This document shows positions 1-64,000 of a stretch of 64,000 nt of DNA, piece after piece. The notes under the pieces were generated by a model that saw only the letters and a list, made by a program, of their open reading frames with translations, made no database searches and was not told the DNA's origin. Source of the stretch: Thioclava marina (GTDB lineage Bacteria > Pseudomonadota > Alphaproteobacteria > Rhodobacterales > Rhodobacteraceae); NCBI RefSeq assembly GCF_002020135.1, contig NZ_MPZS01000003.1:62001-126000 (forward strand), in the 5' to 3' direction. A program made the translations under genes and the position numbers. Numbering within the stretch: the stretch's first letter is position 1; each line of letters starts with the position of its first letter.

Positions 1-38
1 AGCCCGGCGCGGCCGAGGCGCATAGAGGAAAAGAGTAA
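1..38 (+). CDS. 3' end of an upstream gene, possibly murF (partial)
   Basis: Only the last few codons of a gene cut by the window edge can be present. In frame 3 an open run reaches a TAA at 36-38, which overlaps the mraY start as TAATG, a common coupling in cell-wall clusters. Frame 2 instead stops at TAG 23-25. murF usually precedes mraY in dcw clusters, so murF is the contextual guess. Eleven codons are too few to identify the protein or settle the frame. Confidence 0.35.
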
Positions 39-1120
39 TGTTGTATTGGCTTACCGACCTGTCCGATGGCGGGGGCGTGTTCAACCTGTTTCGCTACATC
101 ACCTTCCGGGCGGGTGGGGCCTTCTTCACGGCACTACTGGTTGGCTTCATCTTCGGGCCGTGGCTGATCAACATCCTGCGGATGAAGCAGGGCAAGGGCC
201 AGCCGATCCGCGATGACGGCCCTGAGGGGCATCTGGCCAAGGCGGGCACGCCGACGATGGGCGGGATCCTGATCCTCACTGCGCTTCTGGTCTCGACGCT
301 GCTCTGGGCGCGGCTCGACAATGGCTATATCTGGGTCGTGCTCATGGTCACCTATGGCTATGCCGCGATCGGGTTTGCCGACGATTATGCCAAGGTGTCC
401 AAGCAGAACACCAAGGGCGTGAGCGGCAAGGCGCGGCTGGGCTTGGGCTTCCTGCTGGCGCTTCTGGCCTCGGTCGCGACTTGGTACCTGCATCCCACGG
501 AGCTGGCCGGTCATGTAGCGGTGCCGTTCCTCAAGGATTTGATCCTGAATCTCGGCTATTTCTACATCCCCTTCGCGATGTTCGTGATCGTGGGGGCGGC
601 CAATGCGGTGAACCTCACCGACGGGCTCGACGGTCTGGCGATCATGCCGGTGATGATCGCCGCGGGAACGCTGGGCGCGATTGCCTATGTCGTGGGCCGC
701 ACCGACTTCACCGAATATCTGGGCGTGCAATTCGTGCCCGGCACCGGGGAGCTGGCGATCTTTACCGCCGCGCTGATGGGCGGCGGACTTGGCTTCTTGT
801 GGTATAACGCGCCGCCGGCGGCGGTGTTCATGGGCGATACCGGCTCGCTGGCCCTGGGCGGTGCGCTCGGCGCCATCGCGGTCTGCACCCAGCACGAGAT
901 CGTGCTCGGTATTGTCGGCGGCCTCTTCGTGGTCGAGGCGCTCTCGGTGATCATCCAGGTCGCCTATTTCAAACGCACCGGCAAACGCGTTTTCCTGATG
1001 GCTCCGATCCACCACCATTTCGAGAAGAAGGGCTGGTCCGAACCGCAGATCGTGATCCGTTTCTGGATCATTTCGCTGATCCTCGCGCTGATCGGTCTTG
1101 CCACTCTGAAGATCCGCTGA
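38..1120 (+). CDS. mraY: MraY, phospho-N-acetylmuramoyl-pentapeptide transferase
   Basis: Inner-membrane enzyme that transfers phospho-MurNAc-pentapeptide from UDP to undecaprenyl phosphate, giving lipid I. The 360-residue length is typical of the family. Visible family motifs are the early cytoplasmic loop GTPTMGG, the DD pair in [20 protein letters not shown], the FMGDTGSL loop and the C-terminal [12 protein letters not shown] His box. These are the Mg and substrate sites known for MraY. About ten hydrophobic segments alternate with the loops. A purine-rich AGAGGAAAAG lies just upstream of the ATG, and the start overlaps an upstream stop (TAATG). The gene belongs to a cell-wall cluster that is interrupted just downstream. 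Confidence 0.98.
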
Positions 1121-1280
1121 TCCCGACAAACGGTTTTCACGCCGCCGATTTATAAGGCGGTGCAATGAAACCTGACCCGGCTATGCCCGATGCGCCGCCT
1201 TGCGGGGCGGCGCAGAGGCTGCGAGATTTGTGCCTGTATGCCTTTCGCGCTCCGCTGCATGCAGAGGGGCTGCACGGGGA
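1121..1280 (+). other. Spacer with two hairpins upstream of the NCS2 permease
   Basis: The 160 bases hold two inverted repeats. The first pairs 1140-1146 with 1156-1162 (7 bp, one G-T). The second pairs GCGCCGCC at 1192-1199 with GGCGGCGC at 1206-1213, with a 6-base loop. Neither is followed by a T-run, so neither is a standard intrinsic terminator. They could be an mRNA end for mraY or leader structure for the permease. A purine-type RNA switch is possible upstream of such a gene, but I cannot match a known consensus by eye. Confidence 0.4.
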
Positions 1281-2678
1281 ATGAGAATGGGACAAGGTAA
1301 ACAAGCGCTGATCTACGGGCTTGAGGACAGGCCTGCACCGGGGCCGGCCTCGCTCGCCGCGCTCCAGCATATCCTCGCCTCGATCGTGGGCATCGTGACG
1401 CCTACGCTGGTGATCGGCGGTGCGCTGGGTCTGGGCGAGCACGTACCCTACCTGATCGCCATGTCACTTTTCGTCTCGGGCGTGGCGACCTTCATCCAGT
1501 CGAACCGGGTCGGGCCGGTGGGCTCTGGGCTCCTGAGCGTGCAGGGCACCTCCTTCGCCTTTCTTGGCGCGATCCTCGCTGCGGGTTTTACGGTGAAAGA
1601 GCGCGGCGGCACGCCCGAGGATATTCTCGCAATGATCTTCGGTCTCTGCCTCGTCGGCTGTGTCGTCGAGATCGTGCTGTCGCAATTCCTCGACAAGCTG
1701 GGAAGGGTGGTGAACCCGACCGTGACCGGCGTCGTGATCACCGTGATCGGGCTGAGCCTCGTGAAGGTCGGCTTCACCGATTTCGCGGGCGGCGCAGAGG
1801 CGGGTAAAAACCTCGGTCGGCCGCTGAACCTGGCGCTTGGCACCCTCGTCGTCGCGGTGATCCTGATGACCACCTTCCTCGGCAAGCCGATGCTGCGGAT
1901 CGCGGCGATCATGATCGGGCTCATTGCGGGGACGATTGTCGCAGCGCTCTTCGGCATGGTGGACCCATCTCCGCTGGCGCAGGCGCAATGGCTGGCGTTT
2001 CCTGTGCCCTTCAAATTCGGCTTCGATTTCGACTTCGGCCTCTTCATCCCGATCGCCTTTCTCTACCTCGTGACGGCCATCGAGACCTCGGGCGACCTGA
2101 CGGCGAACTCGGTGATCTCGGGTCAGCCGGTGCGCGGGCCTCTCTATCTCAGCCGGATCAAGGGCGGCGTGCTGGGCGATGGTGTGAATTCGGGACTGGC
2201 GGCGATCTTCAATACCTTCCCGAACACGACGTTTTCGCAAAATAACGGGGTCATCCAGATGACCGGCGTGGCGAGCCGTCACGTCGGGCGCTACATCGCG
2301 GGCTTCCTTGTCATTCTCGGATTCTTTCCGATCATTGGCGCCGTTTTCCTGCTGATCCCCAAACCGGTTCTGGGCGGTGCCACGCTTTTGCTCTTCGGCT
2401 CGATCGCGGTTGCTGGCATTCGCATCATCGCCTCCGAGCCGATCGACATGCGCCGCGTCTATATCATGGCGGTGAGCTTCGGTCTCGGGCTCGGCGTGAC
2501 GCTGGTCCCCGAGGCTACGCAATATCTGCCGGTGCTGGTCAAGCAGGTCGTGGCGACTCCGATCACACTTGCGGGTCTCTCGGCGATCCTGCTGTCACTG
2601 CTGATCCCCGAAAGCCCGACATCCAAAGGCGAAATCGCAGAAGAAGCCCAAGAGGCCCCGGTCAGTGGCGCGGAGTAA
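1281..2678 (+). CDS. NCS2-family nucleobase (xanthine/uracil) permease
   Basis: Predicted inner-membrane symporter for a purine or pyrimidine base. The protein is rich in hydrophobic segments, fitting the 14-helix NCS2/NAT fold. The NAT signature is visible as QNNGVIQMTG, followed by SRHVGRY. A TSGDLTANSVISG segment sits at the usual place of the other half-helix motif. A longer frame opens at 1200, but those added residues are arginine/alanine-rich and atypical. The ATG at 1281 has GGGGA directly before it and leads into MRMGQGKQALIYGLEDRP, a normal N-terminus for this group. It lies between mraY and murD, which is not a functional grouping. Xanthine or uracil is the likeliest substrate class. 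Confidence 0.88.
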   Translation: MRMGQGKQALIYGLEDRPAPGPASLAALQHILASIVGIVTPTLVIGGALGLGEHVPYLIAMSLFVSGVATFIQSNRVGPVGSGLLSVQGTSFAFLGAILAAGFTVKERGGTPEDILAMIFGLCLVGCVVEIVLSQFLDKLGRVVNPTVTGVVITVIGLSLVKVGFTDFAGGAEAGKNLGRPLNLALGTLVVAVILMTTFLGKPMLRIAAIMIGLIAGTIVAALFGMVDPSPLAQAQWLAFPVPFKFGFDFDFGLFIPIAFLYLVTAIETSGDLTANSVISGQPVRGPLYLSRIKGGVLGDGVNSGLAAIFNTFPNTTFSQNNGVIQMTGVASRHVGRYIAGFLVILGFFPIIGAVFLLIPKPVLGGATLLLFGSIAVAGIRIIASEPIDMRRVYIMAVSFGLGLGVTLVPEATQYLPVLVKQVVATPITLAGLSAILLSLLIPESPTSKGEIAEEAQEAPVSGAE

Positions 2679-2784
2679 CGCCTCTCACCGCCGTGATTAC
2701 CAATAAGGGCGGACGGACCTCCTCTTTTCCCATGCGCCGCTGTGGTGCCTGAGCTTCCCGCCCCTTTCCCTTTCCAACCGCTTC

Positions 2785-2819
2785 AAATATCCCGGGGGAG
2801 CGGGGGTTGGCCCCCGCGC
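2785..2819 (+). repeat. GC-rich intergenic repeat (AAATATCCCGGGG type)
   Basis: AAATATCCCGGGGGAG (2785-2800) runs into a perfect hairpin, CGGGGG at 2801-2806 with CCCCCG at 2811-2816 and loop TTGG. The same order (AAATATC-C/T-CGGGG-AG, then a G-block/C-block hairpin) recurs twice, inverted, at 52354-52492. This marks a dispersed family. It sits 17 bases before murD and may act in the RNA as a stabilising or terminating structure. Confidence 0.65.
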
Positions 2820-2835
2820 GCGACAGGAGGCTGCG

Positions 2836-4236
2836 ATGATCCCGGTTCAGGGCTTTGACGGACATAAGGTGGCGGTTCTGGGCCTCGGGCGTTCGGGCCT
2901 GGCTACAGCGGCGGCCCTGCGCGCAGGCGGGGCAGAGCCACTTTGCTGGGATGACAGTCCCGAGGGGCGGGCCCGCGCAGAGGAGGCGGGCTTTGCGATC
3001 CACGACCTCACCCGGCAAATCGCCTTCGACGGGGTCGCGGCGCTGATCGTCTCGCCGGGGATTCCGCATCTCTACCCCAAGCCCAACCCGGTGATCGCGG
3101 CAGCAATGGCGGCAGGCATTCCGGTCGACAATGATATCGGGCTTTTCTTCCGCTCTTGGGCGACGCGCGAGTTCGACAATTTCGACACCACTCCGCGCAC
3201 GATCTGCGTGACCGGCTCGAACGGGAAATCGACCACCACGGCGCTCATCCATCATATCCTGCAAGAGGCGGGCCGCCCGACGCAAATGGCGGGCAATATC
3301 GGGCGCGGCGTGCTCGATATCGAACCGGCCGAGGATGGCGAGGTCGTGGTGCTGGAACTGTCGAGCTACCAGACCGATCTCGCGCGGGCCCTGACCCCCG
3401 ACATTGCAGTCTTCACCAATCTATCTCCCGATCACCTCGATCGCCATGCAGGGATGGGCGGCTATTTCGCGGCCAAGCGTCGCCTTTTCGCCGAGGGCGG
3501 CCCCGATCGCGCGGTGATCGGGGTGGACGAGCCCGAGGGCGTCTATCTCGCCAACCAGATCTCGATGGGGCGCGAGGACGACCGGCTGATCCGGGTCTCC
3601 TCGGCGCGCAAGCTCGGCGACTGGGGCTGGTCTGTCTTTGCCCGCAAGGGGTTCCTGAGCGAATGGCGCAAGGGGCGGCAAATGGCTTCTATCGACCTGC
3701 GCGAAATCACTGGGCTTCCGGGCGCGCATAACCACCAGAACGCCTGCGCCGCCTATGCCGCGACGCGCGCGATCGGGATCGCGCCGCGGATGATCGAGCA
3801 GGCGTTCCACTCTTTCGCGGGGCTGCCTCATCGCAGCCAGACGGTGGCGGACAAGGGAGGCGTGCGCTGGGTCAACGACTCCAAGGCCACCAATACCGAC
3901 AGCGCAGCCAAGGCGCTCGATGCGTTCCGCAATATCCGCTGGATCGCGGGGGGGCTGGGCAAGGAGGGCGGGGTGGCGAGCCTCGCGGGCCATCTCGAAC
4001 ATGTGCGCAAAGCCTATTTCATCGGCCATTCGGCGCGTGATTTCGCGTTGGAACTCGCCCCGCTCGAACACGAGATCTGCGAGACGATGGAGGCTGCGGT
4101 CGCGGCGTGTGCGCGCGACGCGGAACCCGGAGATACGGTTCTGCTTGCACCGGCGGCGGCGAGCTTCGATCAATATCCCAATTTCGAAAAGCGCGGCGAG
4201 CATTTCGCGCAGCTCGTGGATGCGCTGCCGGGGTAA
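2836..4236 (+). CDS. murD: MurD, UDP-N-acetylmuramoyl-L-alanine--D-glutamate ligase
   Basis: Cytoplasmic ATP-dependent ligase that adds D-glutamate to UDP-MurNAc-L-Ala. The 466 residues fit the family. An N-terminal UDP-binding Rossmann part ([13 protein letters not shown]) is followed by the central Mur-ligase ATP loop [11 protein letters not shown] near residues 124-134. Next come ELSSYQ and [10 protein letters not shown] with the metal-binding His. The C-terminal domain holds [21 protein letters not shown] and [19 protein letters not shown], all diagnostic for MurD. AGGAG lies 6 bases upstream of the ATG. The expected neighbours ftsW and murG do not follow. Confidence 0.97.
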
Positions 4237-4278
4237 ACCCGGGCTTGCGCCCGCGCGTGCAATGGCGATGCTGAGCCC

Positions 4279-5046
4279 ATGAGCGATGCCCCCAAGAGTG
4301 AAGCCGGAACTATCTCGACCCCGACGCCCGAGTTACTGCCTGCGGGCACGGATGGAATGCTCGTGCGGTTCGCACTCAGCCCCGACCCGGTCGCGATGGC
4401 GGCCGCGCAGGGTTTCGAGCTTGCGCTGGAAGAGGCCCGGCCCGCCGGGGTGATCGAGGTGGCGCCCGCGCTCGTCTCGGTGCTGCTGCGCTTCGATCCC
4501 GCGCAGACCCGGCGCGCCGATCTGATCGCGGCCCTGCGCCCTCTGGCAGAGCGCGCGGCACGCGAGGCAGGTCACCGGCCGGACCCGATCCGCCGCTGGC
4601 AGATCCCCGCGGCTTTCGGGGGTGACAACGGCCCCGAGCTTGCCCCCATTGCCCGCCAGCTTGGCCTGAGCGAGAGGGAAGCTGTGGGTGAGATCTGCAA
4701 AGCGGATCTTCGCGTGCTCGCGATCGGCTTCTTTCCCGGTCAGCCCTATCTCGGTCTTCTGCCCGAACCCTGGAACCTGCCGCGCCTGCCAGAGCTGGTG
4801 CCCTCGGTGCCCTCCGGTGCCGTGGTCGTCGCGGTGCGCCAGATCGTGCTTTTCGGTGCGTCCTCGGCAACAGGGTGGCGGCAGGTCGCACGCTCGCATT
4901 TTCGCTGTTTCGATCCCGCGCGGACCGAGCCGATGCCCCTGCGCGCGGGCGATGCGATCCGTTTCGTGCCGATCAGCGCCGGGGAACTGGCGGCGCTCGA
5001 TACGCCCGACGGTATGGGCGGCGCGCGGCTGGAGCATCTGGCATGA
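4279..5046 (+). CDS. pxpB: 5-oxoprolinase subunit PxpB (allophanate hydrolase subunit 1 family)
   Basis: One of three subunits of the prokaryotic ATP-dependent 5-oxoprolinase, which opens pyroglutamate to glutamate. The 255-residue protein has the KipI/AHS1 fold, with the conserved GFFPGQPYLGLLP segment near its middle and RxxVPSGAV-like and GWR motifs further on. The assignment rests mainly on its partners: it overlaps pxpC by ATGA (5043-5046), and pxpA follows. Stand-alone AHS1 proteins can also be KipI-like kinase inhibitors, but the BCA order argues for oxoprolinase. The N-terminal 15 residues are low complexity, so the start could be slightly downstream. Confidence 0.9.
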   Translation: MSDAPKSEAGTISTPTPELLPAGTDGMLVRFALSPDPVAMAAAQGFELALEEARPAGVIEVAPALVSVLLRFDPAQTRRADLIAALRPLAERAAREAGHRPDPIRRWQIPAAFGGDNGPELAPIARQLGLSEREAVGEICKADLRVLAIGFFPGQPYLGLLPEPWNLPRLPELVPSVPSGAVVVAVRQIVLFGASSATGWRQVARSHFRCFDPARTEPMPLRAGDAIRFVPISAGELAALDTPDGMGGARLEHLA

Positions 5047-6059
5047 GCGCGCTGCGGGTCTTGCGCGCCGACGGGTTGATCTCGGTGCAGGATATGGGCC
5101 GCGAGGGCTATCTCTCCCAAGGCCTTTCGCGCGGTGGTGCGATGGACCGTCTGGCGCTTCTGGAGGCGGCTGCTTTGCTGGGGGCAGAGACCCCGCTGGC
5201 AGGGCTCGAGATGGCCGGGGCAGGGGGGCTTTTCGAGGTCACCCGGCCGATGCGGATCGCCCTGACCGGCGCGCCGATGCGGGCCGATCTCGACGGGGTG
5301 GCGCTGCGCTGGAACGCGGCCCATCCGGTTTTGCCCGGACAACAGCTGCGCATCGGCGGCGCGCAGGCGGGCAGTTACGGCTATCTCGTGCCGGGCGGTG
5401 AGTTTGCGACACCCGGCTGGCTGGGCAGCCGCGCGGCACATCTGTCGGTCGGGATTGGCGCGCGGGTGGAGAGCGGCCTGACGTTTCCCTGCGCAGACGA
5501 TCCCGCGCCGGACCGTCCGGCGCGCGGATTGCCCGCAACCCAGCGTTTCGACGGTGGCACGGTGCGGGTGGCAGACGGCCCGCAAACCGCGCTTTTTGAC
5601 CCCGCAGTGATCGCGTCATTCTATGAAACGGGTTTTGTGCGCGCCCCGCGTGGGAACCGCCAGGGCGTGCAACTCGATGCGGAGACGCGGTTTGCGGCGC
5701 AGGGGGCGGCGGGGCTGGCATCGGACGTGATCGGGCCGGGAGACGTTCAGATGACGGGTGACGGCGTGCCCTACGTTCTGCTCGCCGAATGCCAGACCAT
5801 CGGCGGCTATCCAAGGATCGGCAAGGTGATCCCTGCTGATCTGCCGATTGTCGCGCAGGCCCCGCCCGGAGCGCGGCTGCGCTTCTCCCGGCTGTCGCCT
5901 GATCAGGCCGATGCGCTCTGGCGGTCCGAGGCCGAGCAGTTGCGTACCCTTCGGGCCGCCTGCCATCCGCTGATCCGCGACCCGTCCGAAATGGGGGATC
6001 TGCTTTCCTACCAGCTCATCGGCGGTGTAACCTCGGGCGACGATCTGGAGAGGGGCTGA
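5043..6059 (+). CDS. pxpC: 5-oxoprolinase subunit PxpC (biotin-dependent carboxyltransferase/AHS2 family)
   Basis: Partner subunit of PxpB in 5-oxoprolinase, 338 residues from this start. The AHS2 hallmarks are the N-terminal SVQDMGREGYLSQGLSRGGAMDRLAL and later SYGYLVPGG, SDVIGPGDVQ and YVLLAECQTIGGYPRIGKVI. A longer frame opens at 4875, but it runs through the pxpB coding region. The ATG at 5043 forms the usual 4-base overlap with the pxpB stop and leads directly into the family N-terminus. The stop overlaps the pxpA start by one base (TGATG), so the three genes are translationally coupled. Confidence 0.93.
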   Translation: MSALRVLRADGLISVQDMGREGYLSQGLSRGGAMDRLALLEAAALLGAETPLAGLEMAGAGGLFEVTRPMRIALTGAPMRADLDGVALRWNAAHPVLPGQQLRIGGAQAGSYGYLVPGGEFATPGWLGSRAAHLSVGIGARVESGLTFPCADDPAPDRPARGLPATQRFDGGTVRVADGPQTALFDPAVIASFYETGFVRAPRGNRQGVQLDAETRFAAQGAAGLASDVIGPGDVQMTGDGVPYVLLAECQTIGGYPRIGKVIPADLPIVAQAPPGARLRFSRLSPDQADALWRSEAEQLRTLRAACHPLIRDPSEMGDLLSYQLIGGVTSGDDLERG

Positions 6060-6814
6060 TGCGTATCGATCTCAATGCCGATATGGGCGAGGGTTTCGGC
6101 CCCTGGAGCATGGGCGATGACACGGCGCTGCTCGACGTGATCAGCTCGGCCAATATCGCCTGCGCTTTTCATGCGGGCGACCCCGATCACATGGCTGCGG
6201 TGATGCGCGCGGCGGTGACGCAGGGAGTGGGCATCGGCGCGCATCCGGGATTTGCCGACATGCAAGGTTTCGGGCGGCGGCGGATGTCTCTTTCCTCCGA
6301 GGAGCTCGGAAATCTGGTCGCCTATCAGCTGGGGGCTGCGCAGGCGATGGCCCGGCGCGCGGGCGGGCAGGTGCGGCATCTGAAACTTCACGGGGCGCTC
6401 TCGAACATGGCGGCCGAGGATGCCTCGATCGCGCGCGCCTGTTTCGAGGCGGCGCTTGCGGTCGATCCCGAGCTCATTGTCGTGGTGATGCCTCTGACCG
6501 CAATGGACGAGGCGGCGGAAGCGCTGGGTGCGAAGCGGGCGGGCGAGGTCTTTGCCGATCGCGCCTATACCGAAACAGGTCTTCTGGCCCCGCGAGGTAC
6601 GCCGGGCGCGATGATCCATGATGCAAGCGAGGCGGCCGAACGGGTGGCGGCGATGCTGCGCGCGGGCGGGATCGTAACCGGCTCGGGCAAGGTGCTGCCG
6701 TGCCGGATCGACACGGTCTGCGTGCATGGCGACAGCCCCGATGCGGTTGCGATGGCGCGCGCGCTGCGGGGCCATCTCGCGGCCGAGGGGATCGGGATCG
6801 CGCGCTTTGGCTGA
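6059..6814 (+). CDS. pxpA: 5-oxoprolinase subunit PxpA (LamB/YcsF family)
   Basis: Third oxoprolinase subunit, thought to carry the catalytic metal site. The 251 residues open with the typical MRIDLNADMGEGFGPW, followed by SSANIACAFHAGDPDHM, IGAHPGFADMQGFGRR, LKLHGALSNMA and, near the end, CVHGDSPDAVAMA, which are YcsF-family signatures. The gene is tightly coupled to pxpC. With PxpBC it should convert 5-oxoproline, a spontaneous damage product of glutamine and glutamyl peptides, to glutamate. This fits the amino-acid catabolic genes that follow on the other strand. Confidence 0.95.
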   Translation: MRIDLNADMGEGFGPWSMGDDTALLDVISSANIACAFHAGDPDHMAAVMRAAVTQGVGIGAHPGFADMQGFGRRRMSLSSEELGNLVAYQLGAAQAMARRAGGQVRHLKLHGALSNMAAEDASIARACFEAALAVDPELIVVVMPLTAMDEAAEALGAKRAGEVFADRAYTETGLLAPRGTPGAMIHDASEAAERVAAMLRAGGIVTGSGKVLPCRIDTVCVHGDSPDAVAMARALRGHLAAEGIGIARFG

Positions 6815-6817
6815 GGC

Positions 6818-7744
6818 TCAGGCCTTCGAGGCGATGTAATTCGCGGTCATCAGGTCGAGATGCGCGCCGCCGCCATTCTTGAAGATCGTGATCTCCTCGG
6901 CGCTCTCACGACCTTTCGCGGAGCCACCGACCAGATCGTAGAGATCGCCCAGCACGTCGTCTTCCGAGATCACGCCCGCGCGCATCGGGATCAGCAGCTC
7001 CCCGATATGGCCAAGCGTTGTCGCGCGGCTGTCGACGAACAACCGTCCCTTTGAGATCAGCGCATCATCAGCCTCGCGCATGTCGGCCTTGTAGGCGCCG
7101 ATCAGGTCGACATGAGTGCCGGGCCTGATCCAGTCGCCATGCAGCACCGGCTCGCGCGCCATCGTCGCGCAGGAGATTATATCGGCCATGCCTGCCGCCT
7201 CGGCCAGATCTGGCGCGGCAGTAAGGGGAATGGCGCTTTCGACATCCTCCACCAGCGCCTGCGCCTGTTCGGGGCGCCGCGTCCAAAGGGTGATCCGCTC
7301 AAGCCCCGGAAAGAGCGCGCCATAAGCCGCGATCAGCGAACGGGCCACCGTCCCGCCGCCCACGATCAGAAGGCGTTTGCTGTCGGGTCGCGCCAGAAGT
7401 CGCGCGCCAAGGCCGCTATCGGCGGCTGTCTTGATCTCGGTGACGAGCGGGCTCTCGACGATGGCGCGCAGGCAGCCATGCTCGGGCTCGAAGACCAGCA
7501 TAGCGCCTTGCACCGTCGGCAGGCCAGCCTTTGGGTTCCCATCGAAAACGGTGAAGCTTTTGACCCCGTAGCCCAGCCCCGGAACATAGGCCGAGCGGCT
7601 GAGCAGCGTTCCGGTCGCGGGGCCGAGGAACGTGTCTCCGATCTCGGCCTGCGGGCGTTTGTGACCTTCGCGCAGTGCCTCCACCGCTTCCGCCCAGTCG
7701 AGCCGGTTGATCATCGCGTCATAGGTCAGGGTCGGGATGCTCAT
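6818..7744 (-). CDS. Ornithine cyclodeaminase / mu-crystallin family protein
   Basis: NAD(P)-dependent enzyme of the OCD/mu-crystallin family, 308 residues. A Rossmann segment is visible as LLIVGGGTVARSLIAAY, preceded by KTAADSGLGARLLAR and followed by DIISCATMAREPVL and HVDLIGAYKADMREAD. These match the nucleotide site and the catalytic Asp region of the family. Members act as ornithine cyclodeaminase, pyrroline-2-carboxylate or ketimine reductase, or alanine dehydrogenase. The sequence alone does not choose. The upstream D-amino-acid dehydrogenase-like gene, 9 bases away, would yield 2-oxo acids or cyclic imines, so an imine reductase is attractive. AAGGAGAG precedes the ATG at good spacing. 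Confidence 0.85.
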   Translation of the reverse strand: MSIPTLTYDAMINRLDWAEAVEALREGHKRPQAEIGDTFLGPATGTLLSRSAYVPGLGYGVKSFTVFDGNPKAGLPTVQGAMLVFEPEHGCLRAIVESPLVTEIKTAADSGLGARLLARPDSKRLLIVGGGTVARSLIAAYGALFPGLERITLWTRRPEQAQALVEDVESAIPLTAAPDLAEAAGMADIISCATMAREPVLHGDWIRPGTHVDLIGAYKADMREADDALISKGRLFVDSRATTLGHIGELLIPMRAGVISEDDVLGDLYDLVGGSAKGRESAEEITIFKNGGGAHLDLMTANYIASKA

Positions 7745-7753
7745 CGTCTCTCC

Positions 7754-9004
7754 TTATAACGGGTCGAGCCAGCGCGCCTGGGCCGACACATCTTGTACCT
7801 CGCGCGCCTCGCCCGAAATCGCCTGCGCCAGCAGCTCGCCGCAGCCCGCCGAGGCGGTCCAGCCAAGCGAGCCGTGGCCCGCATTGATCCAGAGATTGGG
7901 ATAGGCGCGCACCCGTCCAAGATAGGGGGCGCTGGCGGGGGTGGTCGGGCGAAGTCCCGTCCAGAAGGTGCCATCGTCGAGATCGACCACATCCGCGAAA
8001 TGGCGTTCGGCATAGCGGCGCAGGATGTCGAGCCGCTTCTCGGGCATGTCGCGATTGCGGCCCGCGAATTCCGCGAGCGCGGTGATCCGCAGGATGCCGC
8101 TATAGACGCCGACGGCAAGCCGCGCGGCCTCGTCGATGAAGGGCAGGGTCGGCGCAGCTTCGGCATCCTTGATCCGCCAGCTGCCGGAATAGCCCTTCAC
8201 CGGATAGATATTGGGCGCAAAGCCCAAGGGGCGCGTGAGGTCGGGGGTCTCGATCCCGGTCGCGAGGATGACGTGATCGGCGGCAATCACCTCGCCGCCC
8301 GCGCGGATGCCTGTGATCGTGCCGTTCTGCCGCTCGAACCCTTCGAACTCGGTGTCGTAGCGCAGGGTGACATGGTTCAGCCGCCCCAGATGCGCGCCAA
8401 GCTCGTTGGTGAAGAGGTGGCAATCGCCCACGCTGTCCTCGGGCGCGTAGAAGCCGCCCGCGAAATGATCCGTCATCCGGCTCAGGCGCGGGTCTCTCGC
8501 GACGATCTCGGCGGCGGTGACCGGCTGGAGATGCGCGCTCGCATGGCTGTCGCGGAAGGTCTCGAACTCGGCGCGGTCGGTATGCAGGTAAAAGCCCCCC
8601 GCGTGGCGTACGAGCCCGCCAAGCCCGGCCTCTTCGGCGACCACGGGCAGGCGCGCGCGGCTGAACCGGCAGAGCCGTGCGAGCCGGTCGCTATTGGCCC
8701 CGTGCGCCTCGGCGGAACAGTTGCGCAGGAATTCCAACCCCCAGCGGATCAGCGCTGGATCGCTCCAGCGGCTGACCTTCACGCCCGGATCGCGCCCCGC
8801 GGCGGCGCGGATCATCGTGCCAAGCGCACCGGGTCCGGCCCAGGCCTCGGCATGGCCGATCGAGATGATCCCCGCATTGCCTTTCGAGCACAGGTTCGCC
8901 GGCGCCGATCCGCGCTCGATCACCGTCACCTTTGTGCCGCGCCGCGCCAACGCATAGGCGGTCTGGATGCCCACAACGCCCGCGCCGAGAACGACGACGC
9001 TCAT
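7754..9004 (-). CDS. D-amino-acid dehydrogenase (DadA-like FAD oxidoreductase)
   Basis: FAD-dependent dehydrogenase of the DadA/DAO family, about 416 residues. The N-terminal dinucleotide fold is VVVLGAGVVGIQTAYALARRGTKV with an acidic end in VIERG. The DadA-like CSKGNAGIIS and the C-terminal FWTGLRPTTPASAPYLGRV and NAGHGSLGWTASAG are seen. It should deaminate a D-amino acid (or D/L-hydroxyproline-type substrate) and pass electrons to the quinone pool. A GTG at 9013 is in frame, but the ATG at 9004 begins right at the FAD fold and has GGGG upstream. It is probably cotranscribed with the downstream cyclodeaminase-family gene. Confidence 0.85.
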   Translation of the reverse strand: MSVVVLGAGVVGIQTAYALARRGTKVTVIERGSAPANLCSKGNAGIISIGHAEAWAGPGALGTMIRAAAGRDPGVKVSRWSDPALIRWGLEFLRNCSAEAHGANSDRLARLCRFSRARLPVVAEEAGLGGLVRHAGGFYLHTDRAEFETFRDSHASAHLQPVTAAEIVARDPRLSRMTDHFAGGFYAPEDSVGDCHLFTNELGAHLGRLNHVTLRYDTEFEGFERQNGTITGIRAGGEVIAADHVILATGIETPDLTRPLGFAPNIYPVKGYSGSWRIKDAEAAPTLPFIDEAARLAVGVYSGILRITALAEFAGRNRDMPEKRLDILRRYAERHFADVVDLDDGTFWTGLRPTTPASAPYLGRVRAYPNLWINAGHGSLGWTASAGCGELLAQAISGEAREVQDVSAQARWLDPL

Positions 9005-9310
9005 GCGCGCCACCCCAAGCGGCGGGCTGCGATGGAGGAATTGGTCGGAAAACCGGGCATTTGCGGCCCCTTCTTGAGAGTCGCGGAGAGGCTATCGGCG
9101 GCCCAGAAGCCCGTCAAGCAAGCCCGACCGGCGCAAAGAAATGTGTCGTATGACAAGTAATACAACCTCAGGTGGTGTTTTCGCCACGCAGCACCGATGC
9201 GCGATGGCTTTGGCAGGGCTTAGCCTTGGACTTGGCTGCCCGGCACGTCTGGGGACACGGGGCCATTTCCGCCGGGGAGCCCGGCTTTGAAAAAGCAAAT
9301 GGAGTGCAAG
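9005..9310. promoter_or_regulatory. Divergent intergenic region between dadA-like gene and Flp pilin
   Basis: No gene is visible in these 306 bases. A short palindrome TGTC-GTAT-GACA lies at 9144-9155, with TACAACC close by. It resembles the TTGTATGACAA-like boxes of GntR-type regulators and could control the leftward amino-acid genes. The right half is the probable promoter and leader of the highly expressed pilin gene, but no convincing -35/-10 pair could be assigned by eye. The operator idea is tentative. Confidence 0.3.
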
Positions 9311-9529
9311 ATGAAACTGTTCAAATTCAAGACCCTTCGCGACCTGAAGAACGACGAAGAGGGCGTCACCGTCGTCGAATACGGCATCGCGCTGGCGATC
9401 GCTGTCGGCATTGGTGGTTTGATTTATACCACTGTCGGTACCGGAGTTTACAATAAGTTGGCAGGCGCGGCGACGATCATGGGGGAAACGCCCGCAGGGT
9501 ATGGCGCGAACCCTGCAGAAGGTGGTTGA
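9311..9529 (+). CDS. flp: Flp/Fap-type pilin
   Basis: Major subunit of the Tad (type IVc) pilus, 72 residues. A short basic leader ends in NDEEG. The mature part begins VTVVEYGIALAIAVGIGGLIY, with Glu at +5 and Tyr at +6, the Flp signature, followed by a single hydrophobic helix. Cleavage would follow Gly18 and be done by the TadV peptidase encoded at 18588. The ATG at 9311 has GGAG 6 bases upstream. An in-frame TTG at 9287 would add eight residues but has no better ribosome site. The C-terminal Gly/Pro-rich tail is short. It is the first gene of the cluster, with a hairpin behind it. Confidence 0.95.
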   Translation: MKLFKFKTLRDLKNDEEGVTVVEYGIALAIAVGIGGLIYTTVGTGVYNKLAGAATIMGETPAGYGANPAEGG

Positions 9530-9544
9530 GGTCGATCACCAGCT

Positions 9545-9587
9545 ATCAGGCGTTGGTTCGCAACGCCTGATGCTATTATCTTTTTTT
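9545..9587 (+). terminator. Hairpin plus T-run between flp and cpaB
   Basis: ATCAGGCGTT (9545-9554) pairs perfectly with AACGCCTGAT (9562-9571) around a 7-base loop, followed nine bases later by seven Ts at 9581-9587. The run-in (GCTATTATC) is also T-rich. This is a plausible partial terminator or 3' stabiliser that would leave pilin mRNA in excess over the assembly genes. Confidence 0.7.
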
Positions 9588-9600
9588 AAGGGGAAACGTC

Positions 9601-10404
9601 ATGCGCATCGCTTCAATGCTCACTTTTGCTGCTGGCCTTGCCGTGGCGGGAGGATCTGCGTACCTAGCGCAGAACTTCTTCGAAGCAAAGCTTCAGCGCG
9701 AGGCTGCTGCCGAAAAGGCCGGGCTCGTCGAAGTTCTTGCAGCCGCACAGAATATTCCGTTCGGCCAGACCATCGAATCCCAGAAGCTGACCGCGATCGC
9801 CTGGCCGAAAGAAGCGTTGCCGCCGGGTGTCTTTACCGACACTGCGGCGCTGCTGCCCGCTCAAGGCCAGCAACCGCGCCGCGCAAAGGCCGAGATCGCG
9901 CAGGGTGAGTTGATCCTTGCCTCCAAAGTCTCCGGCTATGGCGAGAAAATCACCATCGTCCAGACCCTCGGTCCGAACAGCCGCGCGATGGCGATCAGTG
10001 TAAATGCTTCCACTGGTGTGGGTGGCTTCGTCACGCCCGGCGACAAGGTCGACGTAATGATGACGCGGGGTAGCAACGACACGCTCAAGACCGTCACGAT
10101 CCTTCAGGACGTCCGGGTGATCGGTGTCGACCAGACCTCGGATGAAAAGGTGAAGACGCCCGGTGTCGCGCGCACCGTGACGGTCGAGGTGACGCCCGAA
10201 CAGGGCCAGCGCCTCGCTCTGGCGCAAAAGGCGGGGACGCTCAGCCTGACGCTGCGCACGCTCGACGACGCCGAGAGCGAACCGCTGCCCTCGATCGGTC
10301 TTGCCGATATCCTGAGCGAACGCCCCTCCAAGCTCGAGCCGACCCAGGTGCGCACGGTGATCATCCGCCGCGGCACCGAAGTCACCGAGACCGCGATCAA
10401 GTGA
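9601..10404 (+). CDS. cpaB: CpaB/RcpC, Flp pilus assembly protein
   Basis: Periplasmic or inner-membrane component of the Tad machine, 267 residues. It has one N-terminal membrane helix (MLTFAAGLAVAGGSAYLAQNFF) followed by a SAF-type domain with AAQNIPFGQTIESQKLTAIAWP. The RcpC core comes next, with GPNSRAMAISVNASTGVGGFVTPGDKVDVMMTR, the best-conserved stretch of this family. AAGGGGAAACGTC precedes the ATG. CpaB normally works with the CpaC/RcpA secretin, which is not seen in this cluster. Confidence 0.93.
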   Translation: MRIASMLTFAAGLAVAGGSAYLAQNFFEAKLQREAAAEKAGLVEVLAAAQNIPFGQTIESQKLTAIAWPKEALPPGVFTDTAALLPAQGQQPRRAKAEIAQGELILASKVSGYGEKITIVQTLGPNSRAMAISVNASTGVGGFVTPGDKVDVMMTRGSNDTLKTVTILQDVRVIGVDQTSDEKVKTPGVARTVTVEVTPEQGQRLALAQKAGTLSLTLRTLDDAESEPLPSIGLADILSERPSKLEPTQVRTVIIRRGTEVTETAIK

Positions 10405-10416
10405 GGCGCAGGAAAG

Positions 10417-11955
10417 ATGGCACGCATCCGCGAAAGCATCCGGCGCTTTGCCCAAGATGAAGACGGGACGATCCTCGTCTTCTTCGGCATGAGCCTCGTG
10501 ATCCTGTTCGGATTGGTGGCCCTTTCCTTCGATCTCGGTCGTCTCGGGAGCACCCGCTCCGAGCTACAATCCTACGCCGATTCCGTGGCGCTGGCCGCCG
10601 CGGGAGAGCTTGACGGCAATTCTGACGCGATCTCGCGCGCCAATTCCGCCGCAGCGCTCGTTTCGGACACGCAGACATTCGGCGCGGGCGGGCATTCGCT
10701 CGGCTATGCCGAGATCGATCCCGATAATGCTGACGGCGCTGACGTGGTGAGCGACGTCACGCTCACGTACCTCTCGCGGCTGCCGAAAGATACCGAGACA
10801 ATCGCGGATGTCGCGACGACCGAGCCCGCGAAAGCGGCTTTCGTCCATGCCGCCGTTGCGCGCCACGATGTCAGCGCGACATTCGCGGCGGTCTTCACGA
10901 CACTGGGGGGCTTTGACGCATTCGACGGCAGCGCCGAGGCGGATGCCATCGCGGGGCTCGAAATTCAGGCCTGCGATGTGACGCCTCTGATGTTCTGCGT
11001 GCCCCCGGGGTTCAAGGCTTCGGCCAATATCGGCACGATGGTACGTATTCGCGCGGGCGGGAGCGGTGCGGCATGGGGCCCGGGAGACTTCGGCTTTCTC
11101 GATCCCGACAAGATCAAGGTCGATGACGAAGGCCCTTGCGCAAAGCTGAACGGCGCGCATCTCGACGCTTGCTTGCTGGGGGCGCAACAGAGCATCACGC
11201 AATGCTTCAACCAGCGCGGCGTCGATACGGAGCCGGGCCAGAAAGAAGGGCTCAACGCCTCGATCTTCAATGTCCGCTTCGACATGTATCAGGCGATCAT
11301 GAACGGGCTGAGCAACGACGAAGACTATGCGCCCGCGCCCAATGTGATCAAGGGGATCATCAAGAAGGATCCGGGGAACAGCTCCAACCAGAATCAGGGC
11401 CAGGGCAAAGCGAATTGCATCGGCGAGGCCGAGCAGGTTTCACCTGACACGGTCGGGTTGCCCCGGGACGATTGCTTCATGGATAAAAGCTGCGATCGCT
11501 TTGGTGATGGCGACTGGAGCGAGGGGCGCGAAACCTATGTCGCGACGAATTACGGCGCGGGTGTCGACGATCCGCACCCGGACGCGGTCACGCGCTACGA
11601 TTATTACCTCGCCGAAATCAAGGCGGCCGCTGGCGGCGAGATCCTGACTGACCGCGCCGAGACGGGGCTGCCTACCTGCGCGCCTGCCGCGTCGAGCAAC
11701 CCCGACCGCCGCGTGCTGATCGTAGCGGGGATCGATTGCTCGGCCGAGACCGGAGCCGTGATCAAGGGGGCGATGTCGGACGTTCCCGTGAAGGAATTCG
11801 TCAAGGTCTTCCTCACCGAGCCGGTGGGCGAGGATGGCTCGACACCGCCCGTGATGGATATCTGGGGCGAGATCATCGGCTCGGCCAGCGATGGCGGGTC
11901 GGAAGATACGGGGACTGGGGGCATCGTGCGCGATGTCGTCCAGCTTTACCGGTGA
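10417..11955 (+). CDS. TadG-like pilus-assembly protein
   Basis: Membrane-anchored protein of 512 residues. The N-terminus carries the TadE/TadG-type pseudopilin segment: DEDGTILVFFGMSLVILFGLVALSFDLGR, then TRSELQSYADSVALAAAGEL, typical of TadG (Tad-like helix followed by a soluble domain). The rest is a large extracytoplasmic region with several Cys residues that could form disulfides. No clear von Willebrand A metal site was found. The start has AGGAAAG upstream. TadG proteins are thought to join the minor-pilin part of the apparatus, but the exact role is not established. Confidence 0.8.
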   Translation: MARIRESIRRFAQDEDGTILVFFGMSLVILFGLVALSFDLGRLGSTRSELQSYADSVALAAAGELDGNSDAISRANSAAALVSDTQTFGAGGHSLGYAEIDPDNADGADVVSDVTLTYLSRLPKDTETIADVATTEPAKAAFVHAAVARHDVSATFAAVFTTLGGFDAFDGSAEADAIAGLEIQACDVTPLMFCVPPGFKASANIGTMVRIRAGGSGAAWGPGDFGFLDPDKIKVDDEGPCAKLNGAHLDACLLGAQQSITQCFNQRGVDTEPGQKEGLNASIFNVRFDMYQAIMNGLSNDEDYAPAPNVIKGIIKKDPGNSSNQNQGQGKANCIGEAEQVSPDTVGLPRDDCFMDKSCDRFGDGDWSEGRETYVATNYGAGVDDPHPDAVTRYDYYLAEIKAAAGGEILTDRAETGLPTCAPAASSNPDRRVLIVAGIDCSAETGAVIKGAMSDVPVKEFVKVFLTEPVGEDGSTPPVMDIWGEIIGSASDGGSEDTGTGGIVRDVVQLYR

Positions 11956-11960
11956 GCGCG

Positions 11961-12470
11961 ATGTGGGGGACGATCGCATATCCGATCCAAAGCCTGCGCC
12001 GTCTCTGGCGCGACGAGGAAGGCGCTCAACTGGTCGAATTCGCGCTGGTTCTGCCGATCCTGCTGGTGCTTTTCGCGACGATCGTCGAGGGCGGGCGGAT
12101 GTTCCTTTCCTACCAGACGGTGATCGGCGGCGTGCGCGACGCGAGCCGTTATCTCGCCCGTGTCACGCCGCGCGACATCTGTGACAATGAAGACAGTTTC
12201 GACGGGCGCGGCGATGATCTGACCGATATCGTGGAAAAGGCCCTGACCGGCGAAAGACTGCTGCCGAGCGGCATCACGGTTACCGGCGTCACTCCGAGCC
12301 TGACCTGCACGACGGGTGATTACCGTTTCGGCACCGCCCCGGTCGTCAGCGTCAGCGCGGCTCTGAGCATCACCTTTCCATTCGGTGCGATCTTCTCCTT
12401 TGCGGGCGGGCAGACGCTGGGCACGCTCTCGACGAGCGTCGCCGATGAACACCGGGCTTACGGAACATGA
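11961..12470 (+). CDS. TadE-like minor pseudopilin
   Basis: Short membrane protein of about 169 residues with the TadE pseudopilin segment DEEGAQLVEFALVLPILLVLFATIVEGGRMFLSYQTVIGGVRDASRYLAR, given here only by its key parts: an acidic/Gly processing-like site, the E in VEFALVLP and a single helix. Two Cys further on may pair. ATG at 11961 is used; an in-frame GTG at 11952 would overlap the stop of the TadG-like gene. The stop overlaps the next start as ATGA, so the two TadE genes are coupled. Confidence 0.85.
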   Translation: MWGTIAYPIQSLRRLWRDEEGAQLVEFALVLPILLVLFATIVEGGRMFLSYQTVIGGVRDASRYLARVTPRDICDNEDSFDGRGDDLTDIVEKALTGERLLPSGITVTGVTPSLTCTTGDYRFGTAPVVSVSAALSITFPFGAIFSFAGGQTLGTLSTSVADEHRAYGT

Positions 12471-13117
12471 GCGCGCGGCTCGCATCTCGCGCCCGCAAGG
12501 CGCTGCGCGGCTTTGCCCGCGACGAGAGCGGGGCAACGCTGGTCGAGTTCGCGCTGGTGATCGGGCTCTACCTGATGATCTTCTTCGCGCTGATCGATTT
12601 CGGGCGGATGGCCTTTCACTATGTGAACGCGCAACGCGCGCTTCAGGTCGCGGCGCGGCTGGTGGCAGTGCGTTCGCCCGCGTGCGATGGCGTTCCTCCG
12701 ATCCACGAACGCGGGGTTACGCCACAAGGGGAGATCGAGCCGAATTTCGGCACGAATTGCAACGCCTCCGACACGACCTGCGCCAATCCCGGCACGATCA
12801 CCTGCGCGGGCAATGCCGACAATGGCACGGCCAAGGATATCTGGTCGATCGTCCAGCGCGCGCTGCCCAATGACGCCGAAATCAGGGATCTGTCGTTTTC
12901 CTATTCCTACGATCCCGACCTCGGCTTCCTGGGTGGGCCTTATGTGCCGATCGTGACCGTCAAGCTGCAAAATCTCGACTTCCAGTTCGTGACGCCGATC
13001 GGGGCCTTCGCTTCGCTTTGGACGAGCGAGGAGGTCACACAGATATCGCGCGTGACCTTCCCGAGCCTGAGCACCTCGATGCCGGGGGAAGCATTGGGAC
13101 GGGATGGGACGAGCTGA
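12467..13117 (+). CDS. Second TadE-like minor pseudopilin
   Basis: Protein of 216 residues with the same build as its upstream neighbour: a basic N-terminus, then DESGATLVEFALVIGLYLMIFFALIDFGRMAF and a soluble tail with Cys residues. The E in VEFALV matches pseudopilin position +5. It overlaps the preceding TadE gene by 4 bases (ATGA). Two TadE-type proteins and one TadG-type protein fit the usual E/F/G minor-pilin trio, so this one may correspond to TadF. The family level is clear but the subtype is not. Confidence 0.85.
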   Translation: MSARLASRARKALRGFARDESGATLVEFALVIGLYLMIFFALIDFGRMAFHYVNAQRALQVAARLVAVRSPACDGVPPIHERGVTPQGEIEPNFGTNCNASDTTCANPGTITCAGNADNGTAKDIWSIVQRALPNDAEIRDLSFSYSYDPDLGFLGGPYVPIVTVKLQNLDFQFVTPIGAFASLWTSEEVTQISRVTFPSLSTSMPGEALGRDGTS

Positions 13118-13120
13118 GAG

Positions 13121-14047
13121 ATGAAGGGGAGAGATGACATGACGAGCGTGAACAAGCAGATGTTCCTGGTGGCCGATTCCGCCGAAGCGGTGCAGGCCGA
13201 ATCCGGGCAGCGCCGACTGAATTTCGCCGCCGAATCCGAGCGTCTCGCGAAGGGCGGTTCCGCCGCGCACGAGGGGCATGTGATCGCCGTTGCGCGCAGC
13301 CGGGGCGGGATCGGGGCGACCATGCTCGCGGTCAATCTCGCCCATCACCTCGCCACGATCGGCAGCACGCGCAAGAGCGGTCCGGCTCGTCGCGTTGCGC
13401 TTGTGGATCTCGACCTGCAATTCGGCATGGTCGCGGGCTTTCTCGATCTCGAACCGAGCCCCGCGCTTTACGATATGGCGCGCGATGGCGGCATCCCCGA
13501 TGACACCTTCCTCGATCAATCGCTGCAATCGACCCCGGATGGGCTCGATGTGCTCTGCGCGCCCTCTGCCTTCGCGCCGCTCGATGCGCTGCAGCCTGAC
13601 CAGCTGCGCGGCCTCATCGAGGCGTTGCAGGCGCGCTACGACTATGTCGTGGTCGATCTGCCCCATGCGCTGGTCGACTGGGTCTCGCCGGTGCTGGCAC
13701 ATGCCGGGCTGATGTATCTCGTCACCGATCTCTCGGTGCCCTCGCTCCAGCAGGCGCGGCGCCTGATCGATGCCTATGCCGAGGACAACCTCGCGCTGGA
13801 GATCGAGATTGTGGTCAATCACGAGGCCCGTCCGCTTTTGCCGCACCGTCACCACCAGGAGGCCGCGCGCGCGCTCGAGCGCGAACTGCGCCACTGGCTG
13901 CCCGATGATCGGCGCGCGGCGAAGGAAGCCGCCGATCGCGGTCTGCCGCTGGGGCGTGTCGCGCGTCATTCGTCCCTCGCCAAAGCGGTGGGAAAACTCG
14001 CCCAGGATCGTCTCAAGAAGGCCGCCGCAGCGGCGCACGTCAGCTGA
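13121..14047 (+). CDS. cpaE: TadZ/CpaE, pilus-localising ParA-like ATPase
   Basis: MinD/ParA-superfamily protein thought to place the Tad machine at the cell pole. The ATPase domain begins near residue 50 with AVARSRGGIGATMLAVNLAHHLA, a degenerate Walker A (RGGIGAT in place of KGGVGKT), as is common in TadZ. VDLDLQFGMVAGFLDL and the switch region DYVVVDLPHALVDW follow. The usual N-terminal receiver-like domain is missing or reduced to about 45 residues. An in-frame ATG at 13139 preceded by GGGGAGAG is the likelier start, giving 302 residues. The C-terminus is basic/Ala-rich. Confidence 0.88.
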   Translation: MKGRDDMTSVNKQMFLVADSAEAVQAESGQRRLNFAAESERLAKGGSAAHEGHVIAVARSRGGIGATMLAVNLAHHLATIGSTRKSGPARRVALVDLDLQFGMVAGFLDLEPSPALYDMARDGGIPDDTFLDQSLQSTPDGLDVLCAPSAFAPLDALQPDQLRGLIEALQARYDYVVVDLPHALVDWVSPVLAHAGLMYLVTDLSVPSLQQARRLIDAYAEDNLALEIEIVVNHEARPLLPHRHHQEAARALERELRHWLPDDRRAAKEAADRGLPLGRVARHSSLAKAVGKLAQDRLKKAAAAAHVS

Positions 14048-14061
14048 ACGGAGGGAAAGAC

Positions 14062-15492
14062 ATGTTTCGCAATTTCACCGATCGCGGGTCGAAGCCTTCC
14101 GAAAAGGACAAGGTGATCCCTCTGGGGCAACACCGCGCCGCCGCCGGTGCTCCCGCCGATACGCTCGTGCTGCATGAGGCCCCGGTCAAGGCGACGCCCG
14201 AAACCGCTCCGGCATTCGAGGAAAGCCAGCGCCGCGCGCTCGAACTGAAAAGCCGGCTTCACGATGCGCTGCTCGACCGTCTGAACCTGTCGATGATCGA
14301 CAAGGTCGTGCCCGAAGAGCTGCGTCGCGAAGTGGCCACGCTCGTCTCCGAGGAGCTGCGCGACGCCAAGACGCCACTGCGGGCCGATCAGTTCACGACG
14401 CTGGTCGACGAACTGCTCGACGAGGTGCTCGGCCTTGGCCCGCTCGAACCGTTGATCGCGGATCCCACGATCAACGACATCCTCGTGAATGGCTGCCACA
14501 AGGTTTTCATCGAACGCAACGGCGTGCTGGAGCGCACGCAGGTCCGTTTTCGCGACGAGCGTCACCTGTTGCGCATCATCGACAAGATCGTCTCGCGCGT
14601 GGGCCGCCGGATCGACGAGAGCAACCCTTGGGTCGATGCGCGTCTCGAGGATGGCAGCCGCGTCAACGCGATCATCCGTCCCTGTGCCATCGACGGCCCG
14701 AGCATCTCGATCCGCAAATTCGCCCGCCAGCCTTACACGCTGGAGCGTCTGGTCGGCACCGGCATGATGACCGAACAGGCGGCGCATTTCCTCAAGGGGC
14801 TGGTGCAGGCACGCAAGAATATCCTGATCTCGGGCGGTACGGGCTCGGGCAAGACGACGCTTCTCAACGCGATCTCGGCGGCGATCGATCCGCGAGCGCG
14901 GATCGTCACCATCGAGGACGCGGCAGAGCTTCAGCTGCAACAGGAGCATGTGGTGCGTCTTGAAACCCGTGCCTCCAATCCCAACGGACAGGGCGCGGTG
15001 CATCAGCGCGATCTGGTGCGCAATGCGCTGCGGATGCGCCCCGACCGCATCATCGTCGGCGAGGTGCGCGGGGGCGAGGCCTTCGACATGCTTCAGGCGA
15101 TGAACACGGGCCATGATGGCTCGATGACCACCGTGCACGCCAATTCCGCCCGCGACGCGCTGGGCAGGATCGAGCAGATGGTGACCATGATCGGCCTCGA
15201 CATGCCGCTCTCCGCGATCCGTTCGCAGATCGCTTCGGGGCTCGACGTCGTGGTGCAGATCGCGCGCATGTCCGATGGCCGCCGCCGGGTGCTCTCGATC
15301 TCCGAGATCACCGGGCAGGAGGGCGATATCGTGATGATGCAGGACATCTTCACCTTCCGAAAGAAGGGCACGCTCGGCGATGGCACCATCGAGGGCAACT
15401 TCACCGCGACCGGCCTGCGCCCGCGTTGTCTCGAGGACATGATCGCGGCGGGTGTCGAGGTCGACCCTTCAGATTTTGTCGTGCGGGGGTGA
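14062..15492 (+). CDS. cpaF: TadA/CpaF, pilus assembly ATPase
   Basis: Cytoplasmic hexameric secretion ATPase that powers Flp pilus assembly, 476 residues. The N-terminal region is followed by the CpaF marker DILVNG and IDESNPWVDARLEDGSRVNAI. Walker A is ISGGTGSGKTTLLNA near residue 257. The Asp box/ATPase core is IVTIEDAAELQL and RLETR, and Walker B with the His box is MRPDRIIVGEVRGGEAFDMLQAMNTGHDGSMTTVHANS. All catalytic elements are intact. GGAGGG precedes the ATG. Confidence 0.97.
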   Translation: MFRNFTDRGSKPSEKDKVIPLGQHRAAAGAPADTLVLHEAPVKATPETAPAFEESQRRALELKSRLHDALLDRLNLSMIDKVVPEELRREVATLVSEELRDAKTPLRADQFTTLVDELLDEVLGLGPLEPLIADPTINDILVNGCHKVFIERNGVLERTQVRFRDERHLLRIIDKIVSRVGRRIDESNPWVDARLEDGSRVNAIIRPCAIDGPSISIRKFARQPYTLERLVGTGMMTEQAAHFLKGLVQARKNILISGGTGSGKTTLLNAISAAIDPRARIVTIEDAAELQLQQEHVVRLETRASNPNGQGAVHQRDLVRNALRMRPDRIIVGEVRGGEAFDMLQAMNTGHDGSMTTVHANSARDALGRIEQMVTMIGLDMPLSAIRSQIASGLDVVVQIARMSDGRRRVLSISEITGQEGDIVMMQDIFTFRKKGTLGDGTIEGNFTATGLRPRCLEDMIAAGVEVDPSDFVVRG

Positions 15493-15498
15493 GGGGCC

Positions 15499-16470
15499 AT
15501 GTTCAACGGGATCGAGAATGACTGGTTCGCCTATCTGACCTATAGCGGCATCGCATTGGGCATGCTGCTGGCAGTAACGGGGGCATTGCATCTGGCCAGC
15601 CGCAGCGAGACACGCGGCGAGGCGAAGAGCCGCCGGATGAAGATGATCGCCCAAGGGCGCAATACCGAAGAGCTTCTTGCGCTTCTGAAGCCCGCGCCGC
15701 GCAGCGGGATCGCGGCGCATCTGCCGCAGGCGCTCGACCTCGCGCGACAGCTGCACCGCGCCGGCATACCGATCTCGCCGGACCGTTTCGTGGCGCTTTG
15801 CGCCTCGCTTGGGGTGGGGGGCTTCGTGCTCAGCTTCGCGGCTCTCGGCCTGCTTCAGGCGGTGGCCGTGGCGATGGTCGTGGGGGTGGCGCTCCCGGCG
15901 CTGGTGGTCCGATTTCGCGCCAAGGACCGGATGACGAAGCTCACCGGGCAGCTGCCCGATGCGCTCGACATGCTCGCGCGGGGGCTCAAGATCGGCCACC
16001 CGCTGAACATGACGATCGGGGCCGTGGCCGAAGAGATGCCCGATCCGATCGGGACCGAGTTCGGCCTGATCTTCGATCAGGTGACCTATGGTGACGATCT
16101 GCCCGACGCGGTGCTGGATTTCGCGGATCGGGTGGGGATCGAGGATGTGGACTACCTCGCCGCAAGCATCGGCATCCAGCACGGGACCGGTGGAGATCTG
16201 GCCCGCGTGCTCGAGGTGCTGGGCCGGACGATCCGTGGCCGCATCGCGTTGCGCCGAAAGATCAAGGCGATCTCGGCGGAGGGGCGGGCCTCGGCCTGGT
16301 TTCTCAGTGCGCTGCCCTTCGTCATGTTCGGCTTCACCAATTTCATTTCGCCGGGCTATTTCGGCGAGGTCGCCGATGACCCGCTCTTCAAGCCGATGGC
16401 TGCGATCGTGCTGCTGCTGGTGGTGCTCAACGGGCTGATCCTGCGCAAGCTGGTCACGTTCCGGATCTGA
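15499..16470 (+). CDS. tadB: TadB, Flp pilus inner-membrane platform protein
   Basis: GspF-fold membrane protein of 323 residues. One helix is near the N-terminus, a pair at about residues 95-140 and two near the C-terminus flank a cytoplasmic helical domain (LPDALDMLARGLKIGHPLNMTIGAVAEEMPDPIGTEFGLIFDQVTYGDDL), the T2SS-F core. It acts with TadC as the platform above the TadA ATPase. It starts seven bases after the cpaF stop, with GGGGTGAGGGG as the ribosome site. Confidence 0.93.
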   Translation: MFNGIENDWFAYLTYSGIALGMLLAVTGALHLASRSETRGEAKSRRMKMIAQGRNTEELLALLKPAPRSGIAAHLPQALDLARQLHRAGIPISPDRFVALCASLGVGGFVLSFAALGLLQAVAVAMVVGVALPALVVRFRAKDRMTKLTGQLPDALDMLARGLKIGHPLNMTIGAVAEEMPDPIGTEFGLIFDQVTYGDDLPDAVLDFADRVGIEDVDYLAASIGIQHGTGGDLARVLEVLGRTIRGRIALRRKIKAISAEGRASAWFLSALPFVMFGFTNFISPGYFGEVADDPLFKPMAAIVLLLVVLNGLILRKLVTFRI

Positions 16471-16486
16471 CGGGGAGGAAAGAGCC

Positions 16487-17482
16487 ATGCTGATGACACG
16501 CATCGAGAGCATCGCGCTGGAGCTGGGCATCGCGCCCGAGACGGTCCTCGCAGGGGGCATCGGGCTTGGGGCGCTGCTGGTGATCTGGGGGCTTCTGGCG
16601 GCGTTCCAGCGCGACCGGGCGGTCGAGCGCATCGCCGCGATCGGCGGGGCCCGCGCGAATGTCCGCGCCGAGCATGCGTTGCTCAAGGCACCGGAGGCCA
16701 CGCCGGGGCGCTTCATGAAGGCCTTCGTGCCCGCCGACCGTCAGAAACGCAGCGCGCTTCAGCGCAAGCTTGAAATGGCGGGGATGTCCGATGTGGGTGC
16801 GTTGCGCCGGTTCACGCTTGTGCGTGTCATTCTCGGTATCGGTCTTCCGGGGCTGTTCCTCGGTCTGTTGATTGCCGCCCGCACGCCCGAACTGAGCCTG
16901 CCTTTCGGCCTCTCGGACCGTCTCGGCGGGCTGAGCGGCATGGCAACCTACCAAATCCTGACCGGGCTTGTGGCCTTTGGCTATCTCGCGCCGCTGAAAT
17001 GGCTGGGCGGACGCATGAAAGAGCGCCGGTTGCGCATCGAGGAGAGCTTTCCGAACGCGCTCGATCTGATGCAGGTCGCGATCGAAAGCGGGATGGGGTT
17101 TGACGCGGCGATGACGCGTGTGGGCAACGAGCTTGCCAATACCTCAGCCGAGATCTCCTTCGAGTTCCTGTCCGTACAACGCCAGGTACAGGCGGGTCGC
17201 GAGCGCGACGCGGCTTTGCGCGACATGGCCGATCGCACCGGGGTCGAGACGGTGCGTGCCTTCGCCAATGTCGCCACGCAATCCTTGCGCTTCGGCTCCT
17301 CCATGGCGCAGGCGCTCACGACCTATGCAGAGGAATTGCGTGCGATGCGGGAGATGCGCGCCCAGGAAAAGGCCAACCGGCTGCCTGTGCAGATGTCGGG
17401 CGTGCTCGCCTCGCTGATGCTCCCGGCGCTGATCCTGATCTGTCTCGGGCCGATCGTGATTCGCTACCTCAACAATGTCTGA
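16487..17482 (+). CDS. tadC: TadC, Flp pilus inner-membrane platform protein
   Basis: 331-residue GspF-fold partner of TadB. The T2SS-F domain is RIEESFPNALDLMQVAIESGMGFDAAMTRVGNEL followed by FLSVQRQVQAGRERDAALRDMADRTGVETVRAFANVATQSLRFGSSMAQAL, with hydrophobic helices before and after and a C-terminal LASLMLPALILICLGPIVI segment. It lies 16 bases after tadB with GGGGAGGAAAG upstream. It is the last gene of the core assembly run, before a 250-base spacer and a regulator. Confidence 0.93.
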   Translation: MLMTRIESIALELGIAPETVLAGGIGLGALLVIWGLLAAFQRDRAVERIAAIGGARANVRAEHALLKAPEATPGRFMKAFVPADRQKRSALQRKLEMAGMSDVGALRRFTLVRVILGIGLPGLFLGLLIAARTPELSLPFGLSDRLGGLSGMATYQILTGLVAFGYLAPLKWLGGRMKERRLRIEESFPNALDLMQVAIESGMGFDAAMTRVGNELANTSAEISFEFLSVQRQVQAGRERDAALRDMADRTGVETVRAFANVATQSLRFGSSMAQALTTYAEELRAMREMRAQEKANRLPVQMSGVLASLMLPALILICLGPIVIRYLNNV

Positions 17483-17505
17483 GCCGAATCGAGGCGAAAA
17501 GGAAT

Positions 17506-17629
17506 CGTTTCAATTTGCGAAACGGTTGGAAAAACACGAGAAATGCCCAAGTTTGTCTCGGCGCCCGTACTGAAATGTCTACCTGTGGTTGAGTAACTGT
17601 CTCTCAAAACTGCCCACAGGCTGCTGTGG
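17506..17629 (+). promoter_or_regulatory. Inverted repeats downstream of tadC
   Basis: The spacer after tadC contains CGTTTC (17506-17511) with GAAACG (17519-17524), and CCACAG (17614-17619) with CTGTGG (17624-17629) around GCTG. Neither is followed by a T-run. They may be mRNA 3' structures for tadC or protein-binding sites for the regulator downstream. Confidence 0.35.
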
Positions 17630-17685
17630 ATATCAATCCAAAGATTAGCTTAGGGCGACGGTGAAAAGTGGGTTACGCTGGGGGA

Positions 17686-17723
17686 ACTCACACGCTGCCA
17701 AGAATATGTGAGTACATTATATA
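17686..17723 (+). promoter_or_regulatory. Candidate promoter and operator of the LuxR-type gene
   Basis: A perfect 7-bp inverted repeat, ACTCACA at 17686-17692 and TGTGAGT at 17707-17713, spans the place where a -35 would lie (CTGCCA, 17695-17700). It sits 17 bases before the AT-rich TATATA (17718-17723), the best -10-like element in the spacer. If both are real, transcription would start near 17730, so the ATG at 17761 would be favoured for the gene. Confidence 0.4.
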
Positions 17724-17733
17724 AGTCTTTGGG

Positions 17734-18591
17734 ATGGTGGGGGCCATGAGGGACTATGCGATGGATCGGGGTGGGGACCCCGGTCAGCAACGCGCTATTG
17801 AAGCCGGCATGATCGGCGCAGTGGCGCAATGGTGCGAGTGTTTGCACGGAACCAATCCGCTGCGCAGCGCTCTGCGAATTCTGACTGACAGTATCGGAGC
17901 AGAGGCGATCGTGCTCTCGCGCTATGCGCGGGCCGGAGAGACGCCGACGCGGGTTCTGGTCCATGACAGGGCACGCTCGGGGAATCGGATCCCGTTGCAG
18001 CAAAGCTTCGCCGAACTCTTGCTGGATGGTTATCTCGACAAGGCCAAGCCGGGTTCGACCTGGTACGGAACGATGCGCGACGAAGAGCTTCCGACCGCCG
18101 CCGCGATGCTTCTGGCCCGGCGCCAGCTGCACGAGTTGGTGGTGATCCCGCTCGAGGTGAGTGACCGCGCGATCGACACGATCGAGCTACATTTCTCTGA
18201 TAAGCTGCGCCATTATCAGCAAGCGGTGCTGACGATCCTTGCCGATACGCTCAGCCGGACCTGGAGCAACCGTGCACGCGGGCTCTTTACCGAGGCGCTG
18301 CTGAAATCGGCTGCGGCGCAGGCGGCGCCCGCCGTGGGTTCGCCCATCCTGAGCGCGGACAATCCCGCACGGCTCAGTCGCGCCGAGTATCGCGTCTGCC
18401 TGCTTCTGAGCCACGGCCAGTCACCCGATCAGATGCGCGGCGAGCTTGGGATCTCGGAATCGACCCTGCGCACGCATCTGAGCAATCTCTATGCCAAGAC
18501 AGGTGCGCGCAACCTGGCCGAGCTGACCTTCCAGCTCGTCTCGGATCTGCCATTCGAGCTCACCCGCCGCCATGCGGGACGGCTGGCATGA
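17734..18591 (+). CDS. LuxR/GerE-type transcriptional regulator within the tad cluster
   Basis: The C-terminal ~65 residues are a LuxR-type HTH: LSRAEYRVCLLLSHGQSPDQMRGELGISESTLRTHLSNLYAKTGARNLAEL. The N-terminal ~200 residues could fold as a GAF/PAS-like sensor, but no phosphoacceptor domain or recognisable autoinducer-binding motif is visible. ATGs at 17734, 17746 and 17761 are all in frame; the last has GAGGGA at 6-base spacing and suits the candidate promoter best. The stop overlaps the prepilin peptidase start (ATGA). It is placed inside the tad cluster and probably controls it, which is inference. Confidence 0.82.
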   Translation: MVGAMRDYAMDRGGDPGQQRAIEAGMIGAVAQWCECLHGTNPLRSALRILTDSIGAEAIVLSRYARAGETPTRVLVHDRARSGNRIPLQQSFAELLLDGYLDKAKPGSTWYGTMRDEELPTAAAMLLARRQLHELVVIPLEVSDRAIDTIELHFSDKLRHYQQAVLTILADTLSRTWSNRARGLFTEALLKSAAAQAAPAVGSPILSADNPARLSRAEYRVCLLLSHGQSPDQMRGELGISESTLRTHLSNLYAKTGARNLAELTFQLVSDLPFELTRRHAGRLA

Positions 18592-19058
18592 GCCTGCAAC
18601 TGCTGCCGCTGGTCGCTCTGGCGCCGCTTCTGTTCATGGTGGCGTTCAGCGACCTGCGTGAGATGCGCATCCCTAACCGGCTGGTGCTGATTGCGCTGGG
18701 GCTTTTCGTCCTGTGCGCGCCGCTTCTGGGCTGGTCCGAGATCGGCGCGCGTCTGACCGTGGCGGGGGTGACCTTCGCGATCGGCTACGTGCTGTTCACC
18801 TTGCGTGCGTTCGGGGGCGGGGATGTGAAATTCCTGACCGTGCTGATGCTCTTCGTGCCCTCCGCTGCGGTGGCGCAGTTTCTTATTGTCTTCTCGGTGT
18901 CGCTGATCATTGGCAGTGGCATCGCGATCGGCTTGCAACGTGCCCCGGTCGCGGCGCGATTCGACTGGGTGACCTGCCGACGCAGGGGCAAGCTGCCGAT
19001 GGGCATTTCGCTCGCAATGGCGGGTCTGGCGCTGCCTTACGTGCTCGCGATCGGTTAA
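18588..19058 (+). CDS. tadV: TadV/CpaA-type prepilin peptidase (A24)
   Basis: Small polytopic aspartic peptidase of 156 residues that removes the Flp leader. The two catalytic Asp motifs are present: FSDLREMRIPN with Asp22, and FGGGDVKF with Asp79. About five hydrophobic segments are seen. The N-methylation domain of larger PilD enzymes is absent, as expected for TadV/CpaA. It is translationally coupled to the regulator in front. Expected substrates are the Flp pilin and the TadE/G pseudopilins of this cluster. Confidence 0.93.
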   Translation: MSLQLLPLVALAPLLFMVAFSDLREMRIPNRLVLIALGLFVLCAPLLGWSEIGARLTVAGVTFAIGYVLFTLRAFGGGDVKFLTVLMLFVPSAAVAQFLIVFSVSLIIGSGIAIGLQRAPVAARFDWVTCRRRGKLPMGISLAMAGLALPYVLAIG

Positions 19059-19164
19059 CCGCGCGTCAAAACTCGGCGAGAAATCAAGAGTTCTTGTGCG
19101 TGATCAAGGCGCATCCCTGATTTCTGTGTCATACTATAAAGATAGACAAGGCAGGGGACATGCT

Positions 19165-20520
19165 ATGCGTGGTCACGATTTTCGCTATTGGATGCTCGGT
19201 ACGGCGCTCGCTACGGGCGTGTTGATGAGTATGACAGGGGTGGCGCTCGCGCAGGATGCGGCGACACCCGTTGCGCCCGCGACAGAGCCCGCCGCCTCGC
19301 AAGACGCCACTCAGGTCTCCCCGCGCAGTCGGGCCGAGGCTTTGATTTACGGGCTCGACGGCCAGACAAAAGATGTCGCTGCCGGGCTTGCGCTGCTTGA
19401 GACTGCGGCGGCGCAGGGCGATCTTCCTTCCCAGACCTCGCTTGGAAACATGCTGCTCTGGGGTGGGCCGCTTCCGGCTGATCCCGCACGCGGCGAGGCG
19501 CTGCTGTCGGAAGCCGCAGCGGCAGGCGACAGCGAGGCCAAGCTGGTCCTTGGCAGGCAACTGATCGGGGGCTGGGCAATTCCCCGCGATCTGGATCGCG
19601 GCAAGGGGCTGCTCGAGGAGCTGGTTGCGAAGGGAGATCCAAAGGCCGAGGTCGCGCTGGCCGAGTTCTACCTTTACGGCACGGGACTTCCGAAGGATTG
19701 GGAGAAAGCCAAGGCGCTTGCCGAAGCCGCCGCCGACAAGGGCGACGGGCAGGGCATCTGGAAATACGGCGAGATGCTGATGTGGAGCGAGCGCGACCCC
19801 AAGGGCGCCGAAGCGATCCTCAACCGTGCGGGCGAACTGGGCGCGGGGCAGGCCTATGCCACGCTCGCGGAAGGCGCGATGTATGGGTATCTTGGCGGCG
19901 GTTCGGTCTCGCGCGCGAAATTCGAAGGCTATGCCGAGAAAGCGCGCGCCGCGGGCAACCAGCGCATCGAGGTGCTTGATGCCATCCGCCAGATGTGGGG
20001 TATCTCGATGCGCGCCGACGGGCCCAAGACCGTCGAGGAGTTGACGCAGGCCTCCAATGCCGGCAATCGCGAAGCCGCGCGCTATCTGCTGGGGCTTTTG
20101 CGCGATGGCAACGGGCTCAATATACAGAAGGATCGCGCGGCGGCCGAGGCATTGCTCAAGGACCATCCCGAGCTTTTCACCGATTCCGAACGCGCGGCGA
20201 TGCAGTTGAGCATCGATGTCGCGAAGCGGCGCGATCCGAAAGGGATCGCGGCCTCTGCGGCTGTCGTACAATCGCGCCGCGCCGATCTGAGCCAGGCGGC
20301 CGCCGAGGATCTCTTCAAGGCTGCGCCGAACGTGGTGATCTACGTCCTTCAGGAGGATCTGAAGGCGAAGGGGCTCTATTCGGGCAAGCTCGATGGGCTG
20401 GCGGGGCCGTTGACGCTGAGAGGGATGAACAAGCTGTGCAAGACTGTGCCGGGTGGGCTCAATTGCACGGACGGCATCCTGAGCCGGAAAACCGTCGGTG
20501 CCCTTCTCGTGAACCCTTGA
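19165..20520 (+). CDS. Secreted Sel1/TPR-repeat protein with C-terminal peptidoglycan-binding-like module
   Basis: The 451-residue product from this ATG starts with a signal peptide: RGHDF-RYW then hydrophobic MLGTALATGVLMSMTGVALAQ, cut after AQ or nearby. Sel1-type repeats of about 35 residues cover roughly 70-290, with patterns such as AAAQGDLPSQTSLGNMLLWG and AEAAADKGDGQGIWKYGEML. The last ~70 residues (VLQEDLKAKGLYSGKLDGLAGPLTLRGMNKLC) resemble a peptidoglycan-binding domain. A longer frame from 19096 would mask the signal. AGGGGA lies upstream of the ATG. It may stand in for TadD-type TPR lipoproteins of Tad loci, but it is not a lipoprotein and its role is unproven. Confidence 0.78.
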   Translation: MRGHDFRYWMLGTALATGVLMSMTGVALAQDAATPVAPATEPAASQDATQVSPRSRAEALIYGLDGQTKDVAAGLALLETAAAQGDLPSQTSLGNMLLWGGPLPADPARGEALLSEAAAAGDSEAKLVLGRQLIGGWAIPRDLDRGKGLLEELVAKGDPKAEVALAEFYLYGTGLPKDWEKAKALAEAAADKGDGQGIWKYGEMLMWSERDPKGAEAILNRAGELGAGQAYATLAEGAMYGYLGGGSVSRAKFEGYAEKARAAGNQRIEVLDAIRQMWGISMRADGPKTVEELTQASNAGNREAARYLLGLLRDGNGLNIQKDRAAAEALLKDHPELFTDSERAAMQLSIDVAKRRDPKGIAASAAVVQSRRADLSQAAAEDLFKAAPNVVIYVLQEDLKAKGLYSGKLDGLAGPLTLRGMNKLCKTVPGGLNCTDGILSRKTVGALLVNP

Positions 20521-20527
20521 TCGACAG

Positions 20528-20580
20528 ATCCTGCCCGCGACGCAATCTCGCAGTGATAACGGCGTGTTCACGGGCAGGAT
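20528..20580 (+). terminator. Long inverted repeat after the Sel1 gene
   Basis: ATCCTGCCCG (20528-20537) is repeated inverted as CGGGCAGGAT (20571-20580) around a 33-base loop. It lies seven bases after the stop codon. There is no T-run, so it may be a rho-independent-like end or an mRNA-stabilising stem. Confidence 0.45.
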
Positions 20581-20702
20581 TGCTTTGTGTCAGGGTTATT
20601 CACAACGTAATCTGGTAGTCTTGATATGTTTGAAGGGGCAAATACCTTTCAGGCGTTCGACGGGTCAGGTGGGCAAGGCCCGAGGTGTTGGAAGGGGTAA
20701 GA

Positions 20703-21755
20703 ATGTCAGCCGAAAAAGAATTCGTTCCGCCATTTGTCAGTGGGGCTGGGGCGCTGTCGGGTGCTCAGGCGTATCGCCGCACAGTACTCATCGCGGGAGG
20801 AGCGGGCTTCATCGGGTCCAATCTTTCGCGGCGTCTGCTGGCGCAGGGCGACCGGGTGATCTGCATCGACAATCTTGAAACGGGACGTAGCGCCAATATC
20901 GAAGGGCTGATCCCCAATCCCGGCTTCGCCTTCTTCCTGCATGATATCGTGGAGCCCTTCACGGTGAAGGGGCCGGTGGACCGGATCTACAACCTTGCCT
21001 GTCCGGCCTCGCCGCCGAAATATCAGCGTGATCCGGTGCATACGCTCAAGACCTCTTTCATCGGGGCGCTGAACCTGCTCGCGATTGCCGAGAAGAAAAA
21101 TGCTCGGATCCTGCAAAGCTCGACCTCCGAAGTTTACGGCGACCCCGACATCTCGCCTCAGCCCGAGAGCTATCGCGGTCTGGTCAACACGGTCGGCCCG
21201 CGCGCCTGCTATGACGAGGGCAAGCGCGCCACCGAAACGCTGTTTTACGAAAGCCACCGCCAGACCCATGTCGATGTGCGCATCGCGCGGATCTTCAACA
21301 CGTACGGGCCGCGTATGGACCCCGAGGACGGGCGCGTGGTGTCGAATTTCGTCGTGCAGGCGCTGACGGGCCAGCCGCTCACGATCTATGGCGAGGGCGA
21401 GCAGACCCGGTCCTTCTGCTATATCGAGGACATGCTCGACGGTCTGACGTCACTGATGGAGGCCGATGAACTGGAGCCGACGATCTTCGATCCGATGAAC
21501 CTCGGCAATCCGCATGAGTTCACCATGCTCGAACTGGCCGATCTCGTGCTTCATCTGACAGGGGCGAAGGTGAAGCGCGAGTTCCATCCGCTGCCCAAGG
21601 ACGACCCGCTTCAGCGCCGCCCGGACATCACGCGGGCGAAGACGCTTCTGGGGTGGGAGCCGAAAGTGCCGCTCCATGACGGACTTATCCCGACGATCGA
21701 GTATTTCCGCGAGGAGATCGATATGGCGCAGCAGCGCATCGGCGGCGTGGCATGA
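20703..21755 (+). CDS. UDP-glucuronate decarboxylase-like NAD-dependent epimerase
   Basis: Extended short-chain dehydrogenase of 350 residues. The NAD fold is [18 protein letters not shown] with an acidic [37 protein letters not shown], the YDEGKRATE (YxxxK) catalytic pair and [21 protein letters not shown] follow. This set is typical of UDP-xylose synthase (converts UDP-glucuronate to UDP-xylose) rather than of GalE or RmlB. AAGGGG precedes the ATG at 20703; an in-frame start at 20685 is less likely. The stop overlaps galE (ATGA), suggesting joint supply of sugar nucleotides for a surface polysaccharide. Confidence 0.88.
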
Positions 21756-22726
21756 CCAAACCGAAGATCCTCGTGACAGGGGGGGCGGGCTATATCGGCT
21801 CGCATTGCTGCAAGGCGCTGGCAAAGGCCGGGCGCGAGCCGGTGGTCTATGACGATCTTTCGCGTGGCCATGCGGATGCGGTGCGCTGGGGGCCGCTGGT
21901 GGTGGGCGACATGCGCGACCGTGCGCTACTCGAGAAAACGCTGGCCGAGCATCGGATCGGCGCGGTGATCCATTTCGCGGCGCTTGCCTATGTCGGCGAG
22001 AGCGTGGGCGCGCCCGAGCACTATTACGACGTGAACCTCGGGGGCATGACCGCGCTGCTGGAGGCGGTCGAAGCGGTGGGGATCGACAAGATCGTGTTCT
22101 CGTCGAGCTGCGCGACCTATGGCACGCCCGACCGTCTGCCGATCTCGGAGGACCTGCCGCAGGCTCCGATCAACCCTTACGGCCGCACCAAGCTCGTCTG
22201 CGAATGGATGTTGCAAGATGCTCAGGTCGCACATCGGCTGCGCTTTGCCGCGCTGCGCTATTTCAACGCCGCCGGGGCCGACCCAGAGGGCGAGATCGGG
22301 GAACGTCATGACCCCGAGACCCATCTGATCCCGCTGGTGCTGATGGCGGCCTCGGGGCAGGCAGGGCCAGTTAAGATCTTCGGCACCGATTATCCCACGC
22401 CCGATGGCACCTGTATCCGCGACTATATCCATGTCGACGATCTGGCCCGCGCGCATCTGCTCGCGCTCGATCACCTCGAGGCGGGGGGCGAGAGCGTGAA
22501 GCTCAACCTCGGCACCGGGCGTGGCGCGTCGATCCACGAGGTGGTGGCCGCGGTGGAGCGGGTGACGGGCCGCAAGGTGCCCCATGAACTGGCCCCGCGC
22601 CGTCCCGGTGATCCGGCGGAGCTGACAGCCGACCCGTCCAAGGCGGCCGAGGTGCTGGGCTTCACCGCACGTTACCGCGATCTCGACGAGATCGTGGCCC
22701 ATGCCGCGCCGTGGTTCGGCCTCTAA
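21752..22726 (+). CDS. galE: UDP-glucose 4-epimerase
   Basis: 324-residue extended [21 protein letters not shown] starts the NAD fold; [32 protein letters not shown] with the catalytic Ser, NPYGRTK with the Tyr-Lys pair, [16 protein letters not shown] and [15 protein letters not shown] are all GalE hallmarks. It interconverts UDP-glucose and UDP-galactose in the cytoplasm. It overlaps the preceding decarboxylase-like gene by 4 bases. Confidence 0.95.
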
Positions 22727-22808
22727 CCGCCTGACCAGCCGCCAGCCGGGCTTGAGCCTGCCGCAAGGATCTCTATCTTGCCCCTCAAAGGCAAATCAGG
22801 AGGCAGAC

Positions 22809-24050
22809 ATGGCAAGCGATCCGATCGACGCGAAAACCCTCGACAAGCTCGCGCAGGTCGCGGTGAAGGTGGGGCTCAACCTGCAACCGGGACAGGATCT
22901 GGTGCTGACCGCGCCGGTCGAGGCGCTGCCACTCGTGCGCAAGATCGCCGCCGAGGCGTACCGCGCGGGGGCATCGACCTTCACCCCGATCCTCAGCGAT
23001 GGCGAGATCACGCTGGCGCGGTTCGAGAACGCCCATGACGACAGTTTCGATCACGCGCCGGGCTGGCTCTACAAGGGCATGGCCGAGGCCTATGCCGGGG
23101 GTGCTGCACGCATGGCGATCGTGGGCGAAGACCCGATGCTGCTGGCCGAGCAGGATCCCGAGAAGGTCGCGCGCGCCGGCAAGGCCAATTCGATCGCCTA
23201 TAAGCCCGCGCTCGAGAAGATCTCGAATTTCGACATCAACTGGTCGATCGTGAGCTACCCGACCGCCGCTTGGGCGAAGCGCGTCTTCCCCGACCTGCCC
23301 GAAACCGAGGCGGTGGCGAAACTGGCCGCTGCGATCTTTGCCGCCTCGCGTGCCGATCAGCCCGATCCGGTCGCGGCCTGGGAGGCGCATAATGCGGCGC
23401 TGCGTACGCGCACTGAATGGCTCAACACCCAGCGGTTTGCCGCGCTCCATTTTCAGGGCGGCGGCACCGATCTGACGGTGGGGCTTGCCGATGACCACGA
23501 ATGGAACGGCGGGGCCTCGACGGCGAATAACGGCGTCACCTGCAACGCCAACATCCCCACCGAGGAGGTCTTCACCACGCCTCATGCCAAGAAGGTCGAA
23601 GGCGTCGTGCGTGCGACCAAGCCGCTCTCGCATCAGGGCAGCCTGATCGAAAATATCGAGATGCGTTTCGAAGGCGGCCGCGCCGTCGAGGCGAAAGCCA
23701 GCCGGGGCGAGGCGGTCCTGCAAAAGCTCCTCGATACCGACGAGGGCGCGCGCCATTTGGGCGAGGTGGCGCTGGTGCCGCATGGCTCGCCAATCTCGCA
23801 ATCGGGGTTGTTGTTCTACAACACGCTTTATGACGAGAACGCCGCTTGCCATATCGCGATGGGCCAGTGCTATTCGAAATGCTTCGTCGGCGGGGGCGAG
23901 ATGAGCCCCGAGGAAATCGCCGCGAAAGGGGGTAACAGCTCGATGATCCATGTCGACTGGATGATCGGCGGGCCCGAGACCGATATCGACGGGATCACCG
24001 CCGATGGCGCCCGCGTGCCGGTTTTCCGCAAGGGCGAATGGGCCGTTTGA
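22809..24050 (+). CDS. M29-family metallo-aminopeptidase
   Basis: Cytoplasmic aminopeptidase of the thermophilic aminopeptidase T/AmpS family, 413 residues. Visible features are the N-terminal LAQVAVKVGLNLQPGQDLVLTAP, the metal-site region NIPTEEVFTTPHAKKVEGVV, EVALVPHGSPISQSGLLFYNTLYDENAACHIA and the closing SSMIHVDWMIGG. These carry the Glu, His and Asp ligands of the cocatalytic metal pair known for M29. A longer frame opens at 22701, but AGGAGG sits 6 bases before the ATG at 22809. A strong terminator follows. Confidence 0.93.
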   Translation: MASDPIDAKTLDKLAQVAVKVGLNLQPGQDLVLTAPVEALPLVRKIAAEAYRAGASTFTPILSDGEITLARFENAHDDSFDHAPGWLYKGMAEAYAGGAARMAIVGEDPMLLAEQDPEKVARAGKANSIAYKPALEKISNFDINWSIVSYPTAAWAKRVFPDLPETEAVAKLAAAIFAASRADQPDPVAAWEAHNAALRTRTEWLNTQRFAALHFQGGGTDLTVGLADDHEWNGGASTANNGVTCNANIPTEEVFTTPHAKKVEGVVRATKPLSHQGSLIENIEMRFEGGRAVEAKASRGEAVLQKLLDTDEGARHLGEVALVPHGSPISQSGLLFYNTLYDENAACHIAMGQCYSKCFVGGGEMSPEEIAAKGGNSSMIHVDWMIGGPETDIDGITADGARVPVFRKGEWAV

Positions 24051-24076
24051 GGTTTTCCCAGCTCTGACTGAAAAAC

Positions 24077-24108
24077 GGGCGCATCCTTTCGGGTGCGCCC
24101 ATTTTTTT
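24077..24108 (+). terminator. Intrinsic terminator after the aminopeptidase gene
   Basis: GGGCGCATCC (24077-24086) pairs with GGGTGCGCCC (24091-24100), one T-G pair, loop TTTC. The stem is followed by A and seven Ts (24102-24108). It is a textbook rho-independent terminator separating the aminopeptidase gene from nasT. Confidence 0.93.
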
Positions 24109-24208
24109 GGCGCGACTGCTTCTGCCGGTTATTCTGCTGCACTGCGGAAAGCGGCGAGATTGCCGGGTGTGGGCTGAACCCTCTACCGCTGGGCGCGAAG
24201 AGGGTGCC

Positions 24209-24793
24209 ATGTCGAAGAAATTGTCCATCGTCGTCGTCGAAGCCGAGCCCGAGCGAGCCGCCCTGATCGAGGCGAGCCTGCGCGAGGCGGGCGATTTCGA
24301 GATTGCTGTGATTGCCGAGACGGCCGGGCTCGCCCGACGCATTTCCGAGCGCAACCCGGACGTCGTGCTGATCGACATGGCCAACCCCTCGCGCGATATG
24401 CTCGAAGAGATGGCGCTGGCCTCGGGGCCGCTTGAGCGGCCCGTGGCAATGTTCGTTGATCGAGAAGACGAGGGAATGACCAAGGCCGCGATCGACGCGG
24501 GCGTGTCGGCCTATGTCGTGGCCGGGCTGCGTGCGGACCGGATCAAGCCGATCCTGGACGCCGCGGTGGCGCGCTTTCACATGATCCACCGGATGCGGGC
24601 GGAACTCGCCGCGACCAAACGTGCGCTGGAAGAGCGCAAGGTGATCGACCGTGCCAAGGGTTTGTTGATGAAGGCGCGCGGGGTCGACGAGGATGCGGCC
24701 TATGCGCTGCTGCGCAAAACGGCGATGGATCAGGGAAAGCGTGTGGCCGAAGTGGCGCAGGCGCTGGTTACGGCGGCGGGGCTTCTGGCATGA
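24209..24793 (+). CDS. nasT: NasT, ANTAR-domain transcription antiterminator
   Basis: RNA-binding regulator of nitrate assimilation, 194 residues. The N-terminal ~125 residues are a receiver-like domain (IVVVEAEPERAALIEASLREAG with the acidic pocket, Asp56 in VVLIDM). The C-terminal ANTAR domain is ERKVIDRAKGLLMKARGVDEDAAYALLRKTAMDQGKRVAEVAQAL. In Azotobacter and Paracoccus, NasT disrupts leader terminators when freed from NasS by nitrate or nitrite. The start at 24209 begins the receiver fold; a frame from 24107 would run through non-conserved residues and abuts the preceding terminator. It overlaps nasS by 4 bases. Confidence 0.94.
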   Translation: MSKKLSIVVVEAEPERAALIEASLREAGDFEIAVIAETAGLARRISERNPDVVLIDMANPSRDMLEEMALASGPLERPVAMFVDREDEGMTKAAIDAGVSAYVVAGLRADRIKPILDAAVARFHMIHRMRAELAATKRALEERKVIDRAKGLLMKARGVDEDAAYALLRKTAMDQGKRVAEVAQALVTAAGLLA

Positions 24794-25965
24794 GTGGCGC
24801 GCCGATCTCTGTCGGGTTCATCCCGCTCGTTGATGCCGCACCGCTGATCATCGCGCGCGAAATCGGGTTTGCCGAGGAAGAGGGGCTCGACCTCAAACTT
24901 GCGCCCGCGCCGAGCTGGTCGACCCTGCGCGACCGCCTCGCAATGGGGCAGATCGAAGCGGCGCATATGCTCTTCCCGATGCCGGTCGCGGCGGCGCTGG
25001 GGCTCGGGGGCTTTGGCACCAGGATCGACATTCTTCTGGTTCTCTCGCTCAATGGAAATTCCATTGGCGTATCGCGCGCCCTTGCCGAGAAAATTCGCGC
25101 CAACGGGTACGAGTTCGATTTTACCTGCGCCAAACGGGCGGGGGAGGCGCTGATCGCAGCGCTTGACGGGCCGCTGCGCATCGGCGTGCCGTTCCCGTTC
25201 TCGATGCATGCAGAGATGCTCTATCACTGGCTTGGCGCGCTGGGGCTGAAAGCGCCGCAGGATCTCGATGTGCGCACCGTGCCGCCACCGCTGATGGCCG
25301 AGGCTTTGGCCGCAGGCGAGATCGACGCCTTCTGCGTGGGTGCCCCCTGGGGCTCGATCGCAGTCGAAACCGGGGTTGGCGAGCTGCTTCTGCCCGGAAC
25401 CGCGATCCGGGCCAACGCGCCCGAGAAGGTTTTGGCCGTGCGTCACGACTGGGCCGAGGCGGAACCGGGTCTCACACGGCGCCTGATGCGTGCCACCTGG
25501 CTTGCGGGGCGCTGGCTTGCACGGCCCGAGAATCGCGGCACTGCAGCTGAAATCCTTGCGCTGCACGAATATCTCGACCTGCCCGCCGAACTGATCGAGC
25601 GGTCTCTGACGGGGGAGCTGATAATCTCGCAGCGCGGCGAGCTGCGTCGCGTCAGCGGCTATCTGGAGTTCTTCGAGGGGGCTGCGGCCTATCCCTGGGC
25701 GTCGCAGGCGGCGCTGGTCGCGTCGCGTCTCGCCGCTCGGATGGGGCTTGGTCGGGAAGAAGCGATGGCGGCCGCGCGTGCGATCTGCCGGACCGATCTC
25801 TACCGCCGCAACCTTGCGGATCTGGGAGCCGAAATGCCCGGCGCGCGCGAGAAGATCGAAGGCGCAATGACCGAGCCGACCGCAGTCGCCACGCAATCCG
25901 GCAAGCTGATTCTGTCACCGGATGCGTTTTTCGACGGCTGGATTTTTGATCCCTCAAATCCCTGA
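24790..25965 (+). CDS. nasS: NasS, cytoplasmic nitrate/nitrite sensor
   Basis: 391-residue NrtA/CmpA-family binding protein without a signal peptide, which marks it as the cytoplasmic sensor rather than the transporter component. ISVGFIPLVDAAPLIIAREIGFAEEEGLDL, WSTLRDRLAMGQIEAAHML, RIGVPFPFSMHAEMLYHWL and VPPPLMAEALAAGEIDAFCVGAPWGSIAVE follow the ligand-binding path of NrtA. NasS holds NasT inactive until nitrate or nitrite binds. The ATGA overlap with nasT implies balanced synthesis of the pair. Confidence 0.94.
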   Translation: MSGAPISVGFIPLVDAAPLIIAREIGFAEEEGLDLKLAPAPSWSTLRDRLAMGQIEAAHMLFPMPVAAALGLGGFGTRIDILLVLSLNGNSIGVSRALAEKIRANGYEFDFTCAKRAGEALIAALDGPLRIGVPFPFSMHAEMLYHWLGALGLKAPQDLDVRTVPPPLMAEALAAGEIDAFCVGAPWGSIAVETGVGELLLPGTAIRANAPEKVLAVRHDWAEAEPGLTRRLMRATWLAGRWLARPENRGTAAEILALHEYLDLPAELIERSLTGELIISQRGELRRVSGYLEFFEGAAAYPWASQAALVASRLAARMGLGREEAMAAARAICRTDLYRRNLADLGAEMPGAREKIEGAMTEPTAVATQSGKLILSPDAFFDGWIFDPSNP

Positions 25966-25992
25966 CGGTGAAAATTTGGGCAAATAAAACGG

Positions 25993-26020
25993 CCCGCGAA
26001 AAATTCGGCCCTTTTGCGGG
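25993..26020 (+). terminator. Hairpin after nasS
   Basis: CCCGC plus AAAA (25993-25997, 25999-26002) pair with TTTT plus GCGGG (26012-26020), with one bulged G and a 9-base loop. It lies 28 bases after the nasS stop. There is no trailing T-run on the plus strand, so it may end or stabilise the nasTS message but is not a strong terminator. Confidence 0.45.
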
Positions 26021-26040
26021 TGCAGAAATTTCCAAGGCCG

Positions 26041-26069
26041 TTGACGCCGCAGCTGCACAATGGGATTCC
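26041..26069 (+). promoter_or_regulatory. Weak candidate promoter for the nrt-nas operon
   Basis: TTGACG at 26041-26046 is spaced 17 bases from GATTCC at 26064-26069. The -35 is good and the -10 is poor, which would fit activator dependence. Transcription would start close to the ANTAR-type hairpin that begins at 26077. Confidence 0.3.
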
Positions 26070-26076
26070 TGTCTTA

Positions 26077-26096
26077 TCGAGGCAAGGTCGTCTCGA
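26077..26096 (+). promoter_or_regulatory. ANTAR-type hexaloop hairpin in the nrtA leader (candidate NasT target)
   Basis: TCGAGGC (26077-26083) pairs with GTCTCGA (26090-26096), seven pairs including one G-T, around the six-base loop AAGGTC. ANTAR targets are described as paired hairpins with hexanucleotide loops that keep A at position 1 and G at position 4; this loop has both. A second 7-bp stem with a six-base loop (CGGGCA, G at position 4 but not A at 1) spans 26126-26145. An alternative 7-bp stem at 26111-26130, with loop GCTGCA, excludes it. Confidence 0.65.
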
Positions 26097-26186
26097 CGAA
26101 GACATTCATAGCCGCGCGCTGCAGCGTGGCTTCGGGCAAAGCCGCTCGATCTTAGCGCAGACTTCCACTCCTCCTCCCTGGAAGCG

Positions 26187-26208
26187 CGCCTGGATCGGGC
26201 GGTTTTTT
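26187..26208 (+). terminator. Leader terminator (attenuator) upstream of nrtA
   Basis: CGCCT (26187-26191) pairs with GGGCG (26197-26201), five pairs with one T-G, loop GGATC, followed by G and six Ts at 26203-26208. It ends 40 bases before the nrtA start and about 110 bases after the candidate NasT hairpin. An upstream stem, CTTCCA (26162-26167) with TGGAAG (26179-26184), abuts its 5' arm. The arrangement fits transcription attenuation relieved by NasT. Confidence 0.7.
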
Positions 26209-26248
26209 CATTTTCGACGCAAAAATGACGACACAGGGACAGTGAACA

Positions 26249-27610
26249 ATGAAAAAGCTTCTGGCAGCTATCGCTACCACGACGATCTTGAGCGCTCCGG
26301 CCTTCGCAGAGATGCTCGATGTCGAGAAGGACGAGCTGAAATTCGGCTTCATCAAGCTTACCGACATGGCGCCGCTCGCAGTGGCCTATGAGAAGGGCTA
26401 TTTCGAGGATGAGGGCCTTTTCGTCACGCTCGAGCCGCAGGCGAACTGGAAGGTTCTGCTGGATCGCGTGATCGACGGCGAACTTGACGGGGCACATATG
26501 CTGGCCGGTCAGCCGCTGGCCGCGACCATCGGCTTCGGCACCAAGGCCCATGTCATCACGCCCTTCTCGATGGATCTCAACGGCAACGGCATCACCGTGT
26601 CGAACGAGGTCTGGGAAGAAATGAAGAAGAACATCCCCGTCGACGCCGAAGGCAAGCCGGTCCACCCGATCTCGGCCTCGGCGCTCAAGCCGGTTGTCGA
26701 AAGCTACCGCGCCGCCGGCAAGCCCTTCAACATGGGCATGGTCTTCCCGGTTTCGACCCACAATTACGAGTTGCGCTACTGGCTGGCGGCCGGTGGCCTG
26801 GAGCCGGGCTACTACTCGCCCGATGACGTGTCGGGTCAGATCGGCGCCGACGTGCTGCTCTCGGTGACCCCGCCGCCGCAGATGCCCGCGACCCTCGAGG
26901 CCGGCACGATCTACGGCTATTGCGTGGGCGAGCCGTGGAACCAGCAGGCCGTCTTCAAGGGGATCGGCGTTCCGGTCATCACCGATTACGAGATCTGGAA
27001 GAACAATCCCGAGAAAGTCTTCGGCATCACCGCCGAATTCGCCGAGGAAAATCCGAACACGACCCTCGCCATCACCAAGGCGCTGATCCGCGCCGCGATG
27101 TGGCTCGATGAGAACGACAACGCCAACCGCCCCGAGGCGGTCGAGATCCTCGCCAAGTCGGAATATGTCGGCGCGGATGCGGAAGTCATCGCGAACTCGA
27201 TGACCGGCACCTTCGAATACGAGAAGGGCGACAAGCGCGACGTTCCCGATTTCAACGTCTTCTTCCGCTACTACGCGACCTATCCCTACTACTCGGACGC
27301 GGTGTGGTATCTCACCCAGATGCGCCGCTGGGGCCAGATCTCCGACAGCCAGCCCGACAGCTGGTATGACGAGGTCGCCAAGTCCGTCTACAAGCCCGAG
27401 ATCTACCTGAAGGCTGCGCAGATGCTGGTCGAGGAAGGCATCGCGGACAAGGCGGATTTCCCTTGGGATACCGATGGTTACCGGGATCCGACGTCCGATA
27501 TCATCGACGGCGTCGAGTATAACGGCCGCACTCCCAACGCTTATATCGACAGCCTGCCGATCGGCCTGAAATCCGGCCAGAAAGTCGTCGGAAACAAGGT
27601 CGAGGGCTAA
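26249..27610 (+). CDS. nrtA: NrtA, nitrate ABC transporter substrate-binding protein
   Basis: Periplasmic binding protein of 453 residues with a signal peptide ([20 protein letters not shown], cleavage after AFA). [78 protein letters not shown] and [27 protein letters not shown] match the NrtA/CmpA ligand path. Nitrate is preferred over bicarbonate because of the nas genes that follow. It shares this fold with NasS upstream, so the locus has one exported and one cytoplasmic copy. Confidence 0.95.
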
Positions 27611-27624
27611 GCCCTGACCCCCAC

Positions 27625-27658
27625 GGGCGAGGCCCCGACCTGCCTCGCCCCCCTTTTT
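27625..27658 (+). terminator. Hairpin plus T-run between nrtA and nrtB
   Basis: GGGCGAGGC (27625-27633) pairs perfectly with GCCTCGCCC (27642-27650), loop of 8, followed by CCC and five Ts (27654-27658). It is probably a leaky terminator that keeps the binding protein in excess over the membrane and ATPase genes. Confidence 0.85.
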
Positions 27659-27689
27659 CAACTCTCTCGCCCATCAAGGACGCACAGCC

Positions 27690-28775
27690 ATGACCGCCAT
27701 CGACCCTGACGCCCTGAACGCGCAAGAGGCCCGCGAGGCCCGTCGCGAACGTCTCTTCACCCGTATCAACAAGGCCGATGGCTGGTTCAAGGTACTCGGC
27801 CTGAGCTGGGTCACGCCGATCCTGCGCGCCTTCGCGGGCGACAATCCCAAGACGCAGATGAAGGAGATCTGGCAGCTCCTGGGCGTGCCTGTCACCGCGA
27901 TCGTTCTGTTTCTCGCCGCCTGGGCAACGCTGGCGCCGAAGGTGCAGACCTCGCTTGGCGCGATCCCGGGGCCGGCACAGGTCTGGGAGCAGGTGGGCGT
28001 TCTCTACCAGGACCATGCCGACGAACGCGCCAAGGCCGCGGCCTTTTACGAGCGTCAGGAAGTGCGCAACGAAAAGCTCGTCGCCGACGGCAAGGCCGAC
28101 CGCGTGAAATGGCGCGATTACACTGGCAAGCCGACCTATTTCGATCAGATCTGGACCTCGATCAAGACGGTGTTCTTCGGTTTCGCGCTCGGTACCATCA
28201 TCGCTGTTCCGCTGGGCATCATGGCGGGTCTGTCGAAGACGGCGAATGCGGCGATGAACCCGCTGATCCAGATCTTCAAGCCGGTCTCGCCGCTGGCGTG
28301 GCTGCCGATCGTGACCATGGTCGTCTCGGCGGTCTACACCACCTCGGACGGCATGTTCTCGAAGAGCTTCCTTGTCTCGGCGATCACGGTGACGCTGTGC
28401 TCGCTCTGGCCCACGATCATCAACACAGCGCTTGGCGTGGCTTCGATCGACAAGGATCTGGTGAACGTCTCGAAGGTGCTCAAGATGAACACCTGGACCA
28501 AGATCACCAAACTGGTGCTGCCCTCGGCGCTGCCGCTCATCTTCACCGGACTGCGTCTGTCGCTCGGTGTGGGCTGGATGGTGCTGATCGCGGCGGAAAT
28601 GCTCGCGCAGAACCCCGGTCTTGGCAAATTCGTCTGGGACGAGTTCCAGAACGGCTCTTCCAGCTCGCTCGCCAAGATCATGGTCGCGGTCTTCACCATC
28701 GGCATCATCGGCTTCATCCTCGATCGCCTGATGTTCGCGATCCAGTCGATGTTCACCTTCTCGAATAACCGGTGA
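27690..28775 (+). CDS. nrtB: NrtB, nitrate ABC transporter permease
   Basis: Inner-membrane permease of 361 residues with a long N-terminal cytoplasmic stretch, a first helix ([18 protein letters not shown]) and a periplasmic insert (about residues 105-145). The BPD_transp_1 domain follows, from [27 protein letters not shown] onward. [14 protein letters not shown] and the EAA-type loop around [22 protein letters not shown] are visible. The extended N-terminus is longer than in cyanobacterial NrtB. The stop overlaps the GTG start of the next gene. Confidence 0.93.
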
Positions 28776-30442
28776 TCGCCATGGATATCCTCGAATTCGA
28801 CAATGTCTCCAAGAGCTTCGGCGAAGGCGCAGAACGCACCGACGTGCTGAAGAACGTGAACCTCAAAGTCGAGGAGGGCGAGTTTCTCGTGCTCCTGGGC
28901 TTCTCCGGAACCGGGAAGACAACGCTGGTGAACCTGATGGCCGGTCTCGAGATGCCCAGCCGGGGCGAGGTTCGCTTCAAGGGCAAGCGGATCACCGGTC
29001 CGGGCCCCGAGCGCGGCGTGATCTTCCAGAACTACTCGCTGATGCCGTGGCTGACGGTGGACGCCAATGTCGGCCTCGCCGTCGACACGATCTTTCCGAA
29101 CCTGTCCAGGAAAGAGCGTCAGGAAAAGGTTGATCATTACGTGCAGATGGTGGGGCTAGCCCATGCCAAGGCCCGCCGTCCGGCCGAGCTTTCGGGCGGC
29201 ATGCGCCAGCGGGTGAACGTCGCCCGCGCGCTTGCGATGAACCCCGAGATGCTGCTCCTCGACGAACCGCTCTCCGCGCTCGACGCGCTGACGCGGGCGA
29301 ACCTTGCCGACGAGATCGAGCATATCTGGGAAGCCGACAAGAAGACCTGCGTGCTCATCACCAACGATGTGGACGAGGCGATTGTGCTCGCCGACCGGAT
29401 CATCGCGCTCAACCCCGATGGCACGCTGGGCGAGGAGTTCAAGGTCACGATCCCCCGTCCGCGTGACCGGGGGGCGATGAACCACGATCCCGAATTCAAG
29501 CGCCTGCGCGCCGGTGTCACCAATTACCTGATGGATGTGGGGATGCAGGCCAAGGCCGAGGGCAAGCGCCTGCTACCCGACGTGGTGCCGCTGCATGCGC
29601 TGCCCAAGGCGGTGTCGGAGGCCGCGCGCTCGGCGCTCGAAGACAAATATCTCGAATATTCGCAGCTCCATAAGATCTACCCGACGCCGAAAGGGCCGCT
29701 GACCGTCGTCGAGGATTTCAACCTCACCCTGAAGAAGGGCGAGTTCGTCTCGCTGATCGGCCATTCGGGCTGCGGGAAATCGACCGTTCTAACGATGACT
29801 GCGGGGCTCAACGATGTGTCGAAAGGCGGCATCAAGCTCGACGGTTTCGAAGTGAAGGGCGCCGACCCGGAGCGCGCCGTGGTGTTCCAGTCACCCTCGC
29901 TCTTCCCCTGGCTGACGGCGCGCGAGAACGTGGCGGTCGGTGTCGACAAGGTCTATCCCAAGGCGTCGCGCGCCGAGCGTCAGGACGTGATCGACTATTA
30001 TCTGGAGCGCGTGGGGCTTGGCGATGCGATGGACAAGCCCGCCTCCGAGATGTCGAACGGGATGCGCCAGCGTGTCGGTATCGCGCGCGCCTTCGCCCTT
30101 TCGCCGAAACTGCTCCTTCTCGACGAGCCCTTCGGGATGCTCGACAGCCTGACCCGCTGGGAGCTGCAAGAGGTGCTGATGGAGGTGTGGAGCCGCACCA
30201 AGGTCACCGCCGTCTGCGTGACCCATGACGTCGACGAGGCGATCTTGCTGGCCGACCGCGTGGTGATGATGACGAACGGGCCGCGCGCCACGATCGGCAA
30301 GATCACCGAGGTCGACCTGCCGCGTCCGCGCACCCGCAAGGCGCTTCTCGAGCACCCCGACTACTATACCTATCGCGAGGAAATCCTGAATTTCCTCGAG
30401 GAATACGAGCACGGCGCTCACAAGAAGAAGGATGCTGCATGA
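28772..30442 (+). CDS. Nitrate ABC transporter ATPase with two fused nucleotide-binding domains (NrtC/NrtD-like)
   Basis: 556-residue cytoplasmic ATPase holding two complete ABC domains. Domain 1 has Walker [10 protein letters not shown] (residues 43-51), signature [15 protein letters not shown] and Walker [13 protein letters not shown]. Domain 2 has Walker [10 protein letters not shown] (about 329-337), an altered signature [15 protein letters not shown] and Walker [14 protein letters not shown] ~60-residue linker joins them. Cyanobacterial transporters use separate NrtC (with an NrtA-like C-terminal sensor) and NrtD; here the sensor domain is absent and the two ATPases are one chain. It starts at GTG 28772 (overlap with nrtB) or ATG 28781. 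Confidence 0.92.
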
Positions 30443-31686
30443 TGGCTGAGCGGCTCGTCATCATCGGCGCCGGCATGGCGGCAGGCCGGCTTCTCGACCA
30501 TCTCACCGAGGAAGCGCCCGGCCGCTATGATATCACGCTCATCAATGCCGAGCCGCGCGGCACCTATAACCGCATCATGCTCTCGCCCGTGCTGGCGGGC
30601 GAGACGCGCTATGACGAGATCGTCACCCATGATGACGCCTGGTATGCGCGCCACGCGATCACCTGCCGCTTCGGCGAACGGGTGAGCGGGATCGACCGCG
30701 CCGCGAAGCGCGTCCACGCGCCCGGCGGCGACGTGCCTTATGACCATCTGGTGATCGCGACTGGCTCGAGCCCGGTCATGTTGCCCCTGCCGGGGGCCGA
30801 TCTGGCTGGCGTGATCGGGTATCGCGATTTCGAGGATACCGAGGCGATGATCGCCGCGGCCTCGCGGGGTGGCCGTGCCGTCGTCATCGGCGGTGGGCTG
30901 CTGGGGCTCGAGGCAGCCGCGGGCCTTGCCGCGCGCGGCATGGAGGTGAGCGTCGTTCATCTCATGGGGCACCTGATGGAGCGCCAAATCGATCCCGCCG
31001 CCGGGTTCTTGCTGCGCAAGGCGCTCAACGATCGCGGCATCCGCGTGGTCTGCAGCGCGGTCTCGAAGGAGATCGCCGGTGAGAATGGCCATGTCCGCGC
31101 GCTGATCCTCGAGGGCGGGACCGAACTGCCCTGCGATCTTCTGGTCATGGCGGTGGGCATCCGCCCGACCACGGCGCTTGCAAAAGAGGCAGGGCTCGAG
31201 GTGGGTCGCGGCATCCTTGTCGATGATCAGCTCCACAGCTCCGACCCCGCGATCTACGCCCTTGGCGAATGTGTCGAGCATGACGGCCAGCTTTTCGGGC
31301 TCGTCGCGCCGCTCTTCGATCAGGCCCGCGTGCTTGCCGATGTGCTGCAGGGCCGCGAGGCCGCGTTCACCCCGCCTGAAGTCTCGACGAAGCTCAAGGT
31401 CACGGGCTGCGATATCTTCTCGGCGGGAGATTTCGCGCCGGCAGAGACCCGCGAGGAAATCGTGCTCAGCGATCCCGCGCGCGGCACCTACCGCCGGCTC
31501 GTGCTCGAAGAGGGTCGCCTGAAAGGTGCGGTCTTTTATGGCGACAGCCGCGACTCCGGCTGGTTTCACGATCTGATCCGAACCGGTGCCGATGTCAGCG
31601 CTCTGCGCGAGACGCTGATCTTCGGCCCCGCTGACCCGCAACCTCTGCCAGCGCCTTATGGCGGGCTGTGCAGCCTGACCGCGTGA
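30439..31686 (+). CDS. FAD/NAD(P)H-dependent reductase of nitrate assimilation (NirB N-terminus-like)
   Basis: 415-residue pyridine-nucleotide-disulfide oxidoreductase-like flavoprotein. The FAD fold is [17 protein letters not shown] and the NAD(P)H fold is [39 protein letters not shown] and [11 protein letters not shown] are conserved with the N-terminal part of the nirB product encoded downstream. No [2Fe-2S] (BFD-type) or siroheme domain is present. It probably passes electrons from NADH to NasA, equivalent to the reductase component (NasC) of Klebsiella, but without that protein's iron-sulfur domain. It overlaps the ATPase gene by 4 bases and ends 7 bases before nasA. Confidence 0.85.
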
Positions 31687-31693
31687 GGCCCCG

Positions 31694-34360
31694 ATGACCG
31701 ATGTCTCTTCCCTCGATCTGCGCCGCGGCGCGCGTGCCTGCGTCGTGCGCACGACCTGCCCTTATTGCGGTGTGGGCTGTGGCGTGCTGGCCGAACCGGA
31801 CGGGCAGGGCGGTCTGAAAATCCGGGGCGACAAGGCGCACCCGGCCAATGAGGGCAAGCTCTGCTCGAAAGGCTCGGCACTGGGCGATACGGTCGCACTC
31901 GATGACCGGCTGCTTGCGCCGCAGGTGATGGGACGCGAGGCGAGCTGGGGCGAGGCGCTTGACCTCGTCGCCGCGAAATTCGCCGCAAGTATTCGGGAAC
32001 ACGGACCCGACAGCGTCGCGATGTATGTCTCGGGGCAGCTTCTGACGGAAGATTACTACGTCGCCAACAAGCTGATGAAGGGCTATGTCGGCACCGCCAA
32101 TATCGACACCAATTCGCGCCTGTGCATGGCCTCTTCGGTTGCAGGCCACCGCCGCGCTTTCGGCACCGACACCGTGCCCGGCCTCTATGCCGATTGGCAA
32201 GAGGCCGATCTGGTGGTTCTGACGGGGTCGAACCTCGCCTGGTGTCACCCGGTTCTTTACCAGCGCCTCGCCGCCGCCAAGAAAACACGGCCCGAGTTGA
32301 AAGTCGTCACCATCGACCCCCGCCGCACCGCGACCACGGATCTCGCCGATTTTCATCTGGCAATCGCGCCGGGTGGGGATGGGGCGCTCTTCAACGGGCT
32401 GCTTGCGCGCATCGTCGAGGCTGGTGTCGTCGACAGCGACTATGTTGCACGCAATGTCTCGGGGTTTCCCGAGGCGGTCGCGGCGGCACAGGCGAGCGAT
32501 CTCGGCATGACCGGGCTGAGCGCGGAGGAACTCGCCGCTTTCTATCAGCTCTGGATCGACAGCGAGAAGGTCGTCACCGTCTACAGCCAGGGCATCAACC
32601 AGTCGAGCTCGGGCAGCGACAAGGTCAATGCGATCATCAACTGCCATCTCGCGACGGGCCGGATCGGCAAACCGGGCATGGGGCCCTTCTCGGTCACTGG
32701 CCAGCCCAATGCGATGGGTGGGCGCGAGGTAGGCGGTCTGGCGAATATGCTCGCCTGCCACCTCGATATCGAGGAACCAGCGCATCGCGATGCGGTGCAG
32801 GGCTTCTGGGTCAGCCCCGAAATGCCCGACAGTCCGGGCCTGAAAGCGGTCGACATGTTCCGTGCGGTCGAGGAGGGGCGGATCAAGGCGCTCTGGATCA
32901 TCTCGACCAATCCCGCCGTCTCGATGCCCGAAGCCGATCGGGTGCGCGCCGCGATTGAGGGGTGCGATTTCGTTGTCGTCTCGGACATCACTGCGCGCAC
33001 CGACACCGCGCAGCTCGCCGATGTGCTGCTGCCCGCGACCGGCTGGGGCGAGAAGGACGGCACCGTCACCAATTCCGAGCGCATGATCTCGCGCCAGCGC
33101 CGCGTTCTGCCCGCACCCGGTGCGGCCCGGCCCGACTGGCAGATCATCTGCGACGTGGCGGCGCGCATGGGCTGGGGCGAGGCCTTCGCCTATGACGGAC
33201 CGGCCGCGATCTTTCGTGAATATGCGGCGCTCTCAGGTGTCGCGGGGGCGCTCGGGCGCGATTTCGACATCTCTGCGCTCGCCGGGATCTCGGACGAAGA
33301 ATATGAAGCGCTCGCGCCTTTCTGCTGGCCGCAGAGCGCGCGTAAATCGGGCGGGCGTTTCTTCGCGGATGGTCATTTCTACACCAAGGACAACCGCGCC
33401 CGGATGTTGCCGATCACGCCCCGCGCGCCGCAATCGCAGCTTAGCGATACCTATCCCTTCCGCTTCAACACCGGCCGCGTGCGCGATCACTGGCACACGA
33501 TGACGCGCACCGCGAAATCGGCGCGGCTGAGCCAGCACATGGCCGAACCCTATCTGGAGCTGAACCCGGCCGATGCGGCGAAGCTGGGCATCAAACCGGC
33601 GCAGCTCGTGAGCGTCGAGAGCCCTGCCGGGACCGCGATCCTGCGCGCGATGGTGAGCGAGCGCATCGGGCGGGGAGAGGTCTTCGCACCGATGCACTGG
33701 ACCGGTCAGACGGCCTCGGCGGGCCGCATCGACGCTTTGGTCGCGGCCAATACCGATCCGGTCTCGGGCCAGCCCGAGAGCAAGGGCTCGGCGGTCAGGA
33801 TCACCCCTTTTCCCGCCGCCTGGTACGGTTTCGCGATCGCCGGTGAGGAGATCATGCCGACCAGCCGTTACTGGGCGAAGGCCCGCAGCGCGAAAGGCTG
33901 GCGCGTCGAAATGGCTTGCGATGCAGATCCCGAGGATTGGGTCGGTTACGCGCGCGGACTTTTCAATCTGCCCGAGGCCGAGGTGGTGACGCTGCTCGAT
34001 CCGGCGCGCGGCATTGCCCGCATCGCATTCGTCGCCGAGGGGCAGGTTCTCGCCGCGCTCTTTGCGGCCCCCGAGCCCGTCGCGGTCTCGCGCGCTTTCC
34101 TGACGGATCAGATCGGTGCTCAACCGGATCCCGCGCTGATGTCGGGTCGTCCGGGCTCTGACCGCCCCGATCCGGGCGCGACCATCTGCGCCTGTTTCGA
34201 CATCGGTGTGAACACCATCCTCGCCGCAATCCGCGAGCAGGGTCTGACCTCGGTCGAACAGATCGGGCTGGCGCTGAAAGCGGGCACGAATTGCGGATCC
34301 TGCCGCCCCGAACTCGCAGCCCTGCTGGCGAGCGCCACCCCGGCGCAAGCCGCCGAATGA
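31694..34360 (+). CDS. nasA: NasA, assimilatory nitrate reductase catalytic subunit
   Basis: Cytoplasmic Mo-bisMGD enzyme that reduces nitrate to nitrite, 888 residues. The N-terminal [4Fe-4S] ligands are Cys22, Cys25, Cys29 (CPYCGVGC) and Cys57. The Mo/MGD core includes TNSRLCMASSVAGH, LVVLTGSNLAWCHPV, GQPNAMGGREVGGLANML and, in the C-terminal part, FNTGRVRDHWHTMTRT. A C-terminal BFD-like [2Fe-2S] domain has Cys832, Cys834, Cys867 and Cys870, the likely entry point for electrons from the flavoprotein encoded upstream. The length and domain order fit the NasA type with the extra cluster. Confidence 0.96.
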   Translation: MTDVSSLDLRRGARACVVRTTCPYCGVGCGVLAEPDGQGGLKIRGDKAHPANEGKLCSKGSALGDTVALDDRLLAPQVMGREASWGEALDLVAAKFAASIREHGPDSVAMYVSGQLLTEDYYVANKLMKGYVGTANIDTNSRLCMASSVAGHRRAFGTDTVPGLYADWQEADLVVLTGSNLAWCHPVLYQRLAAAKKTRPELKVVTIDPRRTATTDLADFHLAIAPGGDGALFNGLLARIVEAGVVDSDYVARNVSGFPEAVAAAQASDLGMTGLSAEELAAFYQLWIDSEKVVTVYSQGINQSSSGSDKVNAIINCHLATGRIGKPGMGPFSVTGQPNAMGGREVGGLANMLACHLDIEEPAHRDAVQGFWVSPEMPDSPGLKAVDMFRAVEEGRIKALWIISTNPAVSMPEADRVRAAIEGCDFVVVSDITARTDTAQLADVLLPATGWGEKDGTVTNSERMISRQRRVLPAPGAARPDWQIICDVAARMGWGEAFAYDGPAAIFREYAALSGVAGALGRDFDISALAGISDEEYEALAPFCWPQSARKSGGRFFADGHFYTKDNRARMLPITPRAPQSQLSDTYPFRFNTGRVRDHWHTMTRTAKSARLSQHMAEPYLELNPADAAKLGIKPAQLVSVESPAGTAILRAMVSERIGRGEVFAPMHWTGQTASAGRIDALVAANTDPVSGQPESKGSAVRITPFPAAWYGFAIAGEEIMPTSRYWAKARSAKGWRVEMACDADPEDWVGYARGLFNLPEAEVVTLLDPARGIARIAFVAEGQVLAALFAAPEPVAVSRAFLTDQIGAQPDPALMSGRPGSDRPDPGATICACFDIGVNTILAAIREQGLTSVEQIGLALKAGTNCGSCRPELAALLASATPAQAAE

Positions 34361-34373
34361 CCGGAGATCAGCC

Positions 34374-35180
34374 ATGACCATGCTTCCTGTCTCGCTCGCC
34401 GATGCGTTCCTGACCCCCGATCGCCGCAAGGGCGGGCGGATCTCGCTTGTCGGCGCGGGCCCCGGTGCGGCTGATTTGCTGACCCTGCGCGCGCTCAACC
34501 GCCTGCAAGAGGCCGAGATCGTGTTCTACGACCGGTTGGTTGATCCAGACGTGCTCGAGTTCTGCCCTCAGGCGGAACGGATCTATGTCGGCAAGGAGGT
34601 CGGGCGCCATGCCTGGCCGCAGGAGAAGATCGACGAGGTCATCGTCGCCGCCGCCCTTCAGGGGCGCAGCGTGGTGCGCCTCAAATCGGGCGATCCGGGC
34701 GTGTTCGGACGCGCGACCGAAGAGCTTGCCGCCGCGGCCGAGCACGATATCCCGATCGAGATCGTCCCGGGCGTCTCGGCGGCCTCCGCAGCCGGCGCCG
34801 CCCTCAACCGCTCGTTGACCGAGCGCGGCGCGACCGACCGGCTGGTCTTCGCGACCGCGACCTGCCGCGAGGGGGATGAAACGCCCGAGTGGGTCGAGGT
34901 GCTGCGTCCCGGCACGACGCTTGCGCTTTACATGGGGGTGCGCAAGGCCCCGAAGATCGCCGCCGACCTGCTTGCGGCGGGCGTGCCGGGAGAGGTCGAG
35001 GTCGAGATCGTCGCCTCCGCCACGACCGTGCGCGAGAAAGTCGCCCGGACCTGCCTGTCGGAATTGGCCGCGACGATCGCACGTGAAGAGATCGCCAATC
35101 CCGCGATCATCCTGATCCGCTATGCCAAACCGCTCGCGCAAAGCCGGGCAATGGCGGTCGGTGTGGCCGCACAGGCCTGA
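34374..35180 (+). CDS. cobA: Uroporphyrinogen-III C-methyltransferase (SUMT)
   Basis: 268-residue SAM-dependent methyltransferase that makes precorrin-2 from uroporphyrinogen III, the first step to siroheme. ISLVGAGPGAADLLTLRAL, VFYDRLVDPDVLEF, RLKSGDPGVFGRATEE, IVPGVSAASAAGAALNRSLTERG and MGVRKAPKIAADLLAAG are the SUMT motifs. It lacks the CysG dehydrogenase/chelatase half, so those steps must be encoded elsewhere. Its place directly before nirB fits supply of siroheme for the nitrite reductase. A strong terminator follows. Confidence 0.93.
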   Translation: MTMLPVSLADAFLTPDRRKGGRISLVGAGPGAADLLTLRALNRLQEAEIVFYDRLVDPDVLEFCPQAERIYVGKEVGRHAWPQEKIDEVIVAAALQGRSVVRLKSGDPGVFGRATEELAAAAEHDIPIEIVPGVSAASAAGAALNRSLTERGATDRLVFATATCREGDETPEWVEVLRPGTTLALYMGVRKAPKIAADLLAAGVPGEVEVEIVASATTVREKVARTCLSELAATIAREEIANPAIILIRYAKPLAQSRAMAVGVAAQA

Positions 35181-35211
35181 CGCAAATTAAGCCTCATCGT
35201 TTCCCCCTCCG

Positions 35212-35242
35212 GCCGCCTTCCTTCGGGAAGGCGGCTCTTTTT
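35212..35242 (+). terminator. Intrinsic terminator after cobA
   Basis: GCCGCCTTCC (35212-35221) pairs perfectly with GGAAGGCGGC (35226-35235) around TTCG, followed by TC and six Ts. A stable UUCG-type tetraloop and T-run make it a strong terminator that would separate nrt-nasA-cobA from nirB. Confidence 0.93.
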
Positions 35243-35337
35243 TCGAATCGCGCTTGCAGCAGAGAGGGTTAGGCGCTGTTCTCATGGTGCCGCGAAAATG
35301 GGCAGCTTCGCCCTGTGCGCAGTCAAACGAGAAGGTC

Positions 35338-35384
35338 GCGCGACAATTTCGGATCGGTGCCGGAGATTTCGCGCAGTTTTCTTT
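35338..35384 (+). terminator. Candidate attenuator in the nirB leader
   Basis: GCGCGA (35338-35343) pairs with TCGCGC (35369-35374); inside, CGG and CCG can also pair around a loop containing GATCGGTG. AG and TTTTCTTT (35377-35384) follow. It looks like a moderate terminator about 230 bases before the nirB start, in the 437-base space between cobA and nirB. Further downstream are a 7-bp stem with CTCG loop at 35520-35537 and GCCCC/GGGGC around ATGA. No coding region was recognised in this space. Confidence 0.45.
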
Positions 35385-35617
35385 GCAGGTGCAGCATTGA
35401 GGGCAGTAATGATGAATCATCAAGTCCTCGGGCATGGCGCCCGGGCTTTCCACCGCAACGGCGCGGTATTTCTCGTCAAGCGCCCCATGAGGGGCACAGC
35501 GGCAACGGGGCTGCACCTTCGGATCGCTCGCGATCCGCGGAGATGCTCCCGTTTCTTCCCGCGCATTCTCCGGACGATTTCGGCCTCGGCCGCCCCAGTC
35601 ACTCACGGAGACCGCGC

Positions 35618-38068
35618 ATGGAAACGCAGAAACAAAAACTGGTCATCATCGGCAACGGCATGGCGCCGGGGCGGATGCTCGAACATCTCTTCGATCTGAC
35701 CGACGCTTACGAGGTCACGATCTTCAACGCCGAGCCGCGGGTCAATTACGATCGCATCATGCTCTCGCCGGTGCTCTCGGGCGACAAGAGCTATGCCGAC
35801 ATCATCATTCACGGCCAGGGCTGGTATGACGAGCACGGCATCACCCTCCACAAGGGCGAGAAGGTGGTCGAGATCGACCGCGTCGAGCGCAGGGTGATCT
35901 CGGACAAGGGCACTGTCGAACATTACGACAAGCTCGTGATCGCCACCGGTTCGCAGCCGTTCATCATCCCCGTTCCGGGCAAGGATCTGCCGGGCGTGCT
36001 CGCCTATCGCGATCTCGACGATACCGAGGCCATGGTCGCGGCGGCCAAGAAGGGCGGCAAGGCGGTGGTGATCGGCGGCGGTCTTCTCGGCCTCGAGGCG
36101 GCGGCGGGGCTGCGCCTGCGCGGCATGGACGTGACCGTGCTGCACCTGATGCCCTCGCTGATGGAGCGCCAGCTCGACGAAGCTTCGGGATACCTGCTGC
36201 AGCGTGCGCTCGAAGCGCGCGGGATCGACGTGAAATGCCGCGCCAACACCAAGGCGATCCTTGGCGCCGACAAGGTCGAGGGCGTCGAGCTGGAAGACGG
36301 CACCGTGCTTGAAGCCGATCTCGTGGTGATGGCCGTGGGCATCCGTCCCAATTCCGGCCTCGCCAAGGAGGCCGGGATCGAGGTCAATCGCGGTATCGTC
36401 ACCGACGCGACGATGCGCACCTCCGATCACGCGATCTACGCGCTCGGCGAATGCGCCGAGGTCGATGGACGCGTCTATGGCCTCGTGGCGCCGCTTTACG
36501 AGATGGCAAAGGTTGCGGCCCATGCGCTCGCCGGGGAAGAAACCAGCGGGTTCAAGCATTCCGAGACCCCGACCAAGCTCAAGGTCACGGGCTGCGATCT
36601 CTACTCGGTGGGAGATTTCGCCGAAGGGGAAGGGCGCGAGGATATCGTTCTGCGCGATGCGCAGCGCGGCAGCTACAAGCGCGTCATTCTCAAGGATAAC
36701 AAGATCATCGGCGCCGTTCTTTATGGCGATGTGGCCGATGGCGGCTGGTTCAACGAGATGCTGCGTGCCGCGACCGATGTCTCGGACATGCGCGATACGC
36801 TGATCTTCGGTCAGGCCCATCAGGGCGGCGGCAGCTTCGATCCCGTGGCGGCAGCCGCGGCCCTGCCGGACGACGCCGAGATCTGCGGCTGCAACGGTAT
36901 CTGCAAGGGCCAGATCGTCCAGTCGATCACCGACAAGGGCCTCACCGCGTTGAGCGAGGTGCGTGCCCATACCAAGGCCTCGGCCTCCTGCGGTACCTGT
37001 GCGAACAATGTCGAGAACCTGCTCAAGGCGGTGCTGGGCGATGCCTTCGAGAAGAAGGCGGAAGGAATGTGTGGTTGCACGCCGCTCGGTCACGGTGAGG
37101 TGCGCCGCCTGATCAAGGCCCGCGAGCTCAAGTCGATCCCCGAGGTCATGCAGGAGCTCGAATGGTCGAGCCCCGAGGGCTGCGCCAAGTGCCGCCCCGC
37201 GCTGAACTACTACCTGGTCTCGGACTGGCCGGGCGAATACGAAGATGATTACCGCTCGCGTTTCATCAACGAGCGCGTCCACGCCAATATCCAGAAGGAC
37301 GGCACCTATTCGGTCGTCCCGCGCATCTGGGGCGGCAAGACCTCCGCCGCCGAACTGCGCGCCATTGCAGACATTGCCGAGAAATACGACGTGCCGGAGG
37401 TGAAGTTCACCGGCGGCCAGCGTATCGACCTTCTGGGCATCAAGAAAGAAGACCTGCCGGGCATCTGGGCCGATCTGAATGAGCACGGCATGGTTTCTGG
37501 CGGCGCCTATACCAAGGGGCTGCGCACGGTGAAGACCTGCGTGGGTCAGGAATGGTGCCGTTTCGGGACGCAGGATTCGATGGGGCTCGGGATCAAGCTC
37601 GAGAAATTCCTCTGGGGGTCCTGGACGCCCGCGAAACTCAAGCTCGCCGTCACCGGCTGCCCGCGTAACTGCGCCGAGGCCACCTGCAAGGACATCGGCA
37701 TCATCTGCGTCGATAGCGGCTATCAGATCGTCTATGGCGGCGCGGCGGGCCTGCATATCCAGGGCACGACCGAGCTTGGCATCGTCGCCACCGAAGAAGA
37801 GGTGATCGAGATCACCGCCGCGCTCACCCAGCTCTACCGCGAAGAGGGCTTCTATCTCGAGCGGATCTACAAATGGGCCGATCGCGTCGGCTACAACCGG
37901 ATCAAAACCATCGTGCTCGAGGACAAGGAAGCGCGCCGCGAGTTGCACGACCGCTTCGTCTTCTCCCAGAAATTCGCGCAAGTGGACCCCTGGGCCGAGC
38001 GCGTCGCGGGCAAGGACGCCCACGAATTCAAACCTATGGCAGAATTCAAGCTGGAGGCAGCGGAATGA
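35618..38068 (+). CDS. nirB: NirB, NADH-dependent nitrite reductase large subunit
   Basis: Cytoplasmic six-electron nitrite reductase (to ammonium), 816 residues from this ATG. The FAD (LVIIGNGMAPGRMLEHL) and NADH ([16 protein letters not shown]) folds come first. A BFD-like [2Fe-2S] domain begins at Cys423/Cys425 (ICGCNGICKG), with CGTC later. The sulfite/nitrite-reductase core holds the siroheme-[4Fe-4S] ligands Cys641-x5-Cys647 and Cys681-x3-Cys685 (GCPRNCAEA). The frame stays open back to 35315, but the residues before 35618 are not NirB-like. The stop overlaps nirD. Confidence 0.97.
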   Translation: METQKQKLVIIGNGMAPGRMLEHLFDLTDAYEVTIFNAEPRVNYDRIMLSPVLSGDKSYADIIIHGQGWYDEHGITLHKGEKVVEIDRVERRVISDKGTVEHYDKLVIATGSQPFIIPVPGKDLPGVLAYRDLDDTEAMVAAAKKGGKAVVIGGGLLGLEAAAGLRLRGMDVTVLHLMPSLMERQLDEASGYLLQRALEARGIDVKCRANTKAILGADKVEGVELEDGTVLEADLVVMAVGIRPNSGLAKEAGIEVNRGIVTDATMRTSDHAIYALGECAEVDGRVYGLVAPLYEMAKVAAHALAGEETSGFKHSETPTKLKVTGCDLYSVGDFAEGEGREDIVLRDAQRGSYKRVILKDNKIIGAVLYGDVADGGWFNEMLRAATDVSDMRDTLIFGQAHQGGGSFDPVAAAAALPDDAEICGCNGICKGQIVQSITDKGLTALSEVRAHTKASASCGTCANNVENLLKAVLGDAFEKKAEGMCGCTPLGHGEVRRLIKARELKSIPEVMQELEWSSPEGCAKCRPALNYYLVSDWPGEYEDDYRSRFINERVHANIQKDGTYSVVPRIWGGKTSAAELRAIADIAEKYDVPEVKFTGGQRIDLLGIKKEDLPGIWADLNEHGMVSGGAYTKGLRTVKTCVGQEWCRFGTQDSMGLGIKLEKFLWGSWTPAKLKLAVTGCPRNCAEATCKDIGIICVDSGYQIVYGGAAGLHIQGTTELGIVATEEEVIEITAALTQLYREEGFYLERIYKWADRVGYNRIKTIVLEDKEARRELHDRFVFSQKFAQVDPWAERVAGKDAHEFKPMAEFKLEAAE

Positions 38069-38385
38069 ACGCGCAAGTCGAAAACTGGGTCGCGATCGGC
38101 CCGCTCTCCGAAATTCCCCGCCAGGGCTCGCGCCGCGTGCTCTGGGGGCAGATCAAGATCGCGGTGTTCCGCATGTCGGATGACCGTGTCTACGCGCTCG
38201 AGGACAAGTGCCCGCACAAGAACGGGCCCCTGAGCGAAGGGATCGTGCATGAAGGCTGTGTCACATGCCCGCTCCATAACTGGGTGATCTCGCTCGAGAC
38301 GGGCGCCGCACAGGGCGCAGACGAGGGCCAAACCCGTACTTTCCCCGTCAGGGTCGAGGACGACACCGTCCTGATCGCATTCTGA
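38065..38385 (+). CDS. nirD: NirD, nitrite reductase small subunit
   Basis: Rieske-like subunit of the NirBD nitrite reductase, 106 residues. The [2Fe-2S] ligand pattern is complete: Cys49-x-His51 and Cys68-x2-His71 (DKCPHKNGPLSEG and CVTCPLHNW). Some enteric NirD proteins lack these ligands, so this one may carry a real cluster. The ATG at 38065 overlaps the nirB stop by 4 bases; a longer frame from 37873 runs inside nirB. Confidence 0.95.
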   Translation: MNAQVENWVAIGPLSEIPRQGSRRVLWGQIKIAVFRMSDDRVYALEDKCPHKNGPLSEGIVHEGCVTCPLHNWVISLETGAAQGADEGQTRTFPVRVEDDTVLIAF

Positions 38386-38423
38386 CGGCCTCCCACCACA
38401 TCCAACATCGAGGGACGCAAACG

Positions 38424-39269
38424 ATGTCTTATGTTCAACCGAAGGAATTCGCCGCGAAGATGGTCGACGCCGGTGAATCGAAAGTCTTCATGTCGACCAA
38501 GGATACCCTGATCCGCGCCTATATGGCGGGGGCCATCCTCGCACTGGCGGCCGCCTTCGCGGTCACCATCGCGGTCAATACCGGCAACTTCCTCGTAGCG
38601 GCGCTGCTGTTCCCGGTGGGCTTCTGCATCCTCTACCTGCTCGGCTTCGACCTGCTGACCGGCGTGTTCACGTTGGCGCCGCTGGCGCTGCTGGCCAAAC
38701 GTCCGGGCGTGACGATCGGCGGTGTCCTGCGCAACTGGGGCCTCGTGTTCGTCGGCAATTTCGGCGGTGCGCTGACCGTGGCCGTCTTCATGGCGATCAT
38801 CTTCACCATGGGCTTCAGTCAGGAACCCAATGCTGTCGGCCAGAAAATAGGCAAGATCGGCGAGGCCCGGACCTTGGGATATGCCGCTGCCGGCGCTTCG
38901 GGCATGCTGACCGTCTTCATCCGCGCCGTGATGTGCAACTGGATGGTCTCGACCGGCGTGGTCGCGGCGATGATGTCGAACTCGGTCTCGGGCAAGATCA
39001 TGGCGATGTGGATGCCGATCCTGATCTTCTTCTACCTCGGCTTCGAGCATTCGATCGTCAACATGTACCTGTTCCCCTCGGGCATCATGCTCGGCGGCCA
39101 GTTCACCTGGGTCGACTACTTTGCTTACAACGAGATCCCGGTCGTGCTGGGCAACCTCGTGGGCGGCCTGACCTTCGTGGGCGGCATGATCTACGCCACC
39201 CACTTCCGCGAAAGCCCCAAGCGCAATGCCGCGAAGTCCGAAGGCAGCGTCGGCGTCCCCGCTGAATAA
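38424..39269 (+). CDS. nirC: Formate/nitrite transporter family channel (NirC-like)
   Basis: 281-residue member of the FNT family of pentameric inner-membrane channels. Six hydrophobic segments are visible. FNT signatures are the MAGAILALAAAFAV start of helix 1, LFPVGFCILYLLGFDLLTG and the GASGMLTVFIRAVMCNWMV segment, followed by FEHSIVNMYLFPSG. With nirBD it probably carries nitrite in, or out when it accumulates. FNT members for formate cannot be excluded by sequence, but the context favours nitrite. GAGGGACG precedes the start. Confidence 0.92.
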   Translation: MSYVQPKEFAAKMVDAGESKVFMSTKDTLIRAYMAGAILALAAAFAVTIAVNTGNFLVAALLFPVGFCILYLLGFDLLTGVFTLAPLALLAKRPGVTIGGVLRNWGLVFVGNFGGALTVAVFMAIIFTMGFSQEPNAVGQKIGKIGEARTLGYAAAGASGMLTVFIRAVMCNWMVSTGVVAAMMSNSVSGKIMAMWMPILIFFYLGFEHSIVNMYLFPSGIMLGGQFTWVDYFAYNEIPVVLGNLVGGLTFVGGMIYATHFRESPKRNAAKSEGSVGVPAE

Positions 39270-39283
39270 GCCTTCGACAGCCC

Positions 39284-39320
39284 GCAAGCCCCGTCACCCT
39301 TCCCGGCGGGGCTTGCACCT
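39284..39320 (+). terminator. Hairpin after nirC
   Basis: GCAAGCCCCG (39284-39293) pairs perfectly with CGGGGCTTGC (39307-39316), 13-base loop, followed by ACC and TTTT. It is a likely partial terminator between nirC and the kinase/phosphatase gene. Confidence 0.7.
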
Positions 39321-39335
39321 TTTCATCCTCCTGTT

Positions 39336-41078
39336 GTGAAAGGTCCGACCGCCATGCCGAGGGACAGCGCCAGCCAGACCCGTCTCGAGGTCACGCTCGG
39401 CCAGTTCGCGAGCGCGGGCCGCAAGGAGAGGATGCAGGATTTTCATGGCGCGGCTCTGCCCGAGGGCATCGAGCGGCGCCTCAAGGGGATCGTTCTGGCC
39501 GTAGCCGACGGCATCTCCCCGAGCCCGGTCAGCCATGTCGCCGCCGAAAGCGCGGTGAAGGCGCTGATGGGCGACTATTTCGCGACCTCGCCCGCCGAGA
39601 CAGTGCGCTCCGCGGCAAGCAAGGTGATTGCCGCGACCAATAGCTGGCTTTACGCCCAGACACGCCATGCCGGGATCGACGATCCGGACCGCGCGCATAT
39701 CTGCACGCTCAGCGCGCTGATCCTGAAGGCGCGTCGGGCGCATCTTTTTCACATGGGAGACACCCGCATCTGGCGGCTCTCGGGCGCGGCACTCGAGCCC
39801 CTGACCGAAGATCACACGGCCCCGGGCGGGGGATGGCTGACGCGGGCGATGGGGCTCGCGCCGCAGATCGAGATCGATTATCGCCACGTCGATTTGCGTG
39901 TGGGCGATGTCTTCATGCTCACCAGCGACGGGGTTCACGCTTATTGGGATATGCGCGCGGTGGCCCGCCGGATCGCGGAGTCGAGCGATCTAGATCAGGC
40001 CGCGCGCGAGATCGCCGAGGCGTCGCTCACCGCAGGGTCGCCCGACAATCTCACCATCCAGATCGTGCGGATTGAGGCGCTGCCCGATCCCGAACCCGCC
40101 GATCTCATGCCCGAAGCTGCCCACCTGCCGGTGATCGATCCGCCCGCGCCGGGCGAGGAGATCGACGGCTACCGTATCCTGCGCGCGTTGCACGGCAATG
40201 ACCGTTCGCATGCCTTTCTCGCCGAGGACGGCCAGGGACGGCAGGTGGTGCTCAAGTTCCCCGCCTCCGAGATGCGCGAGCGCCCCGATCACCTGCGTGC
40301 GATGATGGCCGAGGAATGGATCGCACGGCGCTTCGCCTCGCCCTACCTGATGACCGCGCCGCCCGCCCGCGAGCGCACGGCCTTCTACGTCGCCTCGGAT
40401 TACATCCCCGGCCAGAGCCTGCGCCAATGGATGCGCGACAATCCCCGTCCCGATGCCGAGAGCGTGCGCGAGATCGTCGAACAGATCGCCCAGGGGCTGC
40501 GGCTGATGCATCGCCGCGAGATCCTGCATCAGGATCTGCGCCCTGAGAATATCCTGATCGGGCGCGACGGGGTTGTGCGGATCATCGATTTCGGCTCGGC
40601 CTGGGTTGCAGGCGTCGCCGAAGCGGGGCCGGCGCGCGACGAGGATATCCTTGGCACCCAGCAATACAGCGCGCCGGAATATTTCTCGGGCGAGGCGATC
40701 AGCTGGCGCGCCGAGATGTTTTCGCTGGGCGTCATCGCCTATGAGATGCTCACCGGCCGTCTGCCCTTTGGGGCGCAGGTCGCACGGATTTCCTCGCCGC
40801 GCGATAGGCTGCGACTTCGCTATCGTCCGCTCACCGATCTGCGCCCCGATCTGCCCGACTGGATCGACGCCGCGCTAGAGCGTGCCACCCATCCCGATCC
40901 CGCGCGCCGCCCCGATGCCTTGGGCGAGTTCATCGCGGACCTGCGCCGTCCCGCAGCCGATTACGTCGCGCGCAACCGTCGTCCCCTCATCGACCGCGAC
41001 CCGCTCGCCTTCTGGAAAGGGCTGAGCACGGTTCTGGGGCTCGCAGTGGTGATCTTGCTCGCGAACTTGCTCGCATAA
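39336..41078 (+). CDS. Fused PP2C-type phosphatase / Ser-Thr protein kinase with C-terminal membrane helix
   Basis: 580-residue bifunctional signalling protein. Residues ~15-245 form a PP2C domain: LAVADGISPSPVSHVAAESAV, HLFHMGDTRIWRL, VGDVFMLTSDGVHAYWD and GSPDNLTIQIVRI supply the acidic metal ligands. Residues ~270-535 form a Hanks-type kinase with a VVLKFP Lys, a HQDLRPENIL catalytic loop (HRD changed to HQD, Asp and Asn kept), DFG and an APEY-like activation end. A single helix (VLGLAVVILLANLLA) ends the chain. The start is GTG 39336 or ATG 39354. It lies between nirC and cynS; its targets are unknown. Confidence 0.9.
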   Translation: MKGPTAMPRDSASQTRLEVTLGQFASAGRKERMQDFHGAALPEGIERRLKGIVLAVADGISPSPVSHVAAESAVKALMGDYFATSPAETVRSAASKVIAATNSWLYAQTRHAGIDDPDRAHICTLSALILKARRAHLFHMGDTRIWRLSGAALEPLTEDHTAPGGGWLTRAMGLAPQIEIDYRHVDLRVGDVFMLTSDGVHAYWDMRAVARRIAESSDLDQAAREIAEASLTAGSPDNLTIQIVRIEALPDPEPADLMPEAAHLPVIDPPAPGEEIDGYRILRALHGNDRSHAFLAEDGQGRQVVLKFPASEMRERPDHLRAMMAEEWIARRFASPYLMTAPPARERTAFYVASDYIPGQSLRQWMRDNPRPDAESVREIVEQIAQGLRLMHRREILHQDLRPENILIGRDGVVRIIDFGSAWVAGVAEAGPARDEDILGTQQYSAPEYFSGEAISWRAEMFSLGVIAYEMLTGRLPFGAQVARISSPRDRLRLRYRPLTDLRPDLPDWIDAALERATHPDPARRPDALGEFIADLRRPAADYVARNRRPLIDRDPLAFWKGLSTVLGLAVVILLANLLA

Positions 41079-41122
41079 CCCCGAATGGCCCGCCAGAGGC
41101 CGCTACTGACAGGAGAGAGACG

Positions 41123-41587
41123 ATGACGATGATGATCCCCGATATTCTCGACAAGGAAGACGTGACCGTGATGATCATCGCGGCCCGCAAGAAGCTCGGG
41201 CTGAAATGGGCCGAGATTGCCGAGAAGATCGGCATGTCCCCGGTCTTCACCCATTCCGCTTGCATGGGCATGAACGCCTTCCCGGCGGAAAAGGCGAAAG
41301 CGCTGTGCGAGGTGCTGGGCCTTCCGGGCGAGGCGGCCGAGGTGCTTGCCGAAAGCCCCACCAAGGTCTTTGACCAGACCGTGCCGACCGATCCCTGCAT
41401 CTACCGCTTCTACGAGGTGGTGGGCGTCTATGGGCCGACGCTCAAGGCGCTGATCCACGAGGAGTTCGGCGACGGGATCATGTCGGCCATCGATTTCGAC
41501 ATGTCCGTGACGCGCGTGTCGCACCCCAAGGGCGACCGCGTGAAAGTCGAGATGTCGGGCAAATACCTGCAATACAACGCCTGGTGA
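41123..41587 (+). CDS. cynS: Cyanate hydratase (cyanase)
   Basis: Cytoplasmic enzyme that turns cyanate plus bicarbonate into ammonia and CO2. The 154-residue length matches the Escherichia coli enzyme. The catalytic triad is visible as Arg95, Glu98 and Ser121 (YRFYEVV and GDGIMSAIDFDM). The N-terminal half is the HTH-like domain. AGGAGAGAG precedes the ATG. In the nitrate block it adds a further inorganic route to ammonium. No cyanate transporter of its own is seen; NirC or the Nrt system might serve, which is speculation. Confidence 0.97.
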   Translation: MTMMIPDILDKEDVTVMIIAARKKLGLKWAEIAEKIGMSPVFTHSACMGMNAFPAEKAKALCEVLGLPGEAAEVLAESPTKVFDQTVPTDPCIYRFYEVVGVYGPTLKALIHEEFGDGIMSAIDFDMSVTRVSHPKGDRVKVEMSGKYLQYNAW

Positions 41588-41593
41588 GGCGAG

Positions 41594-41625
41594 GCGGGCG
41601 CGCGCAGTCGTCCGCGCGCGCCCGC
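41594..41625. terminator. Strong hairpin between convergent cynS and the secreted-protein genes
   Basis: GCGGGCGCGCGC (41594-41605) pairs perfectly with GCGCGCGCCCGC (41614-41625) around an 8-base loop. It sits midway between two convergent genes. No T-run follows on either strand, so it may act as a bidirectional mRNA end or stabiliser. Confidence 0.6.
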
Positions 41626-41647
41626 TATCCAGATCGGGTCTTCCCGG

Positions 41648-41989
41648 TCAGATCCCCTTGGCCAGGCTCTGCGCGATGAGCGCCGCGCGTGTCTTTTCCA
41701 GCGAGGGATGGATCAGTGCGTTCTCGATCGCGGCGACCTGCTCGTAATCGAGCGCGTCCAGCGGCTTGCCGCCTGCAAAGGGCGTGGCGCGGGAGATGTC
41801 GAAAGCGCTCAGATGCGGGTCCGAGGGCATGTAATACGCCGGATCAGGCCCCGATTTGGCAGCGCTCGACGCGCCATTGGGCATCATGTCTTGCGGTGAC
41901 GGGCCACTCGCGGCCGATGCGGCCAAAGCGCCGAAAGCGCTCATCGCCATCGCGAGGCCGAGCCGGGTCAGAGTGCGGCTGAAAAACAT
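41648..41989 (-). CDS. Small secreted protein of unknown function (113 aa)
   Basis: Starts with a basic stretch and a hydrophobic segment (FFSRTLTRLGLAMAMSAFGALAASA), a typical Sec signal cut after ASA. The mature part has a Pro/Ser/Tyr-rich middle and a C-terminal helix, LDALDYEQVAAIENALIHPSLEKTRAALIAQSLAKGI. It starts 3 bases after the stop of a second small secreted gene. The C-terminal pattern L-x2-L-x3-Q-x-A-x-I resembles that neighbour's. I recognise no family. Confidence 0.7.
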   Translation of the reverse strand: MFFSRTLTRLGLAMAMSAFGALAASAASGPSPQDMMPNGASSAAKSGPDPAYYMPSDPHLSAFDISRATPFAGGKPLDALDYEQVAAIENALIHPSLEKTRAALIAQSLAKGI

Positions 41990-41992
41990 TGT

Positions 41993-42238
41993 CTACCTTT
42001 CCTTCAGAATGGCGAGGATCGTGGCTTTCTTGTCGGCCTCGTCGGTGCGTTGAACGAGTACGGATTTGATCACCGCGATCTGGCGAGCCGAGAGGTTCGA
42101 CAGGTCCACATCCCCGACGAGTTCATGGATGCGCTGGATCTCGAGTTGCGAGAGCGGTTGGCCGGCAAATACGCTTTGAGGGGAAAGCGCCGGCAGGGCG
42201 GCGACCCCAAGGGCCGCTATCAGGGCAAGGTGTTTCAT
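41993..42238 (-). CDS. Small secreted protein of unknown function (81 aa)
   Basis: The start chosen is the ATG at 42238, because it begins a clear signal peptide (KHLALIAALGVAALPALSPQSVFA, cut after VFA). A frame open further back to 42421 would bury that signal behind arginine/proline-rich residues. The mature ~57 residues are mostly helical: QPLSQLEIQRIHELVGDVD followed by LSNLSARQIAVIKSVLVQ and a Lys/Glu tail. It is cotranscribed with the 113-residue secreted protein. I recognise no family. Confidence 0.65.
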   Translation of the reverse strand: MKHLALIAALGVAALPALSPQSVFAGQPLSQLEIQRIHELVGDVDLSNLSARQIAVIKSVLVQRTDEADKKATILAILKER

Positions 42239-42392
42239 CGCGAAAAACTCCGGACTGGTACTGGCCTCATGATGGCGGAGCGCATGGGCAAAGCAAGACG
42301 GGGGGCATGCAAGTTTCGGTGAACGGCGCCCGCGCCCGCTTGACGTCAGGGGAAACGCGGGGGCTTCCCTGACTGCAAAGCCTTGTGATACC

Positions 42393-43514
42393 ATGGCAAA
42401 AAATGAACGGGGCAAACTCACGACCCCGAAAAACGAGCAGGATAAAGCAGGTATGAGGGCCGGGTATCAGGGCACCTTCGTCATTTCGTGGGCGCAAACA
42501 GAGATCGACGGCACGCCGGAGCCGCCGACAGAGACCGTCATCATCGGCGCTTGCTGGCGTTGGTCGGGGCAGGCGGTCTGCGTCGATGGCCCCAATGACC
42601 GGCTGATCCTGCGCAACGCCCGTGGCGAGGCCGAACTGCGCGCCAAGGCCGCGCGGGCCGTTCGCAAGCTCCTGGGCGAGGCGGTGGGCCAGCCCGGGAT
42701 CGGCACGCGCGAGGATGAGGACCACACGCCCAACCAGAGCTTTACCCTCACCGATGGCCATCGCGCCTATTTCGTGACTCTGATCGAGCTGCCAGAAAGC
42801 GGCACCCGCATCCTGATGTTCGCAGGCCGTATGCCGCCCGCGCAAACCGACCTCTGGGTCGTCGATCGCGCGCTTGACCTGCGCCCGAAAGAGCTGCGCA
42901 AGGGACCGGCGGGGGTGATCTGTTTCACGCCCGGAACGCTGATCGAGACCGATCGCGGACGTCGCCCCGTGGAGGCGCTGCGCGAGGGCGACAGGGTGTT
43001 GACCCGTGACGATGGTGCGCAGCCAATCTGCTGGATCGGGCAGCGCCGGATCTCGGGCGCGCGGCTGCATGCGATGCCGCATCTGCGCCCGGTGCGGATC
43101 GGTGCCGGCGCCTTCGGCATCGGGCGCCCAGATCGCGACCTGATTGTCTCGCCGCAGCATCGGATGCTGGTGCGCGGGGCCGCCGCGCGCGCGCTTTTCG
43201 CTGAAGAAGAGGTTCTGGTGCGCGCCTGCGATCTGGTGAACGGCCGCCAGATCCGCTTCGAGGCGGCGATCCCCGAGTTGCATTACATCCACTTGATGTT
43301 CGAGCGCCACGAAGTGCTCTGGGCAAACGGCGTCGAGACCGAGAGCTTCCACCCCGCCTCGACCCGAATCGAGATGATCGCGCCCGAGCAACGGGCGGGG
43401 CTGATGGCGATCCTTCCCGATGTGTCGGAGAACCCGCTGAGCTATGGCGCCTATGCGCGCCGCGCGCTCAAGGCCTCCGAGGCAGCGATCCTGCGCCACG
43501 ATCTCGCCGCCTGA
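42393..43514 (+). CDS. Hint (Hedgehog/intein-type) domain protein
   Basis: 373-residue protein. Residues ~175-330 are a Hint_2-like domain: CFTPGTLIETDRGRRPVEALREGDRVLTRDDG gives the nucleophilic Cys and first beta motif, then LIVSPQHRMLV with the TxxH-like block and LHYIHLMFERHEVLWANGVETESF. The usual terminal Asn of splicing inteins is absent, so cleavage rather than splicing would be expected, if any. The N-terminal ~170 residues match nothing I know. No signal peptide is seen. The start could be 42453 instead, as neither ATG has a strong ribosome site. Rhodobacterales encode many such proteins of unclear role. Confidence 0.75.
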   Translation: MAKNERGKLTTPKNEQDKAGMRAGYQGTFVISWAQTEIDGTPEPPTETVIIGACWRWSGQAVCVDGPNDRLILRNARGEAELRAKAARAVRKLLGEAVGQPGIGTREDEDHTPNQSFTLTDGHRAYFVTLIELPESGTRILMFAGRMPPAQTDLWVVDRALDLRPKELRKGPAGVICFTPGTLIETDRGRRPVEALREGDRVLTRDDGAQPICWIGQRRISGARLHAMPHLRPVRIGAGAFGIGRPDRDLIVSPQHRMLVRGAAARALFAEEEVLVRACDLVNGRQIRFEAAIPELHYIHLMFERHEVLWANGVETESFHPASTRIEMIAPEQRAGLMAILPDVSENPLSYGAYARRALKASEAAILRHDLAA

Positions 43515-43616
43515 TCCCCGCACCTCGGTTTCCGCGCCTGACGCACAGTTTCGTGCGCATTTTGCGCCTTTTCTCTCGCGCCCGCGGGCCCTAGCCTTGG
43601 GTCAAAGGAGACCTCC

Positions 43617-44390
43617 ATGACCAGACCCGTCGTCGGCATCATCGGCAATCGTGGCCTCGTGAATGACCGCTATCCCGTTCATGAGGGCGGGCAGATCAAT
43701 TCCGAGGCCGTGAGCAAGGTGGCCGATTGCATCCCGCTGCTGATTCCAGCCGATCCCGAATACGTCTCGGTCGAGGAGCTTTGCGAAGTCTGTGACGGGT
43801 TCCTGCTGACCGGCGGACGGCCCAATGTGCATCCGGCCGAATATGGCGAGGAACCCACCGAGAAACATGGCACCTTCGATCGCGCCCGCGATGCGATCAC
43901 CCTGCCGCTGGTGCGCCGCTGCGTCGAGACCGGCCAGCCCTTTTTCGGCATCTGCCGGGGCTTTCAGGAAGTGAATGTCGCGATGGGCGGCACTCTCCAT
44001 CCCGAGATCCGCGAAATTCCGGGCCGGATGAATCACCGCATGCCCCCCGAAGGCACGCTGGAGGAGGCTTTCACCAATCGCCATATCGTGCATCTCGTCC
44101 CCGGAGGGCGTTTCGCGACGCTTCTCGGAGCGGATGAGGTGACCACCAACACGCTGCACGGGCAGGGGATCTGCCAGCCGGGGGCGCGTATCGTCATCGA
44201 AGGGCGCGCCGAGGATGGCACTCCCGAGGCGATCTACGTCAAGGACGCACCGGGTTTCACGATGTCGGTGCAATGGCATCCCGAATGGCAGGCGGCGGAA
44301 GATCCGGTTTCGCGTCCGCTATTCGAGGCTTTCGGTGATGCGGTCCGCGCCTGGGCTTGCGGCGAACGTCCCGCGGCCTGTGTGGCCTGA
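43617..44390 (+). CDS. Class I glutamine amidotransferase-like hydrolase (peptidase C26, PuuD-like)
   Basis: 257-residue gamma-glutamyl hydrolase family protein. GIIGNRGLVNDRYPVHEGGQ starts the fold, GFLLTGGRPNVHPAEYGEE is the oxyanion strand, and PFFGICRGFQEVNVAMGGTL holds the nucleophilic Cys. The catalytic His and Glu are in MSVQWHPEWQ. Family members cleave gamma-glutamyl-GABA in putrescine catabolism or related gamma-glutamyl compounds. No other puu genes are adjacent, so the substrate is open. AAAGGAGA precedes the ATG. Confidence 0.85.
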   Translation: MTRPVVGIIGNRGLVNDRYPVHEGGQINSEAVSKVADCIPLLIPADPEYVSVEELCEVCDGFLLTGGRPNVHPAEYGEEPTEKHGTFDRARDAITLPLVRRCVETGQPFFGICRGFQEVNVAMGGTLHPEIREIPGRMNHRMPPEGTLEEAFTNRHIVHLVPGGRFATLLGADEVTTNTLHGQGICQPGARIVIEGRAEDGTPEAIYVKDAPGFTMSVQWHPEWQAAEDPVSRPLFEAFGDAVRAWACGERPAACVA

Positions 44391-44415
44391 TACCAAACCT
44401 ATCTGGGAGAAGAGA

Positions 44416-45099
44416 ATGAAGCGCTCGCGCGTCAATGAGATCATGGCCGAGGCCGAGGAGATGATCCAGGAGTTCGGCTTTCGTCTGCCGCCGTTCGCCT
44501 GGTGGAGCCCGGCCGAGTTCAAGGCCCGCCTGCCGCAGGCCCAACGTATCGTCGAGGCCGCGATGGGCTGGGATATCACCGATTACGGGCAGGGCGATTT
44601 CGACAGGCTCGGTCTCTTCCTCTTCACGCTGCGCAACGGCGATCTGCGCGACCTTCAGGCAGGGCACGGCATGGCCTATGCCGAGAAACTGCTGATCTCG
44701 CGCCGCGATCAGATCAGTCCGATGCACACCCATGTCATCAAGGCCGAAGACATCATCAACCGGGGCGGGGCGATGCTCGCGATCGAGCTTTATGGCTCGG
44801 ATGCGGAGGGTAATTTCTGCGAGAGCGCCGGCGGGCAGGTGATGTGCGACGGCGTTCCGCGCCGCTTCGAACCCGGCGAGGTGTTGATGCTGCGCCCCGG
44901 AGAAAGCGTCACGCTGCGCCCCGGCGACTGGCACGCCTTCTGGGGCGAGGGCGGCGATGTGCTGATCGGCGAGGTCTCGACTGTCAATGACGACAAGACC
45001 GACAATATCTTCCGCGAAGATATCGGGCGGTTCTCGGAGATCGAGGAAGACGAGGCGCCGCGCCACCTGCTGGTGAGCGATTACGACAAATTCCTGTAA
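44416..45099 (+). CDS. D-lyxose ketol-isomerase-like cupin
   Basis: 227-residue cupin similar to the D-lyxose isomerase (sugar isomerase EcSI/YdaE) family. The metal ligands sit in DQISPMHTHVIKAEDIINRGG (His-x-His and Glu), with a later His in RPGDWHAFW. The N-terminal helical part is MKRSRVNEIMAEAEEMIQEFGF. The ATG at 44416 has GGGAGAAGAG upstream; a longer frame from 44215 lies inside the amidotransferase gene. It starts 25 bases after that gene and may form an operon with it, although the shared pathway is unclear. Confidence 0.85.
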   Translation: MKRSRVNEIMAEAEEMIQEFGFRLPPFAWWSPAEFKARLPQAQRIVEAAMGWDITDYGQGDFDRLGLFLFTLRNGDLRDLQAGHGMAYAEKLLISRRDQISPMHTHVIKAEDIINRGGAMLAIELYGSDAEGNFCESAGGQVMCDGVPRRFEPGEVLMLRPGESVTLRPGDWHAFWGEGGDVLIGEVSTVNDDKTDNIFREDIGRFSEIEEDEAPRHLLVSDYDKFL

Positions 45100-45951
45100 T
45101 CAAAGGTATTTGGCGGCTTCCTTGCGGGCGAAGGGCTTGAGCCTTTCGCCATGATCCGCGAGCCAGGCGCGCACGCGCTCGGGGTCTTTCTTTCCCAGCT
45201 CCCGCAGCCACCAGCCGATCGCTTTCTGGATGAACCAGTCGCGGTCATCGGCCAGTTGCATAGCCCAGCCCAGAACCTCGTCCCGCACGACCTCATCCTC
45301 TGGCTTGGGGTTGCGCTGCTTGGTCCAGGGCAGGGTGAAGACGAAGGCGGCGCGCCGGGTCCACATGTGATCCGAGCGCACCCAGTCCGCCACCTCGTCG
45401 AGCCGCGCAGGCTCGGCTTGCAGCCGTTTCGAGCCCGCCTTGGCCACCTGATCGGCAATCGCCCAGGCGTCGAATTGCGGCACCCAACCTGCGATGAGGT
45501 CCCAAGCCGCTTCATCGGGGCGCAGCCGGGCCTGCGTCAGCAGCTTCGCCGCCGCGATACGGGCCTCGTGAATGTCGGTGTCCCAAAGCGCGCGGGCCAA
45601 TTCCACGCGCCCCGCGACGTCCAGTTGTCCGCGCCAGAGCGACACCATGTCGTCAATCGCCGGAACGGACACGCCCAGATACCGCCGCTCCGCCTTGTGA
45701 TAGGCGGCCATCTCGGCGGCTTTCCCTGCATCCTCCCAAGCCTCGAGCGCATGGAGTGCGTCCTCAAGCGTGGGCGGCGGGCCGACCGGCGCTTCGTCCT
45801 CTTCGGGTTCCTCGAAACTCTCGTAATCCACTTCCGAGGCTGCATAGGCCTCGGCCTCGGCGCGAAGGCGCGCGTCTTCGACGGGGTCGAGCGGGGCGAA
45901 ATCCTCTGCGCGCGGGCGGGCGATGCGCTTCTTGCCGCGTTTCCGGCTCAT
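45100..45951 (-). CDS. AlkD-like DNA alkylation repair protein
   Basis: 283-residue HEAT-like repeat protein of the DNA alkylation repair (AlkC/AlkD) superfamily. The first ~60 residues are a basic start and an acidic linker. ALHALEAWEDAGKAAEMAAYHKAERRYLGVSVPAIDD, WDTDIHEARIAAAKLL, VPQFDAWAIADQVA and RDWFIQKAIGWWLRELGKKDPERV follow the AlkD pattern, including the Trp-Asp and Trp positions that hold the damaged base. It would excise N3/N7-alkyl purines. The start overlaps the glmS stop by 4 bases. Confidence 0.87.
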   Translation of the reverse strand: MSRKRGKKRIARPRAEDFAPLDPVEDARLRAEAEAYAASEVDYESFEEPEEDEAPVGPPPTLEDALHALEAWEDAGKAAEMAAYHKAERRYLGVSVPAIDDMVSLWRGQLDVAGRVELARALWDTDIHEARIAAAKLLTQARLRPDEAAWDLIAGWVPQFDAWAIADQVAKAGSKRLQAEPARLDEVADWVRSDHMWTRRAAFVFTLPWTKQRNPKPEDEVVRDEVLGWAMQLADDRDWFIQKAIGWWLRELGKKDPERVRAWLADHGERLKPFARKEAAKYL

Positions 45952-47762
45952 TCGACCGTCACCGATTTCGCGAGGTTCCGCGGCTGATCCACATCCGTGC
46001 CCTTCGCGACGGCCGTGTGATAGGCCAGAAGCTGCGCCGGGACAGCATAAAGGATCGGCGCGAAAGGTTCAGCGATTTCAGGCAGTTGAATCTGCGCCCA
46101 AGTGCCGTCTCCGGCGATCTGAAGTCCCTTTGCATCCGAAGCCAACAGCACCATCCCGTGACGCGCCATCACCTCCTGCATGTTCGACACGGTCTTGTCG
46201 AAGAGCCGGTCATGCGGCGCCATCACGATCACCGGAACCGAGCGGTCGATCAGCGCAATCGGCCCGTGTTTGAGTTCGCCCGAGGCGTAGCCTTCGGCGT
46301 GAATGTAGCTGATTTCCTTGAGTTTCAGCGCGCCTTCAAGGGCCAGAGGATACATCGGCCCACGCCCCAGGAAGAGGATGTCCTGCGCCTCGGCGAGGCT
46401 CTCGGCGAGCTTCGCGATCGGCTCCGAAAGGCTCATCGCCTGGTTCAGAAGGCCGGGAAGGCTGCGCAGCGCCTCGGTATGTGCGCTCAAGATTTCATCG
46501 TCGATCTGCCCCCGGTCGCGCCCGGCTTTCAGCGCCATCACGGCAAGGACCAGAAGCTGCGCGGTGAAGGCCTTGGTGGAGGCCACCCCCACCTCGATGC
46601 CTGCAAGGATCGGCAGCGCGATATCGGCCTCGCGCGCAATCGAGGAACTGGGCACGTTCACCACGGCCACCGTCTTGGCGACATTCTCGGCGCAGTAGCG
46701 CAGCGCCGCCAGCGTGTCGGCCGTCTCGCCCGACTGGCTGACGAAGATCGCGAGGCTGCGCGCTGACAGAGGCGGTTCGCGATAGCGGAATTCCGAGGCC
46801 ACGTCGATTTCACAGGGAATGCGGGCGAATTCCTCGAACCAGTATTTGGCCACTGCGCAGGCGTAATGCGCTGTACCACAGGCGATCAGGATAATCCGGT
46901 CGATGTTGGAAAAGTCCAATTCATCGGGCATGTTCAGCCCCGATTTCGGCAGATAATGTCGCAAAGCATCCGCCAGGACGACGGGTTGCTCGGCGATCTC
47001 CTTGGCCATGAAATGCTTGTAGCCGCCCTTCTCGACCTGCGCCTGACCGAGGTCGATGCGTTGCTCGTCGCGGTTCGCGCGGCGGCCCGAGGCGTCGAAG
47101 ATCTCCGCGCCTGCGCGAGTGACGAAGGCATAGTCGCCCTCTTCGAGATAGGTGATCCGGTCGGTCATCGGCGCCAGCGCAATCGCGTCCGAGCCCACGA
47201 ACATCTCGCCATCGCCATGTCCGATCGCCAAGGGCGAGCCCTTGCGCGCGGCGATCATCAGGTCGTCCTCGCCATCGAAGAGCCATAGCAGAGCGAAAGC
47301 CCCCTCGAGCCGCCCGAGCGCCTCGACCGCAGCCTCCTTCGGACCCATGCCCCGATCCATGAACATGCGGGTGAGAAGGGCAACGGTTTCGGTGTCGGTT
47401 TCCGTTTCGGGACTGATCCCGGCTTCGGCCAGCTCGGCGCGCAGTTCGCGAAAGTTCTCGATGATGCCGTTATGGACGACCGCGACCGGGCCGGAGCGAT
47501 GCGGATGGGCATTTCCGGCCGTCGCCGCGCCATGCGTGGCCCAACGGGTATGGCCAATGCCCGACTTGCCTGCGAGCGGCTCATGCACCAGCAGGTCCGA
47601 GAGGTTCACCAGCTTGCCGACCGCGCGACGGCGGTCGAGATGCCCATTGTTAACCGTCGCGATCCCGGCACTGTCATAGCCGCGATACTCCAACCTCTTG
47701 AGGCTCTCGACCAGCAACGGTGAGACCTCGTGATTTCCCAAAACACCAATAATTCCGCACAT
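45948..47762 (-). CDS. glmS: GlmS, glutamine--fructose-6-phosphate aminotransferase
   Basis: Makes glucosamine-6-phosphate from fructose-6-phosphate and glutamine, 604 residues. The N-terminal glutaminase begins MCGIIGVLGNH with nucleophile Cys2, GHTRWATHG and HNGIIENF. Two SIS domains follow, with FVSQSGETADTLAALR and VGVASTKAFTAQ, and the C-terminal DQPRNLAKSVTVE is the family end. It lies 3 bases downstream of glmU; the pair supplies UDP-GlcNAc for peptidoglycan and LPS. No glmS ribozyme would be expected here and none was seen. Confidence 0.98.
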   Translation of the reverse strand: MCGIIGVLGNHEVSPLLVESLKRLEYRGYDSAGIATVNNGHLDRRRAVGKLVNLSDLLVHEPLAGKSGIGHTRWATHGAATAGNAHPHRSGPVAVVHNGIIENFRELRAELAEAGISPETETDTETVALLTRMFMDRGMGPKEAAVEALGRLEGAFALLWLFDGEDDLMIAARKGSPLAIGHGDGEMFVGSDAIALAPMTDRITYLEEGDYAFVTRAGAEIFDASGRRANRDEQRIDLGQAQVEKGGYKHFMAKEIAEQPVVLADALRHYLPKSGLNMPDELDFSNIDRIILIACGTAHYACAVAKYWFEEFARIPCEIDVASEFRYREPPLSARSLAIFVSQSGETADTLAALRYCAENVAKTVAVVNVPSSSIAREADIALPILAGIEVGVASTKAFTAQLLVLAVMALKAGRDRGQIDDEILSAHTEALRSLPGLLNQAMSLSEPIAKLAESLAEAQDILFLGRGPMYPLALEGALKLKEISYIHAEGYASGELKHGPIALIDRSVPVIVMAPHDRLFDKTVSNMQEVMARHGMVLLASDAKGLQIAGDGTWAQIQLPEIAEPFAPILYAVPAQLLAYHTAVAKGTDVDQPRNLAKSVTVE

Positions 47763-47765
47763 ATA

Positions 47766-49112
47766 TCAGGCTTTCTTCAGGCGCCGTTCTTTCTCGGCGC
47801 ACAGTTTCGCAAATAGCTTTTTCGCCAATCCGGGGCGGTTCACCTGCTCGGCGCGTTCGATCGCGATGGCCTCGGCGGGCACATCCTTCGTGATCACCGA
47901 GCCCGAGCCCGTCAGCGCCCCGTCGCCGACCGTCACCGGAGCCACGAGCATCGTGTCCGAGCCGATGAATGCGTTCGCGCCAATCGTGGTGCGATGCTTC
48001 ATCACGCCGTCGTAATTGCAGGTCACCGTGCCCGCTCCGATATTCGTATGCTCGCCGATATCGGCATCGCCCAGATAGGTCAGGTGGCCGACCTTCACGC
48101 CTTCGGCGAGGATCGAATTCTTCACCTCGACGAAATTGCCGATATGCACGTCTTCCGCCAGTTCCGCGCCGGGGCGCAGGCGGGCGAAGGGACCGACGGT
48201 CGCCCCGCGCGAGATATGGCAGCCTTCGAGATGACAGAATGCCTCGATGGTGGCGCCGGATTCGATGGTCACGCCGGGGCCGAAGACCACGTTCGGGCCG
48301 ATCACCACGTCGCGCCCGATATAGGTGTCGAGCGCAAACCAGACGGTTGCAGGATCGACCATCGTCACGCCGTTTTCTTGCGCCTCGGCACGCATCCGTT
48401 CCTGGAACAGCGCCTCGGCGCGGGCAAGCTCGGCGCGGGTGTTGATGCCGAGCGTTTCCGCCTCGTCGCAGGTCACGACTTCGGCCGTGAGGCCGCGCTC
48501 GCGCGCCGCGGCAACGATGTCGGTGAGGTAATATTCGCCGGCGGCATTCTCGTTCGACAGCCCCGCGACCAGTTCGGTCAACAGCACGGCATCACAGGCA
48601 ATCACGCCGGAATTGCAAAGCGTTATTGCGCGTTCTTCATCCGACGCGTCCTTGAACTCGACGATCCGGTCCAGCGCGTTGCCGCGTGCGACCAGCCGTC
48701 CGTAGCGCCCCGGATCGGCCGCCTCGAAGCCCAGCACGGTCACCGCCGCATCGGAGGCTGCAAGACGCTCCAGCGTCTCGGGGCGGATGAAGGGCGTGTC
48801 GCCGTAAAGCACGATCACGCGTCCATCGAACCCGTCGAGCCTGGGCAGGGCCTGCGCTACGGCATGGCCGGTGCCGAGCTGTTCTTCCTGCAACACGATT
48901 TCCGCCTCGGGGTCGATCTTGCCCACCGCCCTCTTCACCAAATCCGCACCATGGCCCGCCACGACGATCACCGTCTCGGGTTCGAGCGCGCGGCCTGCGG
49001 CCAGCGCATGGGCCACCAGCGGCGCGCGGCCGACCTGATGGAGCACCTTGGGCAGGTCAGAGTTCATGCGGGTGCCTTGCCCCGCGGCGAGAGTGATCAG
49101 TGCAATGGCCAT
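47766..49112 (-). CDS. glmU: GlmU, bifunctional N-acetyltransferase/uridylyltransferase
   Basis: Makes UDP-GlcNAc from glucosamine-1-phosphate, 448 residues. The N-terminal uridylyltransferase has LAAGQGTRMNSDLPKVLHQVG, EQLGTGHAV and YGDTPFI. The C-terminal part is a left-handed beta-helix of hexapeptide repeats (for example VVIGPNVVFGPGVTIESGATIEAF) ending in acetyltransferase motifs LTYLGDADIGEHTNIGAGTVTCNYDG and AFIGSDTMLVAPV. It is complete and in an operon with glmS and the alkD-like gene. Confidence 0.98.
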   Translation of the reverse strand: MAIALITLAAGQGTRMNSDLPKVLHQVGRAPLVAHALAAGRALEPETVIVVAGHGADLVKRAVGKIDPEAEIVLQEEQLGTGHAVAQALPRLDGFDGRVIVLYGDTPFIRPETLERLAASDAAVTVLGFEAADPGRYGRLVARGNALDRIVEFKDASDEERAITLCNSGVIACDAVLLTELVAGLSNENAAGEYYLTDIVAAARERGLTAEVVTCDEAETLGINTRAELARAEALFQERMRAEAQENGVTMVDPATVWFALDTYIGRDVVIGPNVVFGPGVTIESGATIEAFCHLEGCHISRGATVGPFARLRPGAELAEDVHIGNFVEVKNSILAEGVKVGHLTYLGDADIGEHTNIGAGTVTCNYDGVMKHRTTIGANAFIGSDTMLVAPVTVGDGALTGSGSVITKDVPAEAIAIERAEQVNRPGLAKKLFAKLCAEKERRLKKA

Positions 49113-49222
49113 GAGAAACCTTTTCTTCTGCTCGCCCCCGTTTTACGCATTGGCAACTTTGCCGCAAGTGGGGTGTCTTCACGCTTCCTTTCGCGGTGTT
49201 ACGAGCGACAAAAGGAGAGCCG

Positions 49223-49900
49223 ATGCGTACGGTGGTTTTCGATCTCGATGGCACGCTTGCCGACACGTCGGGCGATCTGATCGCGGCGGCCAATGCCTGC
49301 TTTGCCGCGCGGGGCCATGCGGCTCAGCTCGACCCGGCCAGCGATGCGCTGATCGCTTTTCACGGCGGGCGCGCGATGCTGACGGCAGGGTATGACCGGC
49401 TGGGCGTGCCCGAGGCCGAGCGCGAGGAACTGATCGAGGCCGATTACTATCCGCTTCTGGCCTATTACGGCGAGAATATCGACCGTTACACCACGCTTTA
49501 TCCCGGCGCGGTCGCAGCGGTGCAGACCTTGCGCACGCAAGGCTACGCCACCGCGATCTGTACCAACAAACCCGAGGGGCTGGCGCGCGATCTGCTGGCG
49601 AAATTCGCGATTTCCGACCTCTTCGATGCGCTGATCGGCGCCGATACGCTGCCGCTGCGCAAGCCCTCGCCCGAGCCCTATCATGCGGCGGTCGAGCGGG
49701 CGGGCGGGACTGTGGCGGCCTCGCTTCTCGTGGGCGACACCAATACCGATCGCGAGACCGCGCGTGCGGTGGGCGTGCCGTGCATCCTTGTCACGTTCGG
49801 CCCCGAGGGGCGCGCCATCGAGCGTCTCGCGCCCGAGGCCTTGCTCGATCATTTCGACGCGCTGCCCGATCTGGCCGCGCAGATGCTCGGGAGCGCTTGA
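49223..49900 (+). CDS. gph: HAD-family phosphatase (phosphoglycolate phosphatase-like)
   Basis: 225-residue HAD hydrolase. Motif I is VVFDLDGTLADTSGDL, the Thr/Ser motif II is ICTNKPEG, the Lys is in LRKPSPEPYHAAV and motif IV is LVGDTNTDRETARAVG. It fits Gph, which removes 2-phosphoglycolate; related pyrophosphatases cannot be excluded. The ATG at 49223 has GGAGAGCC upstream and starts the HAD motif; 49196 would add nine poorly conserved residues. It is divergent from glmU. Confidence 0.85.
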   Translation: MRTVVFDLDGTLADTSGDLIAAANACFAARGHAAQLDPASDALIAFHGGRAMLTAGYDRLGVPEAEREELIEADYYPLLAYYGENIDRYTTLYPGAVAAVQTLRTQGYATAICTNKPEGLARDLLAKFAISDLFDALIGADTLPLRKPSPEPYHAAVERAGGTVAASLLVGDTNTDRETARAVGVPCILVTFGPEGRAIERLAPEALLDHFDALPDLAAQMLGSA

Positions 49901-49950
49901 CAGGGCAGGGCGCGCGGCACAGCCTGCGCGCCTCTCCTCCGCGAAATCCC

Positions 49951-51171
49951 ATGCACAGTCCCCAGATCGCCCCCGCCAAGCGTCACGCCACCGCTTTCGT
50001 CCTGATCGCGGTGTTTCTCGACATGGTGGGCTTCGGGCTGATCATCCCGGTGCTGCCCTCGTTGATCGCGCAGGTGGGCCATCTCGATCTCGCGCAGGCG
50101 AGCCGGATCGGCGGCTGGATGTTCGCGGCCTTCTCTCTGGCGCAGTTTCTCTTCGCGCCGCTTATGGGGAACCTCTCGGATCGCTTCGGCCGGCGCCCGC
50201 TCCTGCTGCTCGCGATCGGGGGGCTGGGGGTCGATTATCTCTTTCATGCGTTCGCCCCGACCGTGTTCTGGCTGTTCGTGGGGCGGATTATCGCCGGGGT
50301 CTGCGGCGCTTCCTACGTGATCGCCAACGCCTATCTCGCCGATGTCACTCCCCCGGCCGAGCGCGCCCGCGCTTTCGGCCTGATCGGGGCGGCCTTTGGC
50401 TTCGGGTTCATCGCGGGCCCCGCCCTGGGCGGCTTTCTGGGCGAGCTTGGCCCGCGCGTGCCCTTCCTCGTGGCGGCGGCACTGTCGGGGTTGAACCTGC
50501 TCTACGGCATCTTCGTGCTGCCCGAGAGCCTGCCACCCGCGCTGCGACGCCCCGTGAACTGGCGCGCCTGCAACCCGCTGGGCACGCTCGCGGTGTTTCG
50601 CCAATATCCGGGCGTCTTGCCGATGGGCGCGGCGCTTGGCGTCTATCTCTTCGCCTCGGCTGTCTATCCGGCGATCTGGCCCTTCTGGGGCATGGCGAAG
50701 TTCGGCTGGTCCGAGGGGCTGGTCGGACTGACGCTGGCGGGCTACGGCGTCGTCGCGGCGCTGTTTCAGGGCGGGCTCGCGGGCCCGCTTGCACGGATTT
50801 TGGGCGAAGCGCGCGTGGCGGGGATCGGCCTTGTGCTCGGCGCGGTTCTGGCCGTGGCACTGGGCCTGTCGAACAGTCTCGCGATGGTGCTGATCGTGCT
50901 CGTGGTGACAGGGATCGAGGGGCTGGTTCAGCCCATGATCTCCTCGCTGATGTCGAATGCCGTGCCCGAGGATGCACAAGGCGCGCTGCAAGGCGGGATC
51001 TCGGCGGTGATGAACCTTGCTATGCTGCTGGGCACCTTGTTCTTCACCCAGATCTTCGGGATATTCCTCGCCGAGAACGCCCCGGTGCGCACGCCCGACA
51101 TGGCCTTCTATGTTGCGGCCATCATTCTTCTGGGCGCGTGGGCGCTGTTCTGGCGCGCAAGGAAACTGTGA
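49951..51171 (+). CDS. MFS transporter, TCR/Tet-type multidrug exporter
   Basis: 406-residue 12-helix major-facilitator protein. [20 protein letters not shown] and [16 protein letters not shown] (motif A) mark the TCR/Tet drug:H+ antiporter group, and [19 protein letters not shown] fits motif C of exporters. It looks like the chromosomal TetA-like proteins common in alphaproteobacteria, whose substrates are mostly unknown. A start at 49780 would overlap gph; the ATG at 49951 begins the cytoplasmic N-terminus. Confidence 0.88.
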
Positions 51172-51174
51172 GCG

Positions 51175-52353
51175 ATGGACGAGATCTTCACCGGCAATTT
51201 CACCCAGCAGGAGCCGATCCCCGAAGACGCGATCGCGAAGGCCGTGGAGGTCATGCGCTCGGGCCGTCTGCACCGCTACAACGCTGGCCCCGGCGAGGCG
51301 GGCGAGGCGGCGCTGCTCGAGCAGGAATTCGCCGCCTTCACCGGCGCGCGCTATTGCCTCGCGGTCGCCTCGGGCGGCTATGCGCTGGGCTGCGCCCTGC
51401 GTGCGCTTGGCGTCGGGCCGGGCGAGAGCGTGCTGACCAACGCTTTCACGCTCGCCCCCGTGCCGGGCGCTATCGCCGCTCTCGGCGCTCAACCCGTTTT
51501 TGTCGAGACGACCGAGAACCTCGCCATCGATCTCGAGGATCTGGCGGCCAAGGCCCCGTTGGCGCGGGTGCTGTTGCTCTCGCATATGCGCGGCCATATC
51601 TGCGATATGGATCGCCTGATGGAGATCGCGCGCGCCCATGATCTGACGGTGGTCGAGGATTGCGCCCATACGATGGGGGCTCATTGGGCCGGTGTTCCCT
51701 CTGGCCGCCATGGCGTGGTGGGATGCTATTCGACCCAGACCTACAAGCACATGAATTCCGGCGAGGGCGGGCTGATCGTCACCGATGATGCAGAGTTGGC
51801 CGCTAAGATGATCCTGCTGTCGGGAAGCTACATGATGTATCCGCGCCATCTCGCGGCTCCCGGCCCGGACGTATTCGAGGCCCTCAAATACGACACCCCC
51901 AATGTGTCGGGCCGGATGGACAACCTGCGCGCCGCGATCCTGCGCCCGCAATTGCCGACGCTGCCGGACCGGGTCGCGCGCTGGAACAGCCTCTATCGCG
52001 TGATGGAGGCGGGGCTTGCCGACACGCCCGGCCTTGCACTCATCGCGCGCCCGCAGGCCGAGGCCTATGTCGGATCGTCCTTCCAGTTTCGTCTGCCGGG
52101 GCGAGACGCGACATCGATGCGCGATCTGGTCGCGCGCTGCGCCGCGCGTGGGGTCGAGCTCAAATGGTTCGGCGCGCCCGAGCCCGCAGGCTTCACTTCG
52201 CGCCATGACAGCTGGCGCTATGCCGAGGCGCAGAGCCTGCCCAAGACCGATGCGATCCTGGCGAGCCTGCTCGATCTGCGCCTGCCGCTGACTTTCACCG
52301 AAGAGGATGCGGGCCAGATCGCGCGCATTATCCGCGCCGAAGTTCTGGCCTGA
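51175..52353 (+). CDS. DegT/DnrJ/EryC1/StrS-family aminotransferase
   Basis: 392-residue PLP-dependent enzyme of the sugar aminotransferase fold. EFAAFTGARYCLAVASGGYALGCALRALGVGPGESVLTN is the cofactor-phosphate region. VVEDCAHTMGAHWAG gives the PLP-contacting Asp, and YSTQTYKHMNSGEGGLIVTDD holds the Schiff-base Lys. Members aminate nucleotide-linked keto sugars or act as dehydratases. It starts 3 bases after the MFS gene, so the two are one operon. No partner sugar genes are adjacent, so the product is unknown. Confidence 0.85.
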   Translation: MDEIFTGNFTQQEPIPEDAIAKAVEVMRSGRLHRYNAGPGEAGEAALLEQEFAAFTGARYCLAVASGGYALGCALRALGVGPGESVLTNAFTLAPVPGAIAALGAQPVFVETTENLAIDLEDLAAKAPLARVLLLSHMRGHICDMDRLMEIARAHDLTVVEDCAHTMGAHWAGVPSGRHGVVGCYSTQTYKHMNSGEGGLIVTDDAELAAKMILLSGSYMMYPRHLAAPGPDVFEALKYDTPNVSGRMDNLRAAILRPQLPTLPDRVARWNSLYRVMEAGLADTPGLALIARPQAEAYVGSSFQFRLPGRDATSMRDLVARCAARGVELKWFGAPEPAGFTSRHDSWRYAEAQSLPKTDAILASLLDLRLPLTFTEEDAGQIARIIRAEVLA

Positions 52354-52492
52354 GGGGGGAGGGGCGCTGCCCCTCTTTCCTTCGGAAATTCACCCCGAGA
52401 TATTTGGATCAAGAAGAAGCGGCGCGGGGTTTCTCTTCTTCTTGACGAAAATATCTCGGGGAGTCTCCGAAGGAGACGGGGGCAGCGCCCCC
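52354..52492. repeat. Inverted pair of a GC-rich dispersed repeat
   Basis: Two ~60-base copies face each other. The left arm runs from a GGGGCGCTGCCCC block through TTCCTTCGGAAA and CCCCGAGATATTT (52393-52405) to AAGAAGAAG (52411-52419). The right arm mirrors it with CTTCTTCTT (52435-52443), AAATATCTCGGGG (52449-52461), a GTCTCCGAAGGAGAC stem (52463-52477) and GGGGGCAGCGCCCCC (52478-52492). A related single copy lies before murD. The pair could fold into a long stem at the end of the DegT transcript. The rest of the spacer to 52660 shows no gene. Confidence 0.8.
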
Positions 52493-52660
52493 GGTCTGAC
52501 AGGCGGTCCTGGGAAAAAACGGTCGGTTGTCGGTTCGGCTCGCGCCGCAGGCAGTGATCGGGTGCAACGCCTCCTATCCTGTTCCAACGCTTCCAGTGCG
52601 GATTTGTGCGAGCCCCTGGACGCGGTTGCACCATTTCGGACCCGCGCTGCGTCGCACCGC

Positions 52661-54199
52661 TCAAATCGCGGGTTTGCGGTGCAAGGTGCCTTGCTCATAG
52701 GCGTAGGCGCATTGGATCAGGAGGTGTTCGCTCCATTGCTTGCCAAGGAAGATAAGCTCGAACGGCGCGCCCGAGGCGTAGTAGCCCGCCGGAACGGTGA
52801 TCCCCGGGATGCCCGCGATGTTCAGCTCCCCGACGGTCGTCTCGAGGATCGCGTCGCCCGAGTGAAGGCCCGGTAGTTCGCACAGCATCTGCGGATAGAC
52901 GAGCGCGTCGAGCTGGTGACGCGCAAAGACGTCCTCGATCAGGAGCAGGTAGGCGCGCTTCAACGCGGTGAACTCGGGCAGCGCGGGCGGCGTCGCCGGA
53001 GATTTCACGGCCTCGACGAAATCGGGAAGCTCGTTGAGGAAGCCAAGGATCGCCCCCTTCGCGAGCACGTTTTCGTATTTCGTGGCCTCGACGAATTCCT
53101 CCCAGGTCTTGATCGCGGCATCGGGGCCGAGCCGTTCGAGATATTTCGTCATGTCATAGGGGATCGATTCCAGTCCCCGACCGTCGAAGAAGGGCGTGCC
53201 GGGTGTGATCTGGCGGTAACTCGCGAAATCCGTGCCCGCGAACGGGTCGAGGATAAGCTCTGCGCCCAGATCGGCCAGCTCGTCGATGGTGCGGGCGTAG
53301 AGATCGCTGGCCTCAGGGGACAGTTCGTTCTTACGCCATCCCGGCCCGTAGAGGCCGAGCCGCTTGCCCTTCAGCGCGTCCTTCGACAGGCCCGAGGCGT
53401 AGCCGCCGTCGGGGATCTTGTCGACGCAGGCGAGCGTCTTGGGATCTTCGGTGGTGAAGCCCGCCAGCACATCGAGGCCAAGCGCCGCATCGGTCACGTT
53501 GCGCGCAATCGGCCCGACCACATCGCGATTGCTCGAGAGCGGCACGACCCCGGCATTCGGCACCAGCCCGATCGTCGGCTTGATGCCCACGAGCCCCTGC
53601 GCCGAGGCCGGGTTCTGGATCGACCCGCCGGTTTCCTCGGCAAGCCCCATGACGCACATATGGGTGGCGACCGCCGCCGCCGTGCCCGCGCTCGACCCGC
53701 CCGGCGCGCGGTCCTCGATCGCGGGGTTGATGGTGGGGCCGGCCCAGCTGTCATTGGCATGCGTGCCCGTCCAGCTCAGGATCGGCACGTTGGTCTTGCC
53801 GAGGATGACCGCATCGGCCGCGCGCATCCGCGCCACCACGGGGCTGTCGCGCTCGGGCATCAGATCAACCCCGCCCGCTCCCGAATAGAGCAGCCGCCAA
53901 CCCGCCGTGGTGGGGATGCCGGCCATGTCCATCGGATCCTTCACGACGATCGGCACCCCGGCCAGCGGGCCGAGTGCCTCGCCCGCTGCGCGCCGGCGGT
54001 CGATCTCGCGGGCGGTGTCGAGCGCAGCTTCGTTCTCGAAGATGATCGCGTTGTATTTTCCGTTCAGCGCCTTGACCTGGTCGATGCAGGCCCGCGTTAG
54101 CTCCTCTGCGGTGAACTGCCCCGAGGCCAGCCCCTCCCGGACGGTGGTGACGGTGAGCGTTCCGAGATCCGGCAGATCGGGGTTCGTTTGGGTGGACAT
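52661..54199 (-). CDS. Amidase-signature family amidase
   Basis: 512-residue hydrolase of the amidase-signature family. The Ser-cisSer-Lys triad region is present: VPIVVKDPMDMAG (Lys), APGGSSAGTAAAVA and ETGGSIQNPASAQGLVGIKPT (cis-Ser and nucleophile Ser). The ATG at 54199 has AAGGAG at 7-base spacing; a longer frame to 54307 lacks similarity. As last gene of the amide operon it could take amides that the formamidase encoded upstream does not. The exact substrate is not readable from sequence. Confidence 0.9.
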   Translation of the reverse strand: MSTQTNPDLPDLGTLTVTTVREGLASGQFTAEELTRACIDQVKALNGKYNAIIFENEAALDTAREIDRRRAAGEALGPLAGVPIVVKDPMDMAGIPTTAGWRLLYSGAGGVDLMPERDSPVVARMRAADAVILGKTNVPILSWTGTHANDSWAGPTINPAIEDRAPGGSSAGTAAAVATHMCVMGLAEETGGSIQNPASAQGLVGIKPTIGLVPNAGVVPLSSNRDVVGPIARNVTDAALGLDVLAGFTTEDPKTLACVDKIPDGGYASGLSKDALKGKRLGLYGPGWRKNELSPEASDLYARTIDELADLGAELILDPFAGTDFASYRQITPGTPFFDGRGLESIPYDMTKYLERLGPDAAIKTWEEFVEATKYENVLAKGAILGFLNELPDFVEAVKSPATPPALPEFTALKRAYLLLIEDVFARHQLDALVYPQMLCELPGLHSGDAILETTVGELNIAGIPGITVPAGYYASGAPFELIFLGKQWSEHLLIQCAYAYEQGTLHRKPAI

Positions 54200-54419
54200 G
54201 AGAGACTCCTTTTCCGTTTGGCGGGCAAGATGCCGCCAACGCCCGAGCCGTGCGGGCTGGCTCCTAGGTGACAAGGCTCGGTCCGTTGCGCGCAGCCGCG
54301 CCCACATGAGGGACCGAAGCCGGGAAGAAAAAGGTCGTCTCTGCCCGCGAAGCTGCCTTCAAAGGCAGTGACGACAAGGGAGCGAGCCGCGCGACAAGGG
54401 ATCGGCACGCGGCCCGAGC
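54200..54419 (-). promoter_or_regulatory. 220-base leader-like spacer between fmdA-like and amidase genes
   Basis: No gene is seen. On the minus strand there is a CTGCCT-TTGA-AGGCAG hairpin soon after the fmdA-like stop, a CCGAGCC/GGCTCGG inverted repeat, and TTGGCGG/CCGCCAA (54218-54224 with 54233-54239) just before the amidase ribosome site. The spacer is long for this otherwise tight operon, so it may hold processing or attenuation structure. Confidence 0.35.
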
Positions 54420-55418
54420 TCATTCGGCGATGCCGACGATCGACTTCAGGACCGAGGCCCCGACGGTGTATTTCGGGTCGACCATGTTGCCGAGGCGCAC
54501 GCGGCCGCACTGGGTCAGCAGCATGTAGGCGTCGATCTCGTCGAAGCCGAAATCGGCGGCCATCCAGCGGATCAGCTCGCGATAGGCACCGCGCGCAGCA
54601 TCTTCCATCGGACGCGCCGAGCCGACCGTCATGTAGAACTCTTCGTTCTCGAGGCGCGGCGTGCGGATCGTCCAGTTCTTGATCAGGTCGATGCGCACGG
54701 TGGTGACAGTCGGATGCTCGACCGCGACGCCGCAAAGCTCACCATCGCCCTGCGCGGCATGGCAATCCCCGAGGAACAGGTAGCCGCCCTCGGCTTGCAC
54801 CGGCAAGTAGACGACCGCGCCGGGCGCGACATCAGGCAGATCCATGTTGCCGCCGTAATAGTCCGGCACCAGCGACGAGATCGCCTCGGCGATCGGAGCC
54901 GTGCCGATCGTGCCGATGAAGGGCTCGTAGGGTAGGCTGATCTTGTCGTTCCATTTCGTGCCTTCCTCGACGGTGATGTCGAGCTTGCGCACCACTTCGG
55001 GCAGCGGCGCGGTCAGAAGCGCGGTCTCGAAGGTGGGAACCAACCCGCCGAATTCGGGCATGATCACGGTGGTGCCCCGCGGCTGCGGACCACGCGGCAC
55101 GATGCTTTCGATATAGACCGCGATCGTGTCGCCCGGTTCGGCGCCGTTGACGTAGATCGGGCCGTTCTGCGGGTTCAGGAAGGGGAAGTTCAGGATCTCG
55201 GTCGGCTTGTCGGATTCCGACTTGATCGCGCCCTCGAAAGCGTCATGGGTCTCGGCGCTGACCACGGTGCCCGGATCGACGGTCAGGACCGGCTCGATCC
55301 CGGCGGTGTAGATGTAGGGATAGCTTCCCTGTTCTTCCTCGGTGATCGTGCGCGTCTCGAGGGCCTGACCTTTCGCCACGCCCTTGCGCGCCATGATGGA
55401 CTCTTCAAACCAGCTCAT
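54420..55418 (-). CDS. fmdA: Acetamidase/formamidase (FmdA family)
   Basis: 332-residue cytoplasmic amidase of the FmdA_AmdA family. PGTVVSAETHDAFEGAI, NPQNGPIYVNGAEPGDTIAVYIESI, GTIGTAPIAEAISSLVPDYYGGNMDLPDV and LFLGDCHAAQGDGELCGVAVEHP are the family blocks; the His, Asp and Glu of THD and GDCHAAQGDGE are likely metal or catalytic sites. It should release ammonia from formamide or acetamide. GGAG lies 7 bases before the ATG at 55418. In Methylophilus a similar enzyme is encoded next to an amide ABC transporter, as here. It is shorter than typical 400-residue FmdA, closer to AmdA-like members. Confidence 0.87.
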   Translation of the reverse strand: MSWFEESIMARKGVAKGQALETRTITEEEQGSYPYIYTAGIEPVLTVDPGTVVSAETHDAFEGAIKSESDKPTEILNFPFLNPQNGPIYVNGAEPGDTIAVYIESIVPRGPQPRGTTVIMPEFGGLVPTFETALLTAPLPEVVRKLDITVEEGTKWNDKISLPYEPFIGTIGTAPIAEAISSLVPDYYGGNMDLPDVAPGAVVYLPVQAEGGYLFLGDCHAAQGDGELCGVAVEHPTVTTVRIDLIKNWTIRTPRLENEEFYMTVGSARPMEDAARGAYRELIRWMAADFGFDEIDAYMLLTQCGRVRLGNMVDPKYTVGASVLKSIVGIAE

Positions 55419-55463
55419 AAGTTGCTCCTTTCATTTTGAATTTCTGGAAAGTGTTTCGGCGGA

Positions 55464-56177
55464 TCAGACCGACAGGTATCGTCGAATCGTGTCGCGATCC
55501 TGCAACATCTCGCGGTCGAGCTCGGCCACGATGCGGCCCTTGTCCATGACGTAGCAGCGCTGCGCCATTGCCCGGATCATATCGACATTCTGCTCGACGA
55601 AGACGACGGTCACGCCGGTCTCGCGGTTCAGCTCGACCATGATGCGCGCGATGTCCTGCACGATGTTCGGCTGGATCCCCTCGGAGGGTTCGTCGAGCAG
55701 GATCATCGAAGGGTCGCCCATCAGCACCCGCCCGATGGCGAGCTGCTGTTGCTGACCGCCCGACATCGTGCCCGCGCGCTGATCGGCGCGTTCTTTGAGG
55801 ATCGGGAAATAGCGGTAGATCTCGTCGACCTTGCCGGGGGTGGACTTGCCCGCGATGCTTTCGCCGACGAGCAGGTTTTCGAGCACGGTCATACGCGGGA
55901 AGACATCGCGCCCCTGCGGCACGTAGCCGATGCCCTTGCGCGCCCGGTTATGTGCGGAGACGAGGTCGATAGAGGCACCGCGCAGGTTGATCGAACCCCT
56001 GTCGGTCGGCAACAGCCCGATCAGCGTCTTCATCAGGGTCGATTTGCCGACCCCGTTGCGCCCGATCACGGCGACGATCTCGCCCTCGCGGACCTGAAAA
56101 TCGACGCCTTGCAGAACCGGCTTGCCGCCATAGCCCGCATTGAGCGCGATCACGTCGAGAAGGACTTCCTTACGCAT
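55464..56177 (-). CDS. Amide/urea ABC transporter ATPase, UrtE/LivF-type
   Basis: 237-residue ABC ATPase of the branched-chain/urea importer type. Walker A is GRNGVGKSTLMKTL, the Q-loop region IGYVPQGRDVFPRMTVLENL, signature MSGGQQQQLAIGRVL and Walker B MILLDEPSEGIQPNIV, the last typical of UrtE/LivF. The ATG at 56177 has GGGAGAAG upstream and overlaps the urtD-like stop by eight bases; a start at 56213 would add atypical residues. It is the second ATPase of the five-gene importer. Confidence 0.9.
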   Translation of the reverse strand: MRKEVLLDVIALNAGYGGKPVLQGVDFQVREGEIVAVIGRNGVGKSTLMKTLIGLLPTDRGSINLRGASIDLVSAHNRARKGIGYVPQGRDVFPRMTVLENLLVGESIAGKSTPGKVDEIYRYFPILKERADQRAGTMSGGQQQQLAIGRVLMGDPSMILLDEPSEGIQPNIVQDIARIMVELNRETGVTVVFVEQNVDMIRAMAQRCYVMDKGRIVAELDREMLQDRDTIRRYLSV

Positions 56178-56889
56178 CAACTTCTCCCAGATAGATGGCG
56201 GCGACACGTTCATCGGCAGTGATCTCGTCGATGGTGCCCTGCGCGAAAATCTTGCCGAAATGGAGCACGGTAACCTGGTGGGCGATCTGGCGCACGAAGG
56301 CCATGTCGTGTTCGACGGCCAGCAAGGTCATGCCCTCGCGGTTGAGCTCCTGAAGCATCTCGCCGGTGGCGAATGTCTCGTCAGGGGTCATCCCGGCGGT
56401 CGGTTCGTCCAGCAGCAAGAGGCGCGGCTTCAGTGCCACCGCCATGCCGATCTCGAGCCACTGTTTCTGACCGTGGCTGAGATTTCCCGCGAGCTGCTTG
56501 CGGTCCTGCGAGAGTTTAAGGAACTCCAGCAGCCGGTCGATCTCCTCTTGCAGGATCTCGGGCGCGACATGGTGCTGAAGCGCGATCGTCAGGTTCTGCT
56601 GGACACTCAGTTCCTTGAAGATGCCGGGCACCTGGAACTTCACGCTGATCCCCTTGCGGATGCGCTCGAAGGGCTTCGCGCGGGTGATCTCCTCGCCGTC
56701 ATAGAGAATCTCGCCGCTATCGGGCAGGTGCTCGCCCAGGATCAGCTTGAAGAAGGTGCTCTTGCCGGCGCCGTTGGGACCGATCAGGCAGTGCATTTCT
56801 CCGGGCTGGAGCGCGAAATCGACATTGCCCGTGACGTGAAGCCCGCCGAAATGCTTGTTGAGCTGGCGTGTTTCGAGAATGGCCATCAC
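56170..56889 (-). CDS. Amide/urea ABC transporter ATPase, UrtD/LivG-type
   Basis: 239-residue ABC ATPase. Walker A is GPNGAGKSTFFKLI, signature LSHGQKQWLEIGMAVAL and Walker B LLLLDEPTAGMTPDET. LSHGQKQWLEIGMAL-type signatures mark UrtD of urea and amide importers rather than LivG. It overlaps the permease gene by 4 bases and the UrtE-type ATPase gene by 8. Together the two ATPases power uptake. Confidence 0.92.
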   Translation of the reverse strand: MMAILETRQLNKHFGGLHVTGNVDFALQPGEMHCLIGPNGAGKSTFFKLILGEHLPDSGEILYDGEEITRAKPFERIRKGISVKFQVPGIFKELSVQQNLTIALQHHVAPEILQEEIDRLLEFLKLSQDRKQLAGNLSHGQKQWLEIGMAVALKPRLLLLDEPTAGMTPDETFATGEMLQELNREGMTLLAVEHDMAFVRQIAHQVTVLHFGKIFAQGTIDEITADERVAAIYLGEVDA

Positions 56890-57956
56890 CGCTCTCCTTC
56901 CAGTTTGGATTTCCGGCGCATGAAGGGCGAGAGCAGCGCGATCACGATGCCACGCGGGGCGATCAGAACGGTGATCACCAAGAGCGTCCCCATCACGATC
57001 AGCGCGTATTGGCTGCCGTAGATCGTGAGCGACTGGAACACGATGAGGACGGCGAGTGTGCCGACCAGCGTTGTGGTGAGGTCCGAACGGCCGCCGACCG
57101 CGACCCAGACGATCGGCAGCGAGGCCGCCGTCATCCCCATCGATGCGGGCGTGATGTAGTTGCCCCAGGAGGTGTAGAGCACCCCCGAGAGACCCGCGAG
57201 CGCGGAGCCGATCACGAAGGTTGCGAGCTGATACTTGCGCACGTCATAGCCCAGCATCTCGGCGCGCATCGGGTTCTCGCGGATCGCCACGATGACATTG
57301 CCGAAGCGCGAATTCACGAGGATGCGCAGCCCGAGATAGCAGACCAGCAGCAGCACCAGCGTGACGTAATAGAGGGTCACGTCCGGGTAGAGGACGATAT
57401 TGCCGCCCGGCCACGGGATCGTCAGCGAGGGCATCGCCCCCATGCCGTTGAACCCGTTGAGCCGCGCCTTGCCGATCGCCCATTCCGGCCCCGCCGTCTG
57501 CGCCATGAAGCGTTCGAGCACCAGCGTCACCGAGAGCGTCACGATGCCAAGGAATACGCCGCTGATCCGGCCGAAGAACAGGAAATAGCCAAGGATCGTC
57601 GCGAAGAGCGCGCTGATGCCCACGGCGAGAACGAGCGAGATCAGCGTCAGCCCATAGGCGTCTCCGAGGTTGATCGTCAGGACCCCGTAGGCATAGCCCG
57701 CGACCCCGAAGAAGGCGGTCTGGCCGAAGCTCAGCGCCCCGCCATAGCCCCAGATCAGGCTCAGCCCCATCGCCATGAAGAGCCAGTTGAAGAAGTAGAC
57801 ATTGTTGCCCACGTCGTAGCTGTCGGCGAAGAACGGATAGGCGCAGGCGGCCAGCAGGACGACGCCGAAGCCAGACCAGAATTTCGGTCCCTTGCCGAGG
57901 GTTTGCGGCCCCTCGATGAGCTTCAGGAAGGAAGTGAAACGGGATGCGCTGCTCAC
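56886..57956 (-). CDS. Amide/urea ABC transporter permease, UrtC/LivM-type
   Basis: 356-residue inner-membrane permease with about ten hydrophobic helices. LIWGYGGALSFGQTAFFGVAGYAYGVLTINLG is the conserved LivM/UrtC segment, and NPMRAEMLGYDVRKYQLATFVIGSALAGLSGVLYTSWGNYITP the second. It starts one base after the upstream permease stop. It forms the translocation pore with the UrtB-type permease. Confidence 0.92.
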   Translation of the reverse strand: MSSASRFTSFLKLIEGPQTLGKGPKFWSGFGVVLLAACAYPFFADSYDVGNNVYFFNWLFMAMGLSLIWGYGGALSFGQTAFFGVAGYAYGVLTINLGDAYGLTLISLVLAVGISALFATILGYFLFFGRISGVFLGIVTLSVTLVLERFMAQTAGPEWAIGKARLNGFNGMGAMPSLTIPWPGGNIVLYPDVTLYYVTLVLLLVCYLGLRILVNSRFGNVIVAIRENPMRAEMLGYDVRKYQLATFVIGSALAGLSGVLYTSWGNYITPASMGMTAASLPIVWVAVGGRSDLTTTLVGTLAVLIVFQSLTIYGSQYALIVMGTLLVITVLIAPRGIVIALLSPFMRRKSKLEGER

Positions 57957-57957
57957 G

Positions 57958-58830
57958 TCAGGCCCTTTCTTTCAGGATCTTGCCGCTGATGCCGCGCGGC
58001 AGGATGCGGATCACGATGATGACGGCGATGAGCATGCCGATCTGACCGGCAAGCTGGCCCTGCCAGGAGGTCAGCGAGGCCTTGATGAAGCCAAGCACGA
58101 CCGCGGCGGGCGCCGTTCCGAGGAAGATATCCGCGCCACCCACGACGACGGTCACGAACGCCTCTACCATGAAGGCCGCGCCCATCGTCGGCACGAGCGT
58201 CATCGTCGGCGCGTAAAGCCCACCGGCGAGGCCAGCAAGCGCCGCACCCAGACCGAAGGTCAGGCTGTAGATCAGGTTCGTGTTGACCCCGAGGGCCTCG
58301 GCCACATGCGGCACCTGGATCGTGGCGCGGGCGAGGATGCCGAAGCGGGTCTTGGTGAACATCAGCCACAGCGCGGCGAGGGTCACGAGCGCCATCACCA
58401 TCAGCACGATGCGGTAAATCGAATAGGAATAATCGCCGACCGAGAAGCTGCCGAAAGGCGTGCCGCTGCCGGCCATCGTCGTGCCCAGCACGATCAGCGT
58501 GCCCTGGGTGACGATCATCGAAATGCCCCAGGTCGCCACGATCGTATCGAGCGGGCGTTTGTAGAGCGGACGGATCACCACGACCTCGACGATCATTCCG
58601 GCGATGCCAGCGGCAAGGGAACCCAATGCGATAGCGATCGGCAGGGGCACGCCCATATGGGTCGCGCTCGTCGAGACATAGGCGCCGCAGAGGATGAATT
58701 CGCCATGCGCGAGGTTGATCACACCCATCATGCCGAAGATCACCGCGAGGCCGCAGGCGCTGAGCACGAGGAAGGCGAAGGCGTCTCCAAACTGATAGAA
58801 GAAGCTGAAAAGAGAGTAGAGGAACTCCAT
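57958..58830 (-). CDS. Amide/urea ABC transporter permease, UrtB/LivH-type
   Basis: 290-residue permease. FGMMGVINLAHGEFILCGAY is the conserved LivH/UrtB segment, followed by several helices and RATIQVPHVAEALGVNTNLIYSLTFGLGAALAGLAGGLYAP. The ATG at 58830 begins the first membrane helix; the frame stays open to 58905, but those residues are arginine-rich and not family-like. It has GGAAAG-type ribosome sequence upstream. First permease gene after the binding protein. Confidence 0.92.
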   Translation of the reverse strand: MEFLYSLFSFFYQFGDAFAFLVLSACGLAVIFGMMGVINLAHGEFILCGAYVSTSATHMGVPLPIAIALGSLAAGIAGMIVEVVVIRPLYKRPLDTIVATWGISMIVTQGTLIVLGTTMAGSGTPFGSFSVGDYSYSIYRIVLMVMALVTLAALWLMFTKTRFGILARATIQVPHVAEALGVNTNLIYSLTFGLGAALAGLAGGLYAPTMTLVPTMGAAFMVEAFVTVVVGGADIFLGTAPAAVVLGFIKASLTSWQGQLAGQIGMLIAVIIVIRILPRGISGKILKERA

Positions 58831-58919
58831 CGACCGTCCTTTCTTGGTGGCCAGCGTTCGGGAAAATCCGGGGAAGGAGAGATGCGGAGCCCCGAGGCCC
58901 CGCATCCGCAGGCGTCGGA

Positions 58920-60155
58920 TCAGTTCGACGGCAGGTGCGACGGGGTATATTGGTCGCTCGGGTCGCTCTTGGTCAGGTCGCAGCCGACATCGCCCAGCCA
59001 GTAGGGCTTGATGTCATCCCAGGTTTTCGGGAATTCGATCGAGTGATCGGCGTTGACATGAGCGAGATAGATCGTGTGCGAGGTGTGCTGGCTCTTCGGG
59101 TCGATGCACATCTTACCTTCGGGCGCGTCGTAGCACAGGTTGCCATCGGCGAGCGTGGCGCGCACATCGGCCAGAGCGGTCGACCCACCCGCTTTCTCGA
59201 CCATCTCCTTGTAGAGATAGACTGCAGCGTAGGAGTTCTCGGCTTCCTGGTTGATATAGGGCTCGTCGGGGAACATCGCGTGGAACTTCTCTACGAAGGC
59301 CTTGCTTTCCGGCGTGTCGATCTCCTCGACATAGTTCACCGTCGCATACATGTCCTTCAGGCTCGGGGGCGTGAAGCGCTTGTGCTCGTAGCCCTGACCG
59401 ACATTGACCGAGGAAGCCATCGGCAGATCGAGGTTCGCCGACCCGGCCTGCTCGTAATAGGACGACTGCGCGGTGCCCACGAGGAGGGTCACGACGAAAT
59501 CAGGCTTGGCGCCCTGGATGTTCTGGATCGTCTGCGAGAATTGCGACACGCCGAGCGGGATGAACTCCTCGCCCACCATGGTGCCACCGTTTTCCTTGAC
59601 GATGTTGCGCACCCATTCGGCCGAGATCTGGCCGAAGTTGTAGTCCGCGGCGATGGTGTAGACGTTCTTGCCGTACTTTTCCATCATGTAGGGGATCAGC
59701 GTCGAGAACTGCTGCTCGGGCACCGCGCCGGTGACGATCATGTTCGCGTCGCAGACGCCGCCTTCATACTGGTTGTTGTAGAAGGCCAGCCCGTCGAACT
59801 GATTCACGATCGGGCGGTAGGCTTCGCGCGAGGCCGAGGAGAAGCCCGCGAAGACCACGTCCACCTTGTCGCGCTGCAGCACGCGGCGCATGAATTCCTG
59901 ATAGCGGGTATTGTCCGACTGCGTGTCGTAGATCACCAGCTCGATCGGACGACCGGCGATGCCGCCCGCGTCGTTGATCTCCTTGGTGGCCAGCTGGATG
60001 CCGTGGACCTTGCCGATGGTCGCGAGCGCAAAGTCTCCCGACTGGTCTTCAAGCACGCCGATCTTGATCGGGTCCGCTGCCTGAGCCGCCATCGGCCCGG
60101 CAAAAGACAATAGGGTAGCGAGCACCGAAGCGGTGCTGATCAGTTTCCTGGTCAT
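58920..60155 (-). CDS. Amide/urea-type ABC transporter substrate-binding protein
   Basis: 411-residue periplasmic type I binding protein. Signal peptide: MTRKLISTASVLATLLSFAGPMAAQA, cut after AQA. PIKIGVLEDQSGDFALATIGKVHGIQLATKEINDAGGIAGRPIEL, VDVVFAGFSSASREAYRPIVNQF and YYEGQYEGG-like FYNNQYEGGVCDANMIVTGAVPEQQF are typical of UrtA/FmdD/AmiC relatives. In this operon short amides such as formamide or urea are the likely ligands. The ATG at 60155 starts the signal peptide. Its ribosome site lies in a small hairpin loop. Confidence 0.9.
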   Translation of the reverse strand: MTRKLISTASVLATLLSFAGPMAAQAADPIKIGVLEDQSGDFALATIGKVHGIQLATKEINDAGGIAGRPIELVIYDTQSDNTRYQEFMRRVLQRDKVDVVFAGFSSASREAYRPIVNQFDGLAFYNNQYEGGVCDANMIVTGAVPEQQFSTLIPYMMEKYGKNVYTIAADYNFGQISAEWVRNIVKENGGTMVGEEFIPLGVSQFSQTIQNIQGAKPDFVVTLLVGTAQSSYYEQAGSANLDLPMASSVNVGQGYEHKRFTPPSLKDMYATVNYVEEIDTPESKAFVEKFHAMFPDEPYINQEAENSYAAVYLYKEMVEKAGGSTALADVRATLADGNLCYDAPEGKMCIDPKSQHTSHTIYLAHVNADHSIEFPKTWDDIKPYWLGDVGCDLTKSDPSDQYTPSHLPSN

Positions 60156-60157
60156 TT

Positions 60158-60172
60158 TCAACTCCTTGTTGA
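60158..60172 (-). promoter_or_regulatory. Ribosome-binding site in a hairpin loop before the binding-protein gene
   Basis: On the minus strand TCAAC and GTTGA pair around AAGGA, so the Shine-Dalgarno AAGGAG of the substrate-binding-protein gene sits in the loop, 6 bases from the ATG. The stem is only 5 bp, so any effect on translation would be modest. Confidence 0.35.
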
Positions 60173-60195
60173 GGTTTTCCGGGTGCCCTTTTCGG

Positions 60196-60852
60196 CTAGT
60201 GCGCCTGACACCTCTTCTTCGTTTCACCGCGATCGAGATCGCTGTCCGGGTTTGCCAGCATCAGGGACTCGCAATGGTCCTCGACGCTGACGCGCGCGCG
60301 CATGCTGTCCTTTCGCAGAAGGTCGTATGCGGCATCTTCGTTAAGTCCGCGCTGGCGCATCAGCGCTGCGACGGCCTTGATCACGTAAATCCTCTTGCGG
60401 CGGCGTTCGCCCATATCGTCGAGGCTCACTCTCAGCCCGTCGACATGCTCGAACGCATTCACGCCCAGATAAAGGGCGGAGTAGACGGCCCCGCTATGGA
60501 TCGGTTTTTGCAGGAAGGACGCGGCCCCGAGTTGGAGCATCGCCTTGAGCCGGCTCGGCGCTTCCGTGCCGACCAGTCCGACCGTCGGGCAGGGCGCGTG
60601 CAGGCTCGACACGTTGTAGCTGCCGGGCCATGCGAGCGGCAAATTCAGATCGCCGTCGATGATCACCAAGTCGGTGTCCGGTGCCAGATTGTCCGGCAAT
60701 TCGAAGTCCTGACGCAGTGGGACGGGCCGGGCGTCCGGCTCCAGTCCAAGCCGGCGCAGCGTCGCCTCTAGAATGCCCAGTGACTGGCCTTCCGTCGTGA
60801 AGATCACCGCCCTGCGACCTCTGAAGTTTTGCGCGATACGGGGTGCCTTCAT
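60196..60852 (-). CDS. amiR: AmiR-like ANTAR-domain antitermination regulator
   Basis: 218-residue regulator. Residues ~10-130 form a pseudo-receiver (AVIFTTEGQSLGILEATLRRLGLEP, DLVIIDGDLNLP, TVGLVGTEAPSRLKAMLQLGAASFLQKP). The C-terminal ANTAR domain is RKRIYVIKAVAALMRQRGLNEDAAYDLLRKDSMRARVSVEDHCESLM. In Pseudomonas, AmiR binds leader RNA of the amidase operon and is held by AmiC. The ATG at 60852 overlaps the amiC stop region by 4 bases; a frame from further upstream runs inside amiC. It lies 40 bases before the transporter genes. Confidence 0.9.
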   Translation of the reverse strand: MKAPRIAQNFRGRRAVIFTTEGQSLGILEATLRRLGLEPDARPVPLRQDFELPDNLAPDTDLVIIDGDLNLPLAWPGSYNVSSLHAPCPTVGLVGTEAPSRLKAMLQLGAASFLQKPIHSGAVYSALYLGVNAFEHVDGLRVSLDDMGERRRKRIYVIKAVAALMRQRGLNEDAAYDLLRKDSMRARVSVEDHCESLMLANPDSDLDRGETKKRCQAH

Positions 60853-62009
60853 GAAACCACCCTCACATACTTGCGTCGCTGTGCGGGCTCGAAGGCCGTC
60901 GTGGATGTCACGAGGTAAGGATCCGCCGCGATCGGCTCGGGGGCCTCGATCAGGATGTCGAACTCGAAATCGTTGCGCGACAACCCGATGCGAGGGGTGA
61001 GCGAGGCGTGATAAGTGTCGGGGTCGATCGTGACCCGTCCCTGCGGCGCATCGAAAACCTGTCCCGCAGCCGCCTTGAGAACCGGCCCCACCTCCGCCGT
61101 GCCAGCATCCGAGACGGATTTGGCAAGCATATGAATGGCGATGTAGGCGGCCTCCGCTTCGGCCGAGGCGACAGGCCCCTCGGGGAAGGCCTTGCCATAG
61201 GCCTCGACGAAGCGCTTGTTGCGCTCGCCTGCGAGGGACGAGAAATAGACGCTGGAGCTTATCTGCCCGTCGGACCCGACGGGGCCGATCGCGCGGAGTT
61301 CGGGCTCCGACAGGTTGCAGCTCGCGATCGGGAAGCGTGTGGTCTGCTTGATCCCGCGCGCTTCGCAGGTCTCCCGGAAGGCCCGGAAGAACGCGTAGGA
61401 AGACTCGCCAATCAGCGCGTTGAACACGAAGTCGGGCTCGGTCTCGAGGATTTCCTCGATGATGGCGCCCATTTCGGTCTCGCCAACGGGCAGGTAACGC
61501 TCGGCCAGCACTTCGCCGCGACGCCTTTGCAGCTCCTCGCGCATCACCCGGTTGCTTTCCCAGCCCCAGATGTAATTCGAGCCGATGCAATAGGCGCGGC
61601 GGCCGAAACGGGCGCACAGAAAGTCGATCAAAGGCGACATGTGATGGTTCGGTGCCGCGCCGGTATAGATGACGTTGGTTGAGCTCTCGAAACCTTCGTA
61701 ATGCGTCGGATACCACAGGAGCGCGTCATGCTTCTCGAAGAGCGGGATCACGTCCTTGCGGCTCGACGAGGTGTAGCATCCGCAGACATGGCGAATGCCC
61801 TGATCGAACATGCTCTGAACGGCGGGTGCGTATTTGTGCAGCTCGCTCGCGGGGTCGATGTGGACGGGGCGGAAGGTGACCGCAGCCGTCGGGTCCGCGT
61901 TGATCTCGTCACAGGCAAGCTGCGCACCGTTGAGCTGCGTATGCGCCACCCGGCCATAAGAACCGGTGGTCGAGAAAAGCAGGCCGATCGGTAGTTCGAT
62001 ACGTGTCAT
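60849..62009 (-). CDS. amiC: AmiC-like cytoplasmic amide sensor
   Basis: 386-residue periplasmic-binding-fold protein without a signal peptide: MTRIELPIGLLFSTTGSYGRVAHTQLNGAQLACDEIN. HVCGCYTSSSRKDVIPLFEKHDALLWYPTHYEGFESSTNVIYTGAAPNHH and AYCIGSNYIWGWESNRVMREELQRRRGEVLAERYLPVGETEMG are typical of AmiC, the amide-responsive inhibitor of AmiR. The ATG at 62009 opens the fold; a frame from 62090 would add residues read through the leader hairpin. First gene of the amide operon. It pairs with the ANTAR protein as NasS does with NasT. Confidence 0.9.
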   Translation of the reverse strand: MTRIELPIGLLFSTTGSYGRVAHTQLNGAQLACDEINADPTAAVTFRPVHIDPASELHKYAPAVQSMFDQGIRHVCGCYTSSSRKDVIPLFEKHDALLWYPTHYEGFESSTNVIYTGAAPNHHMSPLIDFLCARFGRRAYCIGSNYIWGWESNRVMREELQRRRGEVLAERYLPVGETEMGAIIEEILETEPDFVFNALIGESSYAFFRAFRETCEARGIKQTTRFPIASCNLSEPELRAIGPVGSDGQISSSVYFSSLAGERNKRFVEAYGKAFPEGPVASAEAEAAYIAIHMLAKSVSDAGTAEVGPVLKAAAGQVFDAPQGRVTIDPDTYHASLTPRIGLSRNDFEFDILIEAPEPIAADPYLVTSTTAFEPAQRRKYVRVVS

Positions 62010-62033
62010 CTGGCTTCTTCCAACGGCAAGAAA

Positions 62034-62060
62034 CCCCAGAAGCAGAATCTGCTTTTGGGG
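62034..62060 (-). terminator. Terminator-like hairpin in the amiC leader
   Basis: On the minus strand CCCCA-x-AAGCAG pairs with CTGCTT-x-TGGGG (eleven pairs, one A-C mismatch, 3-base loop) and is followed by TTTCTT (62033-62028). It ends about 20 bases before the amiC start. The T-run is short, but the position is right for an attenuator opened by the ANTAR protein. Confidence 0.6.
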
Positions 62061-62101
62061 CGGTAATGCCGACATATCTTGAGATTTCAACGCGCCGTAG
62101 C

Positions 62102-62157
62102 GAGCACATTTGCTCTGCGCTTAAGTGAACGCTAGGTAAGGATCACAAAGCTGTCAA
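62102..62157 (-). promoter_or_regulatory. Candidate promoter and first leader hairpin of the amide operon
   Basis: On the minus strand TTGACA (62157-62152) is followed after exactly 17 bases by TAGCGT (62134-62129), a perfect -35 and a TAnnnT -10. Transcription would start near 62122. The first leader structure is GAGC-AAATGT-GCTC (62115-62102), a six-base loop with A at position 1 but not G at 4, or a 5-bp stem with loop AATG. Confidence 0.55.
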
Positions 62158-62160
62158 TAG

Positions 62161-62658
62161 GCGCGCATCATCGCTTCTCTCCTTCAATTCTTCAGTTGGA
62201 ATTTGCTTGCTATTGAAGCCCGCTGCGAAACCCGTTGCTTGAAAATTGAGCGCAACTCGGACGCAAAGGGCGGATTCGGGTGCCGCCCGGATCTCTTTGC
62301 AGGTGCTGGGGCTGATCCAGAGAGAGTGGGACTGTCACGCGCGAGAGGCATCTGCCGGGGCGCGGGCATCTTTGTTCGTGAGTCGCTGAAAGGGGAGGCC
62401 TCGACGCATGTTCGGATGCGCCAGCTCCGATCGAGCGGCGCCATGTCATCAGAAGGATCGCAAGGGCCCCTCGGGCGTGCGCGTCGTGCCATCGCCGTAC
62501 TGCGCCCCACTATGCGCGGTCGCGACGCCTCTCGATGGGCGCAGGCCACGACCCGCAAAACGCTCGCGAGAGATTACGCGAATATGCTGTACTGCCCTAG
62601 ATGCTTGATTTTCCGGCGGTGCCTTCGCTAGATCAGGCGAGATGAGGAGGCAGGCCCG
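62161..62658. other. Spacer between the amide operon and the DUF1275 gene
   Basis: Apart from the promoter-like sequence at its left edge, about 500 bases hold no gene that I can support. Open frames on both strands here lack recognisable motifs, and their amino-acid makeup (Arg, Ser and Cys-rich) is what non-coding GC-rich DNA gives. GATGAGGAGG at the right edge is the ribosome site of the next gene. Confidence 0.5.
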
Positions 62659-63387
62659 GTGCTGATACAGGTTGGACAGGCGCGCACGATCGCGGTCGAT
62701 CTCCGGCTGGCGATCTGGTTGTCGCTGGTTGCCGGTGCCGTCAATGCCGCCGGGTTCCGCGCCTTGGGCTATTTCTCGGCCAATATGACGGGCAATGTCT
62801 CGACGGCCTCGGATATGCTCGCGCTTGGACGGTTCGCGGGCGCATTCTGGCTTTTGATGTTGCTGGCGGCCTTCGTGTTCGGAGCCTTTGTCTCCGGGCT
62901 GCTGATCGCCGCCGGCGAACGGCGCAATCTGCGCGGGATCTATGCTTTCTCCATCCTGTTGGAGGCGGGTCTTCTGGTGGGGCTTGCGCTGCTGGACGTG
63001 ACCTGGTCGGCGCAGGCGGGCGGGCAGTTGATGATGGTGGGTCTGAGCATGCTGATGGGGCTGCAGAACGCCGCGACCACGAAAATCTCCGACGCGAAGG
63101 TGCGCACCAGCCATGTCTCGGGGATCGCGACCGATCTCGGCCTGGAGCTGGCGGAACTCTCGCGCGGGCGGGCGGCGCTCGATCCGGCGCGGCGCGACGT
63201 GCTGCTCGCAAGGCTGGTTCTGCATCTCGCGACGTTGTTTGCGTTCTTCGGCGGCGGGATTTCGGGGGTTTGGGGCTACGAGCAGATCGGGCCGATGGTC
63301 TTCGTGATCATCGCGGCGCTGCTGATGCTGATCGCGCTGCCCGAATTGCGCAAGGCCTATCGCTCCGGCGAGAATGGGCGCGGGTAA
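62659..63387 (+). CDS. DUF1275 (YoaK-like) membrane protein
   Basis: 242-residue membrane protein with about six hydrophobic helices. LSLVAGAVNAAGFRALGYFSANMTGNVS, then LQNAATTKISDAKVRTSHVSGIATDLGLELA, are the DUF1275 signatures. The function of the family is unknown; a transport role has been suggested for related proteins. GTG start at 62659, with GAGGAGG about 10 bases before it. It is divergent from the amide operon and not obviously linked to it. Confidence 0.87.
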   Translation: MLIQVGQARTIAVDLRLAIWLSLVAGAVNAAGFRALGYFSANMTGNVSTASDMLALGRFAGAFWLLMLLAAFVFGAFVSGLLIAAGERRNLRGIYAFSILLEAGLLVGLALLDVTWSAQAGGQLMMVGLSMLMGLQNAATTKISDAKVRTSHVSGIATDLGLELAELSRGRAALDPARRDVLLARLVLHLATLFAFFGGGISGVWGYEQIGPMVFVIIAALLMLIALPELRKAYRSGENGRG

Positions 63388-63527
63388 CGCAATGCACCGC
63401 CGATTATGGGCCGCTTGCAAAGAATAAAGTATACATTCGCAAAAAGACCCGCTATGGACGCGCTTTCCGTCGCGCCCTGCGACCCTGCGCGGCACGGCTC
63501 GCCGCACTCGACTGGACTTCTCCTCAT

Positions 63528-64000
63528 ATGATCTCTCCCCTTTCCGAAGCGCTCGCCGAGCGCGGTTACGACACACTCACCCCGGTGCAGGAGGCGGTGA
63601 TCGCCCCCGAGCTTGCAGGGTCGGACCTGCTGGTCTCGGCGCAGACGGGGTCGGGCAAGACGGTGGGGTTCGGGCTTGCGATCGCGCCGACGCTGCTGGG
63701 CGAGGCGGAGAAATTCGGCCCGCCCGCGGTCCCGCTGGCGCTGGTCGTGGCGCCGACGCGCGAACTGGCCTTCCAGGTCATGCGCGAACTGAGCTGGCTT
63801 TACGCCAAGACCGGCGCGGTCGTGGCCTCCTGCGTGGGCGGCATGGATATCCGGCAGGAACGGCGCGCGCTTGATCGCGGCGCCCATGTCGTGGTCGGCA
63901 CGCCCGGTCGTTTGCGCGACCATATCGAGCGCGGCTCGCTCGATCTGGGCGATGTGCGCGCGGTGGTGCTCGACGAGGCCGACGAGATGCTCGATCTCGG
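63528..64000 (+). CDS. DEAD-box RNA helicase (5' part, cut by window end)
   Basis: The first ~157 residues of an ATP-dependent RNA helicase run off the window edge without a stop. The Q motif region (TLTPVQEAVI), motif I AQTGSGKT, Ia APTRELAFQV, GG, Ib TPGRLRDHI and motif II VLDEADEMLDLG are all in order. The ATG at 63528 is followed directly by ISPLSEALAERGY, as in CsdA/DbpA-like starts. The family is certain; the subtype depends on the missing C-terminus. Confidence 0.95.
   Translation, partial: MISPLSEALAERGYDTLTPVQEAVIAPELAGSDLLVSAQTGSGKTVGFGLAIAPTLLGEAEKFGPPAVPLALVVAPTRELAFQVMRELSWLYAKTGAVVASCVGGMDIRQERRALDRGAHVVVGTPGRLRDHIERGSLDLGDVRAVVLDEADEMLDL

Follow-up and report, generated by a model that had tools for sequence, protein, structure and literature searches.

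A probable NasT-operated attenuator ahead of nrtA in Thioclava marina, with an anti-Shine-Dalgarno hairpin at the tip of its terminator

The 64,000-nucleotide stretch of Thioclava marina DNA analysed here (the window) carries a set of nitrate genes in which 283 bases separate nasS from nrtA, and the question that this gap raises is how the leader it contains might control the genes that follow. On the forward strand the gene order is M29 aminopeptidase, nasT, nasS, leader and nrtA, then a nitrate-permease-like protein (157 bits, below the Pfam cut-off of 209) and a nitrate ATP-binding protein (599 bits, above its cut-off), and beyond these a pyridine-nucleotide oxidoreductase, a molybdopterin reductase (which best fits the formate dehydrogenase and assimilatory nitrate reductase models, below their cut-offs), a uroporphyrinogen methyltransferase, nirB and more genes up to a cyanase. 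Gene order and Pfam agree with an earlier reading of this DNA from its letters (the sequence-only reading), which had placed nasT and nasS directly upstream of the leader. The ANTAR domain of NasT scored 76.6 bits (cut-off 27.3), and 78.8 bits in an ANTAR search of the whole T. marina genome; its receiver domain, at 28.4 bits, fell slightly below the Pfam cut-off of 30.2. The window NrtA shares 98% identity with its counterpart in T. pacifica DSM 10166, whose leader (L004) is nearly the same. Rfam gave no matches at gathering thresholds across the whole window and three weak matches only (E 1.1 to 5) below threshold in 25800-26500, and a sigma-70 promoter scan upstream of the leader found none. 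The features discussed are collected in Table 1.

Table 1. Features of the nrtA leader and adjoining genes, in window coordinates.
Feature	Position	Strand	Basis
nasT: RNA-binding antiterminator with receiver-like and ANTAR domains	24209..24793	+	Pfam
nasS: NMT1-like, probable nitrate/nitrite sensor by gene order and homologues	24790..25965	+	Pfam NMT1_2, 218 bits
H1: hexaloop hairpin TCGAGGC-AAGGTC-GTCTCGA (A1, G4), probable NasT recruitment hairpin	26077..26096	+	letters, covariation, fold
H2: middle hairpin AGCCGCGC-GCTGCA-GCGTGGCT (G1, G4)	26110..26131	+	letters, fold, recurrence in relatives
H3: antiterminator hairpin TCGGGC-AAAGCC-GCTCGA (A1, G4)	26132..26149	+	letters, conservation, fold
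Attenuator terminator: stem 26138-26152/26192-26206, inner helix 26155-26158/26186-26189, T run 26203-26208	26138..26208	+	minimum-energy fold, arm covariation
Anti-Shine-Dalgarno (ar14/cuckoo-type) hairpin CTTCCA-CTCCTCCTCCC-TGGAAG at the terminator apex	26162..26184	+	fold, motif, BLAST
nrtA: substrate-binding protein of a nitrate ABC transporter; the controlled operon begins with this gene, named by neighbours and homologues	26249..27610	+	Pfam NMT1_2, 327 bits

The region 26060-26250 folds better than 200 of 200 shuffles (z -4.7), and the predicted fold depends on how much of the leader has been made. In the nascent leader (to 26165) the predicted pairing probabilities were 1.00 for H1, 0.98 for H2 and 0.93 for H3, whereas in the full leader the terminator forms and that of H3 falls to 0.00, because the terminator takes the H3 loop and 3' arm, which double as its own 5' arm. 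The 7-bp stem with the loop AAGGTC noted earlier at 26077-26096 is present, covaries in relatives and pairs with a probability of 1.00; this H1 is one of two hexaloop hairpins of at least 7 bp with A1 and G4 in the loop, among 88 hexaloop stems of such length on the forward strand of the 64-kb window. The intrinsic terminator that had been placed at 26187-26208 does lie there with its T run, but it is not merely the 15-base stem-loop 26187-26201, since the predicted stem is 26138-26206; a T6 run ends it 40 bases before nrtA. As in dual-hexaloop ANTAR leaders, there are two hexaloops with A1 and G4 (AAGGTC in H1 and AAAGCC in H3), a gene for a cognate ANTAR protein (nasT, upstream), and a second hexaloop that, by predicted folding, is excluded by an intrinsic terminator (26132-26149 against 26138-26206).

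It is in its second hairpin that the sequence-only reading went astray. It had H1 followed by two mutually exclusive hairpins off the consensus, at 26111-26130 or 26126-26145, with C or G at loop position 1, and took these as a possible sign of how the NasT of this lineage recognises RNA. Both stems exist as letters, but the one at 26126-26145 has a pairing probability of 0.00 whether the leader is nascent (to 26165) or full, and reaches at least 5 bp in that register in 5/80 leaders (7 bp in the window and T. pacifica, 5 bp in three others). Its bases are used by the conserved antiterminator H3, which had been overlooked and which keeps A1 and G4, and the hairpin at 26110-26131 is compatible with H3 rather than exclusive of it. 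With the wrong bases paired, that version of the switch is very improbable: the critical hairpin does not depart from the ANTAR consensus, and among the leader hairpins of the window only the non-overlapping H2 (loop GCTGCA) is without A1.

Conservation was followed in 80 named loci with close NrtA relatives, plus the window. An H3-type hairpin overlapping the 5' arm of the terminator was present in 80/81, and L083, in which no leader was found, was removed before all counts. The search for H3 itself demanded G4, a closing C-G pair and complementarity to the terminator, which are hence not evidence, but it did not require A1, and A1 is found in the H3 loop of 76/80 leaders. When H1 was anchored by column in an alignment of the 80 leaders, 78 could be counted and two were gapped; A1 was present in 72/78 and G4 in 73/78, 77.1% of stem cells were paired against 54.2±1.4% after shuffling, and the compensatory changes to be expected of a true stem at 26077-26096 were seen in 138 double-changed cells against 50.4±6.0 (n = 78). 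The terminator arms behaved likewise, with 58 cells changed on both sides against 20.0±3.8 in shuffles (alignment of 80 leaders). The H3 stem alone was weak in the pairing test (69.6% against 66.9±0.9%, with 3/500 shuffles as high) because it hardly varies.

A second alignment held 58 leaders selected for a complete H1 (65 with AA and G4, 61 of these with H1 and H3 at 44-54 nt, 59 after removal of identical rows, and L045 left out by hand). Here 82.0% of the H1, H2 and H3 cells were paired against 71.0±0.8% in shuffles and at most 42.6% in slid controls, of which the slid control matters more, as related sequences can beat shuffles without any structure; selection for hexaloops and terminator complementarity, and in this alignment also for AA and G4 in H1, inflates such pairing percentages, which the two kinds of control correct in part. 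The covariation score was 0.329 against 0.150±0.010 (0/500 shuffles as high), and the count of further pair types was not above shuffles (33 against 30.6, 87/500). The distance from loop to loop between H1 and H3, 54 nt in the window, lies at 44-54 nt in 61/65 leaders with AA and G4 in H1.

A covariance model of H1 and H3 (R1) was then set against whole genomes. In T. marina, where 150 of 1693 first-look candidates were scored, the best match was the window leader (43 bits, E 9.5e-9), followed at 19 bits by a site inside a reading frame of L115. The six matches after the best (E 0.04 to 0.9), considered as further NasT targets, were taken as chance; these sites (L115-L120) resemble coding sequence by eye, with frames listed for L115 only. 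Among 295 genomes of the family, searched with stricter filters and 17 candidates scored per genome, R1 matched at E≤0.001 in 101, and NasS homologues were present at E≤1e-60 in 115. The two occurred together in 98 of the 115 NasS genomes, leaving 17 without an R1 match, and R1 was found in 3/180 others (G057, G119, G183). Second R1 matches in relatives, at 19 loci in total, include nine that precede siroheme-synthesis genes of the cysG/cobA type (L151-L153, L155-L159, L161). Three of these nine genes were tested with Pfam, giving a tetrapyrrole methylase match in all and a CysG dimerisation domain in two, and the other siroheme loci were named by eye. Set aside from the count were L163, cysG-like by eye, and L154, L166, L167, L169 and L170, which by eye precede nrtA; L160, L162, L164 and L165 have no recognisable target gene. 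NasT-type leaders ahead of siroheme genes fit the siroheme need of nitrite reductase.

Switches of this kind are already known, and the working parts of the window leader make it a member of that kind. Passages of PMC5424462 describe hairpins in the nasS-nasA gap of P. denitrificans: mutation of hairpin I severely lowers expression on nitrate, its replacement in the chromosome prevents growth on nitrate, and mutation of hairpin II doubles the ammonium level. The NasS-NasT complex dissociates with nitrate, and NasT binds the leader (parts of PMC3795266). The window leader is like that of P. denitrificans nasA in having hairpins between nasS and the first nas gene, with NasTS upstream, and unlike it in that it would control nrtA rather than nasA. 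The A1/G4 rule and the exclusion mechanism are known from EutV, and the eutP, nasF and amiE dual-hexaloop antiterminators, as treated in sections of PMC3369931 and PMC8934654, share with the window leader A1/G4 hexaloops of which the last lies within the terminator; unlike them, the window leader has a third hairpin between the two consensus ones.

We therefore read the leader, with a probability of roughly 0.87, as a NasT-operated transcription attenuator of the nrtA operon that carries an anti-Shine-Dalgarno (anti-SD) hairpin at the tip of its terminator. The core of this, an ANTAR/NasT attenuator, had been proposed in the earlier reading and is well supported by the covarying hexaloops, the exclusion between H3 and terminator, the adjoining nasTS and the co-occurrence with NasS. 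What the DNA itself shows is the set of genes, the conserved hairpins with the exclusion predicted among them, and a tip that resembles the hairpins of small RNAs; nitrate sensing, NasT binding and antitermination at this locus would follow the pattern of the homologues. Without nitrate, NasS would hold NasT, and RNA polymerase would stop at the long hairpin 26138-26208. When set free by nitrate, NasT would bind the H1 hexaloop as it emerges from the polymerase and, we infer, could be handed on past H2 to stabilise H3 (26132-26149). Because H3 uses bases of the 5' arm of the terminator, the terminator could then not close, and nrtA would be transcribed.

The spacing of the hairpins bears on this hand-over. 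In eut leaders about 5-12 nt link the hexaloop hairpins, whereas in the window H1 and H3 are 35 nt apart, with 13 nt between H1 and H2 and 0 nt between H2 and H3, which abut. According to parts of the EutV papers, a linker of 14 nt instead of 5-12 sharply lowered induction in E. faecalis (PMC3369931), and 20 additional nt abolished antitermination (PMC8934654). By that analogy 35 nt exceeds the linkers that EutV tolerates, so that either the folding of H2 shortens the distance or H1 and H3 are not partners; since EutV antitermination fails with 20 nt more, H2 would probably have to be folded for H3 to come close to the NasT that H1 recruits. Judged in the same way, the long linker lowers the fit to eut leaders but not to the wider family of ANTAR leaders with a variable linker that Ramesh et al. 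define in a section of PMC3369931. For Thioclava and its relatives the known switch can now be located to the base, and it has three hairpins rather than two; the extra step that this introduces offers a way to test the EutV 'hand-over' model.

A hairpin recurs at the H2 position in relatives, with a degenerate loop in most. By a search for the best hairpin it is an A1/G4 hexaloop in 17/80 leaders only, and many Rhodobacterales leaders have there a CCC/GGG-type hairpin with a loop of 5-7 nt. One clade, with 12 NrtA rows from Hyphomicrobiales and a Sneathiella, includes 11 leaders that carry a sigma-54-like -24/-12 element; in 9/11 of these the middle hairpin is a full A1/G4 hexaloop (for example GCGCCC-AAGGAC-GGGCGC in L064), ending 1-8 nt before H3 in all 11. 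The middle hairpin may thus be the classical first hexaloop, with H1 an upstream addition, or H2 may have decayed after H1 arose. The sigma-54-like element (TGGCAC..TGC) ends 59-66 nt before the H3 loop in L028, L045, L052, L063, L064, L065, L069, L072, L078, L080 and L082, and is found in 0 of the other 69/80 leaders. By eye, all three hairpins are A1/G4 hexaloops in L080 and L081, a triple rather than a dual motif; those of L081 are GAGCGCC-AACGAG-GGCGTTC, GCGATCC-ATTGAC-GGGTCGC and GTGGC-AAGGCC-GCCAC.

The new and surprising part of the leader is the anti-SD hairpin inside the attenuator terminator, which had gone unnoticed in the sequence-only reading. Its loop has CUCCUCCUCCC, the anti-SD motif of the ar14/'cuckoo' small RNAs. 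Six tested bases of the loop have a predicted unpaired probability of 1.00, and the apical hairpin is predicted to keep most of its pairs if H1, H2 and H3 are imposed on the fold. The literature searched, with subscription journals mostly outside its scope and articles covered in part, places no anti-SD hairpin in a nas or nrt leader; the section of PMC5424462 on the P. denitrificans nasA leader discusses two hairpins and mentions no anti-SD motif.

With the motif defined as CTCC[CT]CC or CCTCCC, a definition chosen after seeing the sequences and guided by the published motif, 33/80 nrtA leaders have it in the terminator apex; CTCCTCC is present in 26 and the full CCTCCTCCC in 16. Letter shuffles of the same apices average 3.8 and reach at most 12 (0.58 and 5 for the strict form). 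It occurs in 0/149 other terminator-like sites of the same loci, the raw count of 1/150 having been corrected since the matching site was a mis-assigned nrtA leader (L035); the terminator scan recovered 65 leader terminators, 29 of them with the motif. The stems that carry it vary and mostly stay paired, with a mean of 7.27 bp against 4.53±0.26 when 3' sides are swapped (33 leaders); two of these hairpins hardly pair at all, that of L047 with 1 bp and that of L065 with 3 bp, and a few of the leaders are almost identical to one another. In a second sample of leaders, which may overlap with the first in species, the motif was found in 8 of 43 resolved loci (50 given, 7 unresolved). Being absent from 47/80 leaders and from 35/43 in the second sample, the motif is not essential to the switch.

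How the motif came to be distributed in this way can be explained without giving it a task. The CUCCUCC tip may be neutral or merely structural, having spread through descent or through recombination with hairpins of small RNAs, and we hold this to be quite possible, if a little short of an even chance. It would account for the patchy distribution, which takes 16 changes on a quickly built NrtA tree of 80 rows, 7 of them required by starred branches, although the motif is clustered there, shuffling giving a mean of 25.7 changes and 0/500 shuffles as low as 16; and it would sit well with the motif being in 0/9 siroheme-gene leaders. A tip of no consequence is harder to reconcile with a loop that is kept while its stems diverge, with its presence in both a Hyphomicrobiales-type clade and Rhodobacterales, and with its absence from the other terminator-like sites.

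A second explanation would have the loop act in cis, pairing in read-through mRNA with the nrtA ribosome-binding site and damping translation. The apical hairpin that persists beside H1-H3 would allow this, as would the position of the nrtA Shine-Dalgarno sequence, which is AGGGA-type (26235-26239) and lies about 57 nt 3' of the loop. In the 57/80 leaders with a usable start, 23 of them with the motif, loop and binding site are nevertheless not co-adapted: the mean duplex energy was -7.01 kcal/mol with a leader's own site, -6.71 with those of other anti-SD loci and -7.29 with those of loci lacking the motif, and the own site was better than the mean of the other anti-SD loci in 12/23. We regard a role in cis as improbable.

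There remains the likeness of the tip to a family of small RNAs. In parts of PMC10746234, ar14 RNAs are described as bearing an ultraconserved CCUCCUCCC loop on highly differing stems, and nitrogen stress induces one of them, NfeR1, which silences ntrB and two mRNAs for substrate-binding proteins of ABC transporters; AbcR1/2, with CUCCUCCC in a hairpin loop, silence transporter mRNAs (parts of PMC8844928). The window loop, CTCCTCCTCCC, contains CCUCCUCCC, and like ar14/NfeR1 and cuckoo/CcsR it sits on a freely varying stem (sections of PMC10746234 and PMC3927594). The leader differs from these in having a single hairpin inside an mRNA attenuator, where they are stand-alone or DUF1127-linked RNAs of several hairpins (three in ar14). 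By Rfam the leader itself is not a member of ar14 or CcsR1, the latter matching at 12.2 bits (cut-off 65.3, E 5).

The two nevertheless meet within the genus. CTCCTCCTCCCTNG occurs four times in the T. marina genome; three of the copies lie in a small-RNA array linked to DUF1127 and the fourth in the nrtA leader, and the backward-pattern control gave 0. The array, at C3:52411-52959 (-) and outside the window (L198-L205), has ten anti-SD motif copies after a DUF1127-like gene and scores 57.0 bits against Rfam ar14 (threshold 58.8). Its ten copies exceed the four CcsR RNAs that a part of PMC10253847 names for Rhodobacter sphaeroides. When the leader was compared by BLAST with 16 Thioclava genomes, the whole leader was found in four (T. 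marina itself, G302, G303, G307) and the anti-SD part only in three others. A locus so matched in another Thioclava (L195) has ten CTCCTCC motifs, in contexts that resemble hairpins, after a DUF1127 gene (41.8 bits with Pfam against a cut-off of 23.3), passes the ar14 cut-off (60.4 bits against 58.8) and reaches up to 51.9 bits for CcsR1, below threshold; L196 has two such motifs. At E≤10 ar14 also matches 9/14 control genomes, none over the cut-off, so that only strong hits (E 1.5e-9 to 4.3e-6) count.

These relations suggest that the terminated leader might also be released as an anti-SD small RNA in the style of NfeR1, AbcR or CcsR, silencing other transporter or nitrogen-control mRNAs when nitrate is missing. 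This would be compatible with the attenuator reading rather than exclusive of it. The shared letters in array and leader, the BLAST link to ar14/CcsR-type hairpins, the loop kept on changing stems, its open bases, its absence from the other terminator-like sites and the nitrogen response of NfeR1 all point this way. Against it stand the many leaders without the motif, the single hairpin where ar14 RNAs have three, the two hairpins that barely pair, and a P. denitrificans small-RNA paper with no nasA or nasT match. On balance we treat release as a small RNA as a tentative possibility, and a neutral or structural tip and a trans role of the terminated leader appear about as likely. The more specific proposal that termination without nitrate would free an RNA with both NasT hexaloops and an ar14-type anti-SD hairpin, which would silence other nitrogen-transport mRNAs or ntrBC, is rather unlikely, and any action of the loop is at this stage conjecture. 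There are precedents for a second life of such leaders: EutX/Rli55, a leader or ANTAR-binding RNA able to act as or yield a separate RNA, and RZ, derived from the SAM-II leader of S. meliloti metZ. EutX, unlike what is considered here, sequesters EutV, and the parts of PMC8934654 and PMC9373788 that treat EutX and RZ mention no anti-SD hairpin in either. If the terminated leader were active, each 'off' round would make a silencing RNA; the 'off' product of a protein-gated attenuator would be a regulator through which the choice of nitrate would be coupled to nitrogen metabolism at large, and there would be a direct link from nitrate sensing to those anti-SD small RNAs by which alphaproteobacteria control nitrogen and transporter mRNAs.

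The site 3' of the M29 aminopeptidase gene differs among the 16 Thioclava genomes: the nas cluster is there in 2, a stand-alone anti-SD hairpin in 6 and neither within about 1.5 kb in 8. The gene on the far side of the stand-alone hairpin matches window 41654-41890, just past the nas cluster, and G303 and G307 have a stand-alone hairpin at the aminopeptidase site together with a nas leader elsewhere. The recurrence of stand-alone hairpins at the same site in 6/16 genomes is a hint that hairpins of this kind pass from small-RNA genes to attenuators or back; the solo element of G254 could be what is left of a nas leader since lost, or could have been there before. The stand-alone element (L212-L217) is a long hairpin with a CCTCCTCC apex, about 270-320 nt past the aminopeptidase stop codon.

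Elsewhere in the window, 35452-35553, ahead of nirB (ATG 35618), contains two A1/G4 hexaloops, ACCGC-AACGGC-GCGGT and GCGGC-AACGGG-GCTGC, and is a possible second NasT leader. It scores 13.9 bits with R1 (E 0.017 for the window) and has a possible AACGGG/CCCGTT terminator; its hexaloops are kept in one close Thioclava (L226), its T run is not, and its fold is ordinary (z -1.1). Two further ANTAR proteins are encoded, one at window 60196-62090 (-) and one at L002 (T. marina C3:292695); both genes lie directly after a gene for a substrate-binding AmiC-like protein and beside ABC transporter genes, as named by eye.
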